A stretch of 34,845 nucleotides of DNA, from NCBI GenBank assembly GCA_013297655.1, contig JAAFHV010000017.1, positions 26,439 to 61,283 of the forward strand, read 5' to 3'. Below the pieces are notes generated by a model. The model had not been told where the DNA came from and searched no databases. It worked only from the letters and a program-made list of their open reading frames with translations. Source of the stretch: Myxococcales bacterium (GTDB lineage: Bacteria; Myxococcota_A; Polyangia; Polyangiales; Polyangiaceae). Position 1 is the first letter of the stretch, and the number at the start of each line of letters is the position of its first letter. Position numbers and translations under genes: made by a program. Positions 1 to 34,845 of this stretch are shown piece after piece.

Positions 1-54
1 CCCGCGTTCGACAACGACTGGGACGTGCCCGCCTTCCAGCGCAAGGGCCAGTGA
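1..54 (+). CDS. ftsZ: C-terminal end of a protein, probably cell division protein FtsZ (partial)
   Basis: Only the last 17 codons are in the window, read in frame 1 to a TGA at 52-54. They end in the peptide DWDVPAFQRKGQ. This resembles the conserved C-terminal peptide of FtsZ (acidic residues, then D-I/V-P-A/T-F-L-R-K), the segment that docks FtsA, ZipA or other partners at the division ring. If correct, the protein is the tubulin-like GTPase that polymerises into the Z ring, and the Q replacing the usual L before R is a small departure. The assignment rests on this short tail alone; the GTPase body lies upstream of the window. Confidence 0.5.
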   Translation, partial: PAFDNDWDVPAFQRKGQ

Positions 55-69
55 TCCGCTCGACCATCG

Positions 70-93
70 TTCGGAGGCTCGCTACGCTCCGAA
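70..93 (+). terminator. Hairpin after the ftsZ-like stop codon
   Basis: A 7-bp perfect stem, TTCGGAG at 70-76 and CTCCGAA at 87-93, has a 10-nt loop and sits 16 nt after the stop at 52-54. There is no following T tract. The left arm plus one base contains GGAGG (73-77), the only Shine-Dalgarno-like run before the small gene starting at 97. The structure could therefore end the upstream transcript or mask the ribosome site of the next gene. Confidence 0.3.
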
Positions 94-96
94 TCG

Positions 97-396
97 ATGG
101 GAGAGGCGAGCCCCTATCGAACCGCTGAGGACAAGACGACCGGTCTGTCCGAAGAAGAGCGCGGTCGTATCATCGCCGAGATGATCGCCGCGCGCGCGGG
201 GAGGGCCGAGGAACGAGAGGAGCAGCGTCGAAAGCTGCTCCGCCCCGCGGTCGTCGTCGCGAGCGTGGTGTTCGGTGGGACGGTCGTCGCGCTCGTGCTC
301 GTGAACGAGATGTGGAGCTCGCTCTCCGTCGCCGTCGGTTTCGTGTCGATCGCGGCCCTCGCGGCGTGGAACCGGAGCCGGCTTCGGTCGCGCTGA
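97..396 (+). CDS. Small membrane protein of unknown function
   Basis: A 99-residue protein. Residues 1-47 are charged and helical, rich in E, R and A. Two hydrophobic segments follow, at about 50-69 (PAVVVASVVFGGTVVALVLV) and 73-90, and the protein ends in a basic tail (NRSRLRSR). This is the layout of a small two-span inner-membrane protein. I do not recognise a family. The ATG at 97 lies just after a hairpin whose left arm holds the only GGAGG. The gene ends 2 nt before the stop of the convergent glycosyltransferase gene, so their 3' ends practically touch. Third codon positions are G/C biased as in the neighbours, which supports a real gene. Confidence 0.6.
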   Translation: MGEASPYRTAEDKTTGLSEEERGRIIAEMIAARAGRAEEREEQRRKLLRPAVVVASVVFGGTVVALVLVNEMWSSLSVAVGFVSIAALAAWNRSRLRSR

Positions 397-398
397 CG

Positions 399-1286
399 TC
401 ACACGTGGACGACAGCGGTTCCGAGCGCGGCCGCTTCGCGCAGCACCGTCGAGAGACCCTCTTCTTCCGACGCGAACGCGAGCGCGTCGGCCGCCGCGAT
501 CCACGCGAGCGCTTCCGGGTGCGTCGTCTTTCCTACGAAGCGGGTCGGCACCGAGAGGCGCGCCGCGAGACGGGTCAGCTTCGCGCGTTCGGGGCCGTCG
601 CCCACGACGACGAGCTCGGCGTGCTCCCCGTGCTTGCGCCGCTCTGCCACGTGGTAAAGCACGCGGTCGACCCTTTTTTTCTGCACCAAACGGCCCACGC
701 TCACGTAGAGCGCGCCCAGCTTGAGCCGTCGCTCTTCGACGTCCTCCGAGGCGATCGCGGGCAAGTCCAAGGGCGGAGGGACCACCTTGGCGACGCGGAG
801 CACTTCGGCCGCGACCGCGTGTGACACGCGCGCGACGAGCGAATCGAGCAGCGACTCGGAGACGAACCGCCAGGTCTCCGCCCGCGCCGCGAGCGAGCGA
901 ACCACAGCCTCGCGGGCGACGGAGGGCAGCTTGGTGAGGAGGCGCACGTCGCCACCGTGCGACACGATTTCGAGCGGTGACGTGCACGCCGTCGCGATCG
1001 GGAGCGCAGAGGGGAGCGCCCAGTGCGCCACGATACGATCGAAGCCCCCGCGCCGGACCAATACACGTGCATGGTTCACGAATCGCGCGACGTCGACCAC
1101 GCGGAGCGGCTGCGCCCGGAGGCGCGCCACGACCCCGGGCCAACCGAAGGCGCCCCCCGGTCGCGGCGAGATCACCTCCACGTCGTGCCCTTCGTTCCGC
1201 AAGGTGGTGACCTCGGCGAGGACGAAGTGACCGCTCGGGTCGCCCAGGGACTCCGGGTAGCTCGTGGTGACGACGGCGATACGCAA
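399..1286 (-). CDS. GT4-type glycosyltransferase, short at the C-terminus
   Basis: A retaining GT-B glycosyltransferase that would move a sugar from a nucleotide donor, probably to an envelope glycan or lipid. The TTG at 1286 starts MRIAVVTTSYP followed by ESLGDPSGHF, the typical GT4 first strand and glycine loop; no ATG is in this frame nearby. The C-terminal Rossmann half begins around ALYVSVGRLVQKKRVD, continues with VVVGDGPER, and carries the EX7E donor-binding motif in EEEGLSTVLREA. The protein stops about 10 residues later at GTAVVHV, giving 295 residues where GT4 enzymes usually have 350-400. The last helices that cross back to the N-terminal domain are therefore missing. No other frame in the next 100 nt reads like a GT4 tail, so a simple recent frameshift is not evident. 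Acceptor and donor cannot be inferred. Confidence 0.75.
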   Translation of the reverse strand: MRIAVVTTSYPESLGDPSGHFVLAEVTTLRNEGHDVEVISPRPGGAFGWPGVVARLRAQPLRVVDVARFVNHARVLVRRGGFDRIVAHWALPSALPIATACTSPLEIVSHGGDVRLLTKLPSVAREAVVRSLAARAETWRFVSESLLDSLVARVSHAVAAEVLRVAKVVPPPLDLPAIASEDVEERRLKLGALYVSVGRLVQKKRVDRVLYHVAERRKHGEHAELVVVGDGPERAKLTRLAARLSVPTRFVGKTTHPEALAWIAAADALAFASEEEGLSTVLREAAALGTAVVHV

Positions 1287-1344
1287 GCGAAAAGCGCCAT
1301 TAGCGAAACGCCGCGGAAGAACCAAGGAAAAACGCGACGCACAG

Positions 1345-1361
1345 CGTGACCGCGCGTCACG
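1345..1361. promoter_or_regulatory. Palindrome between divergent genes, candidate operator
   Basis: The 129-nt gap between the glycosyltransferase start (1286, minus) and the aconitase-family start (1416, plus) contains CGTGAC-CGCGC-GTCACG, two perfect 6-nt inverted arms with a 5-nt spacer. The size and position suit a dimeric regulator controlling one or both divergent promoters. No regulator gene is adjacent, so this is only a candidate. Confidence 0.25.
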
Positions 1362-1415
1362 ACAGGACCCCATGTTCGGCGCGAAACCGCGGCGCCGTTC
1401 TGCTAATGGTCCGGC

Positions 1416-3395
1416 ATGGTCGCGTCCGAAAAAGAGGTCAAAATCGAGGGCCGTGTCTTCTACGTCACCGAGTCGCAGGACGACCTCGTCGCCCAGCTCG
1501 AAGGCAAGACACTCGCTTACGATCCGGCCCGCGCTCTCGTCTCCAACATCTCCACCGACGAGCTCACTCCCGGGTGGGTTTGTTATTACTACGACGAGAC
1601 GCTCGGCCGTTATTGCCTGGTCGGTCTTCGCGGCGGCAAAATCGGGAAAGACGCGATCAAGAACGGTGGCTTCGGCGTCATCGTGAGCGGTATCTCCAAG
1701 GGCTGCGGCTCGAGCCGCGAGACGGCGCCCTACAGCGAGCTCGTTTGCGGGGTGAAGCTCGTCATCGCGAAGAGCATCGAGAAAATTTACCGCCAGAACG
1801 CGCAGAACATCGGGCTCCTCACGAGCACCGATTTTGGTCTCGTCGAGCGCATCGAGCGCGGCGAGAGCATCCCGATGAGCGAGTTCACCAAGGGCCTCGA
1901 CGCGATCAGCGCCGGCATCGTCGAGCACGGAGGCCTCTTCGCTTACAACCGCGCGCGCCTCGCCGGCGAGGTGTCCCCCCCGCTCGTCGAGACCCCCGCC
2001 CGTCCCCTCACGTTGTGCGAGAAAATCCTCGCCGCCCACGTCATCGTCGACGCCAAGGCCGGCAAGATTGGCGTACCTGCCGTCACCCCCGGTGACGCGT
2101 TTTTCGCCCGCGCCGATGTACGCTTCAGCCACGAGTACGTCACGCCGATGGCCGAGTCCCTCTTCGTCAAGGAGATGGGCAAAGACGCCAAAGTGACCGA
2201 CCCGGAGAGCGTCTTCGCGTTCCGCGATCACCTCACCTTCCTCGACCTCGTCATGCCGAAGGCCCACCGCGACATGGGCCTCAAGGAGCAAGCGGAGGAG
2301 CTCGCGACGGTGCAGGAGTCGTTCACCAAGCGGCAGGGCGTGCGCCTCTACGGCGAGGTCCATCGCGACGGAAAGCTCGTCGGCTCCGAAGCGATTTGCC
2401 ACAACAAGGTCATCGAGGAGATCGCGCTCCCCGGGCAGCTCGTCATGGGCACCGACTCGCACACCTGCATGGCCGGCGCGCTCGGTTGCTTCGCGTTCGG
2501 GGTCGGCAGCACCGACATGGCCAACGCGTGGTTCACGAAAGACGTCCGCGTCACCGTCCCGGAGACCGCCCGCTTCGTGCTCCGCGGGGCGATGAAGCGT
2601 GGGGTGTGCGCGAAAGACGTGATGCTCCACATCCTGTCGCAGGAGTTCTTTACCTCTGGCGCCGGTATCGGAAAAGTCTTGGAGTTCTCGGGAGATGGCG
2701 TCAAGGGCCTCTCGCTCGACGAGCGCGCGACGCTCACGAACATGGCGGTCGAGGCGGGCGGCTTCACGGGCATCATCGAGGCCGACGAGGTCGTCGTCGA
2801 GTACCTCGTCGCCCAGCGTGGGCTCGAGGCCGAAGCGGTCCGCGCGCGAATCGTGAAAGCCGACGAGGGCGCCACGTACCTCGCCACGTTCGACGTCGAT
2901 CTCTCCGCGATCGTGCCGATGGTCGCGACCCCCGGCGATCCGCGCAACGGTGTGCCTCTCACCGACCTCGCGAACAAGGTCGGCCACGACGTCCCGGTGA
3001 ACATCGCCTACGGCGGCTCGTGCACCGGCGGCAAAAAGGCCGACATGGACATGTACGCGGAGGTCCTCGCCGCCGCGATCGCCAAGGGCAAGCGGGTGAA
3101 AGAGGGCGTGCACCTCTACATCCAGTTCGGCTCCCAAGACATCCGCCGCTACGCCGAGAAGAAGGGCTACCTCGAGATCTTCGCCAAGGCCGGGGCCGAG
3201 CTGGTCGATCCCTCCTGCGGCGCCTGCATCAAGGCCGGTCCCGGGGTCAGCGACTCGCCCGACCAGGTCACGGTGAGCGCGATCAACCGCAATTTCCCGG
3301 GCCGCAGTGGCCCCGGCAAGGTGTACCTCGCGAGCCCGCTCGTGGTCGCGGCGAGCGCCATCGTCGGCCGTATCGCGTCGCCAGAAGAGATCTGA
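1416..3395 (+). CDS. Aconitase-superfamily hydro-lyase, swivel domain fused in front of the large subunit
   Basis: A 659-residue [4Fe-4S] enzyme of the aconitase / isopropylmalate dehydratase family, which isomerises a hydroxy acid through dehydration and rehydration. The LeuD-like swivel domain comes first (about 1-170), with the substrate loop SKGCGSSRETAP at 95-105. The LeuC-like catalytic body follows from RPLTLCEKILAAHV (about 196) to the end. Cluster ligands are C351 in GTDSHTC and C601/C604 in PSCGAC. This order (swivel before body) recalls AcnB, but AcnB's N-terminal HEAT-like domain is absent. Two-subunit LeuC/LeuD enzymes keep the parts separate, and AcnA places the swivel last. The natural substrate (citrate, isopropylmalate, methylcitrate or homocitrate) cannot be decided from sequence alone. 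No leucine-pathway neighbour is present. There is no good Shine-Dalgarno sequence before the ATG at 1416. Confidence 0.85.
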   Translation: MVASEKEVKIEGRVFYVTESQDDLVAQLEGKTLAYDPARALVSNISTDELTPGWVCYYYDETLGRYCLVGLRGGKIGKDAIKNGGFGVIVSGISKGCGSSRETAPYSELVCGVKLVIAKSIEKIYRQNAQNIGLLTSTDFGLVERIERGESIPMSEFTKGLDAISAGIVEHGGLFAYNRARLAGEVSPPLVETPARPLTLCEKILAAHVIVDAKAGKIGVPAVTPGDAFFARADVRFSHEYVTPMAESLFVKEMGKDAKVTDPESVFAFRDHLTFLDLVMPKAHRDMGLKEQAEELATVQESFTKRQGVRLYGEVHRDGKLVGSEAICHNKVIEEIALPGQLVMGTDSHTCMAGALGCFAFGVGSTDMANAWFTKDVRVTVPETARFVLRGAMKRGVCAKDVMLHILSQEFFTSGAGIGKVLEFSGDGVKGLSLDERATLTNMAVEAGGFTGIIEADEVVVEYLVAQRGLEAEAVRARIVKADEGATYLATFDVDLSAIVPMVATPGDPRNGVPLTDLANKVGHDVPVNIAYGGSCTGGKKADMDMYAEVLAAAIAKGKRVKEGVHLYIQFGSQDIRRYAEKKGYLEIFAKAGAELVDPSCGACIKAGPGVSDSPDQVTVSAINRNFPGRSGPGKVYLASPLVVAASAIVGRIASPEEI

Positions 3396-3463
3396 GCCAC
3401 AAATCGACGGGCGAGCCCTTCGCCTCCGGCCCGATTCGCGGTAAAGGCCCGTCCTTCGAGAAA

Positions 3464-4030
3464 ATGCAGATGGATACCATTCAAACGAACGCGTTCGTGG
3501 TGCTCGACTACATCCTGAAGGACTCCGATGGCGACGTTGTCGACCGGAGCGACGAGGCGGAGGGCGAGCCCATTCGCTACGTGCACGGCTACGGCATGCT
3601 CGTGCCCGGCCTGGAGGCGCGCCTCCCTGGGTTGAAGAGCGGCGAATCGAAAGAGATTCAGGTCCCCGCCGCGGAGGCGTTCGGCGACTACGACGAAGAG
3701 CTCGTTCTCCAGGTCGAGCGTGGGGAGCTTCCCGATCCGAAAGCGGTCGCCGTCGGTGACGAGCTGGTGGCGGAGTCGCCCGAGGGGGAAGAGGCCGTCA
3801 TGCACGTGCTCGAGGTCCACGACGACTACGTCGTGGTGGACGCGAACCACCCGCTCGCGGGGGTCGATCTCATCTACTCGATCACCGTTCGTGAGCTGCG
3901 CGCCGCGACCGAAGAAGAAATCGAGAAGGCCGCCCGCGAGCTCGAAGAGGGCGAAGACGGCCACGTCCACGGCCCCGAGTGCGGCCACGATCCCCAGCTC
4001 GTGAGCCTCGGAACCAAGCTCTCGAACTAG
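3464..4030 (+). CDS. slyD: SlyD-type FKBP peptidyl-prolyl cis-trans isomerase
   Basis: A 188-residue cytoplasmic prolyl isomerase and chaperone. The FKBP half-barrel starts at residue 10 (FVVLDYILKDSDGDVVD). The conserved GYGMLVPGLEARLPGLKSGE segment is typical of SlyD, as is the inserted flap (about residues 75-130), and the FKBP fold closes with HPLAGVDLIYSITV. The tail GHVHGPECGHD is rich in His and Cys, a short version of the metal-binding tail that lets SlyD bind nickel or other metals. The first ATG of an in-frame pair (3464, 3470) was chosen; both lack a strong ribosome site. The gene lies 68 nt after the Fe-S hydro-lyase on the same strand, so cotranscription is possible. Confidence 0.88.
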   Translation: MQMDTIQTNAFVVLDYILKDSDGDVVDRSDEAEGEPIRYVHGYGMLVPGLEARLPGLKSGESKEIQVPAAEAFGDYDEELVLQVERGELPDPKAVAVGDELVAESPEGEEAVMHVLEVHDDYVVVDANHPLAGVDLIYSITVRELRAATEEEIEKAARELEEGEDGHVHGPECGHDPQLVSLGTKLSN

Positions 4031-4108
4031 AATTTCCCGTCCCTTGCAACGTCGGCCGTTTTTGCGCTAGGGCGCAGATCTCCGCGCCGAAGCCCCCGAA
4101 AGAGATCC

Positions 4109-4441
4109 ATGAGCACCAAGACCATCTCCGCGTTCGACCTCGACATCCGCGTCCGCGAGCGGAACATCAAGAGCGGCACCTTGAGCGAGAAGGACCTGGA
4201 AAAGTTCCTCGGAGGCCTCCCGGACCTCGCTGACGCCGCCGAGCCGGTCTCGCTCGCTCAGCCCGCGCTCGCCGCCGAAGACGACGACGGCGCGGACGAT
4301 CTCGACGACGAGGAAGACGAAGAAGACGACGAGCCCGAGGCCGTCGCTGCCCCTGTCGCTGTCGCTGCCCCTCCGGCTCCTGCCGCCGAGCCCGCGCCCG
4401 CGCCGGCTGCCGAGGCGACCGAAGAGCCGAGCGCGTCGTGA
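4109..4441 (+). CDS. Small acidic, Ala/Pro-rich protein of unknown function
   Basis: A 110-residue protein. Residues 1-45 look folded (FDLDIRVRERNIKSGTLSEKDLEKFLGGLPDL). They are followed by a very acidic stretch (about 58-75, mostly D and E) and an Ala/Pro/Val/Glu-rich disordered tail. I recognise no domain. The ATG at 4109 has AAAGAGA just upstream. Its stop (4439-4441) overlaps the GTG start of the DUF1844 gene as GTGA, so the two are translationally coupled; a link to that protein and to the HtrA protease after it is inferred from this arrangement only. The tail codons are strongly G/C-ended, supporting real translation. Confidence 0.7.
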   Translation: MSTKTISAFDLDIRVRERNIKSGTLSEKDLEKFLGGLPDLADAAEPVSLAQPALAAEDDDGADDLDDEEDEEDDEPEAVAAPVAVAAPPAPAAEPAPAPAAEATEEPSAS

Positions 4442-4698
4442 GCCAGGACGAGCTCCCGCACATCGACTTCCCCACGTTCATGTTGTCGCTCAGCGAAGCG
4501 GCGCACATGCACCTCGGGGAGACGCCGAACGAAGATGGCAAAATCGAGCGGAATTTGCCGCTCGCGAAGCAGAACATCGATCTCCTCGGCCTCCTCGAAG
4601 AGAAGACCAAGGGCAACCTGACCGGCGACGAAGAGCGCCTCCTCAGCCAGATCTTGTTCGACGTGCGTACGCGCTACATGGAGCTCACCAAAAAATGA
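4438..4698 (+). CDS. DUF1844 family protein
   Basis: An 86-residue soluble protein matching the DUF1844 pattern: IDFPTFMLSLSEAAHMHLGE near the start, then NLPLAKQNIDLLGLLEEKTKGNLT, then a helical end with LLSQILFDVRTRYMEL. The family is widespread in deltaproteobacterial lineages and Acidobacteria, and its role is unknown. The GTG at 4438 overlaps the previous stop by 4 nt. Its own stop overlaps the ATG of the HtrA-like protease (ATGA at 4695-4698), so all three form one tightly coupled translational unit. Confidence 0.88.
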   Translation: MSQDELPHIDFPTFMLSLSEAAHMHLGETPNEDGKIERNLPLAKQNIDLLGLLEEKTKGNLTGDEERLLSQILFDVRTRYMELTKK

Positions 4699-5882
4699 GC
4701 CCGCGCCTGGGCACCCGCCCAGGCGCGTTCGCCCTCGCGTTCGCCCTGTTTTTCCTGAGTCTCGTCGCGGGCTCGGCGTGCAGGGAAAAGGAAGATCCGA
4801 AGCCACCAGCGCCTTCGGTCTCTCTCCCTCTCGCGCCGCCCCCGCCCACCTCCGGCGACGCCGACGGCTCCTCCTCGCGCACGTCGCCTTCGCCATCGGT
4901 CGTGTCGCTCCCTAGCTTCGCGCCGATCGTGAAGAAGGTGGATCCGAGCGTGGTGACGATCATGACGGCGATCGCTGCCGACGCGCGCCATCGCAAGGGC
5001 GGACACGGCGTCGGCACGGGCTTCTTCGTCGAGGCGGGCGTCGTGGTCACCAACGCGCACGTCATCGATACCGGCACAATCACGGTGCGCCTCGCGGACG
5101 AGCGCGAGCTCGAGGCGAAGGTCGTCGGGAAGGACGTGCGCACGGACATCGCGCTGCTCTCCGTGGACGTGAAGGACATGCCCCTCGCCTCCCTCGGGGA
5201 CTCGGACGAGGTCGACGTCGGCGACTGGGTGCTCGCGATCGGAAACCCCTTCGGGCTCTCGCACACCGTGAACGTGGGCATCGTCAGCGCGAAAGGCCGG
5301 ACCCGCGAGGATGTGCCCCTCGATCCTTCCGGCTACTACGATTTTCTTCAGACCGACGCTTCCATCAACCCAGGAAACTCGGGCGGTCCGCTCGTCGACC
5401 TGCGCGGTCGGGTGGTGGGCATCAACACCGCCATTCGTGGCGGAGGCGCGCAGGGCATCGGGTTCGCGATCCCGATCAACATGGTGCGCGAGCTGATGCC
5501 GAAGCTCCTCCGGTTCGGCCGCATCGTGCGCTCGTCGCTCGGCGCCACCACCCGCGAGCTCCGCGAAATCTCGAAGGCCGAGCGGGAGAGCTGGAAAATC
5601 CCGGCGGAAGTGAAGGGGGTCGTCGTCGACCAGGTCGAGCCCGGCGGGCCCGGATACGAAGCGGGGCTGACCCCGGGAGACGTGATCACGGCCTTCCAAG
5701 GGCGCGCCATCGAGCGTGGGGCGCTGCTCCGGTGGCTCGCGAGCTCGGCGGGGGTGGGCCAGATCGTGAGCGTCCAAGTGACCCGCGCCGGCTCCACGAA
5801 GGAGCTGAAGGTGCGGCTCGGCGAGCTCGTCGAGCCGCGGGACCCCAAGGTCGTCGGGCCCGAGCGTGCCCCTTTACACTGA
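4695..5882 (+). CDS. HtrA/DegP-type serine protease with one PDZ domain
   Basis: A 395-residue envelope protease for protein quality control or regulated proteolysis. The N-terminus has a hydrophobic signal (about 10-27) ending LVAGSAC, so C29 could be lipidated, though G at -3 is not a standard lipobox. A Pro/Ser-rich linker follows (about 35-72). The trypsin-like domain carries the full triad: H122 (TNAHVID), D151 (RTDIALL) and S229 (NPGNSGGPL). One PDZ domain follows (about 275-375), with GVVVDQVEPGGPGYEAGL and GDVITAFQGRAI. One PDZ makes it DegS-like rather than DegP-like. The next genes encode an ECF sigma factor and a membrane anti-sigma-like protein, and DegS cleaves such an anti-sigma factor in the RpoE system of E. 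coli. A functional link here is attractive but not shown. Confidence 0.92.
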   Translation: MSPRLGTRPGAFALAFALFFLSLVAGSACREKEDPKPPAPSVSLPLAPPPPTSGDADGSSSRTSPSPSVVSLPSFAPIVKKVDPSVVTIMTAIAADARHRKGGHGVGTGFFVEAGVVVTNAHVIDTGTITVRLADERELEAKVVGKDVRTDIALLSVDVKDMPLASLGDSDEVDVGDWVLAIGNPFGLSHTVNVGIVSAKGRTREDVPLDPSGYYDFLQTDASINPGNSGGPLVDLRGRVVGINTAIRGGGAQGIGFAIPINMVRELMPKLLRFGRIVRSSLGATTRELREISKAERESWKIPAEVKGVVVDQVEPGGPGYEAGLTPGDVITAFQGRAIERGALLRWLASSAGVGQIVSVQVTRAGSTKELKVRLGELVEPRDPKVVGPERAPLH

Positions 5883-5904
5883 GTCATCGGCGCCCCACCC
5901 TGAA

Positions 5905-5932
5905 GGAGATTTGCGCGGCGGGGGTCGTCGAA
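5905..5932 (+). promoter_or_regulatory. Candidate ECF-type promoter before the sigma factor gene
   Basis: GGAGATT at 5905-5911, a 16-nt spacer, and TCGAA at 5928-5932 resemble the RpoE-like ECF consensus (GGAACTT, 16-17 nt, TCnAA). The pair lies 25 nt before the sigma factor ATG, as expected for autoregulation. One mismatch in the -35 core and the short gap mean it could be chance. Confidence 0.35.
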
Positions 5933-5957
5933 ACGTACTAGCTTGGAGTCGCGGCTC

Positions 5958-6905
5958 ATGACGGCAACGCCTCCCGAGACTCCCGAGTCCAAGGGGGAGC
6001 CCCCCCGAACGAACTCGGCGCTATCCGAGGATTCTACGCGCGCCTCCGAAGCCTCGGAGCAGGCTCCGCCGCGTGGAACGGACGGTTCCTCACGCCAAAC
6101 CGAAGCGCCGGACGAGGCGGCGGTTCGCGCGCGTCCGAAGATGCCGGTTCGCGCCCTGAATACGGGCCCTCACGATGCGTCCAATGCAAAGCTAGCCCGC
6201 ATCAAGGAAGCCGAGGAAGATCGTGAGCTCATCGCGCGCGCACAGGAAGGTGACAAGGCAGCGTTCCGACGACTCGTCGAACGCCACCAGCGCCGCGCGT
6301 TCGCGATCGCTCTCTCCCTCGTCCGCGACGAAAACGACGCCCGCGAGCTCGTTCAAGACGCGTTTCTCCGGGTGTTCAAGGGCCTCGGAACGTTCCAGGG
6401 TGGCTCTTCGTTCTTCACCTGGCTCTACCGCATCATCACGAACCTCAGCATCGACCTCATCCGCAAGCCGGGTCGCCAGCTCGTGGAGCTCGAGCCCTCC
6501 CGTGTGGACGCGGACGACGCTCGCGACGCGGAGTATCCGCTCGTCGCTCGGATCGACGGCGCCGACCCTATCGACGTGGTCCGCCGCCGCGAAATCGCGG
6601 CCCGTCTCAAGATCGCTCTCGATGCCCTGCCGCCCTACCACCGGGGTGTCATCGTGATGCGCGAGATCGAAGGCCTCAGCTACGAAGAGATGGCACAGGC
6701 CATGAATGTGTCGAAGGGCACGATCATGAGCCGCCTCTTCCACGCCCGCCAAAAGCTGCAAAAAGCGCTTTCCGATTGTTACGGGGAGCAGATCGACGGC
6801 CCGATTCGCACGCGCGCCGCCGAACAAGAAGATTCCCCCGAGCCCGAAGCCGAGGTGGAGCGCGACTCCGACGGCGAAGAAGAACAGCGAGGCATGCCAT
6901 CATGA
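5958..6905 (+). CDS. RpoE-like ECF sigma factor
   Basis: A 315-residue RNA polymerase sigma factor with only the two ECF domains. Sigma region 2 is about 100-170 (AFRRLVERHQRRAFAIALSL, then DARELVQDAFLRVFKGLGTF and SFFTWLYRIITNLSIDLIRK). Region 4 is about 216-270 (ALPPYHRGVIVMREIEGLSY with a helix-turn-helix EEMAQAMNVSKGTIMSRL). The first 80 residues are a Pro/Ser/Glu-rich extension and the last 40 are acidic; ECF factors are usually about 190 residues, so both ends are additions. The ATG at 5958 is preceded by GGAG (5945-5948) at 9-nt spacing; the in-frame TTG at 5943 overlaps that site and was rejected. Its stop overlaps the next start (ATGA), which encodes its likely anti-sigma factor. Confidence 0.9.
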   Translation: MTATPPETPESKGEPPRTNSALSEDSTRASEASEQAPPRGTDGSSRQTEAPDEAAVRARPKMPVRALNTGPHDASNAKLARIKEAEEDRELIARAQEGDKAAFRRLVERHQRRAFAIALSLVRDENDARELVQDAFLRVFKGLGTFQGGSSFFTWLYRIITNLSIDLIRKPGRQLVELEPSRVDADDARDAEYPLVARIDGADPIDVVRRREIAARLKIALDALPPYHRGVIVMREIEGLSYEEMAQAMNVSKGTIMSRLFHARQKLQKALSDCYGEQIDGPIRTRAAEQEDSPEPEAEVERDSDGEEEQRGMPS

Positions 6906-7453
6906 GCCTTCCCGGATCCGACTTTCTCATCCTCCAGGCGTACGCCGACGGAGAGCTCGAGGGGACCGAGTTGGCCGCCGCGGAGAAGCTCGTCGCCGAG
7001 AACGCCGACGCCCGCGCCTTCGTCGAGTCGCTCGTCGTGTTGGGCTACGGCGTTCGCGCCGCGCACGAGCTCGAACCACTTCCCGCGATCGACCTCACCT
7101 CGGCCGTCATGGGCAAGCTCGAAGCCGAGCCAGTCGCGCAAGTGCGGCCCGCCGCTTCGGTCACCAGCCTCGCCGCTCAGCGCGAGCGTCGCGCCCAGAA
7201 ATCGCAAGTCGTGGTGATGATCGGGGCGCTTGCCCTCGCGGCCGCGGGAATTCTCTATCTCCGGGGTCGCGGTGAAGAAACGCCGAAACCCGAGGTCGCG
7301 AGCGTGGTCCCCACGCCGAGCGCGAGCGGGGTCGAGGTCTCCAACATCGATTCGAGCGGCGACAAGAACGTCTCTGTCTTTTACTTGCCGGCTTCGGGCG
7401 GGAACGCCGCCTCGAGCGTCGTCGTATGGATCGACGAAAAAGGAGCTCCCTGA
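6902..7453 (+). CDS. Probable anti-sigma factor, single-span, lacking zinc ligands
   Basis: A 183-residue membrane protein. The N-terminal cytoplasmic part (about 1-50) has the FLILQAYADGELEG shape common in anti-sigma domains. The whole protein has no cysteine, so the HXXXCXXC zinc motif of ZAS-type domains is absent. One transmembrane segment at about 103-120 (VVVMIGALALAAAGILYL) is flanked by basic residues, and a periplasmic tail of about 60 residues contains SVFYLPASGG and SVVVWIDEKG. Placement directly after, and overlapping, an ECF sigma factor gene supports the role: holding the sigma factor at the inner membrane until a signal. The stop overlaps the next ATG (TGATG at 7451-7455). Similarity is modest and the call relies heavily on context. 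Confidence 0.7.
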   Translation: MSLPGSDFLILQAYADGELEGTELAAAEKLVAENADARAFVESLVVLGYGVRAAHELEPLPAIDLTSAVMGKLEAEPVAQVRPAASVTSLAAQRERRAQKSQVVVMIGALALAAAGILYLRGRGEETPKPEVASVVPTPSASGVEVSNIDSSGDKNVSVFYLPASGGNAASSVVVWIDEKGAP

Positions 7454-7926
7454 TGCGCGCGATGACTCGCAGGAACCTTCTCGCAGCCGCGCTTTTTGCG
7501 TCGGCGTCGCTCGGCGCAGGTGCCGCGCTCGCGGCGGGGGCGACGAAGGTCCGCGCCGAGGTGATGGTCATCCACGCCACGAAGGGCCCGGCGAGCAGCT
7601 ACGACGCGCGCATCGGCGACGTGTCGCGCCTCAAAGAGCCCCCGTTCGATTCCTTCAACACCTACAAGCTCCTCGACAAGCAGACCCTCGATCTCGACTC
7701 GGGAAAGAACGGCAGCGTCGTGCTCCCGAATGGTCGCACGTTGCAGGTCTCGTACGCGGGCCTCACGGCGGATAGCCGCCACGACGTCTCGGCATCCATC
7801 AGCCAGCCCGATGGCCAGTCGTACCTCAAGCTGCTTCGTGTCTCGGCGTCACTCGGGCAGACGTTCTTCGTCGCGGGTCAGTCGTACCAGGGTGGCAACT
7901 TGGTGCTCGCGATCACGCTCCGTTAG
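7453..7926 (+). CDS. Small secreted protein coupled to the sigma/anti-sigma genes
   Basis: A 157-residue protein with a signal peptide (RRNLLAAALFASASLGAGAA, likely cleavage after ALA or nearby). The cysteine-free mature part of about 130 residues reads as mainly beta strand (KVRAEVMVIHATKG, GSVVLPNGRTLQVSYAG, ISQPDGQSYLKLLRVSASLG, GGNLVLAITLR). I do not recognise the family. The ATG at 7453 has AGGAG (7441-7445) at 7-nt spacing and shares one base with the preceding stop; an upstream in-frame ATG at 7426 lacks such a site. The tight coupling suggests it works with the sigma/anti-sigma pair, for example as a sensor or target in the periplasm, which is inference. Confidence 0.72.
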   Translation: MRAMTRRNLLAAALFASASLGAGAALAAGATKVRAEVMVIHATKGPASSYDARIGDVSRLKEPPFDSFNTYKLLDKQTLDLDSGKNGSVVLPNGRTLQVSYAGLTADSRHDVSASISQPDGQSYLKLLRVSASLGQTFFVAGQSYQGGNLVLAITLR

Positions 7927-7945
7927 CGTTCGTCAGCGACGAACG
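7927..7945 (+). terminator. Hairpin directly after the sigma-factor operon
   Basis: A perfect 8-bp stem, CGTTCGTC / GACGAACG with a 3-nt AGC loop, begins right after the stop codon of the secreted protein gene. It lacks a T tract, so it may be a weak or factor-assisted terminator. The rest of the 206-nt gap to 8132 shows no gene or clear site. Confidence 0.45.
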
Positions 7946-8132
7946 GGCTTGCGACGAACCGCGTCGCCGTAGCGCACCGACGAGGGCGCTAGGCGGGTCG
8001 CGGTTTCGTCTTTTGTCGGCCGCTGGCCGGGAAGTGGGGAGGGGAGATCGAGCGTTAAAAGAAGGCCGTGGATTCGCCTTCCCTCGAACCTTCATGGTAA
8101 GCCCGAGAGAGTCCCGAGGTCGCTCGCGTCGC

Positions 8133-9038
8133 ATGAAAAAGCCTGGTCACGTCTCCGTCGAGGTTCCCGAGGACGACTCTCCCCCCTGGGGCAAAGTCGG
8201 AGTCATCGCCGTCATTGGTTTCGTGGTCGGGGTCGCCTGGCCCAAGCTCACTGGCGTGAAGCTCGGGCCCAACGCGCCGAGCGAGTCCACCGCCGCGCCC
8301 GCCGTCGCGAGCCAACGTGCACCCGAGGCACCTCACGAGGTCGCGCTGTCTGCGGCTACGGTGCAGGGCAAGCCTGGCGCCTCGCAGGCCGCTCCCGCGC
8401 AACCCGCTCCCGCGAAGCCCGCGGGGGTCGCCGTCACCGTCGGACACGGGGCCGTGATCTCGTGCAAGACCGCGGATGGAGACAAGAAATCGGGCGGCAA
8501 GGAGTGCGGTGTCTCGGGGTTCGACGGGGTCGCGATGCCGCGCCTCCAGAACCTCGCGCAGTGCACCGCCGCCGCTTCGGCGCAGGGGAAGCTCTCGGCC
8601 GTCTTCACGCTCGACTACGCCGGTGGCCGCATGGACATGAGCATCGGCAAGTCGTCGACGGTAAAAGACAGCGACGCGTTCCTCACGTGCATGCGGACCG
8701 AGTTCAACGGCGTGGTTCTCAAGGGCATCCCGCACGAGCACCCTCGTTACGTGGTCGCCTACTCGGTCGGGTTCGAGCCGAAGGAAGCGGGAAAGCCCGA
8801 AGCTCCTGCCGCCGCCGCGAACACGCCGCCACCGAAGGACGACGCCAAAGGCGATCACGCTTCTGCGCAAGTCACGTGGGAGACGGCGCTCGTGCGCGAC
8901 CAGCCGAAGACCGGCGCCGTCGTGGCCAGGTTGCCGCGCGGAACGAAGGTGACGACCACCTCGTCGCGCGACGGCTGGTTCAAGGTGAGCTGTCCCGAGG
9001 GCGAAGGCTGGGTCTACCGTGGCGCGATCGGGCGCTGA
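8133..9038 (+). CDS. Membrane-anchored protein with C-terminal SH3-like domain
   Basis: A 301-residue protein with a short charged cytoplasmic start and one membrane span at about 20-38 (GKVGVIAVIGFVVGVAW), then an Ala/Pro linker (about 50-110). A middle domain of about 110-230 has several cysteines (VISCKTADG, GKECGVSGFDG, LAQCTAAAS, FLTCMRTEFNG). The bacterial SH3 domain at the end reads ALVRDQPKTGAVVARLPRG, then GWFKVSCPEGEGWVYRG. SH3b domains of this sort usually bind peptidoglycan or partner proteins in the envelope. The middle domain resembles the short calculation-like modules found in many myxobacterial envelope proteins but I cannot name it. ATG 8133 was preferred over in-frame starts at 8094 and 8013 because it gives a compact N-terminus before the span. 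Confidence 0.72.
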   Translation: MKKPGHVSVEVPEDDSPPWGKVGVIAVIGFVVGVAWPKLTGVKLGPNAPSESTAAPAVASQRAPEAPHEVALSAATVQGKPGASQAAPAQPAPAKPAGVAVTVGHGAVISCKTADGDKKSGGKECGVSGFDGVAMPRLQNLAQCTAAASAQGKLSAVFTLDYAGGRMDMSIGKSSTVKDSDAFLTCMRTEFNGVVLKGIPHEHPRYVVAYSVGFEPKEAGKPEAPAAAANTPPPKDDAKGDHASAQVTWETALVRDQPKTGAVVARLPRGTKVTTTSSRDGWFKVSCPEGEGWVYRGAIGR

Positions 9039-9128
9039 GCCTGCCGTTCGCCGACGATACACTCGACACTCAAGCGCGCGCGGTCTCGAACTGGCGGCGA
9101 GATGTTCGTGGAGATCGCACGTGAGCGG

Positions 9129-9407
9129 TCATTCGTCGTCGCGGAGCTCGAACGGAGCGCGCCTCGTGCGACCTTGATCGTCGACCGCGAGGAGCTCTTC
9201 GACCTTCTTTTGTGCGGCGTCGAGCTTCTCCTGAGAGCGAGCGGAGAGACGCACGCCCTCCTCGAAGAGCTGGAGCGACTCTTCGAGCGGAATGTCGCCG
9301 CGCTCGAGCCGGGTGACGATCTCGGACAGCCGCTTCATGGTGCCCTCGAACGACTCGGCGGACGGAGCAGAAGCAGAGGTGGGAGCGGCGTCGCGACCTT
9401 GGCTCAT
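9129..9407 (-). CDS. xseB: Exodeoxyribonuclease VII small subunit
   Basis: A 92-residue cytoplasmic subunit of Exo VII, the nuclease that degrades single-stranded DNA together with XseA. The family signature is plain: SFEGTMKRLSEIVTRLERGD, then PLEESLQLFEEGVRLS, then a long helix QEKLDAAQKKVEELL. The first 17 residues are a variable Ala/Ser-rich lead. The ATG at 9407 overlaps the stop of the upstream HEAT-repeat gene by 4 nt (ATGA), so translation is coupled. xseA is not in the window; in many bacteria it is adjacent. Confidence 0.92.
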   Translation of the reverse strand: MSQGRDAAPTSASAPSAESFEGTMKRLSEIVTRLERGDIPLEESLQLFEEGVRLSARSQEKLDAAQKKVEELLAVDDQGRTRRAPFELRDDE

Positions 9408-11518
9408 GGGCGATCTTTCGGAAAACGAGGGGCGAGGAGGAGGCGCGTGTCGCCGGGCGGCACCGATGGGACGAGAGCGTAACCGTCGGGATCGAACGCG
9501 ACGACGATGGTCTCGCCGTTCGAGCCGAGGAGGAGCCCGGTATAGCCCGATTCGGCGGGGGCTTGGCCATCGGGACCGCTCACGCGGAGCCATGCGCACT
9601 CGTCGGCTTCGCCGCGCGTGACCGGGATCGTGACCCCGTCGTTCGCGCGCCGTGCGACGAAGCGGACCTCGGGGCTCGGATCGAGGCGCGCGGCGAGAGC
9701 GAGCGTGTCCTTGCGCACCTTCGCGTCGCTGTCGCGGGTACGGGCCGCGAGCGCGCGCACGAGCCAGAGCCGCTCGCGTGAATCGGGTTCGTAAGCGTAC
9801 GCCGCGGCGAGCCGGCCGGACACGTCGCGGACCTTGCTCTCGGAGAGCCCGAGGAGGGCGTGGGCGCGGACGATGGGCGTGCGTGAAGCGAGGAGACTCT
9901 TCAGCTTTTCGCTCGGCTCTTCCTCCGAGCGGCGCGCGAGGGCGTAGGTCGCGAGCGCTGCCTCGGGGGCCCCCGATTCGGCGCGATCGACGAGGAGCGG
10001 CGAGGGCACGATCCCCGAGGGATCGCCGGTCGCGAGCGCGGCGAAGAGCGCGGTGCGCGCGGCGCCGTCTTTTTCGACGACGGCGAGGCGGAGCATGGTC
10101 TCGCGCTGGCTGTCGTCGAGCTTTCCGCGTGCGCCCATCGCCGCGGCGGCGCGGACCTCGGGGGCGTTGTCCTTGAAGAACCTCTCCGGCGAGGAGAGCC
10201 CTGTCGACACGAGGCCGAACGCGCCGACGGCTCGGGCCGCGGGGGTGGGGTCCACCGCGAGCGCACGCAGCGTGTCGTCGGCCTCGGAGATGCGCGGCGC
10301 GCCGCGAAGCACCCGAAGCACGTAAGCGCGCGCGCCGAGACGCTTCACCGCCGACGACCGAAGCATCGCCACGATCCACGGATCGACGTGCGGACTTCGT
10401 GAACGGCCGAGGGCTTGCGATGCTTCGCTCTCGACCGTCTTGTCGAGCACGAGGCTCCCGATCGCCTTCGCCGCGGCGACCGAGCTGCAGCGAGAGAGCG
10501 CGGCGATCGCGGCGAGGCGTTCGCCATAGACGGGGTGCGAAGCGGCGCGTGCGCCGACGAGCTTCACGAGCTCGTCGTTCTCCGCGAGGTGCACGAGCTC
10601 GACCGCGAGCGGCGCGGTGCCCTCGTCGGCGAAGAGCGCCTTGAGCGCAGGCGCGGCGTCCTTCGATGTGAGCGCGACGAGGGCTTGGGCCGCCGCGACG
10701 CGGAGCGCGGGGCTCGGATCTTTCACGAGCGCGCGCGCGGGCTCGAGCGCGCGCGCGTCGCCCTTCTGCGCGAGCGTGACGAGGGCGAGGGCCTTGGCGC
10801 GTGGATCGGACGACGCTAGCGCGAGGAGGAGGACGTCAGCGGACCGCAGATCTTCGGTCTTCGCGACGGCGGCGAGCACCGCGGGAGAGAGTGCCGCGGC
10901 GGGCCCGAGCCCACGAATGGTGGCCGGTGGCGCCGACGCGAGCGCCTTCGTCGCGGCGTCCGTGCCGACGCTCTGCGCCCGCACCGCCGCGAGCAACGCC
11001 TCCATCGCCGAGCCCACTCCGCTTCGTGCGAGCGCGAGGGCGGCGGTGGCGCGGGCGAGCTCGAAGCGCGCGTGCGGGTCCGACTCGTCGTTGCCGTAGA
11101 GCCGCGCGGTGCTCGTTTGCACGTTCATGATGCTCACGAGCGCGGCGCGAGGGCCGTCTTCCGCGGCGTGCGAGGCGAGCGCGCGCGAGACCTCCAGCAG
11201 CGCCCTCGCGTCGGTGCGCACCTGAGCGTTCGACTCGGCCTGGGAAGCGAGCAGCGCGATCGCTTCGGGGGTGCCTTGTTCTGCCGCGCGACGGATCCCA
11301 CGCAGACGATCCTCGGGGGAGCTCGCGCGGAGCAGCCGCTGCACGAGCTCCATTCCGAACCGACCGCGCAGGTTCGCGGGTGCAGCTTCCGGCGTCGCGG
11401 CGGGCTCGCTCGGGCGCACGCGCGGCTGGGCGTTGGAAGGACCGCTCGCGCCGAGGGCGACGAGCACGGTGGCGACCCCGAGCCCTCGTATGCACGCACG
11501 CCTCGCTCGTGTGATCAC
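9404..11518 (-). CDS. Secreted HEAT-repeat protein
   Basis: A protein of about 704 residues with a signal-like start (ITRARRACIRGLGVATVLVA, ending near SNA-Q). It consists largely of helical HEAT/PBS-lyase-like repeats, for example SSDPRAKALALVTLAQKGD, KDPSPALRVAAAQALVAL and DPTPAARAVGAFGLVSTG. The last 80 residues change to a beta-rich module (ECAWLRVSGPDG, GYTGLLLGSNGETIVVAFD). HEAT scaffolds bind proteins; no catalytic site is visible. The start is uncertain: GTG 11518 gives the best signal peptide, but a purine-rich run abuts it too closely. GTG 11590 is an alternative. The gene shares 4 nt with xseB, an unusual pairing of an envelope scaffold with a DNA repair subunit. Confidence 0.75.
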   Translation of the reverse strand: MITRARRACIRGLGVATVLVALGASGPSNAQPRVRPSEPAATPEAAPANLRGRFGMELVQRLLRASSPEDRLRGIRRAAEQGTPEAIALLASQAESNAQVRTDARALLEVSRALASHAAEDGPRAALVSIMNVQTSTARLYGNDESDPHARFELARATAALALARSGVGSAMEALLAAVRAQSVGTDAATKALASAPPATIRGLGPAAALSPAVLAAVAKTEDLRSADVLLLALASSDPRAKALALVTLAQKGDARALEPARALVKDPSPALRVAAAQALVALTSKDAAPALKALFADEGTAPLAVELVHLAENDELVKLVGARAASHPVYGERLAAIAALSRCSSVAAAKAIGSLVLDKTVESEASQALGRSRSPHVDPWIVAMLRSSAVKRLGARAYVLRVLRGAPRISEADDTLRALAVDPTPAARAVGAFGLVSTGLSSPERFFKDNAPEVRAAAAMGARGKLDDSQRETMLRLAVVEKDGAARTALFAALATGDPSGIVPSPLLVDRAESGAPEAALATYALARRSEEEPSEKLKSLLASRTPIVRAHALLGLSESKVRDVSGRLAAAYAYEPDSRERLWLVRALAARTRDSDAKVRKDTLALAARLDPSPEVRFVARRANDGVTIPVTRGEADECAWLRVSGPDGQAPAESGYTGLLLGSNGETIVVAFDPDGYALVPSVPPGDTRLLLAPRFPKDRP

Positions 11519-11640
11519 CTCTCGAGAGTAGTGCAGCGGCGCCGAGATAGGACCAAAGATCGCGCACCGGACACAGCGCACCAAGCGCACACCTTCGCGG
11601 AACGAGGATGGCGCCTGAGTGTCTTAAGTAATGGAAATGA

Positions 11641-13695
<2,055 letters not shown>

Positions 13696-13772
13696 GCGCA
13701 CGCCCGAACTTACGCGAGGCGACGCCGCGACGAAACGCGAATCGCTCTGAAATCCCGCGCGAGCGACGAGCC

Positions 13773-14420
13773 TTACTCTGCGTCGTTCACGGCGCACTGC
13801 GCCCGGTCGGGGAGGAAGTGGTCCATGCGGAGGCGCTTGGCTTCGAGGTACCCCGCGGAGAACGCGTTCGGAGTGACGATCACACCTTCGCGCGAGTCCA
13901 CCTCGACCCCGAGCTCGCGGAGGGCCGAGACCTTCATCGGGTTGTTCGTGAGAAGGCGCACGCTCTCGATCTCGAGGAACTCGAGCATGTCACGCGCGCA
14001 GTCGTATTCGCGCGAGTCGTCCGGGAGGCCGAGGAGGCGATTGGCGTCGACCGTGTCGTGGCCGCGTTGCTGGAGGGCGTACGCGCGGATCTTGTTCGTC
14101 AATCCGATGCCTCGCCCCTCTTGGCGGAGGTACAAGATGGCGCCGAACCCACGTTGCGCGACTTCGGCCATCGCCGCGTCGAGCTGCTCTTTGCAGTCGC
14201 ACTTGAGCGATCCGAAGACCTCGCTCGTGATGCACTCCGAGTGGACCCGGACGGGGACCTCTCGCTTGCCGCCCACCTCGCCGAAGACGAGAGCGACGTG
14301 CTCCTCACCGTTGGTTCCGCGAAACACGTGAGTCTTGAAAGTTCCGTGGCGGGTCGGCAATTCGGCCATCGCCTGCCACTCGGTTCGAGGCCGGATCTCC
14401 CGTTTCTGGGGGACGTGCAT
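13773..14420 (-). CDS. ribA: GTP cyclohydrolase II
   Basis: A 215-residue stand-alone RibA, the zinc enzyme that opens GTP to the pyrimidine precursor of riboflavin. Zinc ligands C63, C74 and C76 lie in SECITSEVFGSLKCDC. The substrate motif RQEGRGIGL is at 99-107, the catalytic tyrosine in IRAYALQ is about Y114, and the lysine of TNNPMK is at 163. The ATG at 14420 has AGGAG at 6-nt spacing; starts further upstream would add an unrelated R/P-rich lead. Many bacteria fuse RibA to RibB, but here it is separate. The leader carries a promoter-like pair and a hairpin. ribF, later in the same pathway, lies 10 kb away on the same strand. Confidence 0.95.
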   Translation of the reverse strand: MHVPQKREIRPRTEWQAMAELPTRHGTFKTHVFRGTNGEEHVALVFGEVGGKREVPVRVHSECITSEVFGSLKCDCKEQLDAAMAEVAQRGFGAILYLRQEGRGIGLTNKIRAYALQQRGHDTVDANRLLGLPDDSREYDCARDMLEFLEIESVRLLTNNPMKVSALRELGVEVDSREGVIVTPNAFSAGYLEAKRLRMDHFLPDRAQCAVNDAE

Positions 14421-14454
14421 CTCTTGCTCCTGCTGTTCGATTCTTCTTGGAGGA

Positions 14455-14473
14455 GGTCGGGGTTTCTCCGACC
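14455..14473 (-). other. Hairpin in the ribA leader
   Basis: GGTCGG (14455-14460) and CCGACC (14468-14473) pair perfectly around a 7-nt loop, about 25 nt before the ribA ribosome site. I searched this leader for the conserved boxes of the FMN riboswitch and saw none, so any role in control is open. Confidence 0.3.
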
Positions 14474-14481
14474 AGGAGCCG

Positions 14482-14509
14482 AATGTAAAGCCGATTCGGC
14501 GGGAGTCAA
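14482..14509 (-). promoter_or_regulatory. ribA: Candidate sigma70-type promoter for ribA
   Basis: On the minus strand TTGACT (14509-14504) is followed after 16 nt by TACATT (14487-14482), a reasonable -35/-10 pair about 60 nt before the ribA ATG. The spacer and -10 overlap a 7-bp inverted repeat, GCCGAAT (14478-14484) / ATTCGGC (14494-14500), which could be an operator or mRNA structure. Confidence 0.38.
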
Positions 14510-14603
14510 ACCTCGTGGTCACGTGAAAATCATCGAAACGTTTGTGAAATTCACGAGAACAGGTCGTTCTTCAGAGGAGCGTAGTCGGCGCTCTCGACCG
14601 TCT

Positions 14604-15647
14604 CTATGAAGCCGGGCGCGCGCGCGTTTCACGTTTGCAGAGGCTCATGAGCATTTCTTCGAGGATGGCCTCTGGCGCGCGGCGGGAGCTCTTGAGCGCG
14701 ATGTCGGTCTCGCCGAGGACCCCGAGCCATCGTTCGACCTCCCGCGGGCGGATCGCGCGTGCCTTCGCGGCGAGGTCGCGGACGCGGAACGGCTGGAACA
14801 CGCCGGCGCGCTTGGCGGCCTCGTCCTCCCTCGCGCCTCCCTCGAGCGCGGCCTGGAACTTCGCGAGCTGACGCACCGACCACGCGAGCGCGCCGAGCAG
14901 CACGAGCCCGCGGTCCCGAGGGTCGTAGGCGTCGGCGAGGACAGAGAGCGAGCGTGCCAAGTTTCGCTGGCCGACGGCGTCGACGAGCGCCCAACTGTCG
15001 TCGAGGCGCACCCGATGAATGCACTCGCCGATCGCGTCTTCTCCGATCGGCGCGCCCTTGCCGACGAAGAGCGAGAGGCGCTCCACGGCATCTTCGAGGG
15101 ACGAGAGATCGTGGCCTACGAGCTCGGCGAGGAGCTCTGCCGTCTCGGCCTCGATGACATGACCTTTGTGCTTGGCGGTGTCGACGATCCACGAAGGCAG
15201 CTTGCGGCGCTCGATCGCCGAGCAGTCGACGGCGAGGCCCGCCTTCTTGACGTGGGTGCCGAGCTTGCGGCGCCCGTCGAGCTTGTCTGCGACGAGCACG
15301 AGGCACGTAGAAGATATGGGATTCTTTACGTATTCTGCGAGCGGATCGGTGGGGAAGCCGGCGTCGCCGGAGGTCTCTTTTTCTTCCCAGCGCTCCACTT
15401 GGCGAACGAGCACGAAGCGACGCTTCGCCATCATCGGGACCATGCGGACGGCGGCGAGCACCTTGTCGACGCTCGCTTCGCCGGCGGTCAGCTTGTCTTC
15501 GTTGAAGTCCGGGATCCCGCCCGCGAGCGCGGCCTCACGGAGCGCGCGCACGACGCGCTCCCGGTACCAGCGCTCTTCGCCCACCACGGCATAAACGGGG
15601 AGGAGCTCCCCTTGTTTCGCGGATTGGATGACCGAGTCGGGGGTCAC
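14604..15647 (-). CDS. holA: DNA polymerase III delta subunit
   Basis: A 347-residue clamp-loader subunit that opens the beta sliding clamp at the replication fork. The N-terminal AAA+-like fold starts PVYAVVGEERWYRERVVRAL, a typical HolA first helix region, followed by FVLVRQVERWEE, LVLVADKLDGRRKLG (degenerate ATPase site) and the delta/delta' signature LSSLEDAVERLSLFVG around residue 185. The C-terminal collar helices include VLLGALAWSVRQLAKFQAAL. The GTG start at 15647 overlaps the stop of the upstream gene (GTGA), so it is translated behind the MYXO-CTERM protein gene. Confidence 0.93.
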   Translation of the reverse strand: MTPDSVIQSAKQGELLPVYAVVGEERWYRERVVRALREAALAGGIPDFNEDKLTAGEASVDKVLAAVRMVPMMAKRRFVLVRQVERWEEKETSGDAGFPTDPLAEYVKNPISSTCLVLVADKLDGRRKLGTHVKKAGLAVDCSAIERRKLPSWIVDTAKHKGHVIEAETAELLAELVGHDLSSLEDAVERLSLFVGKGAPIGEDAIGECIHRVRLDDSWALVDAVGQRNLARSLSVLADAYDPRDRGLVLLGALAWSVRQLAKFQAALEGGAREDEAAKRAGVFQPFRVRDLAAKARAIRPREVERWLGVLGETDIALKSSRRAPEAILEEMLMSLCKRETRARPAS

Positions 15648-16492
15648 GGGGTCGCGTCGTCGTCCGTCTTCTTGCGGCGCGCACGGGCCGCGAACACGAG
15701 CGCCAGGCCCACGCCGGGGAGCGCGAAGAACGCATCGGCAGACTCACCACCGGGGATCGCGCAGCCGCAGCCCGACTTGGGCGCGACCTTGATGTCTTCT
15801 TCCGAGGTGTGGTTGTAGGCGTCTTTGCCGACGAAGGGCGGGGGAGTGCCGACCGCGCTCACGTCGCCCTGGACCGGATTTGCGCCCGGATCCTCGTCGT
15901 TCTTGGCGACCTTCGGGCCCGCGTCGATGCCGTTGTCGTACTTCTTGATGCTGGTGTCCTTGGCGTTGAACGCGATGCTGCGGCGGTCGACGACGGGGTT
16001 GTCGCCCTTCAGGATCAACGTGGCGCTGCCGCCGATGTCGGTGCCGTCGGGGGTGCGGAGCTGCATCTTGTACTCGCCGGCCTCGAAGCCACGATCGCGC
16101 TTGAGACCGAAGTCGAAGTTGGTGCCCTTGTAGATCTTGCCGCTCGCGTCCGCGAAGTCGACGTCGAGGCTCTCGACCATCGGGTTTTGCCCCGTGAGGG
16201 CGGTGCGGTTCACGACCGGCTCGCTCTTGCCGTCGACGAGCGAGCGCTCGTAGGCCATCGTCTTCGTGAACACGAAGCGGAGCGGCTGGTGCGCCATCGG
16301 CGGGGCCTTCGTGAGCTCGATCTTCACGTAGATGTGCCACGCGCCGGACACCTCGGTGGCGTTGTCTTGCTTCAGCTTGAAGGTGCCCGCGGCGTGCGCG
16401 GGGGAAGCAGCGAGGAAGACGAGGGCGAAGGCGATCGCGGCGAGGGCGATCTGGGCCTTCCGCACGACCGAGGACAGCGTCGAGGGGATCAT
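15644..16492 (-). CDS. Secreted protein with MYXO-CTERM-like surface-sorting tail
   Basis: A 282-residue protein with a clear signal peptide (ALAAIAFALVFLAASPAHA, cleavage before A35). The beta-rich ectodomain of about 180 residues contains SGAWHIYVKIELTKAPPM and RGFEAGEYKMQLRTPDG. The tail has GCGC at 241-244, then a hydrophobic stretch (AFFALPGVGLALVFAAR) and a basic cluster ARRKK. This is the plan of MYXO-CTERM tails, which in myxobacteria are processed at the Cys motif and lead to surface display. Unusually, the basic cluster is followed by seven residues ending DDDATP. Function of the ectodomain is unknown. The stop overlaps the holA GTG. Confidence 0.78.
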   Translation of the reverse strand: MIPSTLSSVVRKAQIALAAIAFALVFLAASPAHAAGTFKLKQDNATEVSGAWHIYVKIELTKAPPMAHQPLRFVFTKTMAYERSLVDGKSEPVVNRTALTGQNPMVESLDVDFADASGKIYKGTNFDFGLKRDRGFEAGEYKMQLRTPDGTDIGGSATLILKGDNPVVDRRSIAFNAKDTSIKKYDNGIDAGPKVAKNDEDPGANPVQGDVSAVGTPPPFVGKDAYNHTSEEDIKVAPKSGCGCAIPGGESADAFFALPGVGLALVFAARARRKKTDDDATP

Positions 16493-16655
16493 CGGGGCGG
16501 AACGCTACCTCAAGTCGGCCCGTCGATCCGCCCACTTTCAACCCGCCCGAACGCAGCTTTGGCGCGCTCGAGCAAAACGTAGGGCAAGGTGAGCGGCCCG
16601 CGCGCCGAGGTGCGAGGGGAGCGGGTAATTTTCCGTAGAACCTCGACCTGCACGT

Positions 16656-16685
16656 TTGACAGTGAACCGGGGTTTGGGCAGACTT
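16656..16685 (+). promoter_or_regulatory. Candidate promoter of the Ser/Thr kinase gene
   Basis: A perfect TTGACA at 16656-16661 is followed after 18 nt by a weak -10, AGACTT (16680-16685). Transcription would start only a few bases before the ATG at 16695, implying a nearly leaderless mRNA; no Shine-Dalgarno sequence is seen. The rest of the 202-nt divergent gap (16493-16694) shows no other clear site. Confidence 0.3.
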
Positions 16686-16694
16686 TGAGCGTAA

Positions 16695-18359
16695 ATGTCG
16701 GATCGTTCTGGCGCGACCCGATCGGACGCCACAGATCCGTTGATTGGGCGGACGATCAACGACCGCTTCAAGATCACTCGCCTCATTGCGCGCGGTGGCA
16801 TGGGGAAGGTCTACCTCGCCGAGCAGGCTCCGCTCGGGCGTCTCTGCGCGGTCAAGGTGCTGAACCCGAGCTACAACGGCAACGCCGAGCCGGAGTTCCA
16901 CAAGCGGTTCTTCCTCGAGGCGAGCGTCACGTCGCGGCTCTCGCACCCGAACACCGTGACCATCTTCGACTACGGCGTCACGGACGACGACTACTACTTC
17001 ATGGCGATGGAGTACCTGGAGGGCCAAACCCTCTACCAGGCCATCCGCAAAGACGGTTTCATCGTCGAAGAGCGCGCCGTCAACATCGTGAGCCAGATTT
17101 GCCGCGGCCTCCGCGAGGCGCACGCGATTGGCGTGATCCACCGCGATTTGAAGCCCGCCAACATCTTCCTCGTTCGCCACGGCGACGAGCCGGACTTCGT
17201 GAAGATCTTGGACTTCGGGCTCGTGAAGAACGTGCTCGAGAAGGCCGAAGATCAGATCACCCAAACGGGCCTCTTCATGGGCTCGCCGAAGTACATGGCG
17301 CCGGAGCAGATCCACGGCGCCGCGGTCGACGCGCGGACGGATATTTATTCGCTCGGGATCGTGCTCTGCGAAATGCTCACCGGTCGCGTGCCGTTCGACC
17401 GCGCGACGAGCGTCAGCATCCTGATGGCGCACGTGAGCGAGGCCCCGCCCGCGCTCGCGGATCTCAAGCCGGACATCGTGGCCTCGATCGAAGTGGAAGA
17501 CATCGTGCGGCGCTGCCTCGCGAAGAATCCCCAAGACCGATACACGTCGATGGACGATCTCCTCATGGCGCTGCGTGTCGCGGCGGGCGTCAGCATGACG
17601 GGCCAAGTGTCGGCGTTCCCGCTCGCGTTCTCGGCCGAACGAAAGCGCGCGGCGGCGAGCGGATCGCAGCCGGTCGTTCTGCGCTCGGGGCCACTCGGGC
17701 AGGTGAACGCGAGCGGCGGGATCCCCGTTCACGTCACCGGCTCCGTGCAGGTCCCGGTCGCTCCGACGAGCGGGGGGGGCCAGAGCCAAACTCCCATGTC
17801 GCTCACGAGCGACGACATGCCGCCGGCGATCTTTCCTCGTCGGTCGCGCCTCTCGTTGCCAATCACGCTCGCGGTCGCCGCGGCGGTGGGAGGGCTCGGA
17901 GGCCTGGTCGCATACAAGATCTCCACGGCACCGCCGAGGGTCGCGGCGGGGCCCGTGCTCATGCCCTCGGCGAGCCAGGCGCCCGCTCCCACCAGCGCGC
18001 CAGAAGCATCGGCGGCCCCGAACGGATCGGTCGCGTCAGTCGCATCGGTCGCACCGCGCGCACCCGACAATCGGCAAGCGATGCTGCACGTCGAGTCGTC
18101 TCCCGCGGGAGCCATCGTGCGCCGCGAGGGGGTGGAGCTCTGCCACGTCACGCCCTGCGATATCTTGCTCACCGGCTCCGATGCCGCGCCGGACAAGGTG
18201 CTGTCGCTGGTGATCCAAAAGCCTAACTTCAAGCCCTATCCCGTCGACGCGAAGGTGTCGGAGGGGAAGGTGAGCGCGAAGCTGGTTTGGGCGGGCGCCG
18301 GGCACCCGCCGAAGGACCCGACCGCGCCCACGCCGAGCGGCTACAAGGGCGCCTACTAA
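16695..18359 (+). CDS. Receptor-type Ser/Thr protein kinase with PEGA-like C-terminal domain
   Basis: A 554-residue Hanks-type kinase. Residues 24-295 form the kinase domain: glycine loop ARGGMGKVY (32-40), K54 in CAVKVL, HRDLKPAN (149-156) with D151, DFG (173-175), SPKYMAPEQ (197-205) and DIYSLGIVLCEML. All catalytic residues are present, so it should be active. A linker rich in S/G/P leads to one membrane span at about 387-408 (SLPITLAVAAAVGGLGGLVA). The outside part has an Ala/Pro/Ser linker and a PEGA-like domain (about 461-535: AMLHVESSPAGAIVRREGVE, TPCDILLTG, LVIQKPNFKPYPV). It would phosphorylate cytoplasmic targets in response to an envelope cue. No substrate is identifiable; the next gene on the strand is the TonB-dependent receptor. 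Confidence 0.93.
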   Translation: MSDRSGATRSDATDPLIGRTINDRFKITRLIARGGMGKVYLAEQAPLGRLCAVKVLNPSYNGNAEPEFHKRFFLEASVTSRLSHPNTVTIFDYGVTDDDYYFMAMEYLEGQTLYQAIRKDGFIVEERAVNIVSQICRGLREAHAIGVIHRDLKPANIFLVRHGDEPDFVKILDFGLVKNVLEKAEDQITQTGLFMGSPKYMAPEQIHGAAVDARTDIYSLGIVLCEMLTGRVPFDRATSVSILMAHVSEAPPALADLKPDIVASIEVEDIVRRCLAKNPQDRYTSMDDLLMALRVAAGVSMTGQVSAFPLAFSAERKRAAASGSQPVVLRSGPLGQVNASGGIPVHVTGSVQVPVAPTSGGGQSQTPMSLTSDDMPPAIFPRRSRLSLPITLAVAAAVGGLGGLVAYKISTAPPRVAAGPVLMPSASQAPAPTSAPEASAAPNGSVASVASVAPRAPDNRQAMLHVESSPAGAIVRREGVELCHVTPCDILLTGSDAAPDKVLSLVIQKPNFKPYPVDAKVSEGKVSAKLVWAGAGHPPKDPTAPTPSGYKGAY

Positions 18360-18401
18360 CGGGCGATCACGCCGCGCGAGTTGGCGAGCGGTCTTGGGCA
18401 G

Positions 18402-18446
18402 CCGGAGCGTCGCGAGGCCCGCGGCTCCGGAGCGTCGCGAGGCCCG
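18402..18446. repeat. Two perfect 20-bp direct repeats before the TonB receptor gene
   Basis: CCGGAGCGTCGCGAGGCCCG occurs at 18402-18421 and again at 18427-18446, a 25-nt period separated by 5 nt. It lies 43 nt after the kinase stop and about 110 nt before the receptor ATG. Tandem sites of this size could bind a regulator; I see no clear promoter in this 196-nt gap (18360-18555). Confidence 0.55.
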
Positions 18447-18555
18447 ACGCGATCGGGGTACGCGGCGATGGTCGCGCAAGCGGAAATGGACAAATCGGTA
18501 GCCGCCGAAAACCGTGCTTTTTCCCTTGGATCGGGCCTGGTATGGTCGCACCCGT

Positions 18556-21099
18556 ATGGCGAATTTCGCGTGGCGCAGTCGTTCCGCCCTTCGCCGGGTC
18601 GCGCTCGCGCTCGCTGTTTTGTCGAGCCTCGCGGTGTCGTCCACGGCCCACGCCGACGCTCGCGCCGAGGCCCGCACCCACTTCAAGGCCGGCATGGCCG
18701 CGATCGCGGCGAAGAGCTACGACGTCGGCATCGCGGAGCTCGAGCAGGCGTACGCGATCCTGCCGCACCCGAACGTGCTCTTCAACATCGCGCGTGCGCA
18801 CGCCGAGGCGGGCCACACCGAGAAGGCGATCGACGCCTATAAGAAATACCTCGAGGGCGACTCGGCCGACAAAGAGGAAGTGCAGAAGGTCGTCGCGCAG
18901 CTCGAGGTCCGCCTCGCGCAGGAGAAGGCCGCCGCAGAGCCGCCGCCGGTCGCCCCGGTGCCCGCCGTCCCCGTCGCGCCCAAGCCAGACGTCCCCTGTC
19001 CTGACCCGAAAGACCCTGTAAAGCCCGAGATCGCGCCCCCGCCGAAGGTGGTCGCCAAGCCCGCGCCGAAGGTGCCGGAGAACCTCGGAACCGCGCGCAC
19101 GGAAGACGTGTTCGAGGAGACGGTCGTCACCGCGTCGCGCGGAAAGCAGAGCCCGCTCGACGCGCCGAACTCCACCGCGATCATCACCGAACAAGACATT
19201 CGCCTCTCCGGCATCACGAAGATCCCGGAGCTGCTCCGGCGCCTCGCCGGGATCGACATCATGGAGGTCACTGGCGGTCAAACCGAGGTGAGCATTCGTG
19301 GGTTCAACCAGCGCCTCTCGAACAAGGTGCTCGTGCTCGTCGATGGCCGCAGTGTGTACGTCGATCTGCTCGGCGCTACGCTGTGGCAGGCGCTCTCGAT
19401 CGGCGTCGAGGACATCGACCGCATCGAGGTGGTGCGCGGCCCCGGCTCCGCCCTCTACGGCGCCGACGCGTTCAACGGCGTCATCAACGTGATCACGAAG
19501 CGCCCCGGGCAGGGAAAAAACGGGGTCGCCGGCGGCTATGGCAGCCAGAACGTGGCGCACGGCAGCTTGTGGGCGTCGGGGCAAAACAAGGGCTTCGGCT
19601 GGCGCGCAGCGGCCGGTTACGACTACCTCCCGCGCTGGTCGCGCGAGGTGCCCAACGGTCGCGCCGACGTGCGCCTCGGGGTCGCCGATCAGGTGGAATC
19701 TGCACGCACCGTCCGCATCGACGTACGTGGCAATCAGAAGCTCGGAAAAGACACCAACGTTTATCTTGGCGGCGGGCTCGTGCAGGGCAATCTCGAAGTC
19801 TTGGGCATCGGCGCGCTCAACGACCTCGTGCTCCCGAACCTGGTCGCGACCGATCTCACCGGCGGCCTCACGTCCAAGTACCTCGACGTGCGCACGTTCT
19901 GGAACCGCTTTCGGACCGACTCCACGCTGAACGTGGCCTACGAGGGGCAGTCGCTGTTGCCTTCGCGCGCGGAGCAGAACATCGTCGACAACGAGGCCCA
20001 GCTCAAGGCCGGCTTCGACGTGACGGAGAACATCCGGAACGAGCTCCGCGCGGGCGGGAGCTACCGCTTCAAAGACGTCAACTGGACGTTCTTGGACCGG
20101 CAGAGGACCGAGCATCACTTCGGTATCTTCTTCCACGACGAGCTCTCCTTCTCGAAGAAGGTGACCATCGTCGGTGACATGCGCCTCGACTACGTGCCTT
20201 ACCTCGGGCGGTTCGTGCCTTCGCCGCGCGGAGCGGTGCTGTTCCACCCTACGAAACGCTCCACTCTGCGCGCCACCGTCGCGACCGCGTTTCGTAAGCC
20301 CACGTTCATCGAGTCCTATCTACGACTGCCGGTGAACTTGCCTGTCGCGGGCGGTACGTCGATCACCGAAGGGGTTCGCTCGGAAGATCCCGGCTTCAAG
20401 GTGGGGCCCGAGCGCATCTTCAACGCCGAAGTGGGCTATCGCACCGAAGACTCCGAGAAGATCGTGATCGACGCTTCGGCCTATTACAACCGCGTGTCGA
20501 ACTTGATGCAGCTCTCCGGCGCGAGGCCCATCACCGTGGGCGACATCGCCGCCGGCGCGCGCGCGTTCGACCCGCAGGCGGGGCAGTTCCCGCTCCTCAT
20601 CGGTGGCTTCTCGAACCAGTGCCAGCTCTACAATACGTTCGGCGGTGAGCTCTCCGTGCGCACGTTTCCGGTGGAGGGCCTCGACCTCTACGGCAGCTAC
20701 ACGCTGAACCTCACGAACCAAGACGAGTCGGGCTGTACGGCGCAAGATCGCATCTCGCAGGCGATCACGACCGACGCGCGGACGAGCGTGCACAAGCTGA
20801 ACGCCGGCGTGCAGGTGCGAACCAAGGTGGGTATCGACGGCTCGGTCGACTTTCACTTCGTCGGCGGTCAAACGTGGGCCGAGCAGGTCACGAACGCGGT
20901 CGCGCAGCGCATCGAGTACCAGCAGTTCGAGCTCCCCGCCTATACCCTCCTCAACGCGCGCGTCGGTTATCGTTTCATGGAAGACCGCGCCGAGATCTCG
21001 GTCGCGGGCTTCAACCTCGTCGGCGTACAGCACCGTCAGCACCCCTTCGGGCAGCTCCTCGACCGGCGGGTCATGGGCCTCGCCACGTTCCGCTTTTGA
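18556..21099 (+). CDS. TonB-dependent outer-membrane receptor with N-terminal TPR domain
   Basis: An 847-residue active-transport receptor. After a signal peptide (ALALAVLSSLAVSSTAHA, cleavage before D34) comes a TPR-like helical domain at about 36-120 (HFKAGMAAIAAKSYDVGIAE, LFNIARAHAEAGHTEKAIDAY). A Pro/Val/Lys-rich linker (about 127-178) then leads to a TonB-box-like stretch EETVVTAS (188-195). The plug domain follows (about 200-315: TAIITEQDIRLSGI, EVSIRGFNQRLSNKVLVLVD, IEVVRGPGSALYGADAFNG, NVITKRP), then a 22-strand-type barrel ending FRF. In ordinary receptors the TonB box is at the mature N-terminus; here a periplasmic protein-binding domain precedes it. Substrate is unknown. It is followed after 8 nt by a lipoprotein gene, a likely partner. 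Confidence 0.92.
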   Translation: MANFAWRSRSALRRVALALAVLSSLAVSSTAHADARAEARTHFKAGMAAIAAKSYDVGIAELEQAYAILPHPNVLFNIARAHAEAGHTEKAIDAYKKYLEGDSADKEEVQKVVAQLEVRLAQEKAAAEPPPVAPVPAVPVAPKPDVPCPDPKDPVKPEIAPPPKVVAKPAPKVPENLGTARTEDVFEETVVTASRGKQSPLDAPNSTAIITEQDIRLSGITKIPELLRRLAGIDIMEVTGGQTEVSIRGFNQRLSNKVLVLVDGRSVYVDLLGATLWQALSIGVEDIDRIEVVRGPGSALYGADAFNGVINVITKRPGQGKNGVAGGYGSQNVAHGSLWASGQNKGFGWRAAAGYDYLPRWSREVPNGRADVRLGVADQVESARTVRIDVRGNQKLGKDTNVYLGGGLVQGNLEVLGIGALNDLVLPNLVATDLTGGLTSKYLDVRTFWNRFRTDSTLNVAYEGQSLLPSRAEQNIVDNEAQLKAGFDVTENIRNELRAGGSYRFKDVNWTFLDRQRTEHHFGIFFHDELSFSKKVTIVGDMRLDYVPYLGRFVPSPRGAVLFHPTKRSTLRATVATAFRKPTFIESYLRLPVNLPVAGGTSITEGVRSEDPGFKVGPERIFNAEVGYRTEDSEKIVIDASAYYNRVSNLMQLSGARPITVGDIAAGARAFDPQAGQFPLLIGGFSNQCQLYNTFGGELSVRTFPVEGLDLYGSYTLNLTNQDESGCTAQDRISQAITTDARTSVHKLNAGVQVRTKVGIDGSVDFHFVGGQTWAEQVTNAVAQRIEYQQFELPAYTLLNARVGYRFMEDRAEISVAGFNLVGVQHRQHPFGQLLDRRVMGLATFRF

Positions 21100-21107
21100 G
21101 CCCACCG

Positions 21108-22793
21108 ATGAACCACCTTCGAGCCAAATTCGCCTGGAACGCGCCGCAACGTGCGGCCGCCGTGATCGCGCGTGGTGCGCTCTTCGGCGCCGTCGTGGTC
21201 GCGTGCACGGTGCCGATCGACGACTCGCGCGACGACAAGCGGCTCCTGCCGGCGCAGGGCGTGATTCGTGGAACGGTGACGTACGTCGGTCCCCGCCCTT
21301 GCACGCAGAACCGCCGCGTCGTCGGCAACGCGATCGTCTTGGCGTTCGATCGACGTAACCCGCCGCCGCCGAACGGCATCGCCTCCGGCGCGGTGAACTT
21401 CGCCGTCGTGCCCGGCGATACCCTCTTTGCGAACGAGCCGCGTACGCGCGGGGCGGAGGTGTCGTGCCCGCCGACGAGCGAGCTCGTCAGTGTGTCGTCG
21501 CCGTTTACCCTCTCTCCGCTCGCGGCGGGCTCGTACACGCTGGTCGCGTTCTTCGATCGCGGTGGCCGCTTTTTGCCGCAATTTCGCTATCGGAACCAGC
21601 CGGAAGCGGGTGACCTCGCCGGCGGCTACTTGGATGTCCGCGACGCGGAGCTCAACCGCGGAAATCCGGCCTACGCGCCGCAGTACTTGCCAGTCGACGT
21701 CGGCGTCGCGAACGCGGATGGCAACTTCACCATCCCGCCGCAAGGCGCCCTGACCGACAACGTGCCCGTCACGATCGGCCAGACCGTGACCACGAACCGG
21801 CCCTACTTTTACCCGGAGGGCGCGCAAGATCCGTCGCTCGTGTCGCCTACTCCGGCGAATCCCTCCGGCGACGCGAAGTACGTCCCCGTGATCACGATGA
21901 CGCAGGATCATCAGATCCTCGCGGTGCCGGACGTGTTCAACGTGGACACCCTCACCCTCTACGAGCAGGGCTACAAAGCGGTCTCCCTCGGCTACGGCGT
22001 GCCAGACGAAGAGCGCGCCGACGCGACGGCGCTCGACAAGCCGTTCGGCCTGCCCCTCGAGGCGCTGCCACCGCAAGCCAACGGCGGCCTCTTGGTGTTC
22101 GGGCGTGGCGGTTCGTTGCCGGAAAATCAAAGAATTCCGAGCTATTGGCCGAGTGTCAACTTCCGCAAGCTCGACGACGATCCGAACCACGAGAAGGACC
22201 CGCAGAGCCTCTCGTTCCAAGGTGGCGCGAAGGCCCCCGCGGTCGTGATTCAGGGCGTGACGCTGCTCGACGAGAGCATGGTTCGCACCGTCGCCGGTCC
22301 GGTGGCAGCCGGCCCTGCGACGAGCACCCTGCGAGGCAAGGTGCGTGTGCTCGTGCGGCCGCAGGCGCTCTGCATCGACTCGCTGCGCCCCGATCGTGGC
22401 GGCGTGCTGGTGACGCCGCACCTCACCGCGAAGAGCGCGAACCCCACCGAGACGGGCGAGCGCGCCCTCGTGGACGAGGCGCGCGTGAAGCAGGCGAACA
22501 GGCTCGTGTTCGAGGTGCGGCGCGGGTGTTTGCCGCTCGGCCGATACGGCATTTCGGCGGCCTACCCCTCTGGCCAAGTGTGGAGTGTGCCGAACGAAGC
22601 GGGGGCCTGCGCGCCGCTCGAGGGCAGCTTGATCGAGCGCGACGGCACAGGTTCGTGTGCAAAGAAGCCGCGCCCGATCTTGTATTCGCAGGGGCCGCGC
22701 GCGGTGCTCGAGATCGTGCCCCCGACGACCCCGGAGGGCGAGCGCACCTGCCAAGAGAACCCCGTCCCGGACGAGTGCCTTCCCTCGCGGTAG
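21108..22793 (+). CDS. Large lipoprotein paired with the TonB-dependent receptor
   Basis: A 561-residue lipoprotein with an N-terminal signal ending VVVAC (lipid site about C33) and a following TVPIDDSRDD. The mature part is beta-rich; its beginning resembles a carboxypeptidase-regulatory-like fold (GVIRGTVTYVG, NAIVLAFDR, PLAAGSYTLVAFFDRGGRF). Later parts (YVPVITMTQDHQILAVPDVF, GVTLLDESMVRTVAG) are not recognised. A few cysteines near the end (GACAPLEG, GTGSCAKK, ERTCQENPVPDEC) may form disulfides. The ATG lies 8 nt after the receptor stop, so the genes are almost certainly one transcript, and this protein may act as a surface or periplasmic partner of the receptor, as SusD-like or other lipoproteins do for their receptors. 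It is not SusD-like in sequence. Confidence 0.78.
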   Translation: MNHLRAKFAWNAPQRAAAVIARGALFGAVVVACTVPIDDSRDDKRLLPAQGVIRGTVTYVGPRPCTQNRRVVGNAIVLAFDRRNPPPPNGIASGAVNFAVVPGDTLFANEPRTRGAEVSCPPTSELVSVSSPFTLSPLAAGSYTLVAFFDRGGRFLPQFRYRNQPEAGDLAGGYLDVRDAELNRGNPAYAPQYLPVDVGVANADGNFTIPPQGALTDNVPVTIGQTVTTNRPYFYPEGAQDPSLVSPTPANPSGDAKYVPVITMTQDHQILAVPDVFNVDTLTLYEQGYKAVSLGYGVPDEERADATALDKPFGLPLEALPPQANGGLLVFGRGGSLPENQRIPSYWPSVNFRKLDDDPNHEKDPQSLSFQGGAKAPAVVIQGVTLLDESMVRTVAGPVAAGPATSTLRGKVRVLVRPQALCIDSLRPDRGGVLVTPHLTAKSANPTETGERALVDEARVKQANRLVFEVRRGCLPLGRYGISAAYPSGQVWSVPNEAGACAPLEGSLIERDGTGSCAKKPRPILYSQGPRAVLEIVPPTTPEGERTCQENPVPDECLPSR

Positions 22794-22889
22794 CCGTCGC
22801 CGACCACGTTCGAAGTCGGTTGAGTCCCGCTTCTTCCTCGGAACGTTCGTGAGGATCGTGTGCCCTCGGCACGGTCGTTCTCGGAGCCG

Positions 22890-23939
22890 CTACTCCGACG
22901 CGCTTCCGGCGTGGCAATAAGCGCAGTTGCGGTCCGCCGACGCGCCACCGACGGGAGGATCGTTCTTCGGATCGGCGTCGCGGTAGAGCGCGGCCTTGAC
23001 GGTGAGGTCGGAGCCGAGGCGCTCGTCGAGGATCGACTTGTACGGCCAGCTCGCGTATTCCTTTATCTTCTTCGCGTTGGCATAAACTATTTTCGCGATA
23101 TCGATCTTGCCTTGTTTCACGAGGAGATCACCGAAGTAGAGGAAGAAACCCTCTGCGTTGTGTGGCGCGATCCAGCCGTTCCAGCAGACGCGCTTGCGAC
23201 CTTCGCTCGTGGCTTGGCCGAGGTATTTCGTGATGTCGGGGTTTGCGCGGTCGACCTTCTCGCCGAAGCACGCGTCGAGGGATTCGTAGAGCGAGTCGAC
23301 GGCTTTGTCGAAGCGCGGGTCGCTGGCGGGGAGCGGGTCGTACGCGAGGGCGCGGCAGAACAGGTTGAACTCGGGATAAGCCGCGACGGCCGCGTCGAGC
23401 ACGGCGAAGCCTTGTTGCTCGAGGGCGGCGTTCTGCGTCGCCTGCCCCGCGTTCACGAGCGCCGTACCGAGGAAACACCCGACGCGGGGATCGTTCGGCT
23501 GCTTCTCCTGCGCGAAAGCGAACCACCCGGGGAGCGACATCGCTTCGGCCTGGATCGCGTCGCCGTCCATGTTCGGATCGCGACGCGACTCCGCGACGTG
23601 CCAGAGGTGCGCGAGGCCACGAACGAGCGCGATCTCCTCGCCGGTCCGGCCTTGTTTCACCGCCTCGTCGAGGGCCGCCGCGCTCGGCTTCGCGCCCGAA
23701 TAGCGCGACGTATGGAAGCTCTCGAAGAACGAAAGCACCTCGGGGGCCATCGGAAAGGGCGGGGCAAGACCGGCGTCGGGCGCCGCATCCGGAGCGGGCG
23801 GCGCGCCGGTGTCGAACGTGGTCGCGGCATCTGGCGCAGGTGTGGGCGGCGTCGTGCGGGTGTCGTCGGCTGCGCCGCACGCGGCCGCGAAGACGATCGC
23901 GAGAGATCCGAGAAGCGATAGGTGATGACGGAGTTTCAT
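22890..23939 (-). CDS. Lipoprotein with a single CXXCH motif at the extreme C-terminus
   Basis: A 349-residue lipoprotein. The signal LLGSLAIVFAAAC puts the lipid on about C20, followed by a T/P/A/D-rich linker to about 60. The body (about 65-330) is helical and TPR-like (ALDEAVKQGRTGEEIALVRG, VGCFLGTALVNAGQATQNAA, GDLLVKQGKIDIAKIVYANA). At 339-343 it carries CAYCH, six residues before the end; this is the c-type heme attachment motif, normally placed near the N-terminus of a cytochrome fold. No clear axial methionine module follows. Other cysteines lie at VGCFLG, LFCRAL, DACFGE and RVCWNG. It may bind heme or a metal, or the motif may be fortuitous. It converges on the receptor-lipoprotein operon; the 96 nt between holds no gene. 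Confidence 0.75.
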   Translation of the reverse strand: MKLRHHLSLLGSLAIVFAAACGAADDTRTTPPTPAPDAATTFDTGAPPAPDAAPDAGLAPPFPMAPEVLSFFESFHTSRYSGAKPSAAALDEAVKQGRTGEEIALVRGLAHLWHVAESRRDPNMDGDAIQAEAMSLPGWFAFAQEKQPNDPRVGCFLGTALVNAGQATQNAALEQQGFAVLDAAVAAYPEFNLFCRALAYDPLPASDPRFDKAVDSLYESLDACFGEKVDRANPDITKYLGQATSEGRKRVCWNGWIAPHNAEGFFLYFGDLLVKQGKIDIAKIVYANAKKIKEYASWPYKSILDERLGSDLTVKAALYRDADPKNDPPVGGASADRNCAYCHAGSASE

Positions 23940-24069
23940 GCGGACACGATGCCTCGCACCGAGGGCGTCCACTATCCGTCCAAGGTCATGCTCGAGGTCA
24001 TGGTGCCGCCATGACCTCGCCGTCGCGAGCGGGCGTCTTCCGGAAACGCGGACGACGCGCGGGCGGGGG

Positions 24070-24675
24070 TCAGCAGTCGCAGTCGGGCGTCTCGCCGGCG
24101 TTAGGACAGCGCGATATGCAGTGATTCGGAGCGCAGTATCCGGTCGAAGTCTGGACCTCGCCGAACGTGCGGCGGCAGAAATAGAGCGGATTGCGGCAAT
24201 CGCTGTTTTGTGTGCACTCCTTCAAGCACGAGCCGACTCCAGTGAGCGTGGTCGACGGCAAACACACCGAGCCGGCGTTGCAGTCTTTCCGGGTGAGCGC
24301 GGCCCCGGCCTGGGGCGCGTCCGGGGCGCTGCAAAAGCTGCGGCAATACCCTTCGTTCCAGATGACGGTCGAGTGGCATGCCGCTGCGGTCGGCGCGAGC
24401 GATTGTCCGCTCGGTTGGCAGTCGGACTCTTTGTTGCAGGTGTTCCCGTCGGTGGAGACCGGAGTCGTGGCGTCGACGAGCCTATCCGTCGTCGCGTCGG
24501 CGACCGCGCTGTCGATGACCGCGCCGTCGACCACGACGGGGGCAGGATCGGCGTCCACGAGGCTCGCGCTCGCGTCGACGAGCGGAGGTGCCACCGAGGC
24601 GTCCTCGATCGTCTCCGGCGCGATGCGACCGCAGCCGAACGCGAGAATGGATACGAAGGTGATTCGTTTGAACAT
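24070..24675 (-). CDS. Cysteine-rich secreted lipoprotein-like protein
   Basis: A protein of about 201 residues starting MFKRITFVSILAFGC, a short signal with a lipobox-like end (AFGC). A D/A/V-rich low-complexity stretch (about 28-70, repeated VDA and DA pairs) leads to a cysteine-rich domain of about 125 residues with roughly 16 cysteines in short spacings (TCNKESDCQ, GYCRSFC, KDCNAGSVC, SCLKECTQNSDC, NHCISRCP, DCDC). This fold type, disulfide-knotted and displayed outside, is common in Polyangia but has no assigned function. ATG 24675 was chosen; an ATG at 24690 adds five residues and cannot be excluded. Confidence 0.7.
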   Translation of the reverse strand: MFKRITFVSILAFGCGRIAPETIEDASVAPPLVDASASLVDADPAPVVVDGAVIDSAVADATTDRLVDATTPVSTDGNTCNKESDCQPSGQSLAPTAAACHSTVIWNEGYCRSFCSAPDAPQAGAALTRKDCNAGSVCLPSTTLTGVGSCLKECTQNSDCRNPLYFCRRTFGEVQTSTGYCAPNHCISRCPNAGETPDCDC

Positions 24676-24824
24676 GGCGATTCTCGACATGGGCCGAATC
24701 TGTTCGCGGGAGGTCGTGTTGTCAAACGACGAAGCGCGCAAATGGGGGGCCGGAGAAATGGACGATTGAATCGGCCAAATGGCCTATGTCGCATTCGGTA
24801 AAAATGGAGCCGTACGGTAAGGCG

Positions 24825-24861
24825 CGAGCCATTCGCCGCTCCGAGTGCGCCGAATGGCTCG
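24825..24861 (-). terminator. Inverted repeat after ribF
   Basis: CGAGCCATTCG (24825-24835) and CGAATGGCTCG (24851-24861) form a perfect 11-bp stem with a 15-nt loop in the 305-nt gap between ribF and the cysteine-rich gene. It lies about 120 nt beyond the ribF stop and lacks a T tract. It could be a terminator or a protein-binding palindrome. No gene is seen in 24691-24980. Confidence 0.4.
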
Positions 24862-24980
24862 TCGAGGGGCGGTCACCGTGAAGTGTTCCTGGAAGCGCGC
24901 TCGCTCCTGCTCTCGGCGCGCACGTCGCCAGTGCTCTAGCAGCGACGGTCGTCACGCACGCGGCGCTACCGGTGGCGCGT

Positions 24981-25994
24981 TCAGCCGAACGGACCCGACG
25001 CGGGGACGGGACGGGTCGCAGCGAGGTGCTTCGCGGCGGCCGTATCGGACGCTATCTGGCCTTTGAGAGCGTCGAACGAATCGAACTTCTTCTCGTCTCG
25101 GATGCGGTCGTGCACGTGCACGCGGAGGGTTTGACCGTAGAGATCCTCGTCGACGTCGAAGAGGAACACCTCGGCGTGGCGGGTCGTACCGTCGCCGCTC
25201 ACGGTGGGGCGCGTCCCGAGATTCATGACTCCGTTGGCGAGGGCGCGCGCGCCCTCCGGAGCGAGTCGATCGACCGCGACCGCGTAGACGCCGTTCGCGG
25301 GCAGGGCCTCCGAAATATCGCCGAGGTTCGCAGTCGGGAAGCCGATCGTTCGCCCCTTCTTCGCGCCGTGGACGACGACCCCCGAGAACGTGTGCGGACG
25401 TCCGAGCAAATCGCGTGCAAGATGCACGTCCCCGAGGGCGAGCGCCTTGCGGACCCTCGTGCTCGAGATCGGGCCGTCGGAGTCGGCCAAGAGCACGGCC
25501 GCGAAGGCGTCGCACCCGTCCTCCGCCGCGACCGCGCGGAGCACGTCGAAGTCCCCCCCGCGGCTCTTCCCGAAGCGAAAATCGGCGCCGACGACGACCA
25601 CCTTCGCGCCGAGGCCACCGGTGACGAAGCTCTTCACGAAGTCGTAGGGGGGCGTCTCCGCGAACGCGGCCGAAAACCGTGCAACATACACGCGTTCGAC
25701 GCCGTGCCTCGCGAAGAGCTCCACGCGTCGCTCGAGGGTGGAGAGCCGCGCGGGGGCGGCCTTGCCGAGCACCGTCGCGGGGTGGGGGTCGAACGTGAGC
25801 ACCGACGGGACCAGATCCCGAGCCTTGGCGAGCGTGCTCATCTGTTCGAGCACGGCCACGTGCCCGCGGTGCACGCCGTCGAAGTTTCCGATGACGACCG
25901 CCGTTCGTTCCCCGCCGTTCGGAGGAGAGACACGCGCGCCCTCGGGGGTCGCGTCGACGGTTTGCACCTCGGGAAGGGGCACGGAGCGGGGCAC
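24981..25994 (-). CDS. ribF: Bifunctional riboflavin kinase / FAD synthetase
   Basis: A 337-residue enzyme that phosphorylates riboflavin to FMN and adenylates FMN to FAD. The N-terminal nucleotidyltransferase domain has AVVIGNFDGVHRGH at 32-45, FDPHPATVLGK, VVGADFRFGKSRGGD and ISSTRVRKAL. The C-terminal kinase domain has GRPHTFSGVVVHGAKKGRTI, GFPTANL, GVYAVAVD, VMNLGTRPTV and AEVFLFDVDEDLYGQ. The GTG at 25994 is preceded by AGGGGAG at 4-nt spacing, and no ATG lies nearby in frame. A 204-nt divergent gap separates it from the Rho-N/DUF4912 gene. ribA is on the same strand at 13773, so two flavin genes are unlinked within 12 kb. Confidence 0.95.
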   Translation of the reverse strand: MPRSVPLPEVQTVDATPEGARVSPPNGGERTAVVIGNFDGVHRGHVAVLEQMSTLAKARDLVPSVLTFDPHPATVLGKAAPARLSTLERRVELFARHGVERVYVARFSAAFAETPPYDFVKSFVTGGLGAKVVVVGADFRFGKSRGGDFDVLRAVAAEDGCDAFAAVLLADSDGPISSTRVRKALALGDVHLARDLLGRPHTFSGVVVHGAKKGRTIGFPTANLGDISEALPANGVYAVAVDRLAPEGARALANGVMNLGTRPTVSGDGTTRHAEVFLFDVDEDLYGQTLRVHVHDRIRDEKKFDSFDALKGQIASDTAAAKHLAATRPVPASGPFG

Positions 25995-26198
25995 GATGCT
26001 CCCCTTAGCACGACACGGCGAAGGGCGCGGTGAAGGCGCGGGGCCGGTCGTGGGGACGAGAACGCCGCGGAGACGCTTTTTTGGTTCCGACGATTTTTCG
26101 CCTTTGATACCAAGGTACTCGATGACCCGAGGAGGTCCTGAAGAGGGACGCGTGCCGTCCGTCGGCAAGGACTTTCGAGGATCGTCGCGGAGGAGCTC

Positions 26199-27623
<1,425 letters not shown>

Positions 27624-27630
27624 GCACGGT

Positions 27631-27644
27631 CGGAGCCGGCTCCG
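27631..27644. terminator. Palindrome between convergent genes
   Basis: The 42-nt gap between the DUF4912 and acyl-CoA dehydrogenase stops holds the perfect palindrome CGGAGCCGGCTCCG, able to form a 5-bp stem with a 4-nt loop on either strand. A second, CGAGCGCTCG, is at 27652-27661. Without T tracts these are weak bidirectional terminator candidates. Confidence 0.3.
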
Positions 27645-27665
27645 CACCGCGCGAGCGCTCGGCGG

Positions 27666-29381
27666 TTACATCACGTCGAACGGATATCCGCCGTCGACGT
27701 AGGCGCGGTCGGCGATCGCTTTCCGGAGCTCGTCGTCGTTGGCCTCGAACTCGGCGACGTGCCCGGCGAGGCGCTTTTCGGCTGCCGCGACGAACATGCG
27801 GGTCACGTCGACCTCGCGCTTCGAGCCCTCCGCGCCGCGCTTTTCGAGGGCGCGGGTGGTGCGTGAGAGCACGGCCGCGATCGCGTAGAGCTCGATCGTC
27901 ATGTCGGCGGCGCGCTTCTGCGTGAACTGCATCTCGTGGATGAGCTTGCCGTGCTTTCGGATGGCGCGGTCGGCGTGCTTCGCGAGCAAAGTCGTGTAGT
28001 TGCCGAGCACCTCGCCCTCGGCCTCGAGCGACGGGTGAATGTGGGTGAGCTTGTCGCGCGAGAGGGCGGAGCGTGCCTTCCGCATCGCAAAATCGCTGAG
28101 GAGCCCGAAGCCCTTGATGGGCTCGCGGACGGCCTTCGCGACGTCGGCGAGCTCGCGCCCGGGGCCTTCGATCCCGGAGAGGGCGATGAAGCAGCGAAGG
28201 ATCTCGTTGGTGCCCTCGAAGATCAGGTTGATGCGCGCGTCGCGGTAGATGCGCTCGTACGGGTAGGCCTGCATGTAGCCGGTGCCGGCCGCGATCTGGA
28301 GCGCCTCGTTCGCGACGCGGAGCAGCGTCTCCGAGCCGAACACCTTGCAAATCGCGCTCTCGGCGGAGAGATCGGCGCTCCGCGTGTCGACGAGGCCGGT
28401 CGTGAGGTACGTCATGCTCTCGAGCGCGAACGTCTCCGCGAGCATGCGCGCGATCTTGTCCTTCACGAGCCCGAACTGGCCGATCGCGCGCCCGAAGGCC
28501 TTTCGCTCCTCGGCGCGCTCGACCGACAGGCGCACGAGGCGCTTGGCGATGCCGACACAACCGGACGCGAGGCTGAGGCGCCCGCGGTTCAACACTTCCA
28601 TCGCGACCTTGAAGCCGCGACCTACCTCGCCGAGCACGTTCTCTTTCGGCACCCGCACGTGGTCGAAATGAACCTCGGTGGTGGAGCTGCCGCGGATGCC
28701 GAGCTTCTTCTCGTTGCGACCGGTCGTGACTCCCGGGCCGCGCTCGACGACGAACGCGGTGATGCGCGGCTTCGCGCCGTACTCGGCGGGCGAGGTTCGC
28801 GCGAAGACCGTGAACAGGTCGGCGATGCCCCCGTTCGAGGTCCACACTTTGGTGCCGTGCAGCACGTAGGCGTCCCCGTCGAGCACCGCCGACGTCGTGA
28901 TCGCGCTCGCGTCGCTGCCGGCGCCCGGCTCCGTCAACGCGAACGCGCCGATCACCTCGCCGCTCGCGAGCTTCGGGAGGTACTTCTGCTTCTGCGCGTC
29001 GGTGCCGAAGAGCAAGAGCCCCATCGCGCCGAGGGAGAGGTGCGCCCCGAGGGTGACCGCGAGCGACGTGTCGATGCCGGCGAGCTCCTGCACGATGCGC
29101 GCGTAGGCCGTCTGCGAGAGGCCCGCCCCGCCGTACGCCTTGGGGACGAGGAGCCCGAAGAGCCCGAGCTCGGCCATCCCGCGGATCACGCTCTCGGGGA
29201 TGATCTCTTCGCGGTCGATCTTCGCGGAGTCGACGTGCTTCTGGCAAAAGCGCCGGATCGCATCGGTCATCGCGTGGACGGCGTCGGCCTCGTTCGCGTC
29301 GGCCTCGGGGTACGGAAAGACCAAGCCTTCCGCGACCTCACCGAAGTAGAGGGCCTTGGCGAACGATTCTTCGGAACCCAT
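27666..29381 (-). CDS. Acyl-CoA dehydrogenase, long VLCAD-like type
   Basis: A 571-residue FAD enzyme for the first step of fatty acid beta-oxidation. Features in order: ELGLFGLLVPKAYGGAGLSQ (70-90), FAD/substrate motif FALTEPGAGSDASA (147-160), WTSNGG (180-185), the helical domain with RKAFGRAIGQFGLVKDKIA, the FAD dimer motif QIAAGTGYMQAYPYERIYRD, and LIFEGTNEILRCF with the likely catalytic base E389. About 170 extra residues follow the standard domain, as in VLCAD and ACAD9-type enzymes. The ATG at 29381 has AAAGG at 7-nt spacing; a longer frame upstream is an artefact of GC-rich sequence. No electron-transfer flavoprotein genes are nearby. It lies downstream of the SUMF-like gene, separated by a strong hairpin. 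Confidence 0.93.
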   Translation of the reverse strand: MGSEESFAKALYFGEVAEGLVFPYPEADANEADAVHAMTDAIRRFCQKHVDSAKIDREEIIPESVIRGMAELGLFGLLVPKAYGGAGLSQTAYARIVQELAGIDTSLAVTLGAHLSLGAMGLLLFGTDAQKQKYLPKLASGEVIGAFALTEPGAGSDASAITTSAVLDGDAYVLHGTKVWTSNGGIADLFTVFARTSPAEYGAKPRITAFVVERGPGVTTGRNEKKLGIRGSSTTEVHFDHVRVPKENVLGEVGRGFKVAMEVLNRGRLSLASGCVGIAKRLVRLSVERAEERKAFGRAIGQFGLVKDKIARMLAETFALESMTYLTTGLVDTRSADLSAESAICKVFGSETLLRVANEALQIAAGTGYMQAYPYERIYRDARINLIFEGTNEILRCFIALSGIEGPGRELADVAKAVREPIKGFGLLSDFAMRKARSALSRDKLTHIHPSLEAEGEVLGNYTTLLAKHADRAIRKHGKLIHEMQFTQKRAADMTIELYAIAAVLSRTTRALEKRGAEGSKREVDVTRMFVAAAEKRLAGHVAEFEANDDELRKAIADRAYVDGGYPFDVM

Positions 29382-29474
29382 GGAAAGACCTTTTTCCGAG
29401 CGCGCCGAATTTCGCAAGCGGAATGCGGGCCCGACCGCGCGCCGCTGCCGAAATAGTCGACGGTCGTCGCGAGA

Positions 29475-29501
29475 GGCGCCCACGCTTGCGACGTGGGCGC
29501 C
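29475..29501 (-). terminator. Strong GC-rich hairpin after the SUMF-like gene
   Basis: GGCGCCCACG (29475-29484) and CGTGGGCGCC (29492-29501) form a perfect 10-bp stem with a 7-nt loop, beginning 8 nt after the SUMF-like stop on the minus strand. It has no T tract but its stability and position make it a likely terminator separating this gene from the acyl-CoA dehydrogenase gene downstream. Confidence 0.6.
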
Positions 29502-29509
29502 CGCCTTGC

Positions 29510-30589
29510 TCAGGGACTCGGCCCGTCCGCGCAGCAGCGCAGGCCTTCCTGGTAGAATACATGCGTCTCGCCGTGGGCCTTCGTGGCGGGCCGACAGCGG
29601 GTGCGGACCGGGCCCCAGTAGCCGCCCTTCAGCACCGAGGGGCGCTCGTTCGGGCGCGACGAGCGGGTCCACTCGTCGATGTTCCCGGTCATGTCGTAGA
29701 CGCCGAAGGGGCTCTTGCAGCGCGGCTTGGAGCCCGAGGGCTCACCCTGCCAGAGGCGATCGAGCTCGAGCATCGTGGCCTCGCCGTCGCGCCTGCCGAA
29801 CTGCTTGAACTCGCGCCACTGGCGATCGTTCACGCACACGTCCTCCCGCGCGTAGCCCTGCGGATAGGGCTGCGCCTCTTCGCCTTCGCACGCGAAGGTC
29901 CACTCGTCCTCGGTGCAGAGGCGCTTGTTGTCGCGCTTGCAGAGGGCGTTCGCTTCGTTCCAATCGACGAGCACGATCGGGTTCGCGCCGAGCCGGTTCG
30001 GGTACTCGAAGCGGTCGATGCAAAAGTGCATCGGCATCGTCTTCATCGCCTTCGATTTCTCGAGCCACGCGTCGCGGTCGTACTCGCCGCATCGCTCCGG
30101 CCACTCGCGGCTGATCCATTTTTTGCACGTGAGCTGCTGGAGACCATCGACCCCGAACCAGTCGCCGGCGTCGTCTTTCATGCGGCCCTTCACCTCGACC
30201 ATGCCGACGCCGCACGCGCCGCGGGTGCCCTCGCGAAGATCGGTGACGGCAGGATCCTCCGGCGTGGTCTGCGCGACCACCTGCCAGAACTTGCCCTCCA
30301 GATTGCGCCACGGGAAGCGCGTGCGCGCCGCCGTCGTAGGAAGAAGCTCGAGCGGCGACTCTGCACGAGGGAGCTCGCTCGCGACGTTGATCGTGAGCGG
30401 CGTGACCGCGGTCTTCGGGGAGAGCGGTCCGCTCTCGACCCTGGAAGCGGGTGCCATCAGCGGCGGAGGATCACTCGGACGGGCCGGCGCCGCGGCGACC
30501 GCGAGAAGGGATGTGACGGCCACGACGGTGGCCAACGAACGAATATGCCTCGGGGGATAGACCATCGAGGAATCGACTGCTTTCCTCAT
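29510..30589 (-). CDS. Secreted formylglycine-generating-enzyme-like (SUMF1-like) protein
   Basis: A 359-residue protein with a signal peptide (SLATVVAVTSLLAVAAAPA, cleavage near PARPS) and a Pro-rich spacer. The C-terminal sulfatase-modifying-factor domain (about 185-355) has PMHFCIDRFEYPNRLGANPI, VDWNEANALCKRDNKRLCTE, DEWTFACEG, SPFGVYDMTGNIDEW and SVLKGGYWGP. In true formylglycine-generating enzymes two nearby cysteines in the segment after KGGS are needed for copper and catalysis. Here that segment reads KGGYWGPVRTRCRPATKAHG, with only one cysteine, so enzymatic formylglycine synthesis is doubtful and a binding role is more likely. ATG 30589 was chosen over in-frame ATG 30565; neither has a clear ribosome site. 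Confidence 0.82.
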   Translation of the reverse strand: MRKAVDSSMVYPPRHIRSLATVVAVTSLLAVAAAPARPSDPPPLMAPASRVESGPLSPKTAVTPLTINVASELPRAESPLELLPTTAARTRFPWRNLEGKFWQVVAQTTPEDPAVTDLREGTRGACGVGMVEVKGRMKDDAGDWFGVDGLQQLTCKKWISREWPERCGEYDRDAWLEKSKAMKTMPMHFCIDRFEYPNRLGANPIVLVDWNEANALCKRDNKRLCTEDEWTFACEGEEAQPYPQGYAREDVCVNDRQWREFKQFGRRDGEATMLELDRLWQGEPSGSKPRCKSPFGVYDMTGNIDEWTRSSRPNERPSVLKGGYWGPVRTRCRPATKAHGETHVFYQEGLRCCADGPSP

Positions 30590-30830
30590 GCTTCAAAGCT
30601 TGGTCCGAACTGTCCGAAATCAAGGGGCTTTTTCTGCCGTGCTGTTCCTTGCGCGGGCCCATTTTTGGTGGCACGATCCGTATCCCGAAAGCCGGCCAGG
30701 GCGAGAAGTGGACCAAACGAATTGCCGAGCGGCCCGGGCCTTGCTAGGCCATGAGGGCGAGGGATGACGTTCCGCTTCCGAGGGACCGCGACGGTGCGGC
30801 GTAGTTGACGGTGCGATCTCCTCGCAGCTC

Positions 30831-30848
30831 CGAGGCCGAAGGGCCTCG
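30831..30848 (+). other. Stem-loop in the folP leader
   Basis: CGAGGCC-GAAG-GGCCTCG is a perfect 7-bp stem with a GAAG tetraloop, ending 2 nt before GGGGAG (30851-30856). It could influence translation of folP. The rest of the 296-nt divergent gap (30590-30885) contains no convincing promoter that I can defend. Confidence 0.35.
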
Positions 30849-30885
30849 CCGGGGAGATGATTTGGGAGATCGAGCCGCACGCTTC

Positions 30886-31776
30886 ATGGACGAGATCGCA
30901 CGCGCTCGAGGGCGTCGTGGCGCGGTCGTCATGGGCGTGTGCAACGTCACCCCCGATAGCTTCAGCGACGGCGGCGAGCACGCGGGCACGCAGGCCGCGT
31001 GCGCACGGATCGACGCGCTCATCCGCGAAGGTGCGCGCGTCGTCGACGTGGGCGGCGAGTCCACTCGCCCCGGCGCGCCTCGGGTCTCTCCCGCCGCGCA
31101 AATCGAGCGCATCGCGGACGTGATCGCGTACGCGAAGGACCATTGTGTCGTCTCGGTCGACACCACGAGCGCGGAGGTCGCGGCGGTGGCGCTCGAGCGC
31201 GGCGCCCACGCGGTGAACGACGTGTCGCTCCTCTCGGAGCCCGCGCTCGCGGACGTGGTGGCACGTTTCGGCGCGGCGCTCGTGCTCTCCCATGCGCGCG
31301 GCTTCCAGGAAGACATGCGCGGCTACGGCGCATGGCCCGACTCCTCCTACGGCGACATCGTGGACGACGTGCTCCGCGAATTCGACGAGAAGCGCAGCGT
31401 CGCCATCGCGCGCGGCGTTCCTCGCGACGCGTTCGTCATGGACCCGGGGCTCGGCTTCTCGAAGAGCGCGAATCACTCGCTCACGCTGCTTCGTCGCGTC
31501 GCGGAGCTGTGTGCCCGCGCGGGAGCTCCGGTGCTCGTCGGCGCGAGCCGCAAGTCGTTCCTTGGCTCCATCGTGGGCGAGACGGCCCCCCGCGATCGCC
31601 TCGGCGCTTCGATCGCAGCCGCCGTTTTTGCACAGGAGAACGGCGCCGCGATGGTGCGTGTGCACGACGTGCTCGCGACGTCCCAGGCGCTCGCGGTCGC
31701 CGCCGCGCTCGGCGGGCCTGCACCCGTCGGATCGCCCGCCTCCGCGTCGTCGCGCGGAGAGGAGGCCCGATGCTAG
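30886..31776 (+). CDS. folP: Dihydropteroate synthase
   Basis: A TIM-barrel enzyme that joins p-aminobenzoate to the pterin pyrophosphate in folate synthesis, and the target of sulfonamides. Signatures: VMGVCNVTPDSFSDGG, VVDVGGESTRPGAPRV, VVSVDTTS, HAVNDVSLL, MDPGLGFSKS, VLVGASRKSFLGSIVG and a closing RVHDV. ATG 30886 gives 296 residues. An in-frame TTG at 30862 has GGGGAG at 5-nt spacing and is a real alternative that adds 8 residues. The stop (31774-31776) lies inside the start of cdaA, overlapping it by 7 nt. Folate synthase next to the diadenylate cyclase gene is a familiar arrangement in several phyla. Confidence 0.94.
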   Translation: MDEIARARGRRGAVVMGVCNVTPDSFSDGGEHAGTQAACARIDALIREGARVVDVGGESTRPGAPRVSPAAQIERIADVIAYAKDHCVVSVDTTSAEVAAVALERGAHAVNDVSLLSEPALADVVARFGAALVLSHARGFQEDMRGYGAWPDSSYGDIVDDVLREFDEKRSVAIARGVPRDAFVMDPGLGFSKSANHSLTLLRRVAELCARAGAPVLVGASRKSFLGSIVGETAPRDRLGASIAAAVFAQENGAAMVRVHDVLATSQALAVAAALGGPAPVGSPASASSRGEEARC

Positions 31777-32951
31777 AGGGCTTTCTCCAGCTCTTTACTC
31801 GTCGTCCGCTGACGCAGATCGCGATCGACTTCGCCGATCTCTTCATCGTCGCGTACCTCGTGTACCGCGCTCTTCTCGTGGTGCGCGGCACCCGCGCGAT
31901 GCAGATGGCGCTCGGCCTCGGCCTGATCTTCCTCGCCTACGTCGTGTCGCGCTGGGCCGGCCTCGTGACCACGTTCAACGTGCTCTCCACGCTGCTCTCG
32001 TCGATCTTCGTGCTCGTCGTCGTCGTGTTCCAAAACGACATTCGGCGCGGGCTCATGCGCGTCGGCTCCGGCGCGCTCGTGGGCGGCCTCACCCGCCAAC
32101 AGGAGACGCGCGTCATCGACGAGATCGTGGCTGCCGCGACCGAGCTCGCGCGTCACCGCATGGGCGCCATCATTTGCCTCGAGCAAGAGGCCAACCTGGA
32201 CGAGTTCGCGAACGCGCAAGGCACCGCGATCGACGCCGCGGTCCAGCGCGACTTGCTCGTGTCGCTCTTCGTTCCCGAGGGCGCGAACAAGCTCCACGAC
32301 GGCGCGATCATCATCCGTAACCTCCGCATCGCGAAGGCCGGTGTGTTCTTCCCGCTTCCCGATACCAAGATCCTCGACAAGTCGATGGGCACCCGCCACC
32401 GCGCCGCGATCGGCATCACCGACGAGACCGACGCGGTGGTCGTGGTTGTCTCGGAAGAGCGCGGAACAATTAGCTTTTTCTTCAACGGTAACATCATCCC
32501 GAACGTCGACGGTGTGGCGCTGAAGGAAGCGCTCGCGGGTCTCTTCGGGAAGAAGTCGCAGAAGAAAAAGTCGACCACGATCCCGCGCTCCGGCGGAGTC
32601 GACAAGACGGTCAAGACGCCGCCCTCGCGCGCGCTCTCCACCCCCGCCGGCAAGACGCCGCTCCCAGGCTCGCTTCCGCCCGTCGGCAAGACGCCGCTAC
32701 CCGGATCGCTGCTCCCGGTGGGCAAGGTCCTCCGCACGCCGATCTCGCCGACGCCGATGCCGGGCACGTTGAAGGCGGTCTCGTTGCCGATGCCCGTGCC
32801 GGTGCCAGACGAGTCGGTGCCGAACGTGGTGTCCGCGCACGAGCTCTCGCGCCCGATGCCGAAGATGGATCCGGTGCCTCCGCCGGAGCCGGTGAGCAAG
32901 AAGGGCGAAGAGCCCGCTTCGCAGTCCGATCGCGGCGAAGGGAAGGCCTAG
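31770..32951 (+). CDS. cdaA: CdaA-type diadenylate cyclase with long repeat-containing tail
   Basis: Makes the second messenger c-di-AMP from two ATP. Residues about 15-90 hold three membrane spans (IAIDFADLFIVAYLVYRALL, MALGLGLIFLAYVVS, LLSSIFVLVVVVF). The DAC domain (about 110-255) has the two active-site motifs, DGA in LHDGAIII (177-179) and RHR in GTRHRAAIG (209-211). At 393 residues it is about 120 longer than usual CdaA proteins (near 270). The extra C-terminal part starts with a lysine run (KKSQKKKS) and is Pro/Ser/Lys rich, with two perfect-length copies of GKTPLPGSL(P/L)PV (294-317). ATG 31770 has GGAGG at 31761. cdaR follows after 1 nt; glmM, often third in this cluster, is not downstream. 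Confidence 0.94.
   Translation: MLEGFLQLFTRRPLTQIAIDFADLFIVAYLVYRALLVVRGTRAMQMALGLGLIFLAYVVSRWAGLVTTFNVLSTLLSSIFVLVVVVFQNDIRRGLMRVGSGALVGGLTRQQETRVIDEIVAAATELARHRMGAIICLEQEANLDEFANAQGTAIDAAVQRDLLVSLFVPEGANKLHDGAIIIRNLRIAKAGVFFPLPDTKILDKSMGTRHRAAIGITDETDAVVVVVSEERGTISFFFNGNIIPNVDGVALKEALAGLFGKKSQKKKSTTIPRSGGVDKTVKTPPSRALSTPAGKTPLPGSLPPVGKTPLPGSLLPVGKVLRTPISPTPMPGTLKAVSLPMPVPVPDESVPNVVSAHELSRPMPKMDPVPPPEPVSKKGEEPASQSDRGEGKA
32649..32720 (+). repeat. Two 36-nt tandem units in the cdaA tail
   Basis: Units at 32649-32684 and 32685-32720 each encode GKTPLPGSLxPV, and a third partial copy begins with GK at 32721. They differ at only a few bases, mainly synonymous, which suggests selection on the peptide. 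Confidence 0.85.
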
Positions 32952-32952
32952 C

Positions 32953-33867
32953 GTGTCCGGTGGCGGCTTCCTCGATGTGGTCTTCGAGAACTGGCGGCTC
33001 AAGGCGCTCAGCTTGGTGTGCGCGATCGCGCTCTATTCGCAGAGCCACAGCGGACAGGACACCAAGTCGCTCGTCGTGAACGTGGAGGCGCAGCTCCCCG
33101 ATCGGGAGGACAAAGTGCTCGCGAGCGCCTTGCCCACCGGCGTACGCATCACGATCAAGGGCACCGGCGCCGAGATCGACAACCTTCGCGCGAGCTCGCT
33201 CGGGCTGCAAATCGACCTCCGCGGCGCCCGCTCCGGGCACGTCGGCTTCGAGCCGAAGATGGTGCACGGGCCCACCGGCATTCGCTTCGAGGTGGTCGAC
33301 TTCGATCCGACCGGGATCGACGTGGAGTGGGAAGAGCGCGTGAAGCGCGACGTGCCGGTTCAGGTCTCGGTCGTCGGAACGCCCGCCTCCGGTTACGTCG
33401 TCAAGGGCGCACCGCTCTCCGAGCCCACCAAGGTGAGCGTGACCGGCCCCGCGAGCGAGGTCATGGCGCTCCAAGACGTGAAGGTCGGCGCGTTCGACGT
33501 TCGCGGCCTCTCCGAGGGCTCGTACCCACGTCAGCTCGCGATCGTCGGTCTCCAAACGCGCATGCGCGCCGACCCGCCGACCGTGTTCGTGACCGCGAAC
33601 ATCGTGCGCGAGACGGCCGAGCGACCCTTCTCACGCCTCGCCGTCGTCGTCGTCGGGAACACAAAAGCCAAAGCGAAGCCCGCCGAAGTGGACGTGCGCC
33701 TCGTGTGCCCGCCCGAGGTGGTGCGCCAGCTTCGAAGCGAGCAAGTGGTGCCCCGCGCCGAGGTCACCTCCAAGGACGGGACGGGCAGCGTGTCGGTGCC
33801 GGTCGTGGTCGCGGTCGAGGGGTGCGAAGCGCACGTGACTCCGTCGAGCGTGGTCCTCAAGTGGTGA
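32953..33867 (+). CDS. cdaR: YbbR-domain regulator of the diadenylate cyclase
   Basis: A 304-residue protein with an N-terminal membrane anchor (NWRLKALSLVCAIALYSQSH, about 13-32), the classic start of CdaR/YbbR proteins, then several extracytoplasmic YbbR-like beta domains (VVNVEAQLPDREDKVLASAL, VPVQVSVVGTPASGYVVKGA, RLAVVVVGNTKAKAKPAEVD). In Firmicutes CdaR binds and modulates CdaA. The GTG start at 32953 is 1 nt after the cdaA stop, so the two are cotranslated. The order folP-cdaA-cdaR supports the call. The stop overlaps by 11 nt the nominal 3' end of the convergent lipoprotein frame, which is one reason to doubt that frame. Confidence 0.9.
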   Translation: MSGGGFLDVVFENWRLKALSLVCAIALYSQSHSGQDTKSLVVNVEAQLPDREDKVLASALPTGVRITIKGTGAEIDNLRASSLGLQIDLRGARSGHVGFEPKMVHGPTGIRFEVVDFDPTGIDVEWEERVKRDVPVQVSVVGTPASGYVVKGAPLSEPTKVSVTGPASEVMALQDVKVGAFDVRGLSEGSYPRQLAIVGLQTRMRADPPTVFVTANIVRETAERPFSRLAVVVVGNTKAKAKPAEVDVRLVCPPEVVRQLRSEQVVPRAEVTSKDGTGSVSVPVVVAVEGCEAHVTPSSVVLKW

Positions 33868-34384
33868 GGTGAGCCTCCCCGCGCGACGTGCGCGGCCACG
33901 TCATTTTGCTTTTGGCTTCGCGCCCTCGCGGTAGGCGATCGCTGCCCACGCTTCGCGCCGGAGCACGATCGCGCGCGGCTTCGCGTCGACCGCCGAGCGG
34001 GCCACTGAGGCTCGACTTCGTGGTCGTGAGGCGGCACGCGAGCATCCCGGTCGCGGGCAAGGGGACCTCGGCTGTCGCTCCGTCGAAGAGCGCGTTCGCC
34101 TCGTCGTACCCGAGGCTCGGGGCGTAGCTCGGCCCGGTCGCGAACCAAGGCATCTTCTCTGCGCTCTCGTTCGGCGTGGTGATCGCGGCGAGCGCGTCGT
34201 TGCTGGGTCCGAGGGCGAGGTCGGGAGCGAGCCCCGCCGCGACCTTCTCAGGCGGTGGGCCCGCGTCCCACGGGGCGCCCACGTGTGCGCCCGCGTTGCA
34301 GCCGGCTCCGACGAGCCCGATGAACGCGACCAGCGGTGCGAGGAACGTCACGCTCGCGGTCGAACGCTCGCGCGTGGGGGCCAT
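33857..34384 (-). CDS. Small lipoprotein gene with a probable frame disruption near its 3' end
   Basis: As read, 175 residues: a signal segment (VTFLAPLVAFIGLVGAGC, lipid site about C32), then a P/A/G-rich stretch and ATAEVPLPATGMLACRLTTT around residues 105-122. The remaining 50 residues in this frame are R-rich with poor third-position G/C and overlap the end of cdaR. In the frame offset by one base the same DNA reads AIVLRREAWAAIAYREG with strong G/C third positions and stops at 33901-33903, before cdaR. The simplest reading is a single-base change between about 33990 and 34045, either real or a sequencing error; the intact product would be about 160 residues. Function is unknown. Confidence 0.6.
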   Translation of the reverse strand: MAPTRERSTASVTFLAPLVAFIGLVGAGCNAGAHVGAPWDAGPPPEKVAAGLAPDLALGPSNDALAAITTPNESAEKMPWFATGPSYAPSLGYDEANALFDGATAEVPLPATGMLACRLTTTKSSLSGPLGGRREAARDRAPARSVGSDRLPRGREAKSKMTWPRTSRGEAHLTT

Positions 34385-34470
34385 CCTGGCGACGGTAGCG
34401 CGGCGAGCCTCGTTCCGATCCGGAGCGGCCCGATCGTTTCCTGTCCAACCGTCGTCCAGAGGCGGACCGA

Positions 34471-34845
34471 TCAGGTCGCGGTGGGCTCCGGGAGGCCATA
34501 CAGGCGGCGCGTGTTGTCGCCCAAAACTGCTGGAAGATCGTGGTCTTTCACGCCGTGGGAGCCGAGCCGCAGGAGCTCGCGATCCCACGCGTAGGGCAGG
34601 TTCGGGAAGTCGGTGCCGTAGAGGATGCGCTCCGGTCGCGCGAAAAAAAGCGGGCTCGGACGGGTGCCGAAGTAGTCGGCGAGCACCATCGTCGTGTCGA
34701 GCCAGAGGTTCTCGTGCTTCTCGAGGAGCGCGAGGTACGGCTCGAACTCGTCTGCGCCGAGGTGCGGCACCACCAGCTTCAGCCGCGGATGGTTGGAAAG
34801 TACACGCTTCGTGCGATCGGCAGAGCAGAGCACGTACGGATCGCA
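34471..34845 (-). CDS. Amidohydrolase family protein, C-terminal part (runs off the window)
   Basis: The last 124 residues of a metal-dependent TIM-barrel hydrolase of the amidohydrolase-2 type (the ACMS decarboxylase / TatD-like group). The strand order shows LKLVVPHLGADEF (histidine at the end of a strand), then NLWLDTTMVLADYF, then RILYGTDFPNLPYAWDREL with the conserved catalytic aspartate, then the closing helix LGDNTRRLYGL. The reading frame is open to the right edge, so the start lies outside. Substrate cannot be told. An apparent GTG start at 34833 is internal. Confidence 0.82.
   Translation of the reverse strand, partial: CDPYVLCSADRTKRVLSNHPRLKLVVPHLGADEFEPYLALLEKHENLWLDTTMVLADYFGTRPSPLFFARPERILYGTDFPNLPYAWDRELLRLGSHGVKDHDLPAVLGDNTRRLYGLPEPTAT

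Follow-up and report, generated by a model that had tools for sequence, protein, structure and literature searches.

An N-terminal TPR domain on a TonB-dependent receptor and its probable pairing with the tail of a transmembrane Ser/Thr kinase in Myxococcota

A TonB-dependent receptor (TBDR) with an N-terminal TPR domain is encoded downstream of a Ser/Thr protein kinase in the window, the whole stretch of 34,845 nucleotides of myxobacterial DNA analysed here, and the two very probably constitute a functional pair. On balance, we consider it fairly likely that they form an envelope-spanning receptor-kinase pair, in which the TPR domain docks the tail of the kinase and the kinase senses the receptor's state. 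Features are listed in Table 1.

Table 1. Features of the kinase, receptor and lipoprotein genes (positions in the window)
Feature	Position	Strand	Basis
Ser/Thr protein kinase, 554 aa	16695..18359	+	Pkinase residues 26-286, E 6.1e-53
Conserved C-terminal peptide of kinase, SGYKGAY	18336..18356	+	Tail comparison
TBDR with N-terminal TPR domain, 847 aa	18556..21099	+	ORF, Pfam, alignment, model
Putative signal peptide, residues 1-33	18556..18654	+	By eye; model helix 4-27
TPR domain, residues 35-127, two TPRs and capping helix	18658..18936	+	Pfam, model, homologues
Pro-rich flexible linker, residues 128-186	18937..19113	+	Alignment, model
TonB-box-like EETVVTAS, residues 187-194	19114..19137	+	Sequence; conservation in alignment A1
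Plug domain, residues 201-309	19156..19482	+	Pfam E 7.6e-23
Beta barrel, strands within residues 323-846	19522..21093	+	Pfam, model
Lipoprotein, lipobox Cys residue 33	21108..22793	+	8 bp past receptor stop

Architecture of the receptor

A preliminary description of this DNA, made from the sequence alone, had proposed that a TPR-like helical domain precedes a Pro-rich linker, a TonB-box-like motif, a plug and a barrel. The receptor frame, which starts with ATG at 18556 and has its stop codon at 21097-21099, displayed exactly this order in Pfam matches, alignment and structure model. The matches to the plug (PF07715) and barrel (PF00593; TonB_dep_Rec_b-barrel, residues 442-821, E 1.8e-23) families were both far above their cut-offs, identifying the protein as a TBDR. 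TPR_19 matched residues 49-116 with an E-value of 1.6e-5 and 25.6 bits (cut-off 25). Alignment A1 was composed of 28 of the 32 receptor rows, leaving out three incomplete ones (L072, L076, L078) and one from a second family, B (L079). All 28 members matched TPR_19 at E<=0.01, the best at 6.4e-10.

An AlphaFold2 model generated from A1 (mean pLDDT 81.3, pTM 0.78) contained the plug and the barrel and displayed the helical repeat, with helices at residues 35-51, 55-68, 72-85, 88-99 and 106-127 and ten-residue mean pLDDT values mostly of 69-88. These results confirmed that the mature N-terminus consists of two TPRs and a capping helix, about 93 residues in all, and with 28 of 28 members matching and the model at hand, a chance match to TPR was ruled out. 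Residues 131-173 and 187-205 were modelled with low confidence, and the length of the linker differs among the homologues in A1. The region of EETVVTAS is conserved in A1 (consensus EDVYEETVVTASR), and we presume it to be the TonB box from its position ahead of the plug and from general knowledge of such motifs. A Foldseek search returned Cir and BtuB as the nearest solved structures.

Numerous genomes of the order encode the TPR-linker-plug arrangement in a single open frame, as do genomes from other families within the phylum, which rules out that the TPR domain was fused to the receptor by an assembly error; the assembly itself comprises 9.9 Mb in 546 contigs. Among named records, a Labilithrix MAG encodes the closest homologue, with 61% for the best segment, and the host is accordingly most likely a myxobacterium of the polyangial group. 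As the preliminary description had implied, the domain occupies the position of the signalling domain of FecA-type receptors. It differs from that domain in fold: at E<=0.01 the 28 A1 members matched 21 Pfam families, and STN was not one of them, whereas TPR_19 was matched by all 28.

The kinase and the lipoprotein

The translation of the kinase contains HRDLKPAN and DFG, which we take to be the characteristic motifs of protein kinases. Hydropathy indicated a hydrophobic helix at about residues 388-406, past the Pkinase domain, and the two together are the features of a Hanks-type transmembrane kinase. Judging from the sequence, the long Pro/Ala/Ser-rich C-terminal part should be periplasmic. 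A PEGA-like stretch was weak (14.2 bits, under the cut-off of 20.8); PEGA was above the cut-off in some related kinases (L378, L406).

The order kinase, TPR-receptor, lipoprotein recurs with the same orientation in relatives. Among 45 loci including the window, the recurrent clusters were the receptor (43), the lipoprotein (32), the kinase (29) and RibF (9), and no further gene cluster was present in more than 5. Tandem pairs of TPR-receptors follow one kinase at L064, L065 and L067. Counting the window, RibF occurs in 9 and RibA in 4 of the 45 loci. Flavin as a substrate of the receptor is only a lead, because both genes have housekeeping roles and their position here may simply reflect inherited synteny.

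Concerning the lipoprotein, we examined an alignment (A2) of the window protein with 14 of the 27 lipoproteins found near the receptors of relatives. No Pfam family was common to the 15 members and none matched SusD, and no solved fold was matched at E<=0.001. A SusC/SusD-type pair was rejected on these grounds. The model of the lipoprotein is mostly beta, and many cysteines are invariant in the alignment. As for regulators of the FecA type, neither FecI nor FecR was found beside the receptor, the recurrent neighbours being the kinase and the lipoprotein. An ECF sigma gene in the window ends 9.8 kb ahead of the kinase gene, with no match in the receptor neighbourhoods of relatives.

Kinases adjoin TPR-bearing receptors

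Kinases are abundant in the genome of the window, where we counted at least 150 matches among 261 candidates, and we estimate the chance of kinase adjacency at a few per cent. For receptors of the window's own family, A, a kinase was found directly upstream on the same strand for 18 of 27 assessable copies in relatives. Four of the remaining copies are later members of tandem arrays (L064, L065, L067, L072), and five are true misses (L052, L058, L066, L071, L078). Among named records, 10 of 11 family-A receptors had an upstream kinase, L080 being the miss; L082, on the same contig as L059, was dropped.

Other receptors were compared at 40 loci chosen down the match list; one of these, L231, turned out to encode a stand-alone TPR protein, which left 39. 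Of these, 23 represented a second TBDR family with an N-terminal TPR domain (family B), and 16 were TPR-less. A same-strand upstream kinase was present in 20 of the 22 assessable of the 23 family-B loci, the two without being L203 and L227. The family-B receptor on C479 in the window's own genome also had one. In contrast, none of the 14 assessable of the 16 TPR-less receptors from the same genomes was preceded by a same-strand kinase; at L223 a kinase was present but divergent. The difference gave a Fisher value of 6.9e-9 with the TPR-less loci entered as 0/16, uncorrected for kinship, and the compared loci share descent, so that neither these counts nor those below are independent trials. 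TPR-less receptors of named records, most of them from other phyla, had an upstream kinase in 0 of 56 assessable cases.

Conserved ends of the kinase tails

The tails of family-A and family-B kinases are Pro/Ala-rich and unalignable ahead of conserved last residues. Among 29 family-A kinases, 20 ended in a strict G[YF]K..PY-like pattern and 5 more (L055, L059, L061, L062, L069) had P[YF] among the last five residues. Three (L091, L092, L094) ended differently, with a GYMPLPDDF-like sequence, and the adjacent kinase at L051 was without any such tail; this locus holds the third receptor of genome G033. Information in the family-A tails was 2.98, 2.72 and 2.45 bits at positions -1, -2 and -5, and 0.81-1.86 bits at positions -9 to -24. 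Six A-type tails (L055, L061, L069, L360, L367, L368) extend one to three residues past PY/PF. Family-B tails ended in DI[R]xxR-COOH, with a C-terminal Arg in 21 of 21 and Ile (19) or Leu (2) at position -5.

When 64 other kinases were inspected, the A end was found in none and the B end in two (the second kinase of L197, and L242), both of which are truly family-B cassette kinases. In six genomes, a second, unlinked kinase carried an A-like tail (L377, L397, L398, L400, L401, L402). Taking these tails into account, several kinases may share a single receptor, or there may be further TPR partners.

Tail and receptor are retained or lost together

Genomes with a receptor and no adjacent kinase were chosen for checking before kinases were searched. 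Eight genomes in which a family-A receptor is unlinked could be assessed, and a tailed kinase was present elsewhere in all 8. The best match in G033 ended in GYKVDIPY, and a second G033 kinase in GYKADIPY. The best matches in G055, G041 and G059 ended in GYRDNVY, GYRTDVY and GFKGQPY, and the kinases of G016, G012, G116 and G194 in GFKDIPY, GYKDEPY, GYRPDIPY and DFKDDPY, respectively; the receptor of G012 is divided over contig ends, and G062 is probably the same genome as G194. The eight do not include G060 (Corallococcus), whose kinase is cut at a contig end, or G001 and G042, incomplete assemblies (80% and 85% complete) that yielded no kinase orthologue and whose receptor gene reaches a contig end. 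For family B, G019 (L203, unlinked) had two kinases elsewhere, ending in LDIQIER and SIRIDR; L227 was not informative, as G050 has other B cassettes.

Among 59 relatives including the window's own genome, with kinase orthologues taken at E<=1e-95, 27 had both kinase and receptor, 3 the kinase only, 2 the receptor only and 27 neither (Fisher 3e-11, not corrected for kinship). In all three genomes with a kinase and no family-A receptor found, the kinase had no tail. The clean case is G015, in which a close orthologue (401 bits) ends directly past the PEGA-like region. The kinase of G023 is near the threshold and that of G046 has a long, different C-terminal part, and both may be paralogues. The tail was present in 25 of 25 kinases from genomes with the receptor and in 0 of 3 from those without (Fisher 3e-4, kinship ignored), where the 25 include several looser forms and come from the 27 genomes with both genes after setting aside G028 and G036, whose kinases are cut at contig ends.

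A draw of 188 genomes from the phylum contained 20 with the TPR domain at E<=1e-15, among them nine new genomes with an upstream kinase. G187 was set apart, as its kinase end is the same as that of L088 and it may be the same organism. The other 8 all had an A-type tail (GYKNEPY, GYKAEPY, GYKASPY, GYKSNPFD, GYKSNPY, GYKANPFD twice, and the looser GYREW). In this draw, no kinase lay upstream of either receptor of G116 or of that of G194, and both genomes were moved to the unlinked set described above.

The preliminary description had suggested that the TPR domain recruits a periplasmic partner or senses assembly state. The first part probably holds, with the tail of the upstream kinase as the likely partner because of the gene pairing, the conservation of the tail and its joint occurrence with the receptor. 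The second part found no support.

Family B and the TPR groove

Receptors of family B carry PEGA and CarboxypepD_reg-like matches between the TPR domain and the plug, with three PEGA stretches in each of four proteins scanned. In a plug tree with few columns and weak deep support, families A and B fell in separate clades with TPR-less receptors between them, corresponding to two changes in TPR state. The TPR domain was likely gained twice, separately in the two families, as far as sequence trees can tell.

A quick kinase-domain tree with many open forks required two changes of the family-A label and seven of the family-B label. Constraining 22 family-B kinases together lost 331 log-likelihood units (p_AU 5.8e-6) in a test on 74 of 115 rows, from which 17 controls (omitted for long branches or distance, and chosen after the first tree) and 24 of 33 family-A kinases were left out. 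The family-B kinases are polyphyletic, yet have one common tail. As they are not one clade, either the ending was acquired by different kinases or domains were swapped behind a kept ending. The ending looks to be under selection.

Residues of the TPR domain differ between the families, in row counts that include near-duplicates and at groove positions taken from the alignment and helix boundaries. Position 40, in the first helix, is Arg or Lys in 44 of 46 family-A rows and Asp or Glu in all 24 rows of family B. At position 83, all 24 family-B rows have Glu, where family A has mostly Ala or Val. Asn77 is conserved in 46 of 47 rows of family A and in all 24 of family B; Arg80 is mostly conserved. 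In terms of charge, a basic groove would face the family-A tails, in which acidic residues are frequent, and an acidic groove the Arg-ended tails of family B.

Other links between TPR, TonB and kinases

We also examined stand-alone TPR proteins with the same module, selecting the best 20 of more than 100 loci by E-value. At 10 of the 20, a kinase lay no more than about 1.2 kb away, either upstream, downstream or in divergent orientation. Six of these ten kinases had a P-Y-type tail, compared with 1 of 52 other controls, and that lone control (L180) is 3.4 kb from a TPR gene. In addition, three kinases (L378, L399, L327), 44-53% identical to the window kinase over the matched parts, matched the Pfam model of the TonB C-terminal domain with scores over its cut-off.

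These observations raise a wider proposal, to which we give even chances, that in Myxococcota a C-terminal peptide code wires inner-membrane kinases to periplasmic TPR modules. Family-A receptors would be addressed by G[YF]K..PY and family-B receptors by DI[R]xxR, and kinases beside stand-alone TPR proteins would carry different ends, DNPY and GGF[RH]RFD. Kinases of different lineages with one tail could then connect to one common type of outer-membrane receptor, making signalling to the cytoplasm modular. Fusion of the TonB C-terminal domain straight to a kinase would be a sister solution.

A proposed mechanism and its alternatives

In the mechanism that we propose, the TPR domain of the outer-membrane receptor would be located in the periplasm, and the kinase would be anchored in the inner membrane with a cytoplasmic catalytic domain and a long, flexible periplasmic tail. 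The groove of the TPR domain would bind the family-specific peptide that ends this tail. Ligand binding, or engagement of TonB at the adjacent TonB box, would alter the state of the docked tail and thereby change the clustering or activity of the kinase. Docking is proposed because of the coevolution described above, and binding of the tail by the TPR domain is likely. A readout of the receptor's state by the kinase is proposed because of the position of the TPR domain at the putative TonB box and the FecA precedent; here we lean only modestly towards signalling over tethering alone, by analogy.

The main rival to signalling is a tether, in which contact between TPR domain and tail merely positions the kinase under the receptor, or keeps the receptor close to machinery of the inner membrane, and the kinase senses something else. 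All of the coevolution evidence concerns pairing and none of it output, and the linker of the receptor and the tail of the kinase are both long and flexible. On the other hand, the TPR domain lies directly ahead of the putative TonB box, where FecA-type receptors have their signalling domain, and the related kinases with a TonB C-terminal domain could reach TonB boxes. We regard a mere tether as unlikely, though worth serious consideration.

Less probable still, and in our judgement doubtful, is a functional operon without direct contact, in which the tail would bind the cell wall or some periplasmic protein other than the receptor, and the TPR domain yet another protein, for instance the lipoprotein or TonB. 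TPRs are able to bind many partners, and the lipoprotein does cluster with the receptor in most of the 45 loci. Nevertheless, tail and receptor are retained together when unlinked and lost together, the charge at TPR position 40 tracks the class of the tail, and P-Y-type tails are concentrated beside stand-alone TPR genes. Finally, the kinase stop lies near the start of the receptor in many loci (74-472 bp from the end of the kinase frame to the TPR match, or to the start codon in the window; 1275 bp at L048), but a DNA element, for example the receptor gene's ribosome-binding site, is a most improbable explanation of the kinase ending and was rejected, as unlinked kinases retain the ending, the two genes of the window are separated by 196 bp and the endings of families A and B are unrelated.

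Comparison with known systems

To our knowledge, there are few designs that pass an outer-membrane signal into the cytoplasm, the main one being FecA-FecR-sigma, and few myxobacterial Ser/Thr kinases have an assigned input. If the envelope-spanning pair is correct, a tail that pairs a kinase with a specific outer-membrane receptor would allow kinase inputs to be assigned from sequence alone, and the pairing of tails and TPR domains predicts peptide-domain pairs open to simple binding assays. We recognised no description of a TBDR-borne TPR domain paired with a kinase in searches of open-access literature, judged by titles and the starts of abstracts.

MkapB is a Myxococcus TPR protein associated with Ser/Thr kinases. 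It resembles the present case as a TPR protein partnering kinases in a myxobacterium, and differs in that it is not known to be part of an outer-membrane receptor; the term MkapB did not occur among the papers that our search for it listed. In carboxylate-clamp TPRs such as those of HOP, the groove reads a C-terminal peptide. Asn77 lies at the corresponding helix position of what we take to be the clamp asparagine of HOP. In contrast to HOP, only two repeats are present here, the domain would be periplasmic, and the family-A peptide need not be exactly C-terminal. Family-B tails end exactly in Arg; family A speaks against a strict carboxylate clamp, because the six tails noted above run on past PY/PF.

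The tether of CheR is a cytoplasmic system of another fold and involves no outer membrane, unlike the pair proposed here. The two would have in common that a short conserved end peptide recruits the partner: a C-terminal pentapeptide of chemoreceptors tethers CheR (PMC3447774). In Bacteroidetes, TBDTs also have an extra periplasmic N-terminal domain, a carboxypeptidase-like extension with an Ig-like fold, where our receptor has a TPR domain; the portion of that report we drew on mentions no pairing with a kinase (PMC12204202).

The closest parallels are FecA, FpvA and PupB with FecR/FecI. The N-terminal domain of FecA is reported to respond to ligand and to touch FecR (PMC9249621). In both systems an extra periplasmic domain precedes the TonB box of a TBDR, a putative box in our case. 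The FecA-type partner is an inner-membrane protein with a periplasmic C-terminal part, and the signal passes from the surface to the cytoplasm (PMC9249621); we propose the same for the kinase. We file the receptor as a TonB-dependent transducer in the broad sense and reject membership in the FecA type, because STN and neighbouring FecI/FecR are both absent. In place of the STN-type domain stands a TPR domain, and in place of FecR and a sigma factor the partner would be a Ser/Thr kinase, recognised through its short tail.

Genes around the cassette and stand-alone TPR proteins

The cassette of Ser/Thr kinase, TPR-bearing TonB-dependent receptor and lipoprotein is flanked in the window by RibA on one side and RibF on the other. 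Among the 45 cassette loci, window counted, RibF was present in nine and RibA in four. This proximity is possibly a hint of a flavin link, or else inherited synteny. The lipoprotein is present in 32 of the 45 loci and is a candidate surface partner of the receptor. For the ECF sigma factor and the weak RseA_N-like match, no counterpart was found in the relatives' neighbourhoods searched for matches.

The same TPR module as in the receptor was also found in stand-alone periplasmic TPR proteins (L174-L193, the best 20 of more than 100), and a kinase lies near 10 of these 20 genes. Several of these kinases carry DNPY-like tails (conserved C-terminal residues proposed as the TPR ligand), and two, at L178 and L187, end in GGF[RH]RFD.

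Features in the window and in fetched loci (L) or contigs (C)
Feature	Location	Strand	Remark
GTP cyclohydrolase II (RibA)	window 13776-14522	-
FAD synthetase/riboflavin kinase (RibF)	window, 3' part of 24984-26756	-
ECF sigma factor	window 5943-6902	+	~10 kb upstream of cassette
RseA_N-like match, weak	window 6776-7450	+	21.1 bits, cut-off 24; ~10 kb upstream of cassette
Lipoprotein, no known family	window 21108-22793	+	many invariant Cys
Kinase with C-terminal TonB_C	L378:943-3714	-	46.5 bits, cut-off 24.6
Kinase with C-terminal TonB_C	L399:1435-4053	-	46.8 bits, cut-off 24.6
Kinase with C-terminal TonB_C	L327:358-2451	-	44.4 bits, cut-off 24.6
Nine Plug loci with TonB domain	C536, C244, C137, C206, C2, C309 (L016), C508, C514, C537 of the window's own genome

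TonB domains on receptors and kinases

Judging from match positions, nine of the 16 Plug loci in the window's own genome encode a TonB C-terminal domain N-terminal to the plug in the same open frame. These are predicted to be receptors fused to a TonB domain, by Pfam scan for L016 and by match positions for the other eight. TonB_C was also found on three Ser/Thr kinases, which sequence comparison identified as kin of the window's kinase, in two relatives and Corallococcus. These kinases might read TonB boxes directly.
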